From assembly GCA_948144175.1 (NCBI GenBank), contig CANXME010000542.1:310001-374000 (forward strand): DNA of 64,000 bases. The letters run 5' to 3'. Below, one piece after another: positions 1-64,000 of the stretch. The stretch is from Closterium sp. NIES-65. Lineage: Eukaryota; Streptophyta; Zygnematophyceae; Desmidiales; Closteriaceae. The notes below the pieces were generated by a model that was not told where the DNA came from, did not search any database, and saw only the letters and a program-made list of their open reading frames with translations. The translations under genes were made by a program, and so were the position numbers. Position 1 is the first letter of the stretch. Each line of letters starts with the position of its first letter.

Positions 1-129
1 GCTTTTTCGAGAATTACGTGAATTCTTTGAGTGAGTTCGTTTTTTTTCAGTGGTGCCTTGAGTGAGCACTCTTTACACAAACGCCACTCACTGGCAGAAA
101 GCCACTATTTGGCCTTTTTGCAGGGCTGC

Positions 130-600
130 ACCCATGATCTCCAACTCCACAAGAGTTTTATGTTTGCCACCCGTGATCTCAATCTTCACAGGAACTCATA
201 TGAGAGAACTCATGTGAAATGACACGAGTTCTGAGGCGCCTCAACCCTCGCCTCACCCAGCATTTCAAGATTCACAAGAATGCATATGAGAGAACTCATG
301 CCGCGTGACTTTCCGCACTGCTCGCTTTCCACCTTCTTCCCTCCGTGTGTCCATCATTCCCCACCCCCACATCACCTGAGTACCGGCAGTGCCAGCACCA
401 GAGGACCTCCCTCCACTGCTGGAAGAGGAGTGCATGGACACAGCACTCATGCACGAGATCTGAGGCCATTCAACCCTCCCCTCTTCCCCCGTCCCACTGC
501 TTCCACTGTCCACAGCACGCGAGTGCCAGCAGTGGCAGCAGCAGAGGACCCCCCGGCACTGCTGGGCGAGGAGGGCATGGACGTGCGCATAGCGTTTGCG
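130..600 (+). repeat. degenerate tandem duplications of intron/exon sequence
   Basis: Segments recur with drift. One at about 200-235 and again at about 268-300 ends in CATATGAGAGAACTCATG. One at about 222-260 reappears at about 451-490 (ACGAG-TCTGAGG followed by TCAACCCTC). The exon-a start (CCAGAGGACC...GAGTGCATGGAC at about 389-440) is a decayed copy of 523-580. No open coding frame runs through the extra copies. They look like local duplications of the gene that have decayed. Confidence 0.55.
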
Positions 601-2257
601 GGCGACGCGGACAACTGGGCGCGCATGCCGTGGTTCAACTTCTCCCTCGCCGCCACCTGGATCCGCCAGGAGTGCGCCGTCTTCTCGCTCTCCTGCCAGG
701 TGGCCACCGTGCCACGAGGGGAGTTCTGCCGCGTCAAGGTGAGCGCCTGTGGCCGTGGGCCAAGTGTCAAGGGAAGAGAGCTCTTGGGTGTCCATGCCAG
801 GAGAGGGCTGGCCCCCGTCGTCTCCCTGGGCGCGCACGCCGTGGATTCGCCAGGAGTGTGCCGTCTTCTCTTGTGACTCAACTGTGAAGTCGCCACCGTG
901 AGTTGCCCACACGGGAGTTCTGCCCAGACAAAAGGTGAGTTGTCTCACAGCAAGAGGTACGGAGGGACGGATGGGCACAGAAACACACGGATTGACTTTG
1001 AGAGACGAGTGTAGTGGGCTGAGGGCATGTGTGCTGCACGGCACGAATGAAGGGATGCTGCACAAGGCCTGCCCTCCTGTCCTGCCCTCTCTCACCTTCT
1101 CTCCTCCGCTTCTCTTCTTCCACCTTCCTTTCTCCTTCCCTTTCCTCTTCCCTTTCCGATGCTTTTCTCTCAGCTCTCTCTCGCTTCTTTCTCTTCCCTG
1201 TTCTGAACTCACTAGACTTTTTTCATCTCATAGGTTTCTTCTGTTCCCAACCCTATCCTCGTTATAAGCTCTCACCCAGTCTTCTGTCCCCCTGCTGCAA
1301 CTCACTCCCCACAGGTTTTGGGCCTGGGCCGAGCGGACATCGTGATTGGTCCGTGGGGAGACCGGGCTTTGGACAACATAATATTCCTGCTGCCCGGAAC
1401 AGCGGTGCTGGAGCTGTACCCATCGAACGCGCATGAGGAGGACCGCAAGACCGCCAAGCTCGAGGCCGAGTGCCTTGACCTCGCCTATGAGCAGGTGGGG
1501 CGTTGTGGGCACGTGTGGGGTTATGGGCCGGTGGGGAATGGTGAGCAGGTGGGGAATGGTGAGCAGGTGGGGTGGTTCGATTGAACAGGTGAGTGTTCAT
1601 GACACTCCCTGTCATCTCATCCCCTTCCCCCTTGGCCCACCGCAGATGCGCATGGATGTGCAGTCATTGGTGAGCAAGCACCTGGAGACGCATCACCCTC
1701 ACACCCACTCTCTGCTATCCCATCCCTCCCCCCATTCCCCCACCTCCACTCTGCACCCTGCCAATACGCATGGACGTGGCAACGAAGGATGTGGTATTGT
1801 GGGTGAGCCCCCCAAGCTGCACCTGTATGCACGCACCTCACATCGCGCTCCCCCCTCACCACTCGCCCATCTCCCTCAGATGTGTGTGGATGCACCTGCA
1901 CTCATACATGATCATACCCTCACACCGCACTCCACCATTTCCCCTTTCCTTCTTCCTTTTTTCGCTCCACACCCAGTTTCCATTCAGATGCGCATGGCTG
2001 TGGCAATGAAGGACATGCTGTCGTGGGTGAGCAAGCACCTGCACACACACATGCATGCATGAGCTCTCACACCGCACTCCGTACTTTCCCTTCCTCCCCC
2101 CTCCCTCAATCAGATGCGCATGGACGTGGCAATGAAGGACGTGCTGTCGTGGGTGAGCAAGCACCTGGAGACGCTGGGGCGGCGGCAGAAGGGCGGCGCA
2201 GAGGAGGGCGAGCCCACCTTCCTCGAGACCTGCGTGCACCGCAACCTGCGCTACTGA
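525..2257 (+). CDS. 3' exons of a host gene, possibly GT61-like glycosyltransferase
   Basis: Three exons join in one frame, all phase 0. Exon a is about 525-738 (it contains ALLGEEGMDVRIAFAG and ends FCRVK, donor GT at 739). Exon b is 1315-1494, after an acceptor CAG. Exon c is 2114-2257 and ends CVHRNLRY plus TGA at 2255-2257. Exon b contains ADIVIGPWGDRALDNIIFLL followed by PGTAVLELYP. This recalls the GT61/EOGT-type stretch in which a G-rich loop is followed by a PPG-(S/T)-x-V-x-E-L segment; those enzymes are Golgi or ER glycosyltransferases using nucleotide sugars. The N-terminal part lies left of the window, so no signal anchor can be checked. GPWGDRAL replaces the usual GPHGAGL-like string, so the assignment is tentative. 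This is the only non-transposon gene recognised here. The 5' limit of exon a is uncertain because several CAG acceptors lie at 528-546. Confidence 0.5.
826..937 (+). pseudogene. decayed second copy of exon a with its donor site
   Basis: The stretch GCGCACGCCGTGG, then CGCCAGGAGTGTGCCGTCTTCTC, then CGCCACCGTG and GGGAGTTCTGCC, followed by AAGGTGAG, follows the same order as the end of exon a (628-745). Small indels break the frame and a TGA is present. It lies wholly inside the intron between exons a and b. The GT donor context is still recognisable. Confidence 0.6.
1646..2160 (+). repeat. five tandem copies of the start of the last exon
   Basis: Units begin at about 1646, 1764, 1880, 1988 and 2114. 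Each opens with a version of MRMDVAMKDVLSWVSKHL, and most are preceded by a pyrimidine tract plus CAG and carry a GGTGAGC donor-like string about 40 bases in. Spacing is about 108-126 bp. Copies 1 and 4 keep both acceptor and donor-like strings. Copy 5 is extended by the true C-terminus. The GTGAGC in copy 5 encodes VSKH when read through, so the same bases can be donor or coding. Confidence 0.65.
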
Positions 2258-2273
2258 GCGAGCTCAGGGAGAA

Positions 2274-2275
<2 letters not shown>

Positions 2276-2321
<46 letters not shown>

Positions 2322-2393
2322 AGGGAGGGGGGGGGGGGGGGGGGGGGGGGGAGGGGGGAGAGGGGGGGTGGGGGGGGTGGGGTGGGGTTTGAG
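2276..2393 (+). repeat. long poly-G tract after the stop codon
   Basis: An uninterrupted run of about 45 G starts 18 bases after the TGA at 2257. After a short TAGGGA break another run of more than 20 G follows, then G-rich repeats to about 2393. It lies where the 3' UTR should be. It could form G-quadruplexes. An assembly or sequencing artefact in its length is also possible. Confidence 0.9.
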
Positions 2394-3371
2394 CCCACCT
2401 TTTATAAGGGTACATTCCTGCGAAGACATGTATTCGGTTTAGGCGTCACGAAAGCAATGTATCGCTCTGCACCGCTGTACACCAAGTATCGAACGTCAAC
2501 CACACAGTGTCTCGTCGTTTGAGATGCGAGGCTTATGTGACGCGCTCCAGGAATGTACCCTTAGAGGGTGTTCCTACCAGGGCAAAATTTTGGATTTGGC
2601 CTACCCTTACGATCAGTGTGGCACAGGCTCAAAAACCTGATTATCAGTGTGACTCCTTGTGAAAAAACTTTCCCATCAGGGTTTTCCCCGTTTTGGAAAA
2701 ATATACCCTGGCGCATCAGTGTTCATAAACAACAAACCCTGTTCACTAGTTTTTATACTTGCACTCAATACAAAGAAACTGTAAGCCTGGCCAATGGTGG
2801 CCCAATGTGTGCCAGCACATGCGCTGTCAAGGCCGAAAATCAGGCTTCGACACTTGTCAATCGGGATTCCAGGGTTACGGGAAAGGGGGGGTGGGGGTAC
2901 TGGGGGGCGAGGGGGTGGGGGGGTTAGGGTACTCGTTTCAGGGTAAAAGTCGTTATGGGATCCGGGAACCCTTATGCATCAGTGTGACATAAATGTAAAC
3001 CCTGGTTCATCATGGTAAAACTAGCTCCTAAAAAAATTACCCGGGGCCATCAGTGTGACCCCCAAAAACCACCCTGATTATCAGGGTATCAGGGTGATTT
3101 ACCCTGATAAAATTTCCCCTGGTTCCTACACCTCGTATCAGCTTCGCGTGGTGAAATACGCTTCAGTTTGTTCGAATGCGGTTCGATGCGTTCTAGTGTG
3201 GTTCGATGCGAATCTGATACGAGCTTGCCTGATATGAGTTTTCACGAACACACTCCTGTGCACAGCAACCTACTACTGAATGGGTGATGGAGAGGGGGGG
3301 GTGGATTGGGAGGATGGGGGAAAAGATAAGAGCACAAGGGGGAGGGCGAGGGAAGTGGGAGGTGCGAATAT
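2394..3371. other. intergenic sequence with a repeated ATCAGTGTG motif
   Basis: No coding sequence is supported. The motif ATCAGTGTG or a close form recurs at about 2613, 2642, 2717, 2978 and 3049. Inverted and direct forms of ACCCTGATTATCAGGGT lie at about 3070-3110. A G-rich block sits at 2884-2930. Nothing here resembles the surrounding retroelements. It may be the 3' flank of the host gene. Confidence 0.5.
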
Positions 3372-3502
3372 TATTAAAATACTGAACGGGAATGATTGCA
3401 TTGAGATCAAACTTACTACAAGCACTAACCCTAATTGGGTTGTACCCCTTATGGGCTATCCTACTACAGCCTACACAACACGAGAATTATGATATTTTGA
3501 CA
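3372..3502 (-). repeat. 3' LTR of element A
   Basis: It aligns end to end with 17948-18078 and both are 131 bp. On the minus strand it starts TGTCAAAATATC. It contains the TAGGGTTAG-type box and the GTACAAC motif shared by all Family I LTRs in the window. Its outer end is mutated from CA. Confidence 0.8.
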
Positions 3503-3530
3503 CAACCCCATCGGCAAAGTAGGGGAGAAC
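3503..3530 (-). promoter_or_regulatory. polypurine tract with C/G hairpin, element A
   Basis: On the minus strand CCCCTACTTTGCCGATGGGG lies just inside the 3' LTR. The purine-rich GATGGGG part abuts the LTR and would prime plus-strand DNA. The CCCC and GGGG arms can pair around an 11-12 base loop, as in the other Family I copies. Confidence 0.65.
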
Positions 3531-3740
3531 AAGTGGTCACAAGACCAGTCAAGAAGAGCAAAGCAAGCTCACGGTGGATCACGAAATCATCACACAGTCC
3601 GAGCATAGGCAAATGGCCACAAGGCCAGTTCACATGCTGAGCTATATAAAAGAGAACAAATAGTACAGTAATCATAACCTAACAAGTGTAAGCATGCAGG
3701 TATATATATAGAGATCACAGTACAAGCAAAGTCACGCAGC

Positions 3741-5640
3741 GAGCAAGTGGGACAATGCACGGACAAGGTTAAAAGCAGTACAGAAACGTTGATGATCACC
3801 AGAATGAAGTGTCTTGGAGAATATCTCATCAGTGTTGGTCCGTATGGCCACGTAAGCAAGACAAAGTTGACCACGCTACTGCAACTCTTGAGCAAGGAAG
3901 TAACGCAGTGCGATGTGCTTCGTCCTGTGCTCAAGTCTGTGCTCCTCACACAAGGCAATCATGGCCTTGTTGTTGACATACAGAACTGGAGGAGAACGAG
4001 GCTGCTCTCCCAAGCCGGTCAACAGATAGGTGAGCCAGCGTAACTCCTGTGCAGCCATGGCTCCTGCGTAGATCTCAGCCTCGCAATTGGAACTGAGAAT
4101 AGAAGACGAGCGGGTAGACCGCCAAGAAACAGAGCCGGAGCCAAGGCTGCAAGTGTAACCTCATGACGACCGCTGCGTAGCCAGGTTGTCAACCCAAGAC
4201 GCGTCTGAGTGTCCAGTGAGGACGACTGGACCCTGTCTTCCAAGCACGATCACCATGCCTGATGTACTACACAAATAGCGCAACACCCTCTTAGCGGCCT
4301 CCCAATGCTTTGGTCGGTGTCTCCCGGGCGTAACGTAGTGTGCCGGGATGCTAAGAGGGTAGGCAAAGTCAGGTCGAGTGCAGGTTCTCAGGTACATGAG
4401 GCAGCCCACAGGCTCTGGATACGTGCCACTCAGCTCTACGGACTCCTTCGAAGTTGGAGCTGAGAGCGAATGACCGGTAGGCAAAGGAGTGGATTGTGGC
4501 GAGGAGAACCGGAAGCCGAAGCGCTGAAGGAGCTGGTGCACCATGTGTGAGAGAGTCAGGGTGATGGTGTGCCGTGCTCTGTCCTGGGTGATCTTCAAGC
4601 TAAGATAGCTGCGCAGCTCATACAGGTCTATGCACGTGTGTCTCTTCTGCAGCTCCGACTTCAAAAGGGCCAGTGCATCAGTGTGTCAGCAGTGGCAAAA
4701 ACAAGTCGTCAACGTACATAAAGATACAGAACGACGGCAGCGAAGTGTCGATGCGCAGAAACAACGACGGGTCAGCAGTCGAAGGAGCATACCCAAGGGC
4801 CGCAAGTGTAGTCCTCAGTGTGTCGTGCCATTCACGAGGCGCCTGCCGGAGACCGTAGACTGGCCGTCTGAGGCTCCACTGGGTACCGTCAGGAAACGAC
4901 TCAATGAAGCCACGAGGACGGCACAGCCAGATCTCCTCGTGCAAGCCGCCCTGTAAGAAAGCTGTGCTGAATTCAAGAGAGTGAAGCTTGTAGTCACGCT
5001 GAGCGGCGACGTGCAGCAACACCTGAAGAGTGGTCATTGGTCTAGAAGAAGTTAACTCCCTGTCGCCGAATAAAGCCTTGTGCAACGTAACGAGCCTTGA
5101 AGACAGGTGGAGAACCCGGCGGCCGCTTCACCCTGAAAACCCACATGCCACCGACTATGTTCGCCTCACGAGGGGGAACTGCGTCGACGTAAGTGCCTGT
5201 GGACTTCCAGGATGCCATCTCCGCATCCATGGTTGTCTGCCACTTAGAGGAGTTGGGACCCGTGATCGCCTGTACGTAAGAGCGCGGGGTCAGGATGTCC
5301 AGTGCATCCAGGTCTCCCTCAGGTGCAAGCAGCATGGCCACGAGATGAGGTACAGCAGCTGTCAGACACTCTAAGTCCTCCTGCCTGTCCTCAAGGACGT
5401 CCGTGCCAAGAGCACACTCACCCCCGACGGATGGTGGACAGTTAGACTTACACTCAGCAACAAGACTAGTGGCATAGTCAAGACGACACGCATCAGCAAA
5501 GTGAACTAGCTCAACAACTAAGGCAGACGTGTGACAACAATGGCTAGGAGACGTGTGACAGTAGGGCTAGCAGCACGAACCAATTCAGACTCAGGGTTCG
5601 GAGTGCCTGGAAGAGAGGGCGACGGAGCAGATGGCAGGGG
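3741..5640 (-). pseudogene. reverse transcriptase and RNase H remnant of element A
   Basis: Minus-strand pieces at 5341-5042, 5085-4678, 4664-4161 and 4058-3876 cover RVT_2 from the MDAEMASWKS region through STAFLQGGLHEEIWL, YGLRQAPREWHD and a MYVDDL catalytic motif (about 4715-4730). They continue to RNase H with HSDASW (about 4190) and LYVNNKAM (about 3970). The RNase H motif is YVNNKA where related copies have YVDNKA, so an acidic residue is lost. At least three frameshifts separate the pieces. The protein would copy element RNA into DNA in virus-like particles; this copy cannot. Confidence 0.85.
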
Positions 5641-7866
5641 AACTCGAAGTGGAACAGAGGAAGGACAAAGTGTCATATTGTGAGGGCCCGGGACAGGAGG
5701 AGGACGCGTATGAGGAAGATGACGACCAATGCGAACAGCCCAAACAGACGAGGCAGGACGAGACTCAGGCTCATGATGCTCTGTAAGAGAGTCTGTCTGC
5801 TCAGTGTAAGGAGAAGGAGCAAGAAGTGGGGAGTCTGGCCGTAACTGTGGCTGCGACTGGTCAAGCGGTGGACAGGGTAAGGGAGCAGTAAGGTCAGTAG
5901 AAGACGGGAGACTAAGAACCTGGTGAAGTACCGAGCCAGGAGGTGGCAGAGACGACGGTGGCGGCAGAACGAAAAACGGTCGCCACTATGCCGTACCACC
6001 AGCTCTAGCACCCCCAGTGCCTCCAGCACCAGTGCCACCAGCACCAACACCTCCAGCACCAGTACCTCCAGCACCAGCACCTCTAGCACGAGTAACACCA
6101 GCTCAAGAGCCTCCAGCACCAGCACCTCCAGCACAAGTACCACCAACTCCAGCGCCTGCAGCACTAGCGTCCCCAGCACCAATGCCTCCAGCACCAGCGC
6201 CTCTAGCTACAGGACCTGCAGCTCCAGCACCTCTGGCACCTCTAGCTCCAGCGCCTCCAGCACCAGCCGTACCTTCAGTAATTCTAGGACTAGCAGCTCC
6301 ATCGCCTCCAGCTCCAGTGCCTCCAGCGTCAGTGCCTCTAGTGGCAGGGCCTCCAGCTCCAGTAGCGCCAGTCCAAAGGCGGGTGCGCCGAGCAAACCAC
6401 TCGCGCAGCTGCTGCTGTGGTGAGAGAGGCTCCCGCCGGTGAGACCGCTGAGGTGAGGCACCCGTAGGACCTCCCCCAGACACAGTACCCCGAGGCTTAG
6501 TACCCACAAACTCAGTACCCTCTAGCTCAGCACCCCTAGGCTCAGCACCCCCAGGCTCCGCACTTTCAGGCTCAGCACCCCCAGGCTCCACTCTCTCAGG
6601 CTCAGCACCCTCAGGCTCAGCACCCCCAGGCTCCGCACTCTTAGGCTCAGCACCCCAAGACGGAGCACCCCTAGCAGCACCTCCCCCAGAAGCACCAGAG
6701 TCGACAGCAACCGGCTGCAGAGGCGGCGAAGACGGTAGAGGTGGAGAACCCGGAGGGGTCTCCAAGCGTGGTGAGCGGCGGGGGGGCGCCGCGTCGTGAG
6801 CAGCAACGTCACCCCCCTCAGCTGGGCCAAAGGTGTCAGAAGTGACCTCGAAAGGCTCAGCCAAGGGGAGTGGGTCTACCTGAGACACACCTAAAGGAGC
6901 AGGACCCTGAGGGGGGAGGGGGTCTACCGGAGGGGGACCTGCTGTGAGGAAGAGCGGCGGGGGGGATAAGGGCAGTGCGGTAGGGGAAGAGACGGTAAAA
7001 GGGAACCGGCTCGTCAAACGTGACACGACGCGAGGTGGGGTGGTAAAACTGCCAGTCAAGGGCGTCAGGGGGAAAGCCAAGGAAGACACAGGGAATGGCG
7101 CAGGAGGAGAACTTTTCCGCGGAAGTATCGCGGACAAAGGCACGAGAGCCCTAGAACCAGAATACCGACGCATCGCCAACCTCCCCCGTCCAACGCAAGG
7201 TAGGCGAGGTATCCGGCAAGGAGACACGCGGCTAGAGGTTTAGCTGATGTGCAGCGTACCGGACCGCAAACGGCCACTAGAATATGGGGAGAAGCCGCAT
7301 GGATCATGGAGGTACAAGCCACCTCCATGACTAAGCCAATGCGGTGCTTAGAATCCCATTATGCTCCAAGGAGGCCGGAAGCGTGAACGACTAGATGATG
7401 CCCTCCCCACGACAAAATTCCCGCAAGACGTGGGAGGAGAACTCACCACCTCTGTTAGAGTGCAGACGAAGGACAGGAAGGTCTCGACGTAACCGCTCTC
7501 GAAGCTGGAGACAGACAGCGCGAATCCAAGGGATCAAGATATCGGGGACCTCCCCCTTGCTGTGCAAGGGGAAGACCGTGGTGTAACGCAAGTAGTCATC
7601 AACAACCAGCAGAAAGTATCGCTCGCACTCCTGTCTACGGATGCGGGCTGGGCCCCACACGTCCATATCGAGATTCTGCAGGGGAGCGGTCGTCATGGGA
7701 AACGAGGAGGAGTGAGGAGCGGCTCGCTACCGCCCCTCGACACAAGGAAGGCAGGGCGGGGCAGGCGAGGGCGGGAGGGGAGGCAGAGACCTGGGAAGAC
7801 CAGAGACAATGAGGAGGGAGTGCATGCCACGGAGGCGTGGCAGGGAGGGGTGACCAAGGCGGTAGT
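5641..7866 (-). pseudogene. integrase and G-A-E-P linker of element A, left part
   Basis: The minus strand 7696-7391 carries LDMDVWGPAR and LLVVDDY, the first integrase motif, then LHSNRGGEFSS, where the second catalytic Asp is Asn (SDRGGEF in element L). The 7227-6103 frame carries the integrase C-terminal region and a low-complexity linker rich in GGAEPE/SAEP units (about 6480-6700) and GAGG units (about 6000-6400). J1 is inserted at 7866/7867 upstream of the integrase core. Confidence 0.8.
6480..6720 (-). repeat. 15-base repeats encoding G-G-A-E-P, element A
   Basis: Read on the plus strand, units such as GGCTCAGCACCCCCA recur about every 15 bases. On the minus strand they encode GGAEPE- and SAEP-type pentapeptides. 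The block lies between the integrase C-terminus and RT, at the same position as in C3, G, K, L and M. Confidence 0.8.
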
Positions 7867-8042
7867 TGTCAGAATTTTATTCTCGAGCCTGTAGTGGGGT
7901 GCTCTATAGCGAGTACAACCCATCTAGGGTTTGCTATATGTATCCTCACTTCTACTAGTAAAACCTCTCTTTGCCTAAACTTTCACTTGCCTACCTAGGA
8001 CTTACCTAGCTATGGCTCCCAACTCTACCTACTACTCTCACA
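7867..8042 (+). repeat. 5' LTR of J1
   Basis: TG...CA ends and 176 bp. It contains GTAGTGGGGTGCTCTATAG and AGTACAACCC, motifs shared with Family I LTRs. Confidence 0.9.
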
Positions 8043-8064
8043 TGGTTTCAGAGCGCTCACGCTC
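8043..8064 (+). promoter_or_regulatory. primer site and adjacent hairpin, J1
   Basis: TGGTTTCAGAGC at 8043-8054 matches the usual initiator tRNA-Met complement at 11 of 12 bases. GAGCG-CTCA-CGCTC at 8051-8064 can fold into a 5-bp stem with a 4-base loop. Confidence 0.75.
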
Positions 8065-8168
8065 CTGGCCTGTGGGCCCTACTGCTGCTTCCGCTGCCCT
8101 ACGGGCGCGCGACCTGCGCGGAAGTTTTCTGCCCGCCGTGCGCCCCGAGGCGCGCGGCGGTTTCCTGC

Positions 8169-8480
8169 CGTGGGGGAGCCCGCGCGCGCCCCGTTCGGTA
8201 GTCGCGGCGCCCTGGGGAGCCCGCGAGCGCCCCGCCCGTTCCTCGCGACGCCCTGGGGAGCCCGCGAGCGCCCCACCCGTCCGTCGCGACGCACTGGGGA
8301 GCCTGCAAGCGCCTCGCCCGTTCGTCGCGACGTCCTAGGGAGCCCGCGCGCGCCCCGCCAGTTCGTCGAGGCGCCCTCGGGAGCCTGCGCGCGCCCCGTC
8401 AGGCCGTCGCGGCGCCCTGGGGAGCCGCGCGCGCATCCCTCCCGCCCGTCCGTCGCGGCGCCTTGGGGAGCAGCGCACGC
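8169..8480 (+). repeat. 41-bp GC-rich tandem array in J1
   Basis: Successive units start near CCCTGGGGAGCCCGCGAGCG and end in GTCGCGACG or GTCGCGGCG. At least five units are 41 bp long, with flanking shorter or longer variants. Open frames on both strands here are products of the array and lack protein similarity. Confidence 0.85.
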
Positions 8481-9152
8481 CACCCCCCTCCACCAGCCCA
8501 GCCCGTCCGTTCTGGCACCCTGGGGGTCTCGCACTGTCCCCCCCTCACCATCCCCCGCGCTCCTGCCCCTATCTCATGCGTTTTAAGGTTTTGGGGGTAA
8601 GGAGTATGGGGGTGATGGTTGTGGGGGTGTCGGTTGTGCGCGCCGTCCCCTTCTCCTCCTCCTTCGTCTCCCACTGCTGCAGCTGTCGCTGAGGGGGGTG
8701 GATGTGTGGGAGTCTGGGGTTTAGGGTTTAAGGGGGGGTGCTGTGGGAGTGGAGCTAGGGTTTGAGCAGGGGGTGTGTGAGAGGGGCGTTGGGCAGTTGG
8801 GGGAAGTTGAGTGGAGGCAGTAGTCTTGTCGCCAGCAGCACCAGCAGTCCGGAGGCTACAATCTCCGGTAGTCCCCAGTCGCCTGTGGGTTAGTTGCTCC
8901 GGTCTGGAGGCTGCAATCTCCGTGGAGCCAGTTACTCCTGTAGTCCGGGCCTTTGCTTCGGTAGCCACTGAGCCAGCAGCTCCTGTGTATCTGCAGCTTT
9001 AGCAGTCGCCTCCCATCGTCTCTCCTCCTCAGTCTCTCTTCCTCCTCACTTGCCCTCTGTGATTAGCTCTAGCTTTGCTTACCTTTGTGAACTCCTGCTC
9101 TATACCTGCTTGCTCATTGCACTGATTACACCCCACTTTGGCTATGGGGTTG
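8481..9152 (+). other. J1 interior, non-coding, with polypurine tract
   Basis: No protein similarity was found. The part at about 9050-9152, from CCTCTGTGATTAGCTC to GCTATGGGG, is recognisably shared with the minus strand of J2 (about 37675-37775). It ends in the polypurine tract and C/G hairpin at about 9131-9152. The middle holds CAGTCCGGAGG- and TGTAGTCC-type short repeats. Confidence 0.6.
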
Positions 9153-9328
9153 TGTCAGAATGTTATTCTCTAGCCTGTAGTGGGGTGCTCTATAGCAAGT
9201 ACAACCCATCTAGGGTTTGCTATATGTATCCTCATTGCTGCTAGTGAAACCCCTCTTTGCTTAAACTTTCACTTGCCTACCTAGGACTTACCTAGCTATG
9301 GCTCCCAACTCTACCTACTACTCTCACA
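9153..9328 (+). repeat. 3' LTR of J1
   Basis: 176 bp, the partner of 7867-8042, ending ACTCTCACA and followed by the target duplication GTAAT. Confidence 0.9.
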
Positions 9329-9333
9329 GTAAT

Positions 9334-9699
9334 GCCAAAGGAGAGTCTGGTGCGAGAGGAGGCGACACGAACAAGGGGCTGCTACCTGACCTGACGCGGA
9401 CACCTGACCAGACGCAACCACTTGAGTAGGCTCAGTAGTAAGTGTGTACAGGCTCGACCCAGGCCGATGGGTGAACGTGGCCAGGTGTCAGCCCGTCCGC
9501 GTACACGTGCAGATCGACACACGCTGACCCCCAGGAGTGGTGGTAGTGACCACCGCATCGTGGAGGGCAGCGGTACTCACCAAGTTCGTAGAGAATGAGG
9601 GGAGGTGAAGACTTGAGAGTGAGCTGGACGGGACCGTCGGACACGGGAGAACAGTGGAGGAACGTGCAAGAACCGGGGCCCGGGAGGGGTCAGCAGAGA
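9334..9699 (-). pseudogene. element A protease/GAG-pre-integrase remnant between J1 and N1
   Basis: The minus strand resembles the region between protease and GAG-pre-integrase in element L (63400-63780), including counterparts of its TLTTASPP and STNLVSGADLQ stretches, but with stops and shifts. No intact frame remains. It continues leftward across J1 and rightward across N1, which supports both insertions. Confidence 0.7.
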
Positions 9700-10504
9700 T
9701 GTTGGTGCAACCCTACGGTTTGCACTCGGCTTGTTTTCCGTGTGCGTGCATGTGTGTGTATGGAATGGTATGAGGGCATGGGATAATATATATTTCATGC
9801 TTATTATTATGTGTGAATGTTGAGTCATGATGTCGAGTGTGTGTGTCGAGTCAATAGCGAGATATCGCTAGACGCGTGTTACGCGGTCGTTTGTGTCTCG
9901 CGCACGGTTTCCATTTTGTCCTGTGTCGAACGTTCGGCGTGTCGCAGGTGTGTGCAGAAGATCCATCAAGAACTCAAGGATGAGTTTGTGATGAAGAGCC
10001 CGAGCCTTTGTGTCAAGCCTCGAGTGATTTCGAAGCTCGCCAAAAGGGTGCACCTCAAGATATTGAAGATAGTAACATTACTTTGTGTAGTGTAACATTT
10101 CACTTGGTGTACGCCCTAGTGAAGGGTAGTTTCGAGACCCTTCGTGGTTGGGGACAGTGTGGCACTGTTCCACATCACTGTACCTCGGCTCTTGGGGTTT
10201 GTAGGAGCTGGGAGTCATTCCCAACTCGTAACTCTTCCTAACTCTTTCTATCTTGTGTACTAAGACTATGTTGCTGCCATAGTGCCGTTCGTTCAAACCG
10301 ACGCTGTGTCGTCATTTCTAAATGAAAGCGTGCGATTTAAATTGTTTATTGTAGGCGACGTTAAGACACTCCAGATCCAAGTTGAATGAAGTCATTTGGA
10401 GTTGTGAGCAGATCGCTATGAGCGTTTGAAGCTGCTGTGCAGAAATCCGACTGTGCACTCTATCTTTCGTTTTAGGCACATTGGAGCCTACTGAGACTAT
10501 AACA
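9700..10504 (+). repeat. 5' LTR of N1
   Basis: 805 bp, starting TGTTGGTGCAACCC and ending GACTATAACA. It carries GGATAATATATATTTCATGC at about 9780, an AT-rich, TATA-like stretch. It may hold the promoter; the transcription start cannot be fixed from sequence. Confidence 0.93.
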
Positions 10505-10506
10505 AG

Positions 10507-10521
10507 TGGTGTCAGAGCCCC
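10507..10521 (+). promoter_or_regulatory. primer-binding site of N1
   Basis: TGGTGTCAGAGCCCC starts two bases after the 5' LTR and resembles the complement of initiator tRNA-Met (TGGTATCAGAGC). Confidence 0.8.
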
Positions 10522-10538
10522 TTGGAGCAGTTTCGACA

Positions 10539-13500
10539 ATGGCTGGACCTGAGGAAAGGGGTGGCAGAGGTGCTGGTGGCAGTGGAGAAGCCCAAGCTCA
10601 AGGCCAACCCCGTGACTCAGCCATGGCGCCCGTGCAACCAAGTGTTGGCCCATCTAGGGACGAGCCTAGAGTGTTTGGCCTTGACAAGTTCAACGGTGAC
10701 AACTTTGCTGAGTGGTCCTTCAGAATGGAGAACGTGTTTGATCCCTATGACCTGCTGGAGGTGATGGAAGGAACGGAAAAGCGCCCCGAGAACGACCCGG
10801 AGAAGAGCCCGTGGGTGCGGAAGAGCGCACAAGGCTACCTCCTACTAGGGCAAGCGTTGGGGAGCAGCCAGATCTGTCACATCAAGCCATTCCAGCGTGA
10901 ACCAGAGAAGGGACCAAAGGCATGGGCTGCTCTCAAGGGTGTACACGCTCCTGCAACAGCGGCGGTAGCTGTGGTGTTGGAACGGCAAATGGCGACGTTA
11001 CGAATTGAAGAGGATGAAGCGGTTGAAGAAGGGGTGCAGAAATTCTTCGACTTGTTGACTCGGCTTGAGGGAGCTGATTTGAACAATAGTGAGCTCCAAA
11101 AGAAGACCAAGTTGCTGGCCCTACTCCTTGAATCATGGTCCTCGCTCATCATCAACCTGAATCGCGACATGCCCCACCTCTCGCTTGAAGACGTGAAGCG
11201 AGCTATCCTTCAAGAGGATTTCCGCCGCCGTGAGTTGGCAAGTGCGGATGGCGCAGGGGCAGCGAGCATCGGCCGTGGATATGGCCCTGGAAGAGGCAGA
11301 GGACGAGGGGGAGGAAGGTTTGGTGGCAGCAACTTCAGTGGAGGCCGCGGGAGTAGCAGCGATGGCAAGAGCTACGGTCGCGGTCGCGGCCGATTTGACG
11401 GTGAATGTCACTATTGCCACAAGACCGGGCACATGTGGCGCGATTGCTTCAAACTCCCTGAAGGATGGACCCCTGCTCAAGGCCAGGAGGGTAGAGGAGC
11501 AGGAGGAGGGAGAGGAAGAGGCCGTGGAGGCCGTGGCGGTCGCGGTGGCGGAGCTGCAAACATGACGAGCGGAGACAATGACAAGGACCCGAGCAACGAT
11601 CGGTTCCCGGGTGTATTCTACTTCGTGTCGACGCAAGTACCGACTGGTCCAGAGAAGGATGAAGGCTTTGAGGAGCCAGTAGCTGTGGGGAAGGTTACCC
11701 TACACCCCCTGGACTATTGGGTGATCGATAGTGGCGCTACCTATAGCATGACACCTCGCCCAGACTTGCTCACCGAACTCGAACCGTCACCAGTGAAGCA
11801 TGTCACATTGGCTTTGGGGCAGCGAGCGGAGGTGAAAGGCATGGGCAAGGCCATGTTCAAGGGTGCTGATGGGAAGATGGTGGGCCTCAAGAACGTGCTT
11901 TGGGTGCCCAGCCTTGCTGCGAACCTGATCTCCGTGCGGCGGTTGGCAAAGGCTGGCATGGACACGAACTCGAAGGGAGCCAAGACCTACACCGCAAGGC
12001 TTGGCGATCAAATTCTTTGGGACCTTCATGAGGAGAGAGATGTCTACAACGAGATGTGGCAGATCCCTGTGGTCCCAATGTCTAAGGAGAGGCAAGTGGC
12101 AGCAAGCGTCAGCACCAAAGGTAGAGCGATTGGTAGCGGCGATTGCGCGGACGGTCGCGCTAAGGAGAAGGAGCCCAAGAAGTGCAAACCTGGAGGGACC
12201 AGCAAGCTTGGTGAACCTATGGAGAGAGGTGCAGCAGCCAAGGAGCAGCAAAAAGGTGAGAAGAACCCCGAGGCAGCAGCGGAGGAGGACTACGGAGAGA
12301 GTATGTGGGGCGCTATTGCGAGCGCGGCATTCTCCAATCCAACTTCGGCTACGGGGGAGTGTGATTGGCTCACCTTGCATCGGCGCATGGGGCATGTGGC
12401 CCTGCCCATCTTGCAGCAGCTAGCAAAGAATGAGATGGTTGCTGGCATACGTGTGAAGGGAGAGCCCAATGAAGTACTTGGCTGCCCGACGTGCATGCAA
12501 GCCAAGTTGACCCGATTCCCGTTCTCTAGTTCGGAGGCGACGGCTAAGGCACCGCTTGATGAGGTGGTGATGGACGTGGTGGGCCCCCTGAAGCTTGGAG
12601 CTGCTGGAGCTCAGTATTTTCTCACCATTGTCGACGTCTACACCCGCATCACTTGGGTGTATGTGCTGGCCAAGAAGAGCGACGTGGCTGAAACGTTGAA
12701 GACGGATTGGTTCCCGATGGTGGAGCGGCAACAAGACCGTCTAGTCAAGTCAATCCGCACCGATCAAGGGGGAGAGTTCCTGAGCAAGGAGTTTGGGTTG
12801 TGGCTGAAGAAGAATGGTATTCGGCACTCCCTCACCATGCCATAATCCCCTGCAATGAACGGCATCGCCGAGCGAGCGAACCGCACAATCACGGAGGCGG
12901 CACGCGGGTTGCTCATTGAAGCCGAGCTACCCGACTATTTCTGGCCTGATGCGGTGCGGAGCGCGTGTGTGGCCAAGAACAGAGCCTTGACTCATGTGGG
13001 AGCAGACAAATGGGTGCCCTATGTGGAGTGGCTAGGAAGGAAGCCAAAGGTGGATATGCTTCGGGTGTTCGGGTGCATGTGCATGGCGCTCGTGCCTAAG
13101 CATCTTCGGCACAACAAGTTTGGTGCCAAGGCGGTGTGGGCCGTGCACTTGGGCATGGCTCAAAACAGCAAGGGATGGCTTCTTTGGGACCCATTCACCA
13201 AGAAGTTCTTGGTGAGCAGGGACTGCAAGTTCATGGAGAACTTCATGTACAAGGATTGGAAGGCGGAGAATGAGGCGAAGATAGGCGTGCGGTTTGGGGA
13301 AGTGAAGAGTTCCGGTTTGGAGCATGTGGAGCTGCCTTTGGAGCTGAGCAGCGGCAACACAACCACGAGACAATCCTCCCTTGTGAATGGGGGAGAGGAG
13401 GCCAATGATGCAGAGGAAGAAGAGGAGGAGGTGCAGCAAGTGAGCGAGCGTGCACCGTCACTCCCTACCCGTACTATGAGTGCTCCACGGATTCGAGCCA

Positions 13501-15230
13501 TACCGCAGCAGCACCAAGGCCTTCAAGTCCCTGCAGCTGAGGAGGAAGGAAGGGGGAAGAGGAGAGTTCAACCCCCTAATAGGCTGACTTATGATGCACT
13601 GGGAAAGCAGGGCAAGACAGCCCTGGCCGGAGCGGCAATGATGGTCGGAGACGACGAGGAGAGTGACTACGAGGAGTGTGCCTTCGCGTTCTTCTCTCCG
13701 GTGGAGATGCCGGGAGAACCAGCAACTCTCAAGGAGGCTTTGGAGAGTAGTGATGCTGAGGAGTGGAAGAAGGCCATGGAGAGTGAGCTGAAGAGCATCG
13801 AGGAGAATGACACGTTTGAATTGGTGGAGCTACCGGAGGGGCGTACGGCGATAACGTCCAAGTGGCTCTTCAAAATCAAGTCGGATGCCGACGGCAAGAT
13901 CGAGCGCTACAAGTCTAGGCTTGTAGCCAAGGGGTACCAGAAAAAGGAGAAGGTGGACTTTAAGGAGCTGTCTGCCCCTGTGGTGAAGCCGACGACGCTG
14001 CGAACCCTATTCGCGGGAGCCGCCATCAAAGGATGGGTAGTAAAACAAATGGTCATCGTAACGGCATTCCTTAACGGCATCCTTGAGGAGGAGATCTTTA
14101 TGGCACAGCCAGAGGGGTTTGATGATGGTAGTGGCAGAGTGTGGAAGCTGAAGAAGGCCCTCTATGGGCTGAAGCAGGCCCCTAGGCAATGGTACATGAA
14201 GCTGCGCGAAGTGTTGGAGGAGATCGGCTTCACTCCCTCAACGGCCGATCACTCCTTGTTCATGCTTGGCGAGGGGGAGCAGAGGAGCTTCATGGTGGTT
14301 TTTGTGGATGACATTCTCATATTATCACCCTCCTCTGACCTTGTGAAGGAGGTGATGCTGGAGCTGCATGACAAGTTCAAGTGCAAGTCCCTTGGTGACG
14401 TGAACTTCTACCTTGGGCTCCACATCGAACGAGACGTGGAGAAGCGGAGCATGCGAGTGCACCAACAGAAGTACCTGGAGGCATTGGCCGCCAACTTCGG
14501 CCAGAGTGAAGGTCATGTGGCTACTCCCTTTCCCTCTGGGTTCAAGTGTGTGAAGGGGCCAGAGGAGGAGAGCGTTGGAGAAGAAGAGAGGCGTCGTTTT
14601 CACTCGTTGGTGGGCAGCCTCATGTATGCGGCGGTAAACACCCGACCGGGCGTCGCGTTTGCTACCGGGCAGCTGGCTAGGGTTGTGCAATGCCCTAATG
14701 AGGAGTAGGTAGCAGCTGGAATGAGGGTGGCCAAGTATCTTGGCCAAACACCAACCGTTGGGCTGCAATACTCGGCGGCGGCACAAAGGCGCCAAAAGGG
14801 CGCGGATGGTGTTGAACCCGGGCGTTTGTTCCTCACCGCCTACTCGGATGCTTCATATGCATCGGAACCAGAGGACATGACAAGTGTGGGAGGCTTTATA
14901 TGCTGTGTTGGTGGAGGCCCAACTGCTTGGGAGAGCAAGAAGCAGGTTGACCAAGCTTTGAGCTCGGTTGAGTCCGAGTACATGGCACTCTTCCGTGCCG
15001 TACGGGAGATTGTGTGGCAGCGGCGTTTGTTGGCTGAATTGGGGGAGGAGCAGCAAGGACCTACCTCACTCTACTCTGATAGCCAGGGTGCCATTGCTCT
15101 TGCTAAGAACCCTGTGTTGCATGGACTCACAAAGCACATGAGGGTAAAGTGGCATTGGACGAGGAGCATGGTGACCGCGGGTGAAGTTGAGTTGCGGTAC
15201 GTGAAGACCACGGGGCAGCCGGCTGAATGA
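10539..15230 (+). pseudogene. gag-pol of N1 with two in-frame stops
   Basis: ATG at 10539 opens a frame starting MAGPEERGG and following the leader directly. Domains in order: UBN2-type Gag (about 10660-11250), glycine/arginine-rich stretch, zinc knuckle CHYCHKTGHMWRDC (about 11406-11448), protease WVIDSGATYSM (about 11717), GAG-pre-integrase (about 12360-12520), integrase core with MDVVGPL (about 12570) and RTDQGGEF (about 12755), RVT_2 (about 13720-14520) with VVFVDDILIL (about 14300), and RNase H (about 14840-15200) with YSDASY, ESEYMAL and SDSQGAIAL. TAA at 12843-12845 and TAG at 14706-14708 interrupt an otherwise continuous frame. The RT motif that normally reads M-D-V-x-TAFLNG reads MVIVTAFLNG, so a catalytic Asp is gone. 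Both defects make this copy non-functional. Confidence 0.95.
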
Positions 15231-15339
15231 TGACTAAGAGGCTGGTGGAGCAGCAGCATTGGAAGTGTTGCAAGCTGGCTGGGATGGCTCTGAACTGAGA
15301 GAGCAACATATCCTAAGGCCAACAATCCGAGGGGGTGTT
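15231..15339 (+). other. N1 3' untranslated segment with polypurine tract
   Basis: After the final TGA a short non-coding stretch ends in the purine-rich GAGGGGGTG just before the 3' LTR, the expected plus-strand primer. Confidence 0.6.
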
Positions 15340-16144
15340 TGTTGGTGCAACCCTACGGTTTGCACTCGGCTTGTTGTCTGTGTGCGTGCATGTGTGTGTA
15401 TGGAATGGTATGAGGGCATGGGATAATATGTATTTCATGCTTATAATTGTGTGTGAATGTTGAGTCATGATGTCGAGTGTGTGTGTCGAGTCAATAGCGA
15501 GATATCGCTAGACGCGTGTTACGCGGTCATTTGTGTCTCGCGCGCAGTTTTTATTTTGTCATGTGTCGAACGTTCGGCGTGTCGCAGGTGTGTGCAGAAG
15601 ACCCATCAAGAACTCAAGGATGAGTTTGTGATGAAGAGCCCGAGCCTTTGTGTCAAGCCTCGAGTGATTTCGAAGCTCGCCAAAAGGGTGCACCTCAAGA
15701 TATTGAAGATAGTAACATTACTTTGTGTAGTGTAACATTTCATTTGGTGTAGGCCCTAGTGAAGGGTAGTTTCGAGACCCTTCGTGGTTGGGGACAGTGT
15801 GGCACTGTTCCACATCATTGTACCTCGGCTCTTGGGGTTTGTAGGAGCTGGGAGTCATTCCCAACTCGTAACTCTTCCTAACTCTTTCTATCTTATGTTC
15901 TAAGACTATGTTGCTACCATAGTGCCATTCGTTCAAACAAACGCTGTGTCGTCATTTCTAAATGAATGCGTGCGATTCAAATTGCTTATTGTAGGCGACG
16001 TTAAGGCGCTCCAGATCCAAGTTGAATAAAGTCATTTCGAGTTGTGAGCAGATCGCTATGAACGTTTGAAGCTGCTGTGCAGAAATCCGACTGTGCACTC
16101 TATCTTTTGTTTTAGGCACATTGGAGCCTACTATGACTATAACA
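15340..16144 (+). repeat. 3' LTR of N1
   Basis: 805 bp, same length as the 5' LTR with scattered substitutions and no large indel, followed by AGAGA. Confidence 0.95.
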
Positions 16145-16149
16145 AGAGA

Positions 16150-17334
16150 GACTGCAGCAGGTGCAGGGAGAGGTGTGACTGTGGTACTGTCATGAAAGAA
16201 ACAAGAGGAAGCACCTCAGTCAAGCGTGAAGGTGTGCAAGGCCTCAACAAGCGCAGTACCAGATAAAGGAGACGCACTAGCACCTAGAGCAGCAGCCTCG
16301 ATACCTGGGTCGGGCGGCACACATAGGTAACAGTCACCCTTAGCACTAACAGTCAAAGCATACATGCCAGCAAGGATAGCGTCATAGTCAAGAGCAAATA
16401 TATCCACATCATTCCTAAGCAGCTCTAGCCAGCGGGGGAGATCAGCCTCGTCGCCTAAGTCTACGCGCCAGGCATCGTCAAGACGGGAGAAGCAACGGTA
16501 TTGTGTGTGACCAACCTTCCCGCACGTCTGACCAGCACGATCACCTGTGCGAATGACGTACGTGCAGCGAACACTACCCCCAGACGCCCCACGCTGAGAA
16601 AACCACTCAGGAAGCTGTTGGGGCGTAAGGGTCTCGCGCGGACGCTGCTGCTGCTGCCTTAGGCCACCCCTCAAAGAAGGGAGTGCGAGGAGTGCCACGA
16701 GAAGCACCTACAGCGACTATGCTAGTCCCAGGTGCAAGAAGGTGCTTCTCGAGCAGATCGACGGTGAGGTCTGTGGGGTCAAGGGCGAGAAAGAAGTCTC
16801 TGACTGCGTGAAGAGAGTCAGGGAGGCAGGTGACGAGGAAGTAGAGAGTGATGTACATGGTGGGGGGGGGAGGCTCTTGTATAGAAACTCGGTTTTAAGC
16901 GCGGCGCGGTAGCGAGTGTTGCTAGTGCGGAGGTGGGTTATGAGGTCGGCGACTGTGGGAAAGGCTGGCAGCTCGGGTAAAAGGTAAGGTAGTATAAGTC
17001 GGCCGAGAGCAGCAGTGGTAGGGGAGGAGTAACGAGCGACTACAGCGTTGAATAGTGCTTTAGCAGTCTTGTGCTGGCCAAAGTGCGTACGTTCGGCTAA
17101 CGGCGGGTGGTTGCGAACGGCGAGGCGAGCAGTAGCGTCACGCGTAAGCCACTGTCAGCGAGTCGCACTGTCAGCTGTCTCGGGAGGAGTGTGAGAGGTC
17201 CCAGATGTGTGGTCAAACAAGGAGATGCCGTCCCTAGACCCACTCTGTAGGTACAGCTGTAAGTCGTCTAGCTAGGTCTCAAACTGGATTGGACGGCCCT
17301 CAAAATCGAAGTTGAGAACACTAAGAGAAGCCAT
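16150..17334 (-). pseudogene. gag and start of protease of element A
   Basis: On the minus strand the start codon at 17334-17332 reads MASLSVLNFDFEG, matching the MASPxVLTFDAEG starts of elements C5 and M. A TAG soon follows. Continuing pieces carry MYITLYFLVTCLPDSL (16858) and an unusual knuckle, CTYVIRTGDRAGQTC then GKVGHTQYRC (about 16566-16490). The protease begins TFTLD, but the next codon, Ser in related copies, is TGA (about 16216). N1 is inserted about 70 bases further on. Gag would form the particle; this copy is broken many times. Confidence 0.85.
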
Positions 17335-17917
17335 AGCTAGCAGAGCAGGGTGGCGCGCGACCAGCAGGGCAGCATGCAGGCAAGGCAGGGCAGCGCGCAG
17401 GCAGCTGGACGGCGCGACGGACAGAGCGGCACGCGGGCACTAGGGAAGCGCGCAGGGCAGGGTGGGGCGGCGTACGGTCAGGGAAGGGCGGCGCGCGGCC
17501 AGGGCAGGTTGGCGTGTAGGCAGGACGGAGTAGCACGCGGGCACTGGAGCGACGCGACTGGACGGGCAGAGGCGGCGCGCGGGCCCTAGGGTGACGCGAC
17601 GGGCAGGGGAGGGCGGCACACAAGCCCTAGGGTGAGGCGACGGGCAGGGGAGGGTGGCACGCGGTCCCTAGGGTGACGCGATGAGCAAGGGAGGGCGGCA
17701 CGACGAGCAGGGCAGGGCAGCACGGCAGCCAGCAGGACGGCGCGCGGGCAGGGCAGGGCGGCGTGACAGCCAGCAGGCTGGCACGGCAGCCAGCAGGGCG
17801 GCGAGCGGGCAGGGCAGGGCAGCGCGATTGGTGGGGCAGCGCGACGGGCAGGGTAGGGCACTACGAGCAGGGTAACACGCTACAGGCAGGGAACTATGCA
17901 GTGGGCCCTTAAAAAAC
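17335..17917 (-). repeat. GC-rich repeat leader of element A
   Basis: Between the primer site and the gag ATG lie irregular repeats of GCGCGCGGGCAGGGCAGGG-like units and CCCTAGGGTGACGCGACGGG units (about 17580-17690). Long open frames on both strands (for example 17321-17623 and 17586-17861) arise from this composition and are not proteins. Confidence 0.75.
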
Positions 17918-17947
17918 GGTCGTGGAATAGGACCTCATCTGAAACCA
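17918..17947 (-). promoter_or_regulatory. primer site and adjacent hairpin, element A
   Basis: On the minus strand TGGTTTCAGATG abuts the 5' LTR, followed by GGTC-CTATTCCAC-GACC (17918-17934), a 4-bp stem with a 9-base loop. This is the weakest member of the hairpin set. Confidence 0.6.
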
Positions 17948-18078
17948 TGTCAGAACACTTAACGGGAATGACTGCATTGAGATCAAACTGAGTACAAGTA
18001 CTAACCTTAATTGGGTTTTACCCCTAACTAACTAACCCACTACAACCTACACAACATGAGCATTATGATATTTTGATA
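17948..18078 (-). repeat. 5' LTR of element A
   Basis: 131 bp, partner of 3372-3502. On the plus strand it runs from TGTCAGAACACTT to TATTTTGATA. Confidence 0.8.
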
Positions 18079-18083
18079 AATAC

Positions 18084-18164
18084 AACCGAAATCGAAGTGC
18101 ATAGGATAAAGTCTTGCTAAGTTATGAGAAGACAATGAAGTCTTGATGTGACCTTGTAAATAAT
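18084..18164. other. short spacer between elements A and B
   Basis: About 80 bases, AT-rich, with no recognisable element. It may be remaining host or older repeat sequence. Confidence 0.4.
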
Positions 18165-18618
18165 TGTTGGAATTACCGAAGAGTTATTATAACATTCCTG
18201 AAGGTTCTCTACCAACGTTCTACTCCATAAGGAAGCAGCGCCACTATACTAGTACTGCAATAGCTCATATAGAGCATGCGGAAGATCGAGAGTCACTCTA
18301 AGGTCAACAATCGAAGACAGTCAACGGTCGTGACTCTTGACCGTCCAGTAACCCCACTTGGTAGTTACACGATGCAACATGGTAACTGTCAAGAAGAGCA
18401 ACAGTCATGATTACTGTAGCAATGCAATGCTGTTAATAAGGGAATGTACCCATCAGAGTACATGGCTATCTAGATTGCTATTTATACCTTTGTACTCCTA
18501 TTTTATATTTATCTTGCTCTCCTTGAATTATTTTGAACAATGTCACTACTAAGACTTTACTGTCTTTTCTCAAATTAGCAGCCTTTATCCTATCCACTTT
18601 GATCCTTTGGTTTTAACA
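18165..18618 (+). repeat. 5' LTR of element B
   Basis: Begins TGTTGGAATTACCG and ends GGTTTTAACA, giving TGTT/AACA inverted tips, 454 bp. GGTATGAGAGC at 18623-18633 just after it resembles the Met primer complement with a small offset. A TATTTATACC-like TATA stretch lies at about 18479. No second copy was found, so the limits rest on the tips and primer site. Confidence 0.7.
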
Positions 18619-18726
18619 GCACGGTATGAGAGCAAGAGTGGATCATAAGGCCTGCTAAGTTCTTGTTCCTCCTAGAACAAACTCTTTATAAATTACTCAT
18701 TAAAACTACTACAACTCTGCATCACT

Positions 18727-20319
18727 ATGGCTCCTGAAGGAAATGCCACTGCAGACTCTCCGAGCCCACCACCAGCAATGACTAATGCGCCATCAGCGGT
18801 GACCTCCATCAGCGTCGCTCTCATTGAGCAACTGGTCGCTCGCATCAACGCTCTTAAGAGCCATCAAGCCATGAGCATCGACGGCTCAAGCTACGCAAGA
18901 GGAGTTGCTGGACCCCCTCTCCTTGGAGAAGACCGCCGCGTCAACTCCGGTAGGTCTTTCACCTTTGACAACCATCAAGCTTCATCTCCTGCACAAGACA
19001 GTCAACAGCGCACGCACTCAGAAGCTATTGCGACCATGCAAACAAAATTCGTCCTGATTTCAAAGCTGAAGACTTTAATTCCATTCGACGGCAAAGATTT
19101 TTACACGTGGAGCTTCAAATTCAAGCTTCTCGCAACCACCGCCTAGATCTGGATGTACAACGACGGAACCTTACCTATTCCATCGGAGGGAACCATCCAA
19201 GAGAAACATCAGTATTACCACGAATCTCTTCTCGCATACAACGCTCTCCTCCGAAACCTCTCCCCCACTGAGCAGCTCGGCATTCGCTCCTACAAAACGG
19301 AGTACGCTCCTGCACAACTGTCTTGGGAACACCTGCACAATTCATACATGGCAACGGATCCAGTTACCATGAGCCGACTACTCAGTCAACTCATATCAAT
19401 TAAAATACAGCAAGGGGAGAAAGCGGGACCGTATATCAACTGGTGCCGCAATCTGCGCGACCACATTAAGAAGTGCGGCAGAACCGTCCCTGACGACATG
19501 TTCGTCTCAATGGTTCTCTCCGGCCTCGGACCCGATTGGCGCCAGTGCCAGTCGTTGCTCCGTGCTCGAGCAACCATTTCCGAGTCCGCCCTTTGCGCCA
19601 CTCTTCTTTCGGAGTAGAAGGAAATCAATCTGTACAATGAGAAGAACAGCAAGCAAGAGAAGTTAGTGTTCTTCACCAGAGCGACTGAAGGGGGGCAACA
19701 TGGAAAGAAAGGAACATTCTGCAAGTATTGCAAAAAATCCGGCCATACTATGGATCGGTGCTACAAGCGAAAAGTGGCAGACGAGAGGCGAAACAACTCC
19801 TCTAGTCAGCAGCCTTCAGCACCCTCGGCATCTCCTGCTCCAACAGCGACCATGTCGCCACCCGGGGTCGCGAGCACCTCGCAAACTCCTGCGCACATTT
19901 CGTCCAAGGATTATGGCAAGGGATCTATTTTCAGCTGCATGGGGCGTCGTCGCAGAGGCATCCGATACTACGACGACATTCAATATCCACCAATCGCGCC
20001 CGTCAATCCCATCACACCAAGCCCGAACAATGACCCCACACTCAGTAGCTGGAGCAACCGACCGACTGACATCCCATCTGACTTCGAGCTACCTCCAAGC
20101 ACTCCAGAGTCTCCTCCTAGCTTTCCCGCGAGAAGATACATCGATCTCTCGCCGTACTCCGGAGACTTTGACCACATCATCACTCCAAAGATCGCAGGGA
20201 TTGCGCGTCAGAAACGCGAGCACTTCAACACTTGGTATCTTGATAGCTGTTGCAGACAACACATGGTGGGGTCACCAAGGTTCATCAGCAACTCAAAACA
20301 CATACGGCGACCGTGCTAA
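18727..20319 (+). pseudogene. gag and start of protease of element B
   Basis: ATG at 18727 starts MAPEGNATAD. The frame continues through TAG codons at 19144-19146 and 19615-19617 without shifting. It carries UBN2-type Gag (FDGKDFYTWSFKFKLLA; MATDPVTMSRLLSQL) and a canonical zinc knuckle CKYCKKSGHTMDRC (about 19720-19760). The frame ends in TWYLDSCCRQHMV (about 20233), which occupies the protease active-site position but has Cys where copia proteases have Gly in D-S/T-G. Confidence 0.85.
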
Positions 20320-23030
20320 ATTACCGTCGCCAATAATAATCGCCTCAAAGCTTACGATATTGGAGAAATTTACCTTGAGGCTGAAGACACCCACTTCATC
20401 ATTCACATAGGAGACGTGCTGGTCATTCCCGATCTGAAGTACAACCTGCTCTCCTCGGCGCAACTCATGAGGTATGGAGTTGACATTCGCAGCAATTGCA
20501 AAGTACTTACGTCGCCAAGGCTGTCGACGACGACGCAGTCTTTGTCTTGAACTTCTCCGCCCAAGGCACCACTGGCGACTCTGAATGAACACTTCTACCA
20601 AAGACAACTCCCATGGAGCCGCTGACCTGGTCACACCCTGAGGAAATGGATCTTGAACGGCCCACTTCATATGGTCTTATGCAACTGCGCGCCATCCCAA
20701 CCGCCTCAACCTCCAATCCAGACGATACTAGACCTACAACAATGGAACAAGAAGAAGACAACGGAAAGTCAGTAACTGCAGAAGCTGACACCGGAGGATG
20801 GGGGGCGACTTCGACAGCGTGCACTAGCTGGGGAACTCCTAGTCCCACATACGGGCCGTGGGGAGTTATCCACCACCCCAAGAAACTCATGGAGGCAGCT
20901 AGGATGCCGTCCTAGTACCAGAAGAAGGCACCACCGGAGAAGCCTCAGGTGACAACAAAACAACAGAAGAAGAGGGTGACGTTGGTGGTGGCGGGGGAAC
21001 TTTAACAACCGAAGCAGAATGGGGCTGGGGACAGCCAAACCCCACTTACCCCGAGGCTCCAACAGTTCCTCTTACGGATGTTGTCGTGGTCGACCTGTAC
21101 TGGGCAACACGCGGTGCCAGCTGGGACGGACTTCCTCTTCCAGACTAGTATGCTCCTGACACACCAGAGGAAGTACAAGAGGAGTCAGAAGAAATGACTC
21201 ACAAATTTGGAGGAGCAGTGGAATTACCTGAAACTACCAAAGAAGCGCCGCCGCCGGAACAAGGACCTCAGTTGATCTCGGTCACCAGCGATGAATACCT
21301 CTACCATCGCGTTTTGATGGAGGGCCTTCCCGCCTTTGAATGGCCCGAAGCAGCATCCTTTCTGCAACTGCTTGTCACAGGCGTCGCAGTTCACTTCGCA
21401 GACACGGACAACATCGCCAGAATTCCGAAAGGGGTCCTAGAGCACCTCTCCGTTCGAGCCTTAGCAGCACGACGAAGCGGAAAGAAGTAAATACTATCAG
21501 AAGACTGTTCGTTATCGCGCAGAACCAGAAATTTTGGCATGAGCGACTTGGAAATCCCTCTCACGTCTCGCTCAAAATTTTCCTCAAGGACGGAGTTTTT
21601 GACGAAAATGCGTTGCTTCTTCCTCAAGGAGGCTCCCTCACAGCAGACTCAGCCGACCCACCGTGCATTGTCTGCCCCACCGCGTCGCTCGCCCACAAAC
21701 CCTTCCCCGACTTACCTCCTGGCTACGAAGGATACCAGCCACTCGAAAAGGTCTACATCGACTTCATGAATCTCACTCACGAAGGGCTTGACAGCAAGCA
21801 GTGTACGCTAACCTTCATCAACGCATGCACTCGCCACGTCTGGGCCATCAACACTGACTTCCGCTCTCTCGCCTTTGATTTCTTTATCGCTTGGATGAAA
21901 CTAGCGGAGTGTCAATCGGGACTGAACCTGAAGAGCTTCCAAACAGACATCGGAGTAGAATTCTTCTCAACTGAGTTCAAGGAACTCTTCACCAAGAAGG
22001 GGATTGAGCACCTGGTGTCCCTGCCCTACACTCACGAATAACGAGTAGCAGAACAAACAAACAGGAGCCTCGCCATAAGGATGAGGGCCCTGATCAAGCA
22101 TTCGGCCTTCCCAATAAAGTATTGGCCGTTTGCAATGAATCACGCTGTTCGGCTGCACAACTTGCTCTCATCTCGACGCTCGAGAACAACAACTCGCCTT
22201 ACAAGGCTTGGACGGGCAGAAAAGCTGACACACATCTTCTTCGAGTGTTCGGCTGCATGGTACAGTATAGACCACACACAGCAAAGACGAGAAAGTTTGC
22301 TGACCGGGCACGCTGGGGCATCCATCTCATGATAAAAAAGGAATACAAGGCATGGATCGTGCTAGATTATGCGACACACGAAGTGACAAAATCACGTGAC
22401 TGCATCTTCTACGAGAAGCTGACTCTGCCACTGTTTAAGGAACACCGCGAAGCTGACAATGCACCGAAAAAGGTGTTCGAGGGACACCGCAGCTTCGCCA
22501 CGTCACAGGATGAAGCTGACCTGGCAGAGGACGCAGATGCAACTGACAACACACCATTCGACTCCTTTCCCAACATCCCCATTACAAGCCCATTCCAGAC
22601 CCCAACTTACATTCCTGTTTCTCAATTTGATCCTGACGATACAACTCGTGAAGCCCACAACTACAACAGCACAGCGCGCTGATCTCCATATGCCGAGTTA
22701 CAACCTCCAAATTCCTCGCGATTCACGATCTGCCCCGGCCATGATAGCGACGACGACGTCGTCGGTGTTACCAGCTTCCACGACTACGACCGCCTCCACT
22801 ACAACATGACCAACAAAACTGGTCTCCGCATTGTTGTTCGCTACATCTCCCCCAAGGAACCCACCACCGTTCTCCAAGCTCTGTTAGGACCCGGCATTGA
22901 GAAATGGAAGGCAGCCATGGCAGCAGAAGTTGCGGCGCTAAAAAGACGCGGGACATAGAAGCTTGTTGCATGCTCATCAGCAAAGGGGAGAAAAATTCTC
23001 GGCGGCAAATGGGTCTTCCTAATTAAAACA
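20320..23030 (+). pseudogene. protease end, integrase and RT start of element B
   Basis: GAG-pre-integrase FWHERLGNPSHVSLKIF (about 21530) and CIVCP (about 21664) precede the integrase core VYIDFMNL (about 21755), LKSFQTDIGVEFFST (about 21930) and a PYTHE-stop-RVAEQTNRS stretch at about 22025. The usual D-x-G-G-E-F motif reads DIGVEF. The integrase C-terminal part (FGCMVQYRPHT) lies at about 22235. RT starts near IEKWKAAMAAEV (about 22900) and KWVFLIKT, where C5 interrupts. Several stops and at least two frameshifts exist. Confidence 0.8.
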
Positions 23031-23154
23031 TGTCAGACTTATATGCTATACTCTATCTAGGCTGTAGTGGGGTAGATACTAAAGGGTACAACTCTTCTAG
23101 GTTTCCTACTTGTACCCACATGTTTCCTAGTCAATCCATTCCTCTTTCTTTACA
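23031..23154 (+). repeat. 5' LTR of C5
   Basis: 124 bp, TGTCAGACTTATATGC to CTTTCTTTACA. It matches 40003-40128 in layout but differs at many positions, far more than the K, G or J pairs do. Confidence 0.85.
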
Positions 23155-23183
23155 TGGTATAGAGCGGGTTCCCTAGTGGGACC
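23155..23183 (+). promoter_or_regulatory. primer site and hairpin of C5
   Basis: TGGTATAGAGCGGG follows the LTR. GTTCCC-TAGT-GGGACC (23168-23183) forms the post-primer hairpin with one mismatch. Confidence 0.65.
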
Positions 23184-23984
23184 GTTTCTTCCTAAGGGCC
23201 CACCTTCGATTTTTTTTTTTAGCCTGCCCGAAGCGCGGTTCGCGTCCTGCCCTAAAATTTCGCGCCCCCCCCCCCCCCCTTAGTGGCCTGTCCCTTAACG
23301 GCCCCTTAGCGGCCCCCCTTCGCGGCCCCTTCACGGCCCCTGTCGCGACCCCTTAGCGGCCCCTCGCGACCCCTCTTAAGGCCCTTCGCGGCCTCCCCTT
23401 CGCGGCCCTTTGCGGCCCCCTCACGGCCCTTCGCGGCCCCTTTGCGGCCCTTCGCGGCCCCCTCACGGCCCTTCGCGGCCTCATCGCGACCCTTCGCGGC
23501 CCCCCTCTCGGCCCTTCGCGGCCTCTCCGCGGCCCTTCGCGGCCCTTCGCGGCCCCTTCACGGCCCCTCTGCGGCCCCTTCGCGGCTCTTCGCGGCCCCT
23601 CCGCGGCTCTTTGTGGCCCTGCCGCCCCGTCGTCGCCGCCCCAGCAGCAGCTGCCCTCGCGCCTGCTGCTGCTGCCACTTCCGCCACGGCCGTTCGCCGC
23701 CGCCGCTGCTGCCGTGACTGCCGCCGCCGCTCCTGCCGTGACAACTGCCGCTGCTGCTGCTGAGACAACCGCCGCGGCCACTGTCATGACAGCCGCCGCC
23801 GCCGAGTCGCGGCCCTGCTCTGCCGTCCTGTCGCGGCCCTGATCCTGCCGGCGCACCTCGGCCCTGCCCCACCACTTGCGGGCTTCTACCCACCCGCCCC
23901 TAGTAAGCGCACCGCCGAGTCGCGCCCCTCCTGCTGCTCCCACTGCTAACCTGCTTCTGCTACTAGCCTGCTGCTGCTGCTCTC
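23184..23984 (+). repeat. GC-rich repeat leader of C5
   Basis: A GGGCCCACC box at about 23198, a poly-C run at about 23265-23279, then about 350 bases of short CTTCGCGGCCCC-type repeats (about 23280-23610) and CTGCTGCTGCC-type triplet-rich sequence. The long open frames seen on both strands here are compositional. Confidence 0.8.
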
Positions 23985-25170
23985 ATGGCTAGTCCCAACG
24001 TTCTGACCTTTGATGCTGAGGGTTGAGCAGTAGACTTTGAGGTCTGGATAGATGATCTGCAGCTTTTCCTGCAGCGTGATGCAAACACGACCTCTCACTG
24101 TTCGATCTCACGTCTAGTGCCTCTACTGCCCCTGCTGTCGATGCTGACAGTACTGTTCGCTCACTGTGGACCACACGCGATGCTGCTGCCCGTCTTGCTG
24201 TGCGTACTCACCTGTCGTCCACTGAGCGCGCGCACTTTAGCCAGTACAAGAGTGCTAAGACCTTGTTCAACGCTGTAGTTGCACGCTACTCCTCCCCTGC
24301 CACTGCTGCCCTTAGTTGCCTCATGCTGCCGTACCTGTTCCCTGACCTCGCCGCCTTTGCCACAGTCGTTGACCTCATTACGCACCTCCGCACTAGTGAC
24401 ACCCGCAACCGCGCTGCGCTTCCTGCTGAGTTCTACGCCAAGAACCCCACCTTATGTACATCACCCTCTACTACCTAGTCACCCGACTCCCTAACTCCCT
24501 TCGCTCGGTCAGGGACCACTTCCTCTCTGTTTGCCCCACCACACTCACCGTTGACCTACTTGAGGAGTGCCTCCTTGCAGCTCAGAAGAGTATAGTTGCT
24601 GTAGGAGCCTCTCGTGGTGACCCTTGTGCCCCTTTCTTTGAGGGGTGTTCCCCCGTCCCCCTTTTGCCCTCTCTTGCCTCTGCTGCTCCTGTCGACCTTG
24701 TTGGCACCAAGTCGGTCGGCGCTGCGTCCGCCCCTAGCGGGAGGCGCCGCAACGGCAAGGGCAAGGGGGGCAAGGGTGCTGGGGGAGCGGGCGGGGGCGG
24801 TGGTGGTGGCGGTGGGGGCGCGGAGGGGGTTGGGGTGGTGGTGGGAGTGGTGGCGGAGGTGGGGGCTCTGGTGGCGGCGGCGGAGGCGGCGGCTGCGGTG
24901 GCGATGGAAATGGAGGAGGCGGCGATGGCGGCGGTGGCAGTGGCGCTGGTCGGGGTAGCTCTGTGCCGCGGGGAGGCTTCGGTGGTGGCCAGCGTCAGCA
25001 CCACCAGCGCGCTCGTGAGATCCCGCGGCCCCAGCAGCTTCTTGAGTGGTACGCTGCGCGTCAGCGATCAGGGGGTGCTGGTCTTTGTGCCTACGTCCTG
25101 CGTACTGGTGACCGCACTGGGGAGCCGTGCGGCGGGTCGCATACCACCCAGCGTTGCTTTGGACGCCTGA
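23985..25170 (+). pseudogene. gag of C5
   Basis: ATG 23985 reads MASPNVLTFDAEG, then TGA at 24024. The pieces at 24200-24478 and 24454-25170 carry the alpha-helical Gag core (HFSQYKSAKTLFNAVVARYS; YITLYYLVTRLPNSLRSVRD) and a RRNGKGKGGKG plus glycine-rich tract (about 24730-24960), probably RNA-binding. The frame changes near 24450 at the site where other copies have a C run. Confidence 0.85.
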
Positions 25171-26427
25171 CTAACGCCTGGCGTCTCCAGTTCCCTGACT
25201 CCTCTGAGATCCCTCGCTGGGGTGATTTGCTGAAGTCGGGTGCAACTATCTTTGATCTTGACTATGATGCTATTCTTGCTGCCACGTATGTTGTGTCTAC
25301 TAGTGATGAGGGTGAATGTTACCTCTGTGTTCCGCCTGACCTAGGCATTGCAGCTGCTGCCCTAGGTGCTCGTGAGTCCGCTGCTCCAGGTACTAGTGAG
25401 TCTGTTGCTCAAGGTGCTAGTGAGTGTGCTCTCTCAGGTACCACGTCTAGTCAGGCTTTGCACACCTTCACCCTTGACTCAGGTGCTTCTTGCTGCTTCT
25501 TTCGAGACCGCACCACCCTCACACCGCTCAGTCGGCCGGTTGCGGTCTCCCTGGCAAACCCCTCTGGAGGTCCTGCCTTTGCCCACTTCTCCACTGTACT
25601 ACCATGTCCAGCGGCCCCGTCTGGCTCCCTGTCAGGTCTTAACCTCTCCTCGTTCTCTACGAACTTGGTGAGTGGTGCTGACCTGCAGGATGGGGGAGTT
25701 GACCAGTTCACTCCTGCGAGTCAGCGGGTGACCCACTGCACGTGTGCTCAGACGGGCCGACACTTGGCCATGTTTACCCGTCAGCCGGGGTCGAGCCTGT
25801 ACACACTGACTACCAAATCTCCTCCAGTTACTGCGTCTGGTCAGGTAGCTGCGTCGGGTCAGGTGTTTGCTGCAGCGTCCAGGTCTGGTCCTAAGTCTGC
25901 CCCCTGCTCATGTCGCTTCCTGTCCCACCAGACCCTCCTCTGGTACCACCGCCTTGGTCACCCCTCCCTGCCTCGTCTTCGAGGCATGGCCTCCCGTTAC
26001 CTTGTCTCTAGTCTCCTCCGGTCCCTCCCTCCCCTTCCTCCGGGGCCTGCCCCTACCTACGTTCCTTGCGTCGAGGGGCGGCAGCGCGCCGCTCCTCACT
26101 CCTCCGAGTTTCCGCCGACAAAGGCTCCGCTGCAGACTCTTCATATGGACATGTGGGGCCCAGCCCGCGTCCGTTGATAGGGTCACTAGCGTTACTTCCT
26201 ATTGGTGGTTGACGACTACTCGCGTTACACCACAGTCTTCCCCTTGCGCACCAAGAGTGAGGTCACTGGGGTGTTGATCGACTGGATCCGCGCTGCTCGT
26301 CTCCAGCTCAGAGAGAGTTTTGGCTCGGACTTTCCTGTTCTGCGTCTGCACTCCGACAGTGGTGGAGCGTTTTCGTCTAACATTCTGTGAGACTTTTGCC
26401 GTGCGAGGGGCATCCGCCAGACGTTCA
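24963..26427 (+). pseudogene. knuckle, protease and integrase N-half of C5
   Basis: Frame 24963-26177 is long and open. It contains CAYVLRTGDRTGEPC then GGSHTTQRC (about 25086-25155), protease TFTLDSGASCCFF with its catalytic Asp (about 25465-25505), GAG-pre-integrase LLWYHRLGHPSLPRL (about 25930) and integrase HMDMWGPAR (about 26140). After a frame break at about 26177, 26202-26390 carries VVDDYSRYTTVF and LHSDSGGAFSS, where G-G-E-F has become G-G-A-F. Sequence ends at RQTFM where D is inserted. Confidence 0.85.
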
Positions 26428-27395
26428 TGTTAACGGGAATGGAGTGTTGGCCCCGCCCTTGCTTGGGCAACGCCGACAACTTGGTTGGATGTACGGGAGT
26501 AGCAGCCGACCGCTCACAGTAGGATAGCTGCTCAACAGGTTACGACGAGCTGCAGCGGACCGCTGTGGTGTTGCTGTCGACCAGGATGCTCGACAGCTGC
26601 AACTGACTATCCTGGGCGACGGGTGAGCCGTCCGGGAGGTCGACGAAGCAGTCCGTCGACCTACAGTTCGACGGGGAGGACAACGGAGCATCCTGTCGAA
26701 TTGCAGCTCAACCGGGAGGTCAACGGAGCATCCCGTCGAACTGCAGTTCGATCGGGAGGGGTCCGTCGACCAAGGGGTAGCTTGACGGGAGGTGTGGTCG
26801 ACCAGGAGCATCCAGTGGTCGACCAGAGGGACCCAGTGGTCGACGGGAGGCACCTGGGAGTCGACCAGAGCACCAGGGGTCGACCAGGTCGACCGGGTAA
26901 CCTGCTCGACGAGTTCTGCGGAGGCACGCGAACGTCGTCGAGATCGCGATGGCGCAGGCGACTTCGGGCTGGTATCCCGAAGTTGATGTGGCTCGTCAGG
27001 CGCAGACAACATCCGACGGATGCCCAACGAGGCAAGTCGGGCCAATCATCTGCGCACTGCTGTGTTCTACGGGGCACGCCGTCGACCTGCTTTGTTGGTT
27101 GGTCGCCCTTCTGCAATGCTGGCGCGGCTCCTCTATGCAATGCTGACAGGTGGTCGGCCGAGCTGCGTTGGCGGTCGGCCAGGCTAGCTGCAGGGTTGCT
27201 AGGTGCCTGATGTAATCATTGTTGTCATTTCTTCTTGTATGATTCTAGAATTCCAACTTTTCTAGTGGAAACTCTTGCCAAATTCTTCCGTGAATGTGCA
27301 AACACGAAGGAACTAAGCAAAGCGAAGATCACCTCTAGTAGTTCGTGCCAACCTCTGTAGTCTAGCTCACTACCGTTGTAGAGTTAATCTATGCA
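26428..27395 (+). repeat. 5' LTR of element D
   Basis: Starts TGTTAACGGGAATGG after C5 integrase sequence and ends TTAATCTATGCA before the primer site. Family member F starts TGTTAGGATTAAGAATGG and ends similarly. Inside, GGTCGACCAG-type repeats cluster at about 26790-26900. Confidence 0.75.
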
Positions 27396-27434
27396 TGGTG
27401 CGGTGAGCGTGGATCGAACACGCGACCTTCAGAT
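27396..27434 (+). promoter_or_regulatory. 39-nt primer site complementary to tRNA-Phe
   Basis: Directly after the LTR, the minus strand reads CCA-end, discriminator A, acceptor strand TCACCGC, T arm GCGTG-TTCGATC-CACGC and AGGTC variable loop up to the anticodon stem. This corresponds to the 3' half of a plant nuclear tRNA-Phe as I recall that sequence. Presence of the CCA, which eukaryotic tRNA genes do not encode, shows origin from mature tRNA. Most primer sites pair with 10-18 bases; this match is 39. Confidence 0.85.
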
Positions 27435-27492
27435 AGGAGCCGACTTTTGCACCTACTAAGTCGTTCGTAGGCCGGCAGCAGCGATAGTCGCC

Positions 27493-27960
27493 ATGGTCGA
27501 CCCCGTAGTTGATGCGGGTGTAGCGGACACCTTGGAGGCACGTTTGGCTAACGCGAGGAGACGCCACGCGAATGGCGAGTACGGGACGATTCCCTTGGTG
27601 ATCCCCGAGTTGGGCATCCGGTCGCAGTGGGCGACGGAACACCCTTCCCGTCCTACTTTTCCTCGACCGGTGCGCAACGAAGGTGGCGTCGACCACGAAG
27701 TCGATGGTGGTGCACGAGTCAGCGGCAGCGAAGGCACGAGGCAGAGAGGAGTGATCAAAGTCGACGGTGGTGTCGACGGAATCCAGGCGCGAGTGCAGCG
27801 GTCGACGGCGGCTGCAGGCAGCTCGAATGCCAACGTCGATGTTCGACGCCGTTCTCCTCCACGAAGTGGTGGAGGGCTCTCGGTGATGACACATGTGACA
27901 GTGGGCGGGATTGTACCGGCGTATGGCTACTTCAAATTCTCGCCGGACCGGACTGCAAGG
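27493..27960 (+). pseudogene. N-terminal gag segment of element D
   Basis: ATG 27493 reads MVDPVVDAGVADTLEARLA. The related copies E (46266) and F (48992) also start MVDxxV. It ends with AYGYFKFSPD and then shifts frame. In F the segment continues through about six more codons into the GRxDLIxW motif, so D seems to have a small deletion near 27945 that shifts the frame. Confidence 0.7.
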
Positions 27961-30145
27961 TCGACGGGACCTCATCACCTGGAGGGAGTCGATCGAACCT
28001 CAGCTGGAGGTCGCCGGGCTGAAGGGCTTCGCCGACGGCACCGTGCCAATTCCGCCCGAGGAGGATGTCGGGCTGCGCGGGGAGTTTCGTTCGGCTCACC
28101 TGCTCACCTTCATGGTCATCTCGAGGTGCTGCTCGCCGGTGGTGCAGCTGGTGCTTAGGAGCTGTCGAGAGCGACTGGATGCTGGTCACCAGGCATGGCG
28201 CTTCATCATGTCAACGTACCAGGTCAGGGACGACCTGTACATCGGACAGCTAGAGGAGAAGATGACTCACATTCGGATGGGCGAGCAGGAGTCGGCGACG
28301 GACTACTGCAACCGAGCTCGACGGATCCTAGCTGAGATGAGAATGGCGGGCGCCGAATACTCGACGGCGTCCTACATCACCCATGTCCTCAAAGGCCTGC
28401 CGCGCAGCTACAACCTCATGAAGAGGTTTACGATGGTGCCCGGCACACGTGAGTCCCTCGACGAGGAATCCCTTACCAGCTACATCCTCCAGGATGAGGC
28501 AATGCAGGAGGCAGAGCAGCCCACGGAGTTCCTTCCGCAGGCGAGTTACTCTGCACCGACGAAGCCGAATTATCAGCATGAGCAGCGCGGGAAGCCACGC
28601 GGAGGTGGTAGCGGAGGTGGGCGGTCGACGAAGGACGTCGACGGGAAGCGGTCAACGCGGGACAAGGGTCGACGAGGTGATGGTCGACGGCGGGAGTGCT
28701 GGATCTGCGGCAACCCCGACCATCTCTCCTTCGAGTGCCCTGACCGCGATGACAGCGACGAGGACGACAACAAGGGAGACCGTGGTCGATCGGCCAGTCG
28801 TCGCCCCCATCGAAATGAGAAGTCGCGCAAGGAGAAGCAGGCGTCGAAGAAGACGTCGTCAACGAAGGACGTCGACAGCTCCAGCGACAAGAGCCGAGGC
28901 GACGGGGAGGCGTCGTGCTCGATGGTCAGCGTGGTGGAGCCGACAGTCTTGCTGGCGCCAGAGGCTGGCAAAGACTTCCAGGCGGTGGCGGCAGCTGTGC
29001 AGGCCAACCCGATGGCGGTGCTGCTCGACAGCGGGTGCTCACACCACCTGATGGGGACAAAGTCGGTCTTTGTTAACATGGGGCCGAGCGATGGGGTGAA
29101 GCACGTGCGTGGGTTCGACGGGGCATTGCAGCCTGTCGAGGGTCGCGGAACCGTCGCTCTACAAGGGGAGGCCGGGAAGCGGGTCCTCATCCCCGACGTA
29201 CTCTACGTTCCGGGCGTACGGGCAAACCTGTTGTCTGCTGGCCAGCTGAAGGAGAGTGGCGTGCTATTGCAGGGCGATGGCGATGAGATGCTGCTCGTTG
29301 CCGCGACTGGAGAGGTGCTCGGTCGAGCACGCTACACCGGACGAGTCCTCTGCACCGACCTTCGCCCCTGCTTGACGCAGTCGCTGTCGACCGAGGTGGT
29401 GGCTCTGCGGACGATCGTCTCGGCGACGAAGACGACCCTCGATAGGATGCATGCGTGGCTTGCCCACGTCAGCGTCCACACGATCAAGAGCTCGGTGAAG
29501 CACGATGTTGCTACTGGGCTCGACATCACGTCGTCAACCGGAGCAGACCCGCCATGTGTCTCGTGCGTCGGAGGAAAGCTGACGCGGCACACCTTCCCCG
29601 CCAAGGGCTCAGATGCAGCGGAGGCGCTGGCTGTCGTGCACATTGACTTGTGCGGGCCATTTCGGGTGGCTGCCAAGGATGGTAGCTTGTACTTCCTGCT
29701 GCTGAAGGATCGCCATACTCGATTTGTATGGGCAATGTCGGTCGCTAAGAAGAGCGACGTGCTGCGGGAGTTCCAGCGGTGGCTGGTGCTGGTGGAACGG
29801 CAGACGAAGAAGTCAGTGCTGTCACTTCGCTCCGATCGAGGCGGGGAGTTCCTCGGGAAGGCGTTCACCGACTTCGTCGACGGGAAGGGCATCGTCCACG
29901 ACCTGACGTGCCCCTACACTCCGCAACAGAATGGCATGGCTGAGCGGGAGATGCGCACGGCCGTCGAGTCCGTGCAGACGATGTTGCTGCACATGGGCGT
30001 GCAGAGACGCTCTCACCCTGGGATTGCTGAGCGCCGCATTGGCATGGTCATGGACGTCGCTCGTACGTCCATGATTCATGCGGCTGCTCCCCATTTTCTG
30101 TGGCCGATCGTGGTTCAGTACGCGGCGCATCAGATCAACCTTTAG
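27911..30145 (+). CDS. D gag-protease-integrase fused in frame to Family I integrase
   Basis: A 744-codon open frame. From its start: Gag (LITWRESIEPQLEVAGL; DDLYIGQLEEKMTHIRMGEQ), zinc knuckle CWICGNPDHLSFEC (about 28698-28740), protease VLLDSGCSHHLMG (about 29017-29055), GAG-pre-integrase (AWLAHVSVHTIKSS; CVSC), integrase core with VVHIDLCGPF (about 29635), LRSDRGGEFLG (about 29830) and TPQQNGMAERE (about 29925). At about 30010 it changes to Family I sequence GIAERRIGMVMDVARTSM, so the conserved N-G-x-A-E-R motif occurs twice. The stop TAG is at 30143-30145. The original D start is upstream in another frame. It is chimeric and unlikely to give a working integrase, although Gag and protease could be intact. 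Confidence 0.85.
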   Translation: MYRRMATSNSRRTGLQGRRDLITWRESIEPQLEVAGLKGFADGTVPIPPEEDVGLRGEFRSAHLLTFMVISRCCSPVVQLVLRSCRERLDAGHQAWRFIMSTYQVRDDLYIGQLEEKMTHIRMGEQESATDYCNRARRILAEMRMAGAEYSTASYITHVLKGLPRSYNLMKRFTMVPGTRESLDEESLTSYILQDEAMQEAEQPTEFLPQASYSAPTKPNYQHEQRGKPRGGGSGGGRSTKDVDGKRSTRDKGRRGDGRRRECWICGNPDHLSFECPDRDDSDEDDNKGDRGRSASRRPHRNEKSRKEKQASKKTSSTKDVDSSSDKSRGDGEASCSMVSVVEPTVLLAPEAGKDFQAVAAAVQANPMAVLLDSGCSHHLMGTKSVFVNMGPSDGVKHVRGFDGALQPVEGRGTVALQGEAGKRVLIPDVLYVPGVRANLLSAGQLKESGVLLQGDGDEMLLVAATGEVLGRARYTGRVLCTDLRPCLTQSLSTEVVALRTIVSATKTTLDRMHAWLAHVSVHTIKSSVKHDVATGLDITSSTGADPPCVSCVGGKLTRHTFPAKGSDAAEALAVVHIDLCGPFRVAAKDGSLYFLLLKDRHTRFVWAMSVAKKSDVLREFQRWLVLVERQTKKSVLSLRSDRGGEFLGKAFTDFVDGKGIVHDLTCPYTPQQNGMAEREMRTAVESVQTMLLHMGVQRRSHPGIAERRIGMVMDVARTSMIHAAAPHFLWPIVVQYAAHQINL

Positions 30146-31957
30146 CCCCGAGTCTCCTTACCAGAGACCTCCCCTACTCTGCGGTGGACGGGGAAGGTTG
30201 GCGATGTGTCTGCGTTCCGTGTCTGGGGATCTCGGGCTTTTGTCCGCGACTTGTCTGCGGACAAGCTGTCCCCCCGTGCTATTCCCTGCGTCTTCCTTAA
30301 CTTCCCCCATGACGCGCCTGGTTGGCAGTTTTACCACCCCACCTCGCGCCGTGTTTTGTCCTCACATAACGTTAAGTTTGACGAGTCGGTTCCCTACTAC
30401 GGTCTCTTCCCCTACCGAACTGCGCCCCTCCCCCCGCCGCCGTTTTTGCTCGCGCCAGGTCCCCCCCCCATTAGACCCCCTTCCCTCTCAGGTGTGTCCC
30501 AGGTAGATGCAGTCAAGCCTATCGAGGTAGGTGTTGACTCTGGTTCTACTCGGGGTGCTGAGCCTCCGAGTGCGGGGCCTGGGGGTGGTGAGCCTAGGGG
30601 TGCTGAGTCTGGGGGTGCTGAGCCTCAGGGTGCTGCGTCTGGAGGTGCTGAGCCTTGGGGTGCTGGGTCTGGGGGTGCTGAGCCTGGGGGTGCGGAGCCT
30701 GAGGGTGCTGGGCCTACTCGTGTGGAGTCTGGTGGTGCTGGGTCTGGGGGTCCCTCAGGTGCTTCGTCCAGGCGGGAGCTCCCCTCTTCTCAGAAGATGC
30801 GCGAGTGGTTTGCTCGGCGCTGGAGCCGTGGTGCTGGCGGTTCTGCTGCTACTGAGGGTGTTGGTGCCACGGGTTCTGGAGCCGCTCGTACCGAAGGTAC
30901 TCGAGCTGCTGGGCCTGGGGGTGCTCCTTGTGCTGGAGATGCTGGTGGTGCTCGAGCTCCTGGTGGAGCTTCTTCAGCTGGTGCGGCTGGAGGTGCTGGA
31001 GCTGTGGCTGTCGAGTCTTCCGGTGGTCCGGCAGGAGCTGGAGCTGCTGAGGGTGTTGGCGCTGGTGGTGCTGCTCGCAATGGTGCTTCTAAGGGTGCTG
31101 GAGTTGGCGGTGCTGCAGCGGGGGGTACTACTGGTGCTGGTGCTGCCGCTGGGGGTGCTGGTGCTGTCCCTGCTGGCTCCGGAGGCGCTGCGCGGCCACG
31201 GCCATACTTCGTTCTGCTCCTTGAGCAAGTTCTTGGTCTCCCGCCTTCCGCTGGTCCTGCTCCTTCCTTAGAGTGTCCGCCACCTGTCCAGTCTGAGTCA
31301 TAGTTACAGCCCGCCTCCCCACTGCCTGCTCCCTCTCCCTACACCAGTCCTACTGGAGGTCTTGCTGAGCGTCGTGCGCCTGCGTCTTGTCCTCCATCGC
31401 TTGTTCGTGCTGCTCGCACTAGTAGTCGTGTTCCGCGTCTGCGTCCTCCTGCGGTCCTAGGCACACACCAGATGGCACTGCGTCCTTCCACTGCTCCACT
31501 GCGTGTCCCATCGCCGTCTCCTACAGAGTCCTCTCTTCCTGCTCTTGCTGACCCGGCGTCTGACTCTCTTCGTGCTGCCAGTTCTACTGTCACGCATCTT
31601 CTGGCTACTGTTGTCACTGGCCCTTCCTTTGCGTCCACTGCTGCGTCTGCCCTAGTTGCTAAGCTTGTCGACTTTGCTGCTCGCTGTTGTCTGGACTAAG
31701 CCGCTAGTCTCTATTCTGAGTTCGAGTCTGTGGGTCTTCCGTCCGTCAGGGGTGAGAGTGCTCTTAGCACGGACGTCCTTGAGGACAGGCATGAGGAGTT
31801 TGAGTGCTTTGCCGCTGCTGTACCTCATCTCTTGTCCATGCTGATTGCCCCTGAGGGAGACCCAGATGCACCTGACATCCCGACTCCTCGATCGTACACT
31901 GAGGCGATCGAGGGTCCCTACTCCTCACAGTCGAAGTCAGCCATGGACGCAGAGATG
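30011..31957 (+). pseudogene. integrase C-terminus, linker and RT start of C3
   Basis: One frame with in-frame TAG/TAA codons at 30143-30145, about 31301 and about 31697. It carries VSAFRVWGSRAFVRDLSADKL, GWQFYHPTSRRVLSS, a GGAEP-type repeat block (about 30560-30740), a GAGGA-rich stretch, and the RVT_2 entry EAIEGPYSSQ...SAMDAEM, where K interrupts. No frameshift is evident in this block. Confidence 0.85.
30560..30740 (+). repeat. G-G-A-E-P coding repeats of C3
   Basis: About a dozen 15-base units of the type GGGGGTGCTGAGCCT, each encoding GGAEP, SGGAE or variants. They lie at the same place as the repeats in A, G, K, L and M. Confidence 0.85.
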
Positions 31958-32091
31958 TGTGAAAGTAAGATCGAGAATGAATGACTAAGGAATGGAAGTG
32001 ATACAAATAGGAAACCCTAATTGGGTTGTACCCCCTATGGGATACCCCACTATAGCCTACACAAATATATAAGCTATATAGTATTCTGACA
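31958..32091 (-). repeat. 3' LTR of K
   Basis: 134 bp, nearly identical to 36810-36943. Plus strand TGTGAAAGTAAGATCG to AGTATTCTGACA. Confidence 0.95.
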
Positions 32092-32120
32092 CACCCCCAT
32101 AGGCAAAGTGGGGGAGAACA
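32092..32120 (-). promoter_or_regulatory. polypurine tract and C/G hairpin of K
   Basis: Minus strand CCCCCACTTTGCCTATGGGGG next to the LTR. Five C can pair with five G around an 11-base loop, and the G run is the polypurine tract. Confidence 0.7.
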
Positions 32121-32329
32121 AGGGGTCACAAGACCAGTCAAGCAAAGCAAAGCAAGCTCAGGGTGGATCACAAAGTCACCACACAGTCCGAGCACAAGGT
32201 CAGGGCCACAAGGCCAGTTCACAAGAAAGAGTACACACATATATATAAAGCTAGACAAGCAAGAGCATGTATATATATATGTGATAGTACAAGCAAGGTC
32301 AAGAGGAGAGCAAGTGAGGCAAGACGCGC

Positions 32330-34790
32330 ACAAGACCCAGTTGAGTGCAGAAGCGCTGATGATCACAAGGCGCAAGTGCCTTGGTGAAGACATCAGCAGT
32401 GTTGGCCTCAGAGGCCACGTACGCAAGTCGCAGCTGTCCACGCTACTGAAGCTCACGAGCAAGGAAGTAGCGAAGAGCAATGTGCTTTGTTCTGTGCTCC
32501 AGTCTCTGCTCTCGACACAAGGCCAGCATGGCCTTGTTGTCTACGTACAGGACTGGAGGAGAACGAGGCGGCTCTCCAAGGTCGGTCAGCAGGTAGGTGA
32601 GCCAGCGAAGCTCCTGTGCAGCCATGGCCCCAGCGTAGATCTCGGCCTCACAACTAGAGCCGAGAACAGAAGACGAGCGAGTAGCCCGCCACGAGACAGA
32701 GCCGGAACCAAGGCTGAAGGTGTAACCCTGTGATGACCGCTGCGTAGCCAGGTCGTCAGCCCAAGAAGCGTCTGCGTGCCCAGTGAGGACCACTGGACTG
32801 CGCCCTCCAAGCACTAGGCCCATGCCCGACGTACTGCACAAGTAGCGCAACACCCTCTTCGCTGCAGCCATGTGCTCTGGTCGGTGTCTCCCAGGAGCAA
32901 CATAGCGTGCGAGAATGCTAAGAGGGTATGCAAGGTCAGGTCGTGTGCAGGTCATCAGGTACATGAGGCAGCCAACAAGCTCTGCATACGGGCCACTCGA
33001 CGTGGCGCCTGGCGGAGACCGTAGACTGGACGCCGGAGACTCCACTGGGTACCAGAAGGGAAAGACCCAGTGAAGCCAGGTGGGCGGCGCAGCCAGATCT
33101 CCTCGTGCAAGCTGCCCTGCAAGAAAGCTGTGCTGAAGTCAAGAGAGTGCAGCTCGTAGTCACGGTGAGCAGCAACGTGCAGCAGTACCCGAAGAGTGGT
33201 CATCTTCGGGGTGGGGGAGAAGGTCTGAAAGTAGTCAACTCCCTGCCGCTGACTGAAGCCACGAGCCACGTAACGCGCCTTGAAGACAGGCGGAGAACCC
33301 GGCGGCCGCTTCACCCTGAAGATCCACATGCCACTGACGATGTTCGCCCCAGGAGGGGGGACAGCGACAACGTAGGTGCCTGTGGACTTCCAGGAAGCCA
33401 TCTCTGCATCCATAGCTGCCTGCCACTGAGAGGAGTAGGGACCCTCTATTGCCTCCGCGTAAGAGCGCGGAGTCGGGATGTCAAGTGCATCCGGGTCTCC
33501 CTCAGAGGTAAGCAGTACGGACACGAGATGAGGTGAAGCAGCTGCTAGACACTGGAACTCCTCCTGCCTGTCCTCAAGGACGTCTGTGCCAAGAGCACAC
33601 TCACCCCCGACGGACGGAGGACAGACAGACTCAGACTCAGCGACAAGACTAGCAGCGTAGTCTAGGCGACAGCGAGCAGCAAAGTCGACGAGCTCAGCAA
33701 CTAGGGCAGACGCAGCAGTGGACTCGAAAGAAGGGTCAGTGACGACAGTAGCAAGGAGACGCGTGACAGTAGGACTGGCAGCACGAAGAGAGTCCGACTC
33801 TGGGTCGGCAAGAGCAGGAAGAGAGGACTCAGGAGGAGAAGGCAAAGGGGCACGCAGAGGAGCAGTGGACGGACGCAGAGACATCCGGTGTGTGCCAGGG
33901 ACAGGAGGAGGACGCTCACGCGAACTACGACCACTAGCCCGAGCAGGACGGACAGGCGACGCAGGGCGAGACGCAGGCTCACGACGCTCAGCAAGACCTC
34001 CAGTAGGACCAGTGTAGGGAGAAGGAGCAGGCAAAGGGGAGGTAGGCTGCAGCTGTAACTGCGATGGGACAGGCTGCGGACACTCTAAGGGAGGAGGAGG
34101 ACCAGTAGAAGGTGGAAGACCAAGAACCTGCTGCAGGAGTGGAACGAAGTATGATCGAGGCCGCGCGGCGACGCCAGACGCAGCAGGGACAGCACCAGTA
34201 CCCTCAGCAGGAGCACCCGCTCCAGCAGCACCTCCAGCAGCTCCAGAATCTCCAGCAGCACCAGGAGCACCCCTAGCAGGACCGCCAGCGGTAGTCTCAG
34301 CGCCAACACCCTGAGCAGCACCAGCTCCAGGAGAACCCGCAGGCCCAGCAGCTCCAGTACTCCCAGTACGAGCACCTCCGGGACCCGCGACCGCAGCACC
34401 CTTAGCAGCCGAAGAACCTCCAGCACCAGCAGTACGACGCCAGCGCCGGGCAAACCACTCGCGCAGCTCCTGTGGAGAGAGCGGCTCCCGGCGAGACGAA
34501 GCACCCGGAGAACCTCCAGGCGGAGCACCTCCACACGCAGCACCCCCAGGCGTAGCAGCCCCAGGCTCAGCACCCCCAGGCGCAGCACCCTCAGTCTCAG
34601 CACCCCCAGGTCTAGCACGCCCAGGCTCAGCACCCCCAGACGCAGCACCCCTAGGCTCAGCACCCCCAGACGCAGCACCCTCAAGCTCATCACCCCCAGG
34701 CTCAACACCGTTAGCGGCAGCACCCTCAGCAGCACCAGAGTCACCAGTGACCTTGACAGGCTTGACTGCGTCTACCTGGGACACACCTGA
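32330..34790 (-). pseudogene. RT/RNase H and linker of K with internal RT deletion
   Basis: Minus frame 34784-32955 contains the GGAEP linker (about 34530-34700), a GAAGA-rich part, then RVT_2 MDAEMASWKSTGTYV, FKARYVARGFSQRQGVDYF, LDFSTAFLQGSLHEEIWL and VYGLRQAPR. There it jumps at about 33000 to sequence beyond the catalytic YVDD. The other frame, 33045-32443, continues GPYAELVGCLMYLMTCTRPDLAYPL and RNase H (TGHADASWADD, SCEAEIYAG, LYVDNKAML). By comparison with L about 600 bases of RT are missing. Confidence 0.9.
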
Positions 34791-35690
34791 AGGGGAAGGA
34801 CCCTGAGGGGGAAGGGGGTCTACCTGGGGGGGACCTGGTACAAGAGCGGGGGCGGGGAGGGGGACGGAGTGCGGTAGGGGAAGAGGCGGTAGTAGGGGAC
34901 CGACTCGTCAAACGTGACGTCCTGGGAGGACAGAACACGGCGCGAGGTGGGGTGGTAGAACTGCCACCCAAGCGCGTCAGGGGGGAACCCCAGGAAGACG
35001 CAAGGAGCAGCACGAGGGGACAGCTTGTCCGCAGACAGGTCGCGGACAAACGCCCGAGATACCCAGACCCGGAACGCCGACGCATCGCCAACCTTCCCCG
35101 TCCACAGCAAGGCTGGGGAGGTCTCCGGCCTGGAGACCCTGGGGTGGAGGTTGAGTTGATGCGCCGCGTACCTCACTGCAAACGGCCACACAAAATGCGG
35201 GGCAGCCGCATGCATCATAGACGTACGAGCGACGTCCATGACCATGCCAATGTGGCGCTCAGCAATCCCATTTTGCTGCGGTGAGTACGGAAGCGTGAAG
35301 GTCTGACGGATGCCTCGTGCGCGACAGTAGGCTCCAAGAAGGCCAGAGGAAAACTCTCCGCCTCTGTCCGAGTGCAGACGCAGAAGAGGAAAGACCGAGC
35401 CAAAGCGCTGCCTGAGCTGAAGACGAGCTGCGCGGATCCAGTCGATCAACACCTCAGTGACATCACCCTTGCTGCGCAAGGGGAAGACTGTGGTGTAACG
35501 CGAGTAGTCGTCAACAACGAGCAGAAAGTAGCGCTCGTGACCCTGTCCACGGACGCGGGCTGGGTCCCACACGTCCATGTGAAGCGTCTGCAATGGGGCC
35601 TCTGTCGGAGGAAACTGGGAGGAGTGAGGGGCAGCACGCTGGCGCTCCTCGACACAGGGGACACAGGCAGGGCCAGGGCCCTGAGGAAGG
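34790..35690 (-). pseudogene. integrase of K
   Basis: Minus frame 35593-34820 carries LHMDVWDPAR, LLVVDDYSRYTTVFPLRSKG, LHSDRGGEFSSG, PQQNGIAERHIGMVMDVARTSM and the C-terminal GWQFYHPTSRRVLSS. The D-D-E residues appear intact. GAG-pre-integrase residues precede it, and upstream the protein is cut off by the leader junction at about 35720. Confidence 0.85.
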
Positions 35691-35719
35691 GGAGGGAGGG
35701 ACCTGGGAAGACCAGACAG

Positions 35720-36779
35720 TGGACGAGTAGTGCAAACAGTAGGGGGGGGGGGAGGGCCGTGCAGTGGGAGAAGGCACTGTGCTCACCAGACAGGGCAGCT
35801 CTGACTGTCCAGCTGCTGGGCGGCTCAGGTGCAAAGCGGCTCGGCGGCAGGGCGGCTCGGCGGCAGGGCGGCTCGGCGCCCGGGCGGCTCGGCCCTTGGG
35901 CGGCTCGGAGGCAGGGCGGCTCGGCTCCAGGGCGGCTCGGCTGCAGGGCGGCTCGGCTCCCGGGCGGCTCTGCTGCTGGGTGGCTCTCGTGCAGGGCGGG
36001 GCGGCTGTCGTAGGTAGGGCGGAGGGTGAGCCGCAGGTAGGGCGGCAGGTGCGCTGCAGGTAGGGCGGCGGGTGGGGCCGCAGGTAGAGCGGCGGGTGGG
36101 CCGCTGGTATGGCGGCGGGTGAGCCGCAGTTAGGGCGGCGGGTGCGCCGCAGGTAGGTCGGCGGGTGGCCGTAGGTAGGGCGGCGAGTGCGCCGCAGGTA
36201 GGTCGGCGGGTGGCCGCAGGTAGGGCGGCGGGTAGGGCCGCAGGTAGGTCGGCGGGTCGGCCGCTAGTAGGGCGGCGGGTCGGCCGTGAGTAGGGCGGTG
36301 ACGGGCCGTAGGTAGGGCGGCGACGGGCCGTAGGTAAGGGCGGTGACGGGCCGTAGGTAAGGGCGGCGAAAGGCCGTAGGTAGGGCGGAGACGGGCCGTA
36401 GGTAGGGCGGCGACGGGCCGTAGGTAAGGGCGGCGACGAGCCGGTGCAAGGGCGGCGCGAAGCCGCGGGTAAGGGCGGCGACAGGCCGGGGCGGCTCGAA
36501 GCCGCAGGTAGAGGCGGCGCGAAGCCGCGGGAAGGGCGGCGACGGGCCTGGGCGGCGCGAAGCCGCAGGTAAGGGCGGCGCGAAGCCGCCAGTAAGGGCG
36601 GCGCGAAGCCACGGGTAAGGGCGGCAACGAGCCGGGATAAGAGCAGCGCGCAGCAGCCGCTAGGGCGGCTCGACGCGACCGTAAGGGCGGCGCGACGGGC
36701 CGCTAGGTGCGACTCGACGGGGCCGCTAAAAAAAAAGGTAGGCGCGACTCGAGGCGCGCTTCGGTGGGCCCAAGGAACA
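35720..36779 (-). repeat. GC-rich repeat leader of K
   Basis: Two arrays are visible on the plus strand: GGCGGCTCGGCnGCAGG-type units (about 35820-35990) and GTAGGGCGGCGGGTnnGCCGCAG or GACGGGCC-type units (about 36000-36640). No coding potential is supported, although long frames occur. Confidence 0.85.
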
Positions 36780-36809
36780 GTCCCTAGGAGGGGACCTGCT
36801 CTGATTCCA
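36780..36809 (-). promoter_or_regulatory. primer site and hairpin of K
   Basis: Minus strand TGGAATCAGAGCAGG next to the LTR, then GTCCC-CTCCTA-GGGAC (36780-36795), a perfect 5-bp stem whose sequence differs from the GTTCCC/GGGAAC of M and G. Confidence 0.8.
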
Positions 36810-36943
36810 TGTGAAAGTAAGAACGAGAATGAATGACTAAGGAATGGAAGTGATACAAATAGGAAACCCTAATTGGGTTGTACCCCCTATGGGATACCCC
36901 ACTATAGCCTACACAAATGTATAAGCTATATAGTATTCTGACA
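36810..36943 (-). repeat. 5' LTR of K
   Basis: 134 bp, partner of 31958-32091, followed on the plus strand by AGATG. Confidence 0.95.
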
Positions 36944-37526
36944 AGATGGCTTCCTGGAAGTCCACAGGCACCTACGTCGACAAGGTTCCCCCACCTGGGG
37001 CAAACATCGTCAGTGGCATGTGGATTTTCAGGGTGAAGCGGCCGCCGGGTTCTCCGCCTTAGTCAGCGGCAGGGAGTTGACTACTTTCAGACCTTCTCTC
37101 CCACCCCGAAGATGACCACTCTTCGCGTGCTGCTGCACATAGCCGCTCAGCGCGACTATGAGCTTCACTCTCTTGACTTCAGCACAGCTTTCGTGCAGGG
37201 CAGCCTGCACGAGGAGATCTGGCTGCGCCGCCCACCTGGCTTCACTGGGTTGTTTCCTCCTGGTACCCAGTGGAGCCTCTGGTGGCCAGTCTACGGTCTC
37301 CGCCAGGCACCCCGTGAGTGGCACGACACATTGAGGACTACACTTGCGGCTCATGGGTTTGCTCCTTCTACTGCCGACCCGTCGCTGTTTCTACACACCG
37401 ACACCTCTTTGCCGCCGTTCTACATCCTCGTATACGTCGATGACTTGGTATTTGCCACATCTGACAGTGCTGGACTCGCCCACGTGAAGTCCGGGCTGCA
37501 GAAGAGACACACGTGCATAGACCTGG
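36944..37526 (+). pseudogene. RT first part of C3
   Basis: Continues MASWKSTGTYVDK, IVSGMWIFRVKRPPGSP; a small deletion at about 37062 removes the FKARYVARGF part and shifts frame. The 37112 frame then reads LDFSTAFVQGSLHEEIWL, VYGLRQAPREWHD and VYVDDLVF (about 37430-37455). J2 interrupts after RHTCIDL. Confidence 0.85.
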
Positions 37527-37669
37527 TGTTGAAAGGCTAGGCAAAAATCAGAATCAGGAAAGAGTGATTTTCACTAGCATGCAGTTGAGTACATATAGCA
37601 AACCCTAATCTGGGCTGTACCCGCTATAGAGTACCCCACTGCAGGCTACACAAACATCACATTCATACA
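37527..37669 (-). repeat. 3' LTR of J2
   Basis: 143 bp, plus strand TGTTGAAAGGCTAGGC to ATTCATACA. It matches 38768-38910. Confidence 0.9.
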
Positions 37670-38380
37670 CACCCCCATAGTCAAATTCGGGTACAATCAA
37701 CACAACAAGCAGGCAGTGCAATATTTTACAAGGATAAGCAAAGCTAGAGGCTATCGCAGAGGGCCAGTGAGGAAGAGGAGAATCTGTGGAGGGTGAGAAG
37801 ATGAGAGGCGACGGCTGAAGCTGCAAGCACACGGGCAACAAGAGGGCGCAACACAGACGCTACCAGGCTAAACCCGGGCTACACGACGACAGGCGCGACT
37901 GGCTCACTGTGCTCCCAGGAGTGCTCACACTCTGGCTACCAGGCGCAGAGCCCCAGACTACTGAGGCCACAGAGGGTCGTGGCTCTCTGGACTACCAGGA
38001 GTGCTCACACTGTGGCTACCGAGCGCAGAGCCCTGGACAACTCAGGCCACAGGGGGTCGTGGCTCTCTAGACTTCAGGCGCTGTTGACAACAAGACGGCT
38101 GCCTCCACTCAACTTCCCCCAGCTGTCCCATACCCCTGTCACACACCCCGTGTTGTGCCCCTAGCACTCCTCACACGCCACCCCCCACGTACCACTCCAA
38201 CGGCTCCCACACATCCACCCCCCTTAGCGGCAGCTGCAGCAGCGGGAGGGAGGAGGAGGAGCAGGGAAGGCCGTACACACCTATCACCCCCATTCTCTCC
38301 ACCCCGAAACCCTAACACAAGAGCGTGGGTAGCAGCGGGGGTGGGGCGCGGCCAGAAGCTCGGGAAACGAACCGCGCGCA
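37670..38380 (-). other. J2 interior without genes
   Basis: The polypurine region on the minus strand, TTTGACTATGGGGGTG, adjoins the LTR. A roughly 100-bp direct repeat carrying CAGGAGTGCTCACACT and GGCGCAGAGCCC-type strings lies at about 37910-38070. No protein similarity was found. Confidence 0.6.
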
Positions 38381-38540
38381 GGCTGCCGCGCGCGGGCCTG
38401 ACGCAGGCCGTACGGGCCGCGCGCGGGCTTTACAGGCCGCGCGCGGGCCTGGCGCAGCCCGTACGGGCCGCGCGCGGGCCTAGCGCACCCCGTACGGGCC
38501 GCGCGCGGACCTATAGCAGGTCGCGCGGGCTGCGTCAGGC
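38381..38540 (-). repeat. GC-rich tandem array in J2
   Basis: Units around CGTACGGGCCGCGCGCGGGC recur at about 31-bp or 51-bp steps. Each unit is itself rich in inverted CG repeats (GTAC; GCGCGC). Confidence 0.8.
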
Positions 38541-38740
38541 GATGGGGGGCAACGCGCGGGTCCCCGGGGGCTCCACAACGGGCGACAGGGGGCGACGCGC
38601 GGTTCAATGGGGCAGGAAACCGCCACGCGCCCCGAGCGCGCGGCGGGATGAAAAATCACCGCGCGCGGAGCGCGTGGTAGGCAGGGGACAGCAGGAAACC
38701 GCAGCGGAAGCATTGGGCGGGACCACCCACAGGATCCACC

Positions 38741-38767
38741 CAGGTGGGTCGACCTGCTCTAATAGCA
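38741..38767 (-). promoter_or_regulatory. primer site and hairpin of J2
   Basis: Minus strand TGCTATTAGAGCAGG next to the LTR (a Met-type site with two changes), overlapping CAGGT-CGACCC-ACCTG (38741-38756), a perfect 5-bp stem. Confidence 0.7.
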
Positions 38768-38910
38768 TGCTGAAAGGCTAGGCAAAAATCAGAATCAGGA
38801 AAGAGTGCTTTTCACTAGCATGCAGTTGAGTACATAAAGCAAACCCTAATCTGGGCTGTACTTGCTATAGAGTACCCCACTGCAGGCTACATAAACATCA
38901 CATTATGACA
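38768..38910 (-). repeat. 5' LTR of J2
   Basis: 143 bp, plus strand TGCTGAAAGGCTAGGC to ATTATGACA, followed by CCTGG. Confidence 0.9.
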
Positions 38911-39805
38911 CCTGGGTGAACTGCGCAGCTACCTTGGCTTGCAGATCACCCGGGACAGAGCACAGCGTACCATTACCCAGACTCAGTCACACATGGTGCA
39001 GCAGGTCCTTCAGCGCTTCGACTTCACGTACTCCTCGCCTCAGGCCACTCCTCTGTCTACTCGCCACTCGCTCTCAGCTCTGCCTTCGGATGAGTCCGTA
39101 GAGCTGAGTGGCCCGTACCCAGAGCTTGTTGGCTACCTCATGTACCTGATGACCTGCACTCGACCTGGCCTTGCATACCCTCTTAGCATCTTGGCACGCT
39201 ATGTTGCTCCTGGTAGACACCGACCAGAGCACATGGCTGCAGCGAAGAGGGTGTTGCGCTACGTGTGCAGTACGTCGGGCATGGGGCTAGTGCTTGGAGG
39301 GCGGCGTTCAGTGGTCCTCGCAAGTCACGCAGACGCTTCTTGGGTTGACGACCAGGCTACGCAGTGGTCGTCACAGGGTTACACCTTCAGCCTTGGTTCC
39401 GGCTCTGTTTCGTGGCGGTCTACCCGCTCATCTTCTGTTCTCGGCTCCAGCTGTGAGGCTGAGATCTACGCGGGGGCCATGGCTGCACAGGAGCTACGCT
39501 GGCTCACCTACCTGCTGACTGGCCTAGGAGAGCCGCCTCGTTCTCCTCCAGTTCTGTACGTAGACAACAAGGCCATGCTGGCCTTGTGTCGGGAGCACAG
39601 ACTGGAGCACAGAACGAAGCACATTGCTCTTTGCTACTTCCTTGCTCGTGAGCTGCAGCAGCGTGGTCAGCTGCGCCTTGCTTACGTGGCCTGTCAGGCC
39701 AACACTGTTGATATCTTTACAAAGGCACTTCAGCTTTGTGATCATCAGCGCTTTTGTACGATGCTAGGTCTTGTGCCTACTTGGCCTCACTTGCTCACTT
39801 CTTGA
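38911..39805 (+). pseudogene. RT end and RNase H of C3
   Basis: Open from 38939 to the TGA at 39803-39805: LQITRDRAQRT, MVQQVLQRFDFTYSS, CTRPGLAYPLSILARYV, then RNase H SHADASWVDDQAT, SSCEAEIYAG, LYVDNKAMLALC and TKHIALCYFLARELQ. All RNase H acidic positions seen in L are kept. Alone it is only the C-terminal part of Pol. Confidence 0.85.
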
Positions 39806-40002
39806 CCTTGCTTGTACTGTGATCTATCTATACCTGCACTTGCTTGTTTACCTTTATATATAATCTTGCATGTGAACTGGCCTTGTGGCCTTGAACTTGT
39901 GCTCGGAATGTGTGGTGACGTTGTGATCCACCCTGAGCTGACTGTGCTTTGCTTGACTGGTCTTGTGACCTCTTGTTCTCCCCCACTTTGCCTATGGGGA
40001 TG
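39806..40002 (+). promoter_or_regulatory. C3 3' untranslated region and polypurine hairpin
   Basis: A conserved segment also seen in A, G, K and L (GTGAACTGGCCTTGTGGCC; TGTGGTGACG; CTTGACTGGTCTTGTGACC) ends with CCCCCACTTTGCCTATGGGG next to the LTR. Its conservation outside any frame suggests a cis-acting role. Confidence 0.7.
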
Positions 40003-40128
40003 TGTCAAACTTATATGCTAAATCTGTGTAGGCTATAGTGGGGTGGACAATATGGGGTACAACACTTTTAGGTTTTCCTACTTGTACCCACCTGTTTCCT
40101 AGTGCATTCCATTCCTCGTTCTTTCACA
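40003..40128 (+). repeat. 3' LTR of C3
   Basis: 126 bp, TGTCAAACTTATATGC to TTCTTTCACA. It resembles 23031-23154 but with many differences. Confidence 0.88.
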
Positions 40129-41290
40129 TTGCGTGGCGCATTAGCTCACACATCGCCCCGTACAGCCCATCGCGCTTAGTAGCAGCGTGCACCACATCAA
40201 GGAGAGTTACAGCAGCATGCGCTGCAAGTATAGCACACCTAAATAGACCCCACCGGAGCAGCGCACGCCACATCACATACAGCAGCAACAGCACGCTTAG
40301 CATCAGTGTGGACCACAACAGGGCGTGTAACAGCACAGCGCACACCAGTACGCATCCACGCCCGCTGCAGCATGGACGACGCGCACAACCGCGTGGGCAA
40401 GTGCGTACACCCTAGCAAAAGTGCCACCTGCCAGCAAGCATACATTAGTAGCAGCAAGCACGCTCATGCAGCAGCTAGCGTGCCAGCAGTGTCTACTAGC
40501 GCCTACCAACAGCCCCTAGCACGCCAGAAGTAGCAACTAGCAAACAGAAGGTGCCACCGCACAAAAAACAGCCAGCTTCCTGGAGCACAACGCTGAGCAC
40601 GCGGCTTTGTTTTGTGGTAATCGGCGACTTCAGTGGCTTTTATTCGTGTGCGACAACTTCTTAGATTCTGATCTGTGTGCAACGAAGATTCAGTCGACGA
40701 GATTAGTGTTTTTGGTGGTTGAGGGGATTCATTCGCCGTGAAAGACGCAAGTCGCTGGTCGACGGAATTGACGAAATGGGCGTTTCGAGAGATTAACAAT
40801 CAACAGGATTAACCTTGATGCCATTGGTGAGCGGAGCAAATTTCGAAAGAAATCTGCATATGCGCGAATTTTGCCCATTCGCGTGAGAGGAAATTTTGAC
40901 CAATCTAAAGCTAAAAAAGAATTGTACTCCCCATGAAAATTGAATAAGTGAAAAATCTGATCCTCAAACACGCACTTACTAACTGTAAAAACATATAAAA
41001 CTATAATTGTTGTAAAACCTGAACAACTGCCAAGTTAGATGACTAGTGCATGTGCTTGTGGTTTTGCCTGCCGTTGTTGACTAAGCAACAAACAAGCTTG
41101 GCCTTTGCAGAGGTTCATTATCTTTGCTATTTGGTTCTCCTTGCTTGTACCGTATCATTCATCCAATTTTCCTAGTGAATCTCTGCTTGAGTTTTACCAA
41201 GGCAACCAAACACTTTCCCAAGAGTCACTGCCAAAGCTCTGTCCGTGCTTCCCACGCTAGTTAGCTCTCCCGTAGAAGAACATGTTCACA
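40129..41290 (+). repeat. probable 5' LTR of Family IV element E
   Basis: The right limit is set by the degenerate tRNA-Phe primer site at 41291. The segment just before it resembles the ends of the D and F LTRs. The left limit is not clear and may have been cut by C3 at 40128. There is no coding similarity; repeats of GCAGCA- and GCACACC-type strings occur at about 40150-40500. Confidence 0.45.
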
Positions 41291-41384
41291 TGGTGCGATG
41301 AGCGTGGATGGGCCCGTGATAGACCTTCAGAGTAGCCAGCGTTAGTGCACCTCACCTTAGTCGTTAGTTGGTCGGCAGCCGTCT
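41291..41384 (+). promoter_or_regulatory. decayed tRNA-Phe primer site and leader of E
   Basis: TGGTGCGATGAGCGTGGAT followed by a diverged stretch and GACCTTCAGA aligns with 27396-27434. The leader runs to CAGCCGTCT, where element G interrupts (duplication CGTCT, 41380-41384). Confidence 0.75.
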
Positions 41385-41510
41385 TGATAAGAAACGAGGA
41401 AAAAATGCATTGAGTAGAATGAGGAGTACAAGTAGTAAACCCTAAAGTGTTGTACCCCATATGAACTGCCCCACTACAGCCTACACAGACTCTAGCATAT
41501 ATACCTGACA
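41385..41510 (-). repeat. 3' LTR of G
   Basis: 126 bp, plus strand TGATAAGAAACGAGG to ATACCTGACA; the inner end is followed by CACCCCCATAGGC, the polypurine hairpin region (41511-41535). Confidence 0.93.
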
Positions 41511-41719
41511 CACCCCCATAGGCAAAGTGGGGGAGAAGAAGGGGTCACAAGACCAGTCAAGCAAAGCAAAGCAAGCTCAGGGTGGATCACAAAGTCACCA
41601 CACAGTCCGAGCACAAGAGCAAGGCCACAAGGCCAGTTCACATGCAAGATCATATATATTAAGGTAAACAAGCAAGTGCAGATATAGAAAGAGTACAGTG
41701 CAAACAAGGTCAAGAAGTG

Positions 41720-43660
41720 AGCAAGTGAGGCCAAGTAGGCACAAGACCTAGCATAGCACAGAAGCGCTATTGATCACAAGGCAGAAGGGCCTTGGTAAAG
41801 ATATCAGCAGTGTTGGCCTCAGAGGCCACGTAGGTGAGGCGGAGCTGACCACGCTGCTGCAGCTCAAGAGCCAAGAAGTAGCGAAGAGCAATGTGCTTCG
41901 TTCTGTGCTCCAGTCTGTGCTCCCCACACAAGGCCAGCATGGCCTTGTTGTCTACGTACAGAACTGGAGGAGAACGAGGGGCCTCTGCTTGGTCAGTCAG
42001 CAGGTAGGTGAGCTAGCGTAGCTCTTGAGCAGCCATGGCCCCCGCATAGATCTCAGCCTCACAGCTGGAGCCAAGAACAAAAGACGAGCGGGTAGGCCGC
42101 CACGAAACAGAGCCGGAACCAAGGCTGAAGGTGTAACCCTGTGACGACCGCTGCGTAGCCTGGTCGTCAGCCCAAGAAGCTTCTGCATGACCTGTGAAGA
42201 CCACTGAACGCCGCCCTCCAAGCACTAGCCCCATGCCCGACGTATTGCACACGTAGCGCAACACCCTCTTCGCTGCACCCATGTAATCTGGTCGGTGTCT
42301 CCCAGGAGCAACATAGCGTGCTAAGATGCTAAGAGGGTATGCAAGGTCAGGTCAAGTGCAGGTCATCAGGTACATGAGGCAGCCAACAAGCTCTAGGTAT
42401 GGGCCAATCGGCTCTACGAACTCATCCAAAGGCAGAGCTGAGAGCGAGTGTCCCGTAGGCAGAGGAGTGGCCTGAGGCGAGGAGTACGTGAAGCCGAAGC
42501 GCTGAAGGACCTGCTGCACCATGTGTGACTGAGTCAGGGTAATGGTGTACTGTGCTCTGTCCCGGATGATCTGCAAGCCAAGGTAGTTATGCAGTTCACC
42601 CAGGTCTGTGCACGTGTGTCTCTTCTGCAGCTCAGACTTCACGTGGGCTAGTCCAACAGTGTCAGCAGTGGCAAAGGCCAAGTCGTTGACGTACACAAGG
42701 ATGTAAAACGGCGGCAAAGAGGTGTCGGTGCGCAGAATCAGCGACGGGCCGGCTATAGAAGGAGCAAACCCAAGAGCCGCAAGTGTAGTCCTCAGTGTGT
42801 CGTGCCACTCACGGGGCGCCTGGCGGAGACCGTAGACTGGCCGCCTGAGGCTCCACTAGGTACCAGGAGGAAACGACCCAGTAAAGCCAGGTGGGCTGCC
42901 CTGCAAGAAAGCTGTGCTAAAGTCAAGAGAGTGAAGCTCATAGTCGCGCTGAGCGGCTATGTGCAGCAGCACCCGAAGAGTGGTCATCTTCAAAGTGGGA
43001 GAGAAGGTCCGAAAGTAGTCAACTCCCTGCCACTGACTAAAGCCTCGAGCCACGTAACGCGCCTTGAAGACAGGCGGAGAACCCGGCGGCCGCTTCACCC
43101 TTAAAATCTACATGCCACTGACGATGTTCGCCCCAGGTGGGGGAACCTCGTGGACGTAGGTGCATGTGGACTTCCAGGAAGCCATCTCTGCGTCCATGGC
43201 TGACTGCCACTGAGAGGAGTAGGGACCCTCGATCGCCTCAGCGTACGATCGAGGAGTCGGGATGTCTGGTGCATCCGGGTCTCCCTCAGGGGCAATCAGC
43301 GTGGACACGAGATGAGGCAAACCAGCAGCAAAACACTGGAACTCCTCCTGCCTATCCTCAAGGACGTCCGTGCTAAGAGCACACCCACCCCCGACGGAGG
43401 GAGGACAGACAGACTCGGACTCACCAACAAGACTAGTGGCGTAGTCTAGCACCAGCGAGCAGCGAAGTCGACAAGCTCAGCCACTAAGGCAGACACAGCA
43501 GTGAACTCAAAGGAAGGGTCTGTGACAACAGTGGCCAGGAGACGCGTGACATTAGGACTGGCAGCATGAAGAGATTCAGATTTTGGGTCAGGAAGGACAA
43601 GAATAGAGGACTCTGGAGGAGACGGCAACGGGACACGAAGGGGAGCAGTGGAAGGACACA
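41720..43660 (-). pseudogene. RT and RNase H of G
   Basis: Minus-strand pieces at 43452-43108 (RVT_2 start), 43098-42856 (LDFSTAFLQGS), 42717-42352 (FYILVYVNDLAF; GCLMYLMTCT) and 42282-42013 (TGHAEASWADDQAT). The RT catalytic motif is YVND instead of YVDD, and the RNase H motif is HAEASW instead of HADASW, so both enzymes have lost key Asp residues. A deletion removes HEEIWLRR. Confidence 0.85.
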
Positions 43661-45600
43661 GTGCCATCTGGTGTGTGCCTGGAACCGCAGGAGGACGCGG
43701 ACGCGGAACACGACGACTAGTGCGAGCAGTGCGAACAGGCGATGCAGGACGAGACGCAGGCTCACGACGCTCAGCAAGACCTCCAGTAGGACTTACTGTA
43801 GGGAGAAGGAGCAGGAAGAGGGGAGGTGGGCTGTAACTGTGACTGCGACTGGATGGGCAGTTGACACTCTAAGGGAGGAGCAGGACCAGGAGAGGGGGGG
43901 AGACCAAGAACCTGCTGAAGGAGCGGAACGAAGTACGGCCTCGGCCGCGTAGCGCCTCCTGAGCCAGCAGGGACGGCACCAGTACCCCTAGCAGCAGCAC
44001 CAGTGCCAACAGCACCTCCAGCTCCAACAGCGCCAGTTCCAGCACCCGCAGACGCACCAGCGCCTGCAGAAACACCAGTGCCAACACCCCCAGTAGCTCC
44101 AGCTCCACCAGCTCCAGCAGTACCAACTCCAGCAGGGCTGGCAGCTCCAGCACCGTCAGCAGCTCCAGCACCGCCAGCAGCTCCAGTAGGACCCCCAGTC
44201 CTAGTTGCTCTAGTACCGCTATTACGAGCCCCTCCGGAACCAGCAGCAACAGTAGTGCCTCTAGCTCCAGCAGCACGGCTCCAGCGCCGAGCCAACCACT
44301 CGCGTAGCTCCTGCGAAGAGAGTGGCTCCCGCCTTGATGAAGCACCGCCGGCAGCCACACAAGTAGACCCAGCGCCCCCAGGCTCCGCACCCCTAGGCTC
44401 CGCACCCCCAAGCTCGACACCCCTAGACTCAGCACCCGCAGGCTCAGCACCCCCAGACCCGGCACCCGCAGGCTCAGCACCTCTAGCAGCACCAGAGTCA
44501 ACAGCTACCTCGACAGGCTCGACTGCATCTACTTAGGACACACCTGACGGGGCTGGACCCTAAGGGGGGAGGGGGTCTACCGGGGGAGGACCTGGCACAA
44601 GGAAGAGCGGCGGCGGGGGAAGGGGCGCAGCGCAGTAGGGGAAGAGACGGTAGTAAGGCACTGACTCGTCATAGGTGACGTCCTGGGAGGACAGAACACG
44701 GCGCGAGGTGGGGTGGTAAAATTGCCAACCAGGTGCGTCAGGGGGGAAGCCAAGGAAGACGCAGGGAACAGCACGGGGAGACAGCTTGTACGCCGCAAAG
44801 TCGCGGACAAACGCCCGAGATCCCAAGACCCAAAACGCAGACGCATCGCCAACCTGTCCACCGCAAGGTGGGGGAGGTCTATGGCAAGGAGACCCGGGGC
44901 TGAAGGTTGAGCTGATGCGCCGCGTACTAAACCGCAAACGGCCGTAGAAAATGGGGGGCAGCCGCATGGATCATGGACGTACGAGCGACGTCCATGACCA
45001 TACCAATGCGGCGCTCAGCAATCCCATTTTGTTGTGGAGAGGCCGGAAGTATGAAGGTCTGGCGAATGCCGTGTGCCCGACAAAAGGCTCCCAGACGGGC
45101 AGAGGAAAACTCCCCGCCTCTGTCAGAGTGCAGACGCTGAACAGGAAAGTCGGAGCCTAAACTCTCCCTGAGCTGGAGACGAGCTGCGCGGATCGAGTCA
45201 ATCAACACCTCAGTGATGTCGCCCTTGCTGCGCAAGGGGAAGACCGTTGTGTAACGTGAGTAGTCGTCAACCACCAACAGGAAGTAACGCTCGTGCCCCT
45301 GGCCACGGACGCGGGCGGGGCCCCACACGTAGTACCTGAGAGAGCAGACTCACCAGGACCTGGGGCAGCAGACGCACTAGCACCTAGAGCAGCAGCCTCA
45401 CCAGCACCTAGAGCAGCAGTCTCAATGCCCGGGTCATGCGGAACACACAGGTAACAGTCACCCTCAACACTAATAGCAACAGCATACATGGCAGCAAGAA
45501 TAGCAACCCGCGCCCTAGACAGCTCTCCCCGGCAAGGGATCTTAGAGGCCTCTAGGAACTGGTGCCGCCACGCGTCCGTCAAGCGACCGAAGTAGCGCTG
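43660..45600 (-). pseudogene. linker, integrase and gag remnant of G
   Basis: The GGAEP-type linker (about 44370-44490) and alanine/glycine-rich part (about 43980-44280) precede integrase C-terminal sequence (44967-44560) and integrase core 45328-44927 (MWGPARVRGQGHERYFLL, LHSDRGGEFSS, PQQNGIAERRIG). At about 45335 the integrase is joined directly to the Gag-protease spacer (YAVAISVEGDCYLCVPHDPGIE; GESALSGTT), so protease, GAG-pre-integrase and the first integrase Asp region are deleted. Confidence 0.85.
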
Positions 45601-46096
45601 GGTGGAGTGCGGGCCCCCGCACTCCTCACCAGCGCGGTCGCCGGTACGGAGATCGTAGGTGCAGGGACCAATACCCCCACCGCGCTAACGCGCAGCGTAC
45701 CACTCACGAAGCTGCTGAGGGGACAAGGTCTCGCGGCTGCGCTGCTGCTGCTGGCGTGGACCACCACCGGAGCCACTCCTCTGCGTTGAGCCGCGACCAG
45801 GTTGCAGGGGCCTAGATGGGGCCGAAGAGGGGCCGCATGGGGTCTAAACGGGGCGGCGACGGGGCCGTAAGGGGCCGGAAAGGGCGCCGCGAGGGGCCGC
45901 AAGGGGCCTCGCGAGGGCCATAAGGGCGACGCGAGGGGCCGTAAGGGGCCATAAGGGCAGCGCGAGGGGCCGTAAGGACGGCGCGAGGGGCCGTAGAGGG
46001 CGGCGCGAAGGTAGGGAGGGCACACAGAGGGCGACTCGGGCAGGAGTGAAGCGCGCTCCGGGCAGAAAAAAAATAAAGTGGTGGGCCCTAGGTAGC
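45600..46096 (-). repeat. knuckle remnant and GC-rich leader of G
   Basis: Minus strand YDLRTGDRAGEECGGPHSTQRYF (about 45660-45590) is the decayed wide-spaced knuckle. Beyond it lie repeats of GGGGCCGTAAGGGGC type (about 45800-46010). The Gag N-terminus is missing. Confidence 0.75.
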
Positions 46097-46126
46097 GTTC
46101 CCACTAGGGAACCTGCTCTTATACCA
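46097..46126 (-). promoter_or_regulatory. primer site and hairpin of G
   Basis: Minus strand TGGTATAAGAGCAGG next to the LTR, then GTTCCC-TAGT-GGGAAC (46097-46112), a perfect 6-bp stem with a 4-base loop, and a GGGCCCACC box at about 46080-46090. Confidence 0.8.
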
Positions 46127-46252
46127 TGATAAGAAACGAGGAATGAATGCATTGAGTAGAATGAGGAGTACAATTAGTAAACCCTAAAGTGTTGTACCCC
46201 ATATGAACTACCCCACTACAGCCTACACAAACTATTGCATATATGCCTGACA
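46127..46252 (-). repeat. 5' LTR of G
   Basis: 126 bp, partner of 41385-41510; the plus strand ends ATGCCTGACA and is followed by CGTCT. Confidence 0.93.
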
Positions 46253-47636
46253 CGTCTCAGCCGTCATGGTTGACCACGTAGTTGAAGCGGGCATAGAAGA
46301 TACCTTGGAGGCGCGAGAGGCTGATATTTGATGATGCCACGGTGCTGGCGAGTACGGTGGAGCAAGCTTGGAGTTGATGCTCTTAGGAATTTGTGCGCAG
46401 TGGGTGCAAGCATCCTCCTCCCCATGTTGAAGTAGATGGTGTGCGTGCTTCTCCTTGACCTGTGCACAACAAAGGCGACTGCGACAATCTAGTTGACAGT
46501 GGAGGCATGGGGGCGATTCGTGAAGTGATTCGACCCGGCGATGTCGTCGACGGTGGAGTGCAATGACAAGTGTTGCGGTCGACGGCTAGTGCAGGGAGCT
46601 CGCACGGTGACACGTTGGTCGACGTTGTTCTCCGCAGCTGAGTGGAGTCAAGCCGGGCTCTTCGACGCATGTGTCAGTTGGTCGAGATGGAGGCATCGCA
46701 CTGACATATGGCTATTTCAAGTTCTCACTGGACATGATCGTGGTGCCGCAGCCGCTCGAAGGTTGAGCATCAGCTGGAAATAGCGGGATTGAAGCCCTTT
46801 CTCGACGGCGACATGGTGATGCCGGGCGAGGCCAACGTCGAGCTCCAAGCAGATCGCGCTACTCATCTACTAACGTTCATGATCATTTCGCAGTGCCGCT
46901 CTCCAATGGCATGGGTCACACTGGAGCCCTGTCGATTTCAGGTGGACATTGGCTATCTGGTGTGGCAGTTCATCATGGGGACGTACAACGCGACCGACGA
47001 CTTATACATTGGCCAACTCAAACAACGGTTGACCAACATACGGATGCGTGAGCACAAGTCAGCGACGCAGTCTGCAAACGTGCTCATCCAACAAACCTAA
47101 GGATGGTTGGCGTCGACTTCTCAACAGCATCCTACATCACGCAAGTTGTCAAGGGCTTGCTGATAGTCTAAAACCTCATGCGTCAAATCATGGTGATGCC
47201 CAGCATGCGCTCGCAACTCAATGAGGACTCCTTGGCGAGCTTCATCATTGAGGATGAATACATGCGGGAGTCACAGCGGCCCACGGAACTCCTCCCGTAG
47301 GCCAGCTACGTCACTCCGTCGAAGAAGAGGCGTCATCAGGGGCAGCATGGGAATTCAGGTGGAGGGAGTAGTAGGAAGTTGTTGAACACCAAGTCGACGG
47401 AGGGAGACGATTGCGGGAGCAATGATCGCAGTTGAAGTGGTTCGAGAAGAACGTCACTCATACATCTGCGATGCTCTGAACCGCCTCTCATACGACTGCC
47501 CCAACCGCGACAAGTCTAACCATGACCGGTAAGCCAACCACGAGAAGTCCAACAGTGGTCGTCATTGTCGAGATAACCAGCCACATAAGAAGAAGCAGGC
47601 GTCAAAGTCATCTTTGAAGAAGGAAGCGGTCTCCTT
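46253..47636 (+). pseudogene. gag of Family IV element E
   Basis: ATG 46266 reads MVDHVVEAGIEDTLEA, as in D. Pieces include YGYFKFSLD (about 46710), LTFMIISQCRSPMAWVTLEPC and DDLYIGQLKQRLTNIRM (frame 46789-47100), then a decayed zinc knuckle near 47462-47510. Several stops and shifts. It ends at 47636 where the F LTR starts, between knuckle and protease. Confidence 0.75.
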
Positions 47637-48892
47637 TGTTAGGATTAAGAATGGAGTCTGGGTCATCTAGGGTCATCTAGTCATCGCTCGACTAAGTTTC
47701 GGGACGAAACATTCGACTCCACAAGAAACGCCTTCGACACAAAGTTCATAGTTAAAACTTCACCAATTTCAGGTATGTTGCACCTCTGTACCGTGGCTAC
47801 AATTTCCAATTTGAATCATATCAATACGTGAAGTAGCACTCGAGTTATGAGTTTCGGCGCACTTTCGGCGCACTAGGGGGTATGCTGGAGCTAAAACTTA
47901 ATCATGAATATGTCAAAAGGAGAGGCTCCACCCTCGCTTGGGTGCATGCATTCTCTGTGACGCCATGGTGAATTTGGCAAAAGTGGTTATCAAACCGGCT
48001 CTCTGCTTTAAACGACCAGCATGTCCTCTGAAACGACGGGTGGTTTTTGATAAGGAGCCATCCTCTGGTTGGCTAGCACATCGACAAGCTCTGATCGACG
48101 GGAAGTCGTTGGACGAGTTCGTCCTCTGATCAGCTAGTGAGTCACGCAAACTCTGACGGACGGGGTGCTTTTTGATAAGCCTCGTTCTTTGATCGAGGGG
48201 TGTTGTTCGGCAAACCTAGTCTTGGCGAACTTTGCGCGATTGCGAAGCTCTGCAAAGGTGTGTGAATCTTGCCTAGAAGGTTTTAGTGAAAGTCGACCTG
48301 CAGAACGGCATCACCGGCTTGACGATGGACACCTGGCGAAACCGACGACGTGTTTTCTACCTGGCACCTACGCAATATGCCTGACGGTGAAACTATAGAC
48401 CTGTACCTACTAGGTAGGTGCGCACATGTGCGTACCCGCGACTGCAATGCTGGCAGGCCGCCATGCTACAGCGTTGGCACATCGCCCTTCTGCTTGACAT
48501 TTACCCGCGACTTGATATTTACCGTGTATACTTGATATTTACCCGCGATTGCAATGCTGGCAGGCCGCCGTGCTGCAACGTTGGCACATCGCTCTTCTGC
48601 TACGCTTGCAGGTTGCCCTGTTTCAGCATTGGTGAGCCGCTCTGATGTTGCGCTGACAATTCGCTTTGCAGAATGCTTGCTAGGGGTCGCAATGCCATTC
48701 TAGTCATATCGACTTGCTCGCCTCATTTTTGTACACTATTCTCAATGCTACTTTCAGTTTCTCAGTGAAAATCTTGTCAAATATTTCAGTGAACAAAGCA
48801 AGTAGTAAGAACACTACTAGAGCGCTACGATCACCCATACAACCCCGTGCCCTCCTCTGTAGTCCAATCCCGTTGTAGGGTGAATCTGTGCA
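47637..48892 (+). repeat. 5' LTR of F
   Basis: About 1256 bp from TGTTAGGATTAAG to GGTGAATCTGTGCA. It contains a direct repeat of about 60 bp: GCAATGCTGGCAGGCCGCC and the following GTTGGCACATCGC occur at about 48440-48490 and 48550-48600. Confidence 0.65.
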
Positions 48893-48931
48893 TGGTGCGG
48901 TGAGCGTGGATCGAACACACGACCTTCAGAT
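48893..48931 (+). promoter_or_regulatory. tRNA-Phe primer site of F
   Basis: Matches 27396-27434 at all but about one of 39 positions. The change lies in the T-stem (CACAC for CACGC). Confidence 0.85.
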
Positions 48932-48991
48932 TAGCTGACTTTTGCATTCATTACCTAAGTTGTTGTAGGCTGGCAGCCATCTAGACCACCA

Positions 48992-50163
48992 TGGTTGACC
49001 AAGAATTTGCAGCAGGTATAGAAGATGCCTTGTAAGCACGGTTAGGCGGTGCAGCTGGCGAGTACGGCGGAGCGAACGTGGAGGTTCTGCTCCTTGGAAC
49101 TTGCGCGCAGTGGGCGTGCAATTATCCAACAATCCTTACTAAGGCGGATGGTCGCCACTCCCCGACAAGTACGCAAAAAAGGCAACGTCGACGAGAGAGT
49201 CGAGGGCGGTGACCAAGTTGGCAGCGACGAAGGTACGAGAATGGTGTGCGGAGTGATTTGGTTGCTGACGTTGGCATCGGCGGAGTGCATGTTCGAGGTC
49301 AGTGTTCAGTGACAGCGGGAAGCTCGAATGGCAGCATCGATGGTGGACGTTGTTCTCTTTCGCGGAGTGGAAGTCGGGCAGACTTCGGTGACTCATGCGT
49401 CGTCTGGTTGAGATGGAGGCATCATGTCGGTGTACGTCTACTTCAAGTATTCGCCGGACATGATCGGTGTGCCAAATCCGCTCGAAGGTCGACACGACTT
49501 GATCAGATGGACGGAGTCAATCAAGCCTTAGCTGGGATCTCCATATTGAAGAAGTTCGTTGATGGTGATGTGGCAGCTCTAGACGACGAGGACTCAGAAC
49601 TATGGGCAAAATTTCGCACGGCTCATCTTCTGACCTTCATGGTCATTTTGAGGTGTTGCTTGCCGCTGGTGCAAGTCACCTTAAAGCCGTGCCGACTGCG
49701 AGTGGACACCGGCTACGAAGCGTCACAATTTATCGTGCGCACCTACAAGGCGACCGATGACCTTTACATCGGCCAATTGAAGCAAACATTGGCCAACATT
49801 CGGATGGGCGAGCAGGAATCGGCGGCCAAGAACTGCAATCGGGCTCAGAAAACTCTGGGTGACCTGCGGATGGCTGACATCGACTACTCAGTGGCGTCGT
49901 ATGTCACGCATATCATCAAAGGCCTCCCCAGATGCTATAATATAATGCGTCAGAGGCTGACAATGAATAGCAGGGACGTTATTGAATAAGGACGAGTTCA
50001 TGAAGAACTCTGAGCGACCGATGGAGTTCCTTCCGCAGGCCAACTACGCTGTCACGACGAAGTAGGGACGTCAGTTTGGGCACCGTGGAAAGTCGGGCGG
50101 AGGGAGGTGGTGACGGAAAGCCGTCAAAGACCAATTCGATAGAGAGTGTCGACCTTGAGAAGT
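48992..50163 (+). pseudogene. gag of element F
   Basis: ATG 48992 reads MVDQEFAAGIEDAL, then a TAA-type stop. The long piece 49246-49989 carries RLDQMDGVNQALAGISILKK, LLTFMVILRCCLPLVQVTLKPC, DDLYIGQLKQTLANIRMGEQESAAKNCNRAQ and YSVASYVTHIIKGLPRCYNIM. It is the best guide to the Gag frame lost in D. Stops and shifts follow at about 49987. Confidence 0.75.
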
Positions 50164-50911
50164 TGGCCAAGGGCAATCCATCACCCGCATCAACGCCCTG
50201 GGAGCCACCATCCATCCATGAGCGCTGACGGCTCCAGCTATGCCAGAAGGCCTTTTTTGTCCACCAGGACCGTACTCTACACGTGGAGCTTCAAACCCAA
50301 GCTCCTGGCTCAAAATGTGCAAATCTGGATGTACTGTGACTTTGCATTACCTTTCCCTAATGACGGTTCACTTCACGCGAAGGTACAGTATTACAACGAA
50401 TTGCTGTCGTCTTGAATTGCAACTTGTCACATGCGAACCAGCTCGATACTTGCTCCTTCAGCCAACTCAACAGTCTAGGAAGTGCATGGCAACGGACTCA
50501 GTCACTGTCAGTCGTCTTCTAAGCCAGCTCAACAATGTCATAATGTTTCATGGCGAAAAGGCAGGGGCATATTTCAATTGCTGTGGAAATATGATGTACC
50601 GGTTAAAAGAGGCGGGAACATCCCTAACAATATATCTGTGACCATTATCCTCGCTAGCTTGGGTCCAAAGTGGTGTCATTGCAAGTCAGTCCTTTGCACT
50701 CAAGGTGTAATCTCCCAAACCATGCTTTGCGTTACTCTCCTCGTCAAACAGCAAGAGATTGACATGTACAATAAGAGAGGCAACAAGAACGAGAACATTG
50801 CTTATTACAAGGGAAGTGTAGAAGCAACATCAGACAAAAGTAATATGTTCTGCAGGTAGTGCAAGAAGATGGGTCACACGATTAGAGAATGCCGATTGCG
50901 CAATGGAGCAG
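50164..50911 (+). pseudogene. gag of B2
   Basis: RINAL (about 50190) and MSADGSSYAR (about 50218) match RINAL and MSIDGSSYAR of B. Then TWSFKPKLLA, IWMYCDFALPFPNDGS and MATDSVTVSRLLSQL, each with stops. Zinc knuckle residues CKKMGHTIREC (about 50860-50892) follow a stop in place of the residue before CKK. Confidence 0.8.
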
Positions 50912-51510
<599 letters not shown>

Positions 51511-53870
51511 ATTTTGCGCAAAGGCAATCGGGGGTCGCACTGTACCAACAAGTCGCCGGACCACCGACACGCAACCAAACCGTATCTCCACCCGTCGTCT
51601 TCAGCACTTGACAAGATCCTGTGCGCATTCCTACAAAGAACAGCAATGGGAAAATCAAGGTTTCAACTTGTATGGTGTGTTGTGGACCACCGCAAATCAG
51701 CCGTCACTATCACTACTTCCGAAGCTGGGACAACATGTTTCGAGACCCACCAAGGGAGACAATGATCCAACTTATTACGAGCTGAGATTTGGGCAAATTC
51801 CATTTGACTAGGAAGTGCCACACTGGATCTCGGGGTCACCAGCTGCACGCGTCACATTAGACGATGAGGGATGGAGCAGTAAGCAAGACAATGACATGGA
51901 ATAGCACATCACACGGTTCATCGAAAACATTGCAAGAAAGAAGTACGGCATCAACAAGTGGTACTTGGACAGCTGCTGTGGTCAACACATGGTTACCTCC
52001 GGCCGCTTCATCCTCAACAGCGAAGAGATCATCAGCGACATGGCGGTCACTGTTGCGAACAATCAATCCATATGGCCAAAGATCCTTGAGAGATCTAGCT
52101 TGAGTTTAAGGACACAAACGTTTCAATTAATATCAGCGATGTGGTCGTGGTTTCGAGTCTTCGCTTCAATCTTCCCTCCGCCACCCAGCTGACGAAGTGT
52201 GGTGTCCAGCTTTAGTCACACAAGATGGAGATTCATTTTATCTACAAGGCCACCCTCCTCGGAAAGGCAAGAAGCGAAAATGGTGTGTTTAGCTTACCTT
52301 CGACTCACCTGGGAACATGGGCGACAGAGACCGTATCCTCGCCTTGAACCACCCGCACATCCCTCGCCGCCTGCAAGGACTTCTCCCTTTGAGATAGACT
52401 TGGAAAAACCAAGCACAGACACATGTCGTTCGCTGGCCATCCCCATTGCTTCAACATTGAATCTTGCAGATACAGGACTAGAAGCAGTTGAAGAAGTTGT
52501 TACAAGTACACGAGTATGGGGATAATGAATCTGGCGAAGAGTCGAGCAACCTATAGGTTGGGGCATGGCTACAGGTTGGGGCACAGTAGACGTCAAATGG
52601 CAATGCACAAAACAGGCTGGGGACCTCTTAAGGCAAGCCACTGACACCGAAGAAGGATGGGACGGCACAACTCAACATCCTGCAAACACCAAAGAACAAG
52701 AACCAGAGGTCACTGAGTCGCGCGAGAAGACATCATCGTCAACGTGTAAGAACATGCACCACAATTATCTCCTCCTAAAAAACAAATTATGCCCCAGTTT
52801 GGACATCACCTCATCCCGGTCAAAATCGACGGAAACATCTACTACGGTCTTGACATAATGGGAGCACCCATCAGTAACGTCGCCGACGAAGGCGTTGTCA
52901 TTTAGTACGAAGAAGATCGCGGTCCTAGCAAAGCTCCAACTCGCAACTACTCCATGTAACGACTGACATAAGAACCATCAGCAATTGTGACGATGTGTTT
53001 CGGGGAATGAGGCTCGAGAATCGTTGTAGCCATCCAAGTTCTTGTACCAAACCTACAAAAGAAACAAGTTCAGCGACATTAGAGACATTAGCTTAGGAGA
53101 AGGAAATGTACGATCGCATACGCAAATAGCGTCTGCCTGGAAGCGACGCTAGCGCTAAATGATTAGAGCCGCTGTACAAGGTCTACATCGACTTTTGTGT
53201 CTTACCGCTTGCGGACGGGGAGTACTATACTATCACCTTCGTCGACGCAGCCACCCAAATTGTTTGGGCCGCAAATGTCTCTAGTTGCAAACTCACCTTC
53301 AAATGCTTCTACATGTGGGTGAAAATGGCACTCACACAATTCAAGTGAAAGAATTTATAGGCGTTTCAGACATACAGAGCAGTAGAGTACGTCAGTAAGA
53401 TGTTTTGGAAGTTTTGTGTAGAGAAGGAGGATAAGAGGATGATCTCGCTACCCTACGCTCACAAGCAGCAAGGTTTGGCTGAAAGGACCAACAGGAGCCT
53501 CGCGACAAAAATGAGGGCCTTCACGAAGTAGTCAAATGTGCCAACCGTTTGTTGGCCCTACGCAATGGCCCATGCACAATATTCTTTCCTCGAAGGCCTT
53601 GCCCAACAACAACTCAACCTTCAAGGAGTGGATGGTACAGTACCGGCCCCACACTGCCCGAACAAGAAATTTTGAAGAACGAGCCAAATGGAGCATCCGC
53701 CTTGTCATTGAAAAGGTGTCACCATGCATGTAACATCCTTGACTTCACCACCCACCAAGTCACGCATTCACGTGACTTCATCTTCTACAAAAGGCTCACG
53801 CTGCCACTGTTCCGCCCACAATTCACTGCACAGCAAGCACCAAGCAACATTTATTAAGGGGGGCATAGTA
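51511..53870 (+). pseudogene. protease and integrase of B2
   Basis: KWYLDSCCGQHMVTSGRFILNS (about 51957-52020) matches the unusual DSC protease motif of B. Integrase remnants: VYIDFCVLPLADG (about 53180), ISLPYAHKQQGLAERTNRSLA (about 53440-53505), and VTHSRDFIFYKRLTLPLF (about 53755-53810). Many stops and frameshifts. RT is absent. Confidence 0.75.
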
Positions 53871-54095
53871 ACGCAAACTATCATGACGAAATTGACATAG
53901 CATAACAAGTGCCACAAGGTTAAATCGGAACGGGCCATGCTTCATCCCCGTTACAGCAGACTTCGGCACACGAATGTTCATCCCAGCCAACACCAACTCG
54001 AACAAAGCAGCACAAACTCAACGCAAATATGAAAGTGTTGTGCACTCACCCATCGAAGAAGACCCAACTTGGACGCTTCTCGCGACACCATTTGT
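53871..54095 (+). other. tail of B2 without recognisable coding
   Basis: Sequence after the integrase C-terminal motif; no frame or family feature could be assigned before the N2 LTR. Confidence 0.4.
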
Positions 54096-54688
54096 TGTTG
54101 GTACAACCCCATGGTTTGCACTCGGGTTGTTGTCCTTGTGCGTGGATGCGTGTGTGCATGGAATGGTCTAAAGGCATGAAATAATATATTTCATGCATAT
54201 TTTAATATAGGACTGATAATTCATAATGTTAAATGTGTTTATAGAATCAATAGCGAGTTATCGCTAGTCGCGTGTCTCGTCGCCGTTTGCGTTTCGTCTG
54301 CTTTTTCTATTTTGTCGTGACTCAAACATTAGGCATTCAGCAGACTATCACGTGTGTACAGCTGACTGTCGAGAACTCATGGATGAGTTTATGGTGAAGA
54401 ACTACAGCCGTGCTTTCAAGACTCAAATGATTTCAAAGCTCGCCAAAAGGGTAAACTTCAAGTTAGTGAATACAATTACATTATAATGTGTAGTGTAACA
54501 TTTCTCTTGGTTTAGGCCCTCGTGGAGGGTAGTTTCGAGACCCTTCGTGGAGAAGCCCAAGCTCAAGGCCAACCTCATGCAACCAAGGGTGTTTGGCCTT
54601 GACAAGTTCAGCGGTGACAACTTCACTAAGAGGTCTTTCAAGATCGAGAATATATTCGACCATTATGACCTGCTAGAGGTGATGGAAG
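54096..54688 (+). mobile_element. Family II fragment N2, LTR fused to gag start
   Basis: From TGTTGGTACAACCCC it follows the N1 LTR to GAGACCCTTCGTGG (about 54550), then jumps to gag sequence matching 10583 onward (GAGAAGCCCAAGCTCAAGGCC). The LTR 3' part, primer site and ATG region are missing. It ends at TGATGGAAG, cut by the M LTR. It is more diverged than N1. Confidence 0.85.
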
Positions 54689-54809
54689 TGTCGGAACTAT
54701 GCTCTAGGCTGTAGTGGGGCACTCCTTATGGGGTACAACCCAGTTAGGTTTTGATATACCACCCCTGTATTGCTATCATTATAGTCATTCATTTTCCTAC
54801 TTTCTGACA
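54689..54809 (+). repeat. 5' LTR of M
   Basis: 121 bp, TGTCGGAACTATGC to CTTTCTGACA, with the GTAGTGGGG and GGGTACAACCC motifs of Family I. Limits rest on TG/CA tips and the primer site. Confidence 0.82.
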
Positions 54810-54839
54810 TGGTTTCAGCGCAGGTTCCCTAGTGGGAAC
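54810..54839 (+). promoter_or_regulatory. primer site and hairpin of M
   Basis: TGGTTTCAGCGCAGG (54810-54824), then GTTCCC-TAGT-GGGAAC (54824-54839), a perfect 6-bp stem with a 4-base loop. An AGGGCCCACC box follows at about 54846. Confidence 0.8.
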
Positions 54840-55558
54840 GTTTTTTTAGGGCCCACCACGATAGTTTTTTCTGCCCTGCCAGAAGCGCGCCTCGCGCCTG
54901 CCTCACCTGCGCCATCGCGCGCCCTGCCCTACTGCCGCCCATCGCGGCCCTGCCCTAACAGCCCGTCGCGGCCCTGACCTAGCCGCCCGTTGCGGCCCTG
55001 CCCTGTCGCTGCCCATCGCGGCCTGACCTAGCCGCCCGTGGCGGCCTGACCTTGCTGCCCGTCACGGCCCTGCCCTGCCACCACTCGTCGCGGCCCTGCC
55101 CTCAGCCGCTCGTCGCGGCCCTGCTCTACCGCTGCCCCGTCGCGGCCCTGCCCTGCAGCCGCATGGTCGCGGCCCTGCTCTACCACCGCCCCGACGCGGC
55201 CCTCCCCTGCAACCGCCTTGTCGCGGACCTGCCCTGCTGCCGCCCCGTTGCGGCTCTGCTATGCCGCTGCCTCGTTGCGGCCCTGCCCTACAGCCGCCCC
55301 ATTGCAGCCGTAACCTAACCGCCCGTCGCGGACCTGCCCTGCCCCTGGTAAGCGCCCGCCCTGCTAAGCGCCCGCCCTGCTAAACACGCCGCCGCGCCCG
55401 CATGCCAGCCGAGCCGCGCCACCCAGCCGAGCCGCGCCGCCGAGCCGAGCCGCGCCACCCAGTCGAGCCGGGCCGCCCTGCCAAGCCACGCCGCTCTGCT
55501 GGACCGTGGCGCCCTGCCCTACTGCGTTACTACTGCTCCTCTTGCTGCTACTGCCGCC
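54840..55558 (+). repeat. GC-rich repeat leader of M
   Basis: Repeats around CGTCGCGGCCCTGCCCT with CCGCC- and GCAGCCGC-type spacers (about 54910-55340), then GAGCCGCGCC units (about 55400-55480). It fills the space from primer site to ATG. Confidence 0.85.
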
Positions 55559-56745
55559 ATGGCTAGCCCTAGTGTTCTTACCTTCGATGCTGAGGGTCGT
55601 GCGGTAGATTTCGAGGTTTGGGTAGATGACCTGCAGCTCTATCTTTAGTGCGACTCTAGGAACGGAGTCTCGCCTTTCGATCACACATCCGGTGCCTCAA
55701 TTGCACCTGACGCCATTGCTGACAGTACAGTTCGCTCGCAGTGGACTACCCGTGACGCTGTTGCTCGCCTTGCTGTTCGTAGTCACCTGCCGCTTGCTGA
55801 GCGCGCGCACTTTGGCCAGTACAAGACTGCTAAGTCTCTGTATGACGTTGTCGTTGCGCGCTACTCCTCCCCTGCCACTGCTGCCCTCAGGTGCCTCATG
55901 CTGTCGTACTTGTTCCCTGACCTGGCCGCCTTTGCCACAGTCGCTGACCTCATCACCCATCTCCGCACTAGTGACACCCGCTACAGCGCTGCGCTTCCCT
56001 CCGAGTTTTGCGCCAAGAACCCCCCCCCCCCCCCATGTACATCACCCTCTTCTACCTCGTCACCTGTCACCCTGACTCTCTTCGCTCAGTCAGGGACCAC
56101 TTTCTCTCCCTTTGCCCCACCAAGCTCACCAACGACCTGCTCGAGGAGCGCCTCACTGCAGCTGAGACTAGCATAGTCGCAATAGGAGCTTCTCGAAGCG
56201 AACCTCACGCCCCTTTCTTTGAGGGGTGTTCCCCCGTCCCCCTTTTGCTCTCTGTTGCTTCTGCTGCTGCTGTCGACCTGGTTGGCACCGAGGAGGTCGG
56301 GGCTGCGTCTACTCCTAGTGGGAGGCGCCGCAACGGCAAGGGCAAGGGGGGCAAGGGTGGTGGAGGGGACGGCGGGGGCGGCGGTGGTGGCAGTGGAGGA
56401 GGCGGAGAGGGTGGGGGTGGAGGTGGGGGTGGTGGCGGGAGTGGGGGCGTCGGTGGCGGCGGTGGAGGTGGTGGAGGCAATGGCAGCGGCAGTCGGGGTG
56501 GTGGCGGTGGTGGTGCTGGTCGGAGTGGAGCCGCGCAGCGTGGAGGCTTTGGCGGTAGCCAGCGACAGCAGCAGTCGCGTTCCCGTGAGGCCCCGTTGCC
56601 CCAGCAACTTCGTGAGTGGTACGCTGGGCGTGGGAGGTCTGGGGGTGCTGGTCCGTACGCTTACGTTCTCCGCACCGGCGAGCGCCGTGGGGAGACGTGC
56701 GGGCTGCCACATACGACGCAGCGCTGTTTCGTGCCGCCTTTCTGA
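55559..56745 (+). pseudogene. gag of M
   Basis: ATG 55559 reads MASPSVLTFDAEGRAVDFEV, a TAG follows at about 55646, then HFGQYKTAKSLYDVVVARYS. A run of 14 C at 56021-56034 moves the frame, after which MYITLFYLVTCHPDSLRSVRD and a glycine-rich RNGKGKGG tract (about 56330-56530) follow. The knuckle is YAYVLRTGERRGETC then GLPHTTQRC (about 56655-56728), where the first Cys is Tyr. Confidence 0.85.
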
Positions 56746-58500
56746 CGCCTAGCGCGCACATAATCCTGACGCCACTGAGCTCCCTCGCTGAGCTGATATT
56801 CTTAAGTCTGGTGTTGCTATCTTTGATCTTGATTACGATGCTATCCTTGCTGCCATGTATGCTGTGACTATTAGTGCTGAGGGTGACTAACACCTGTGTG
56901 TGCCGCCCGGCCCAGGTAAAGAGGCTGCTGCTCTAGGTGCTAGTGAGTCTGCTGCTCCACGTGCTAGTGAGTTTGCTCTCTCTGGTTCTGCGCGTGCTAA
57001 GGCCTTGCACACCGTCACGCTTGAATCAGGTGCTTCCCGCTCCTTCTTTCGCAAAAGCACCACACTCATGCCGCTTAGTCTCCCTGGCGGAACCCTCTAG
57101 AGGCCCAGTCCTTGCGCACTCCTCTACGGTTCTGTCGTGTCCGGCGGTCCCGTCTGGCTCACTGTCGGGTCTTCACCTCCCCTTGTTCTCTAGGAACTTG
57201 GTGAGTGGAGCTGACCTCCAGGACGTGTGGGTTGACCAGTTCACTCCTGGAGGTCAGCGGGTGACCCACTTTATGTGTACTAGGACGGGCCGCCACCTGG
57301 CCACGTTCACCCGTCGGCCAGGGTCGAGCCTGTACACACTGACTACTAAGTCTCCTCCGGTTGCTGAGTCTGGTCAGGTAGTTGTGTCGAGTCAGGTGTT
57401 TGCTGCAGCGTCCACGTCTGGTCCGGAGTGTGCCCTCTGCTCGTGTCGTCTCCTGTCACACCAGACTCTCCTTTGGCACCACCGCCTTGGTCATCCCTCC
57501 CTGCCTCATCTCCGAGGTATGGCCTCCTGTGTCCTTGTCACTGGTCTCCCCCAGTCTCTCCCTCCCCTCCCCCCGGGGCCTGCCCCTACCTGTGTTCCTT
57601 GCGTCGAGGGACGGCAGCGCGCGGCTCCTCACTCCTCCGGGTTTCCTCCGACGAAGGCTCCCCTGCAGACTCTCCATATGGACGTGTGGGGCCCAGCCCG
57701 CATCCGTGGACAGGGTCACGAGCGTTACTTTCTGCTGGTCGTTGACGACTACTCGCGTTACACCACAGTCTTCCCCTTGCGCCGCAAGGGTGAGGTCACT
57801 GAGGTGCTGATCATCTGGATCCGCGCAGCCCTTCGCCAGCTCAGCAAGAGTTTTGGCTCGGACCTTTCTGTTCTGCGTCTGCAGTGCAACATAGGTGGAG
57901 AGTTTTCCTCGGACCTTTTGCGGGCCTTCTCATGTGTGGAGGGCATCCACCAGACGCTCACGCTTTCGGCCTCCCCACAGCAAAATGGGATTGCTGAGCG
58001 CCGCATTGGCATGGTCATGGACGTCGCTCGTACGTTCATGATCCATGCGGCTGCTCCCCATCTTCTGTGGCTGTTCGCGGTCAAGTAGACTGCGCATCAC
58101 CTCAACCTCCAGCCCCGTGTCTCCATGCCGGAGACCACACCTGCTCTACGGTAGACGGGGAAGGTTGGCGATGCGTCTGCGTTCCGTGTCTGGGGATCTG
58201 AAGCTTTTGTCCGCGATTCTTCCGAGGACAAGCTGTCCTCTCATGCTGTTCCCTACGTCTTCCTTGGCTTCCCCCCTGACGTGCCTGGTTGGCAATTCTA
58301 CCACCCCACCTCGCATTGTATTCTGTCCTCTCAGGACGTCACGTTTGACGAGTCGGTTCCTTACTACAGTCTCTTCCTCTCTTCCCCTACCACACTGCCC
58401 CTCTCCCCCACCTCCTGCTCTTCCTAGCACCAGGTCCTCCTCTGGTAGACCCCCTCCCCCCTCAGGGTCCTGCCCCCTCAGGTGTGTCCCAAGTAGACGC
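56746..58500 (+). pseudogene. protease and integrase of M
   Basis: Protease motif TLESGASRSFF (about 57018-57050) has Glu for the catalytic Asp. Frame 56937-58088 carries LLWHHRLGHPSLPHL, HMDVWGPARIRGQGHERYFLL, then LQCNIGGEFSS (Asn for the second integrase Asp) and PQQNGIAERRIG. A TAG follows at 58086-58088, and the C-terminal part continues in another frame to about 58480. Confidence 0.88.
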
Positions 58501-58519
58501 TATTGAGTCTGTCTAGGTA

Positions 58520-59174
58520 GCTGTTGACTCTGGTGCTGCTTGGGGTGCTGAGCCTGCGGATGCGGGGCCTGGGGGTGCTGAGCCTGAGCGTGCGGAGCCT
58601 GGGGGTGCTAGGCCTGTGGTTACTGAGTCTGAGGGTGCGGAGCCTGGGGGTGCTGAGCCTTGGGTTGCTGAGTCTAAGGGTGTGGAGCCTAGGGGTGCTG
58701 ATCCTGAGCGTGCGGAGCCTGGGGGTGCTGAGCGTGAACGTGCTGAGCCTAGAGGTACTTCGTCCTGTGGAGGTCCTACGGGTGTCTTGTCACGGCGGGA
58801 GCTCCTTTCTCCACAGCAGCTGCGCAAGTGGTTTGCTCGGCGCTGGAGCCGTGCTCCTGGAGCTAGGGGGGCTGCTGGTGCTAGAGGTGCTGCTGGTGCT
58901 GGAGGTACTGCTGATACTGTAGCTGCTGGAGGTTCTGGAGGCGCTGGTCCCGGAGGTACTTGTACTGGAGGTACCAGAGCTGCTGGAGCTCGAGGCGCTG
59001 GAGCTGTTACTGCCGGAGGTGCTGCTGGAGGTGGAGCTGCTGGAGGTGCTGGAGCTGATCGTGCTGCAGGAGTTGGAGCTGGAGACCCTAGAGCTAAGGG
59101 TACTGGTGCTGTTTCTGCCGGTTCTGGAGGCGCTGCGCAGCCGCGGCCATACTTCGTTCCACTCCTTCATCAAG
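58520..59174 (+). pseudogene. G-G-A-E-P linker of M
   Basis: Frame 58616-59197 and neighbours encode GGAEP, ERAEP, VEPRGA-type units (about 58540-58770), then RELLSPQQLRKWFARRWSRA and a GAGGA-rich part up to PRPYFVPLLHQ, where L interrupts. The last codons of the frame after 59174 come from L and are not native. Confidence 0.8.
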
Positions 59175-59306
59175 TAAGAAAGTTAGAACGAGAATGAAAG
59201 ACTATGAAATGAAGTGGGTACAAATATGAAACCCTAATTGTGTTGTACCCCCTATGGGATACCCCACTATAGCCTACAGAAATGAGTAAGCTACAATGTT
59301 CTGACA
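59175..59306 (-). repeat. 3' LTR of L
   Basis: 132 bp, plus strand TAAGAAAGTTAGAACG to AATGTTCTGACA. It resembles the K LTR; the outer tip is TA where TG is expected (the CA end on the minus strand is changed to TA). Confidence 0.8.
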
Positions 59307-59518
59307 CACCCCCATAGGCAAAGTGGGGGAGAACAAGGGGTCACAAGACCAGTCAAGCAAAGCAAAGCAAAGCTCAGGGTGGATCACAAAGTCACCACAC
59401 ATTCCGAGCACAAGTTCAAGGGCCACAAGGCCAGTTCACATGCAAGATCATATATAAAGATATACAAGAGTCAAGCGAGCAAGAGCAAGAGTATATATAG
59501 CAGAAGGTACAAGCAAAG
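59307..59518 (-). promoter_or_regulatory. polypurine hairpin and conserved 3' UTR of L
   Basis: Minus strand CCCCCACTTTGCCTATGGGGG adjoins the LTR. The segment between it and the stop at 59519 matches the equivalent of K, G and C3 outside any frame. Confidence 0.7.
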
Positions 59519-62500
59519 TCAAGAAGTGAGCAAGTGAGGCAGGACAGACACAAGACCCAACTGCGTGCAACAATGCTGATGATCACAAGGCGCAAGTGCC
59601 TTGGTGAAGACATCAGCAGTGTTGGCCTCAGAGGCCACGTACGCAAGTCGCAACTGTCCACGCTGCTGTAGCTCACGAGCAAGAAAGTAGCGGAGAGCAA
59701 TGTGCTTTGTCCTGTACTCCAGTCGCTGCTCTCGACACAAGGCCAGCATGGCCTTGTTGTCTACGTACAGGACTGGAGGAGAACGAGGCGGCTCTCCAAG
59801 GTCGGTCAGCAGGTAGGTGAGCCAGCGTAACTCCTGTGCAGCCATAGCCCCAGCGTAGATCTCAGCCTCACAACTGGAGCCGAGAACAGAAGACGAGCGG
59901 GTAGCCCGCCACGAAACAGAGCCGGAACCAAGGCTGAAGGTGTAACCCTGTGACGACCAGTGCGTAGCCTGGTCGTCAGCCCAAGAAGCGTCTGCGTGCC
60001 CAGTGAGGACCACTGGACTGCGCCCTCCAAGCACTAGCCCCATGCCTGACGTACTGCACAAGTAGCGCAACACCCTCTTCGCTGCAGCCATGTGCTCTGG
60101 TCGGTGTCTCCCAGGAGCAACATAGCGTGCGAGAATGCTAAGAGGGTATGCAAGGTCAGGTCGTGTGCAGGTCATCAGGTACATGAGGCAGCCAACAAGC
60201 TCTGCATACGGGCCACTCGACTCTACGGACTCATCCGAAGGCAGAGCTGAGAGCGAGTGGCGAGTAGGCAGAGGAGTGGCCTGAGGCGAGGAGTACGTGA
60301 AGCCGAAGCGCTGAAGGACCTGCTGCACCATGTGTGACTGAGTCAGGGTAATGGTGCGGCGTGCTCTGTCCCGGGTGATCTGCAAGCCAAGGTAGCTGCG
60401 CAGTTCACCCAGGTCAGCGCACGTGTGTCTCTTCTGCAGCTCGGACTTCACGTAGGCGAGTCCAGCAGTGTCAGCTGTGGCAAAGACCAAGTCGTCGACG
60501 TACACGAGGATGTAGAACGGCGGCAGAGAGGTGTCGGTGCGCAGAAACAGCGACGGGTCTGCAGTGGAGGGAGCAAACCCAAGTGCCGCCAGCGTAGTCC
60601 TCAGTGTGTCGTGCCACTCACGTGGCGCCTGGCGGAGACCGTAGACTGGACGCCGGAGACTCCACTGGGTACCAGGAGGGAAAGACCCAGTGAAGCCAGG
60701 TGGGCGACGCAGCCAGATCTCCTCGTGCAGGCTGCCCTGCAAGAAGGCGGTGCTGAAGTCGAGAGAGTGCAGCTCGTAGTCACGATGAGCAGCAACGTGC
60801 AGCAGAACCCGAAGAGTGGTCATCTTCGGGGTGGGGGAGAAGGTCTGAAAGTAGTCAACCCCCTGCCGCTGACTGAAGCCACGAGCCACGTAACGCGCCT
60901 TGAAGACAGGCGGAGAACCCGGCGGCCGCTTCACCCTGAAAATCCACATGCCACTGACGATGTTCGCCCCAGGAGGGGGAACAGCGTCGACGTAGGTGCC
61001 TGTGGACTTCCAGGAAGCCATCTCTGCATCCATAGCTGCCTGCCACTGAGAGGAGTAGGGACCCTCTATCGCCTCCGCGTAAGAGCGCGGAGTCGGGATG
61101 TCTGGTGCATCCGGGTCTCCCTCAGGGGCTAGCAGTACAGACGCGAGATGAGGTGAAGCGGCGGCCAGACACTGGAACTCCTCCTGCCTGTCGTCAAGGA
61201 CGTCCGTGCCAAGGGCACACTCACCCCCGACGGACGGAGGACAGGCAGACTCAGACTCAGCGACAAGACTGGCAGCGTAGTCTAGGCGACAGCGAGCAGC
61301 AAAGTCGACAAGCTCAGTGACAAGGGCAGACGCAGCAGACGACTCGAAGGAAGGGTCAGTGACAGCAGTAGCAAGGAGACGCGTGACAGTAGGACTGGCA
61401 GCACGAAGAGAGTCCGACTCCGGGTCAGCAAGAGCAGGAAGAGAGGAAGCAGGAGGAGAAGGCAAAGGGGCACGCAGAGGAGCAGTGGACGGACGCAGTG
61501 ACATCCGGTGCGTGCCAGGGACAGGAGGAGGACGCTGACGCGACCCGCGACCACTAGCGCGCGCAGTACGAACAGGCGACGCAGGACGAGATGCAGGCTC
61601 ACGACGCTCAGTAAGACCTCCAGTCGGACCACCGTAGGGAGAAGGAGCAGGCAAAGGGGAGGCAGGCTGTAGCTGTGGCTGTGACTGGACAGGCCGTGGA
61701 CCCTCTAAGGGAGGAGGAGGAGGACCAGGAGAAGGTGTAAGACCAAGAACCTGCTGCAGGAGCGGAACGAAGTACGGTCGGGGCCGCGCGGCGACGCCAG
61801 AAACAGCAGGGACAGCACCAGTACCCCCAGCAGGAGTACCCGCTCCAGCAGCACCTCCAGCAGCACCCCCAGTAGCTCCAGAACCTCCAGCAGCACCACC
61901 AGGAGCACTGCCAGGCGGACCGCCAGCGGCAGTCTCAGCGCCAACACCCTCAGCAGCACCAGCTCCAGGAGAACCCTCAGACCCAGTAGCTCCAGCACCC
62001 ACAGTACGAGCACCTCCGGGACACTCGGCAGCAGTACCCTCTGCCGCCGAAGAACCTCCAGCACCAGCAGCGCGCCTCCAGCGCCTAGCAAACCACTCAC
62101 GCAGCTCCTGTGGGGAGAGTGGCTCTCGGCGAGACGAAGCACCTCCAGGCAGAGCACCCCCAGGCACAGCACCCCCAGGCACAGCACCCCCAAGCACAGC
62201 ACCCCGAGGCTCAGCACCCCCAGGCTCAGCACCCCCAGGCTCAGCACCCCCAGGCTCAGCACCCCCAGGCTCAGCACCCCCAGACTCCGCACCCCCAGGC
62301 TCAGCACCCTCAGGCGTAGCACCTCCAGTCTCAGCGACGACAGGCCCATCTCCCGCAGCAGCACCAGAGTCACCAGTGACCTCGACAGGCTCGACCGTGT
62401 CTACCTGGGACACACCTGAAGGGGCAGGACCCTGAGGGGGGAGGGGGTCTACTGGGGGGGGACCTGGGACCAAGAAGAGCGGGGGCAGGGGGAGGGACGG

Positions 62501-64000
62501 AGTGCGGTAGGGGAAGAGGCGGTAGTAGGGTACCGACTCGTCGAACGTGACGTCCTGGGAGGACAGAACACGTCGAGAGGTGGGGTGGTAGAACTGCCAC
62601 CCGGGGGCGTCGGGGGGGAAACCAAGGAAGACGCAGGGAGCAGCGCGAGGGGACAGCTTGTCCGCAGACAAGTCGCGGACAAACGCCCGAGATCCCCAGA
62701 CCCGTAACGCCGACGCTTCGCCAACCTTCCCCGTCCACAGCAGGGCTGGGGAGATCTCCGGCCTGGAGACCCTGGGGTGGAGGTTGATCTGATGCGCTGC
62801 GTACCTGACCGCAAACGGCCACAGAAAATGGGGGGCAGCCGCATGCATCATGGACGTACGGGCGACGTCCATGACCATGCCAATGCGGCGCTCTGCAATC
62901 CCATTTTGCTGCGGGGAGTCCGGAAGCGTGAAGGTCTGGCGGATGCCTCGCGCACGACAGTAGGCACGCAGAAGGCCAGAGGAGAACTCTCCGCCTCTGT
63001 CTGAGTGCAGACGCAACACAGGAAAGTCGGAGCCAAAGCTCTGCCTGAGCTGAAGACGAGCTGCGCGGATCCAGTCGATCAGCACCTCAGTGACCTCACC
63101 CTTGCTGCGCAAGGGGAAGACTGTGGTGTAACGCGAGTAGTCGTCAACAACGAGCAGGAAGTAGCGCTCCTGACCCTGTCCACGGACGCGGGCTGGGCCC
63201 CACACGTCCATGTGAAGTGTCTGCAACGGAGCCTCTGTCGGAGGAAACTGAGAGGAGTGAGGGGCAGCACGCTGGCGCCCCTCGACACAGGGGACACAGG
63301 CAGGGCCAGGGCCCTGAGGAAGGGGAGGGAGAGACCGGGGGAGACCAGACACAAGAAGACGGGAGGCCATGCCTCTGAGCCGAAGCAGAGAGGGGTGGCC
63401 AAGGTGGTGGTGCCAGAGGAGGGTCTCGTGAGACAGACGGCGACACGAACAGGGGGCAGACTCAGGACCAGACTTGGACGCTGCAGCAAACACCTGACCA
63501 GACGAAGGTACTCTACCAGACTCAGCACCTGGAGGAGAAGCAGTGGTCAGTGTGTAAAGGCTCGACCCTGGCTGACGTGTAAACGTAGCCAGGTGACGAC
63601 CCGTGCTAGCCTCTGTGCAGTGCGTCACCCGCTGACGAGCAGGGGTGAACTGGTGGACTCCCGCATCCTGTAGGTCAGCACCACTCACCAAGTTCGTAGA
63701 GAACGAGGGGAGGTAGAGACCAGACAGGGTGCCAGAGGGAGCCGCCGGACACGGGAGGACTGTGGAGAAGCGAGACAGGACAGGGCCCCCAGAGGGGTCA
63801 GCCAAGGAAATCGCAACCGGCCGACTAAGCGGCGTGAGTGTGGTGCGGTCCCGAAAGAAAGAGCGAGACGCTCCAGAGTCAAGAGTGAAGGTGTGGGAGG
63901 CTGAAGCCGACGCAGTACCTGAGAGCGCAGACGCACTAGTACCTGAGAGAGCAACCTCACCAGCACCTGAGAGCACAGACTCACTGGCACCTAGAGCAGA
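59519..64000 (-). CDS. Pol polyprotein of L (protease, integrase, RT, RNase H), N-terminus outside window
   Basis: The frame is open from the window edge to the TGA at 59519-59521, about 1490 codons. Order on the minus strand: protease TFTLDSGASRSFF (about 63880-63845), GAG-pre-integrase LLWHHHLGHPSLLRL (about 63425-63380) and CVPCVEG, integrase HMDVWGPAR (about 63215), LHSDRGGEFSS (about 63010-62980) and PQQNGIAERRIG (about 62920-62885), C-terminal GWQFYHPTSRRVLSS, GGAEP repeats (about 62330-62140), RVT_2 (about 61050-60200) with LDFSTAFLQGSLHEEIWL and VYVDDLVF (about 60510-60490), RNase H with HADASWADD (about 60005-59980), SCEAEIYAG and LYVDNKAML. All expected acidic residues are present. 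The products would cut the polyprotein, copy the RNA, remove RNA and integrate the cDNA. No envelope-like frame follows RNase H. It is a likely donor of proteins for K, G and J. Confidence 0.95.
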   Translation of the reverse strand, partial: SALGASESVLSGAGEVALSGTSASALSGTASASASHTFTLDSGASRSFFRDRTTLTPLSRPVAISLADPSGGPVLSRFSTVLPCPAAPSGTLSGLYLPSFSTNLVSGADLQDAGVHQFTPARQRVTHCTEASTGRHLATFTRQPGSSLYTLTTASPPGAESGRVPSSGQVFAAASKSGPESAPCSCRRLSHETLLWHHHLGHPSLLRLRGMASRLLVSGLPRSLPPLPQGPGPACVPCVEGRQRAAPHSSQFPPTEAPLQTLHMDVWGPARVRGQGQERYFLLVVDDYSRYTTVFPLRSKGEVTEVLIDWIRAARLQLRQSFGSDFPVLRLHSDRGGEFSSGLLRAYCRARGIRQTFTLPDSPQQNGIAERRIGMVMDVARTSMMHAAAPHFLWPFAVRYAAHQINLHPRVSRPEISPALLWTGKVGEASALRVWGSRAFVRDLSADKLSPRAAPCVFLGFPPDAPGWQFYHPTSRRVLSSQDVTFDESVPYYRLFPYRTPSLPLPPLFLVPGPPPVDPLPPQGPAPSGVSQVDTVEPVEVTGDSGAAAGDGPVVAETGGATPEGAEPGGAESGGAEPGGAEPGGAEPGGAEPGGAEPRGAVLGGAVPGGAVPGGALPGGASSRREPLSPQELREWFARRWRRAAGAGGSSAAEGTAAECPGGARTVGAGATGSEGSPGAGAAEGVGAETAAGGPPGSAPGGAAGGSGATGGAAGGAAGAGTPAGGTGAVPAVSGVAARPRPYFVPLLQQVLGLTPSPGPPPPPLEGPRPVQSQPQLQPASPLPAPSPYGGPTGGLTERREPASRPASPVRTARASGRGSRQRPPPVPGTHRMSLRPSTAPLRAPLPSPPASSLPALADPESDSLRAASPTVTRLLATAVTDPSFESSAASALVTELVDFAARCRLDYAASLVAESESACPPSVGGECALGTDVLDDRQEEFQCLAAASPHLASVLLAPEGDPDAPDIPTPRSYAEAIEGPYSSQWQAAMDAEMASWKSTGTYVDAVPPPGANIVSGMWIFRVKRPPGSPPVFKARYVARGFSQRQGVDYFQTFSPTPKMTTLRVLLHVAAHRDYELHSLDFSTAFLQGSLHEEIWLRRPPGFTGSFPPGTQWSLRRPVYGLRQAPREWHDTLRTTLAALGFAPSTADPSLFLRTDTSLPPFYILVYVDDLVFATADTAGLAYVKSELQKRHTCADLGELRSYLGLQITRDRARRTITLTQSHMVQQVLQRFGFTYSSPQATPLPTRHSLSALPSDESVESSGPYAELVGCLMYLMTCTRPDLAYPLSILARYVAPGRHRPEHMAAAKRVLRYLCSTSGMGLVLGGRSPVVLTGHADASWADDQATHWSSQGYTFSLGSGSVSWRATRSSSVLGSSCEAEIYAGAMAAQELRWLTYLLTDLGEPPRSPPVLYVDNKAMLALCREQRLEYRTKHIALRYFLARELQQRGQLRLAYVASEANTADVFTKALAPCDHQHCCTQLGLVSVLPHLLTS
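62140..62345 (-). repeat. G-G-A-E-P coding repeats of L
   Basis: About twelve near-perfect 15-base units; seven in a row encode GGAEP-type pentapeptides, others GGAVP. The most regular array in the window. It links integrase and RT. Confidence 0.9.

What the first reader, a model, noticed from the sequence alone, without database searches (positions are those of the whole stretch)
54810..54860. Hairpin directly 3' of the primer site, pairing kept while sequence changes
Seen: M (54824-54839) and G (46097-46112) have GTTCCC-TAGT-GGGAAC; K (36780-36795) has GTCCC-CTCCTA-GGGAC; J1 (8051-8064) has GAGCG-CTCA-CGCTC; J2 (38741-38756) has CAGGT-CGACCC-ACCTG; A has GGTC/GACC (17918-17934); C5 (23168-23183) has one mismatch. 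Compensating differences between copies suggest selection on an RNA structure, perhaps for primer annealing, dimerisation or packaging. Non-autonomous J elements keep it too. A GGGCCCAC box follows in A, C5, K, G and M.
Basis: partly seen in the sequence, partly recalled or inferred. Interest (0 to 1): 0.75.

Follow-up and report, generated by a model that had tools for sequence, protein, structure and literature searches.

The report
Retrotransposon leader mirrors its primer tRNA
In thousands of jumping-gene copies of a green alga (by its closest protein matches, Closterium), the stretch after the primer site carries, in order, pieces of an antisense copy of the initiator tRNA that is predicted to prime their copying; the hairpin seen there likely evolved from one arm of that antisense tRNA, and the whole stretch would help to hold the primer.

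Summary
The hairpin is real, and its pairing is kept while sequence changes. In 84 distinct genomic leaders, 58 keep a perfect stem of 5 bp or more, against 6.4 expected. Halves taken from different copies pair less well than halves of one copy.

The larger result is what surrounds it. After the primer site the leader follows, in order, an antisense copy of the host's initiator tRNA-Met. The GGGCCCAC box is the antisense anticodon stem; J elements also carry the antisense D arm and variable region. One copy matches 45 of 50 bases ungapped from the CCA end through the anticodon. Another (L113) matches 30 of 34 through the hairpin; its stem differs by two G.U-to-C-G changes, its loop by two more.

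Genome-wide counts: 10,860 primer sites, 3,947 with the box, 1,503 with the antisense D arm.

Likely origin: reverse transcriptase read through the primer tRNA. Predicted function: extended primer docking as in yeast Ty1, but colinear and spanning most of the tRNA. The hairpin's own role is the least certain part. Primer annealing is favoured; dimerisation and packaging are untested. I call it a new variant of a known kind.

The parts
54810..54821 (+). M: primer binding site TGGTTTCAGCGC (antisense to tRNAiMet 3' end)
54824..54839 (+). M: hairpin GTTCCC-TAGT-GGGAAC, at the place of the antisense T arm/variable region
   Evidence: place by alignment to the antisense tRNA and comparison with L113 and L122
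54849..54860 (+). M: GGGCCCACCACG, 12 nt exact antisense of tRNAiMet nt 22-33 (5' strand of the anticodon stem, bases before it and start of the loop)
   Evidence: pairs with nt 22-33 in RNAcofold
46115..46126 (-). G: primer binding site
46097..46112 (-). G: hairpin GTTCCC-TAGT-GGGAAC
46078..46088 (-). G: antisense anticodon-stem box GGGCCCACCAC
36798..36809 (-). K: primer binding site
36780..36795 (-). K: hairpin GTCCC-CTCCTA-GGGAC
36763..36772 (-). K: antisense anticodon-stem box TGGGCCCACC
17936..17947 (-). A: primer binding site (degenerate, TGGTTTCAGATG)
17918..17934 (-). A: weak stem GGTC-CTATTCCAC-GACC
   Evidence: its 9-nt loop lies outside the range scored
17901..17908 (-). A: antisense anticodon-stem box GGGCCCAC
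23155..23165 (+). C5: primer binding site with one base missing (TGGTATAGAGC)
23168..23183 (+). C5: hairpin with one mismatch (4 bp perfect core)
23196..23204 (+). C5: antisense anticodon-stem box GGGCCCACC
7867..8042 (+). J1: 5' LTR (94.9% identical to 9153-9328); ends exactly at the primer site
8043..8054 (+). J1: primer binding site TGGTTTCAGAGC
8051..8064 (+). J1: hairpin GAGCG-CTCA-CGCTC, overlaps the primer site by 4 nt
8063..8079 (+). J1: TCCTGG + CCTGTGGG + CCC, antisense T stem, variable region and anticodon stem, colinear with short deletions
8087..8097 (+). J1: GCTTCCGCTGC, antisense D arm
9153..9328 (+). J1: 3' LTR
38756..38767 (-). J2: primer binding site (2 mismatches)
38741..38756 (-). 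J2: hairpin CAGGT-CGACCC-ACCTG
38725..38733 (-). J2: CCTGTGGGT, antisense variable region/anticodon stem 3' strand
38700..38711 (-). J2: GCTTCCGCTGCG, exact antisense D arm

Best explanation
The hairpin sits in a leader that carries, in order and starting at the primer site, pieces of an antisense copy of the host's initiator tRNA-Met; the copy was likely written when reverse transcriptase read through the primer tRNA, and it is predicted to serve as an extended docking site for that same primer. Shown: the antisense identity, its colinearity with the primer site, thousands of leaders with the box or D-arm block after the site, and the hairpin with partial covariation. Inferred: plus-strand synthesis occasionally passed the modified A58 of the primer and copied on into the tRNA, so the integrated leader gained an antisense tRNA. 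Inferred: the primer site grips the 3' acceptor strand, and the GGGCCCACC box grips the 5' strand of the anticodon stem. In J elements CCTGTGGG and GCTTCCGCTGC would add the anticodon 3' strand/variable region and the D arm. The antisense of T arm plus variable loop already contains an imperfect inverted repeat (AGGTTT...GGACCT, with two G.U pairs). In many leaders this repeat was strengthened into a stable hairpin. Inferred and least certain: the hairpin folds the T-arm section away, leaving the tRNA's own T arm free and bringing primer site and box next to each other.
For: ANTISENSE. All 7 window leaders match antisense tRNAiMet beyond the primer site (each p 0.0165 or less); summed score 165, against 93.4 +/- 5.9 and a maximum of 116 in 2000 dinucleotide shuffles. 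J1 and J2 are the two best colinear places among 127,864 anchors in the window. L121 is 45/50 ungapped from the CCA end through the antisense anticodon, and L122 runs to nt 14 with small gaps. L113 is 30/34 ungapped through the hairpin. POPULATION. Primer site: 10,860 copies (control 5). Site plus box: 3,947 (control 0). Site plus antisense D arm: 1,503 (control 0). Of 60 places taken by the primer site alone, 29 are box type and 6 J type; thinned, their scores beyond the site are 20.4 and 28.6, against about 13 shuffled. Intervals that the patterns did not constrain also score above shuffles: 0 of 2000 reach in each of two tests. HAIRPIN. 58 of 84 against 6.4, plus the half-swap test. DOCKING. 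RNAcofold with the primer site kept and the rest shuffled gave 0 of 200 for M, J1, J2, L109, L121 and L122 (the last two were found by their tRNA match); 1/200 for K and A; 2/200 for G. The minimum-energy fold of M keeps the hairpin and pairs the box with nt 22-33. USE. LTRs end exactly at the primer site in J1 and in L063, L067 and L088, whose LTR pairs are 99.2%, 100% and 94.3% identical. Precedent: tRNA contacts outside the PBS have a shown role in Ty1 (passages, PMC5454406), and synthesis past A58 occurs when m1A58 is lost (passages, PMC13191261).
Against: Hairpin role: in only 3 of the 10 antisense-type leaders folded with the tRNA (M, G, L109) does the minimum-energy fold keep the hairpin; in K, C5, A, J1, J2, L121 and L122 that section pairs with the tRNA instead. 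18 of 34 leaders with the D-arm block lack a 5-bp stem. Copies are related, so no test fully removes shared ancestry. The covariation is modest: two pairs carry double changes, and the count of such pairs is no higher than in shuffles (214/500). The half-swap result depends on the cut (1 to 146 of 20,000 reach it for the box set, 6 to 190 for the primer-site set). C5's docking energy is ordinary (20/200), and the energy of control E10507 is close to that of M in the 80-nt fold. E10507 also reaches p = 0.008 in the word-chain test, while M, G, K and A reach only 0.03-0.05 there. In Family I the match outside the box is short: 2.1% of 12,788 window stretches score as high as A or C5, and a place without a primer site (1461-1511) scores 29, above M and J1. 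In Ty1 and Ty3 the genomic PBS is not copied from the primer (passages, PMC5371799). Folding ignored tRNA modifications and tertiary structure. Nothing biochemical was tested.
Confidence: 0.66

Rival explanations
1. Fossil only: the antisense tRNA was written once by read-through and now decays neutrally; hairpin and box persist by common descent, not for primer docking.
For: Pieces are unequally kept; J1-type copies have lost the antisense anticodon loop; many D-arm-bearing leaders lack the hairpin (18 of 34).
Against: Stems keep pairing while letters change; an exact box follows the primer site in 3,947 copies although the 84 distinct printed spacers differ widely; spacing from primer site to box is 38-43 nt in 71 of 84 distinct leaders, antisense tRNA 42; J leaders with antisense tRNA sit in insertions with LTRs 94-100% identical.
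Confidence: 0.2
2. One reading: a hairpin for genome dimerisation or packaging, unrelated to the tRNA.
For: Covarying hairpin in the leader.
Against: L113 and L122 connect the hairpin base by base with the antisense T arm; it sits between two tRNA-complementary blocks at near-tRNA spacing.
Confidence: 0.09
3. Second primer site: the box is a half-tRNA primer site for a 5' tRNA half, as in copia, Ty5 or plant Osser/Bryco elements.
For: The box is antisense to the 5' strand of the anticodon arm, the region used by half-tRNA elements (PMC6317226, PMC10886601, passages).
Against: LTRs end exactly at the 3'-end primer site, not near the box, in J1 and in the 3 J copies with detected LTR pairs, so minus-strand DNA should start there; not traced for Family I.
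Confidence: 0.08
4. The box is a DNA-level promoter element: GGGCCCAC reads GTGGGCCC on the other strand, fitting the plant TCP-factor site (motif recalled; its spelling is counted in a paper listing).
For: Exact in thousands of leaders; lies just downstream of the primer site.
Against: Does not explain the colinear CCTGTGGG, GCTTCCGCTGC and T-arm matches, nor that many J boxes read GGGCCCGC or GGGCCCTAC.
Confidence: 0.07

Closest known systems
Ty1 extended primer interaction (PBS + Box 0, Box 1, Box 2.1)
   Same: Same primer (initiator tRNA-Met, 3' end) and extra leader boxes complementary to the tRNA body (passages, PMC5454406, PMC5371799)
   Different: Ty1 boxes are 6-7 nt against T or D hairpins; here blocks run in tRNA order at near-tRNA spacing, include the anticodon stem, and in L121 form a continuous 50-nt antisense tRNA with 5 mismatches
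HIV-1 and other retroviral primer contacts outside the PBS
   Same: Leader pairs with tRNA beyond the 18-nt PBS; many HIV strains and spumaviruses keep a complementary sequence just after the PBS that fits synthesis past A58 (passages, PMC13191261)
   Different: Different tRNA; the passage describes only the stretch next to the PBS
Half-tRNA primed Copia elements (Drosophila copia, Ty5, plant Osser, Bryco, part of Gymco-II)
   Same: Antisense to the anticodon arm of initiator tRNA-Met (passages, PMC6317226, PMC10886601, PMC5371799)
   Different: There that block is the primer site; here it lies about 40 nt downstream of a 3'-end primer site, which the LTR boundary of J copies marks as the one in use
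TRIM elements (for J)
   Same: Two short LTRs and a primer site; mobilised in trans (inferred)
   Different: 1.25-1.46 kb, longer than the 1 kb limit given in PMC10886601; leader carries antisense tRNA to the D arm

Membership tests
Ty1/copia LTR retrotransposons (Family I) | gag, integrase before RVT_2 reverse transcriptase | tested here: inconclusive
   Retrotran_gag_2, rve and RVT_2 in ORFs of the window (6 of 8 ORFs have a match), but the pol body belonging to each leader was not traced
Ty1/copia LTR retrotransposons (Family I and J) | PBS to initiator tRNA-Met adjoining the 5' LTR | tested here: met
   PBS. LTR end at the PBS shown for J1 and 3 of 6 J loci; not traced for Family I
Ty1-type extended primer interaction | leader blocks complementary to the body of the primer tRNA | tested here: met
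Ty1-type extended primer interaction | blocks needed for initiation of reverse transcription | not testable with these tools
   needs biochemistry; energy models only
Half-tRNA primed Copia | LTR ends next to the anticodon-arm complement | tested here: not met
   J1 and 3 J loci: LTR ends at the 3'-end PBS; Family I not tested
TRIM (J elements) | short LTR pair, PBS, no coding capacity, under about 1 kb | tested here: inconclusive
   LTR pairs 94-100% identical, elements 1.25-1.37 kb, J1 1.46 kb; size over the quoted limit; absence of genes not tested

The most novel reading that the evidence does not exclude
These leaders are written and refreshed by their own primer: the reverse transcriptase copies the initiator tRNA into the element, so one leader holds both a 3'-end primer site and, in register, the half-tRNA primer site used by copia and Ty5. 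That would be the missing intermediate by which Copia elements switch primer type, and the covarying hairpin would be the tRNA's T arm re-evolved as a cis RNA fold.
Probability: 0.25. Interest if true: 0.82.

Novelty: new variant of a known kind. Interest (0 to 1): 0.66.

Why it matters
Contacts between primer tRNA and leader outside the primer site are known in a few elements, as short boxes in the passages I read. Here thousands of natural copies follow the primer tRNA in order after its CCA complement, and intermediates lead from nearly intact antisense tRNA (L121) through L122 and L113 to the hairpin form. This makes the origin of extended primer sites, and of switches between whole-tRNA and half-tRNA priming, testable by comparative sequence and simple annealing assays.

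Tried and rejected
Hairpin as a chance stem: possible for single window copies, rejected for the set. A sense tRNA gene or SINE inserted beside the LTR: rejected, because the match is antisense, starts at the CCA complement, and the sense tRNA scores only 13-16 against the 7 leaders; ARAGORN and Rfam (gathering) find no tRNA in the window. Human and yeast initiator tRNAs (recalled) fit less well than the plant type in 6 of 7 leaders; J1 ties with yeast. Control leaders E10507 and X18622, the T-arm class and the 'other' class show no antisense tRNA by local score; E10507 did reach p = 0.008 in the word-chain test. RNAalifold on a MAFFT alignment of 80 mixed leaders predicted no structure, probably because stems lie in two registers; so stems were tested per sequence, by half-swapping and per register. 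The first half-swap test kept only leaders that already had stems and was replaced by one without that choice. Viral contigs: no match for the pattern and no confirmed relative of the pol protein. A count of leaders that keep the antisense anticodon loop was asked 6 times and never answered. Paper searches for prior art listed no title or abstract start on antisense-tRNA leaders; they cover open-licence papers only.

Full report
SETTING. The window lies in an 874-Mb assembly. The 120 listed protein matches (of 3,904) of one integrase ORF in the window are all from Closterium strains. ORFs carry Copia-type domains (gag, rve, RVT_2).

OBSERVATION. Taken one by one, the stems are hardly above chance (M 0.014, G 0.013, K 0.09, J1 0.09, J2 0.10, C5 0.25, A 0.999; loops of 3-8 nt only, so A's stem with its 9-nt loop was not scored). 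M and G are the same sequence, and the J1 stem overlaps the primer site, so the window alone does not prove compensation.

WHOLE GENOME. The primer site CATGGTNTCAGAGC occurs 10,860 times (reversed control 5). TGGTNTCAGAGC plus GGGCCCAC within 10-40 nt occurs 3,947 times (control 0). Of the 100 strings that one search printed, 84 are distinct. 58 of these 84 hold a perfect stem of 5 bp or more, against a mean of 6.4 and a maximum of 13 over 300 letter shuffles. To test covariation without choosing leaders by their stems, each leader was cut at a fixed distance from the primer site and 3' halves were re-dealt among copies more than 4 differences apart. Own halves pair better: with the cut at 9 nt, 30 copies, mean 4.43 bp against 3.75, and 14 of 20,000 re-dealings reach it. 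Cuts at 7, 8 and 10 nt gave 146, 11 and 1 of 20,000. In the 60 places taken by the primer site alone, cuts at 8, 9 and 10 nt gave 190, 6 and 21 of 20,000. On a gap-free set of 33 distinct 18-mers, the pair at columns 7-13 is U-A in 13 and C-G in 12. Cells with double change number 13 against 6.7 shuffled (0 of 500 reach), but the number of pairs with such changes is not unusual (214 of 500). The second register gives 13 against 8.4 (7 of 500) and 337 of 500. These 33 were picked from 65 distinct 18-mers: 16 fitted neither register, and 16 more that fitted one were left out as not aligned with the main Family I form.

WHAT THE LEADER IS. Read against the reverse complement of initiator tRNA-Met, the leaders are colinear with it from the CCA complement onwards (for A and G the best local piece alone is short). 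Beyond the 12-nt primer site the seven window leaders score 165 in sum, against 93.4 +/- 5.9 in dinucleotide shuffles (maximum 116 of 2000). M has GGGCCCACCACG, 12 nt exact, at offset 39 (tRNA offset 42). J1 has TCCTGG, CCTGTGGG and GCTTCCGCTGC in order. J2 has CCTGGG, CCTGTGGGT and GCTTCCGCTGCG in order. As colinear word chains, J1 and J2 are the two best places among 127,864 anchors of the window; M, G, K and A reach only p 0.03-0.05 by that measure, C5 0.001, and the control E10507 0.008. The plain local scan also gives 29 at 1461-1511, which has no primer site, and 2.1% of 12,788 stretches score as high as A or C5.

SAMPLE TAKEN BY THE PRIMER SITE ALONE. 60 of the 100 places listed were read (the first 50 and the last 10). 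By letters, 29 are box type, 6 J type, 20 belong to a T-arm class and 5 are other (the box and J classes are defined by box or J letters). Thinned for similarity, scores beyond the primer site are J 28.6 (5 copies; shuffled 13.3), box 20.4 (19; 13.1), T-arm class 12.8 (4; 12.5) and other 13.0 (5; 12.3). Stretches that the search patterns left free also match: the interval between primer site and box in 27 thinned copies (12.81 against 9.60; 0 of 2000), and the middle of 12 thinned D-arm-bearing leaders (20.5 against 10.7; 0 of 2000). The antisense D-arm word follows the primer site in 1,503 copies (control 0).

INTERMEDIATES. L121 carries 45 of 50 ungapped bases of antisense tRNA from the CCA end through the anticodon loop and stem. 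L122 continues to tRNA nt 14 with small gaps. Both were found by searching with the tRNA. L113, from the primer-site sample and with the box, is 30 of 34 ungapped through the hairpin when read against the host's second tRNA type. There the antisense tRNA reads AGGTTT...GGACCT, an inverted repeat with two G.U pairs; L113 reads AGGTCC...GGACCT and differs at two loop bases besides. So the hairpin is the antisense T-arm/variable region, strengthened. The direction of change is inferred.

DOCKING MODEL. In RNAcofold, M pairs its primer site with the tRNA 3' end, keeps its hairpin and pairs box bases 40-51 with tRNA nt 22-33; G and L109 also keep the hairpin. K, C5, A, J1, J2, L121 and L122 instead pair the hairpin section with the tRNA in the minimum-energy fold. 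So docking is predicted throughout, but a folded hairpin in the complex is predicted for 3 of 10 only; the hairpin may be the fold of the free leader, opened by the tRNA. With the primer site kept and the rest shuffled, interaction energies as low as observed appear in 0/200 (M, J1, J2, L109, L121, L122), 1/200 (K, A), 2/200 (G), 20/200 (C5), 106/200 (E10507) and 49/200 (X18622). The primer site abuts the LTR in J1 and in 3 of 6 J loci with a detected LTR pair: L063 99.2%, L067 100%, L088 94.3% identical (the other three J loci held are 714 nt long, too short to reach a second LTR at that spacing). So in J the 3'-end site is the one in use, and antisense leaders are compatible with recent transposition. 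D-arm-bearing leaders without a stem (18 of 34) show that the hairpin is not required everywhere.

COMPARISON. [quoted passage not shown] Ty3 has a bipartite site, and in Ty1/Ty3 the genomic PBS is not copied from the primer (passages of PMC5371799), which speaks against routine rewriting if Closterium elements behave like them. Plus-strand synthesis in HIV-1 normally stops at m1A58 and goes further when it is missing; many HIV strains keep a complementary sequence just after the PBS (passages of PMC13191261). Plant Osser, Bryco and some Gymco-II elements use half-tRNA-Met (passages of PMC6317226). Fungal Copia and Helenus families use either the 3' end or the anticodon loop of tRNA-iMet (abstract and passages of PMC10886601). 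I found no report of a leader antisense to nearly the whole primer tRNA (searches; listings of open-licence papers only).

VERDICT. Observation confirmed. The primer-annealing reading is favoured on new grounds; dimerisation and packaging are untested. I hold the antisense identity as near certain. Origin by read-through and function in docking are inferences, together 0.66 (lowered from 0.70 on checking, because most model complexes do not keep the hairpin).

Noticed in passing
L061, L064, L077, L079, L086, L089, L092, L093, L098, L100, L102, L104, L110, L117 (own genome; 14 of the 20 T-arm-class places, those with a detected LTR pair): A very small LTR element: 12 of 14 are 342-378 nt, two are 538 and 606; LTR of 116-147 nt, interior 64-93 nt in the 12. 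The class makes up 20 of 60 primer-site places. The LTR end (TGGTCTAGTGG) and the interior just after the primer site (GGGTTCGAATCCC) look like A and B boxes of a tRNA gene split by the LTR boundary (motifs recalled); ARAGORN and Rfam call no tRNA in L061, L074, L077, L087, L089, L093. Compare Helenus/TRIMp3 in PMC10886601, where the tRNA-like part lies inside the LTR.
   Followed up: partly
L123, L124, L125 (own genome): At least two initiator tRNA types differ by a compensated T-stem pair; L113 and L122 fit the second type better.
   Followed up: partly
window 9700-16146: A Copia element with 807-nt LTRs 96% identical has a primer site with one mismatch (10507) but no antisense tRNA by local score; a stop-to-stop open frame starts at 10503, over the primer site.
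   Followed up: partly
window 50778-51620: Long low-complexity repeat run (9-nt steps) across overlapping open frames.
   Followed up: no
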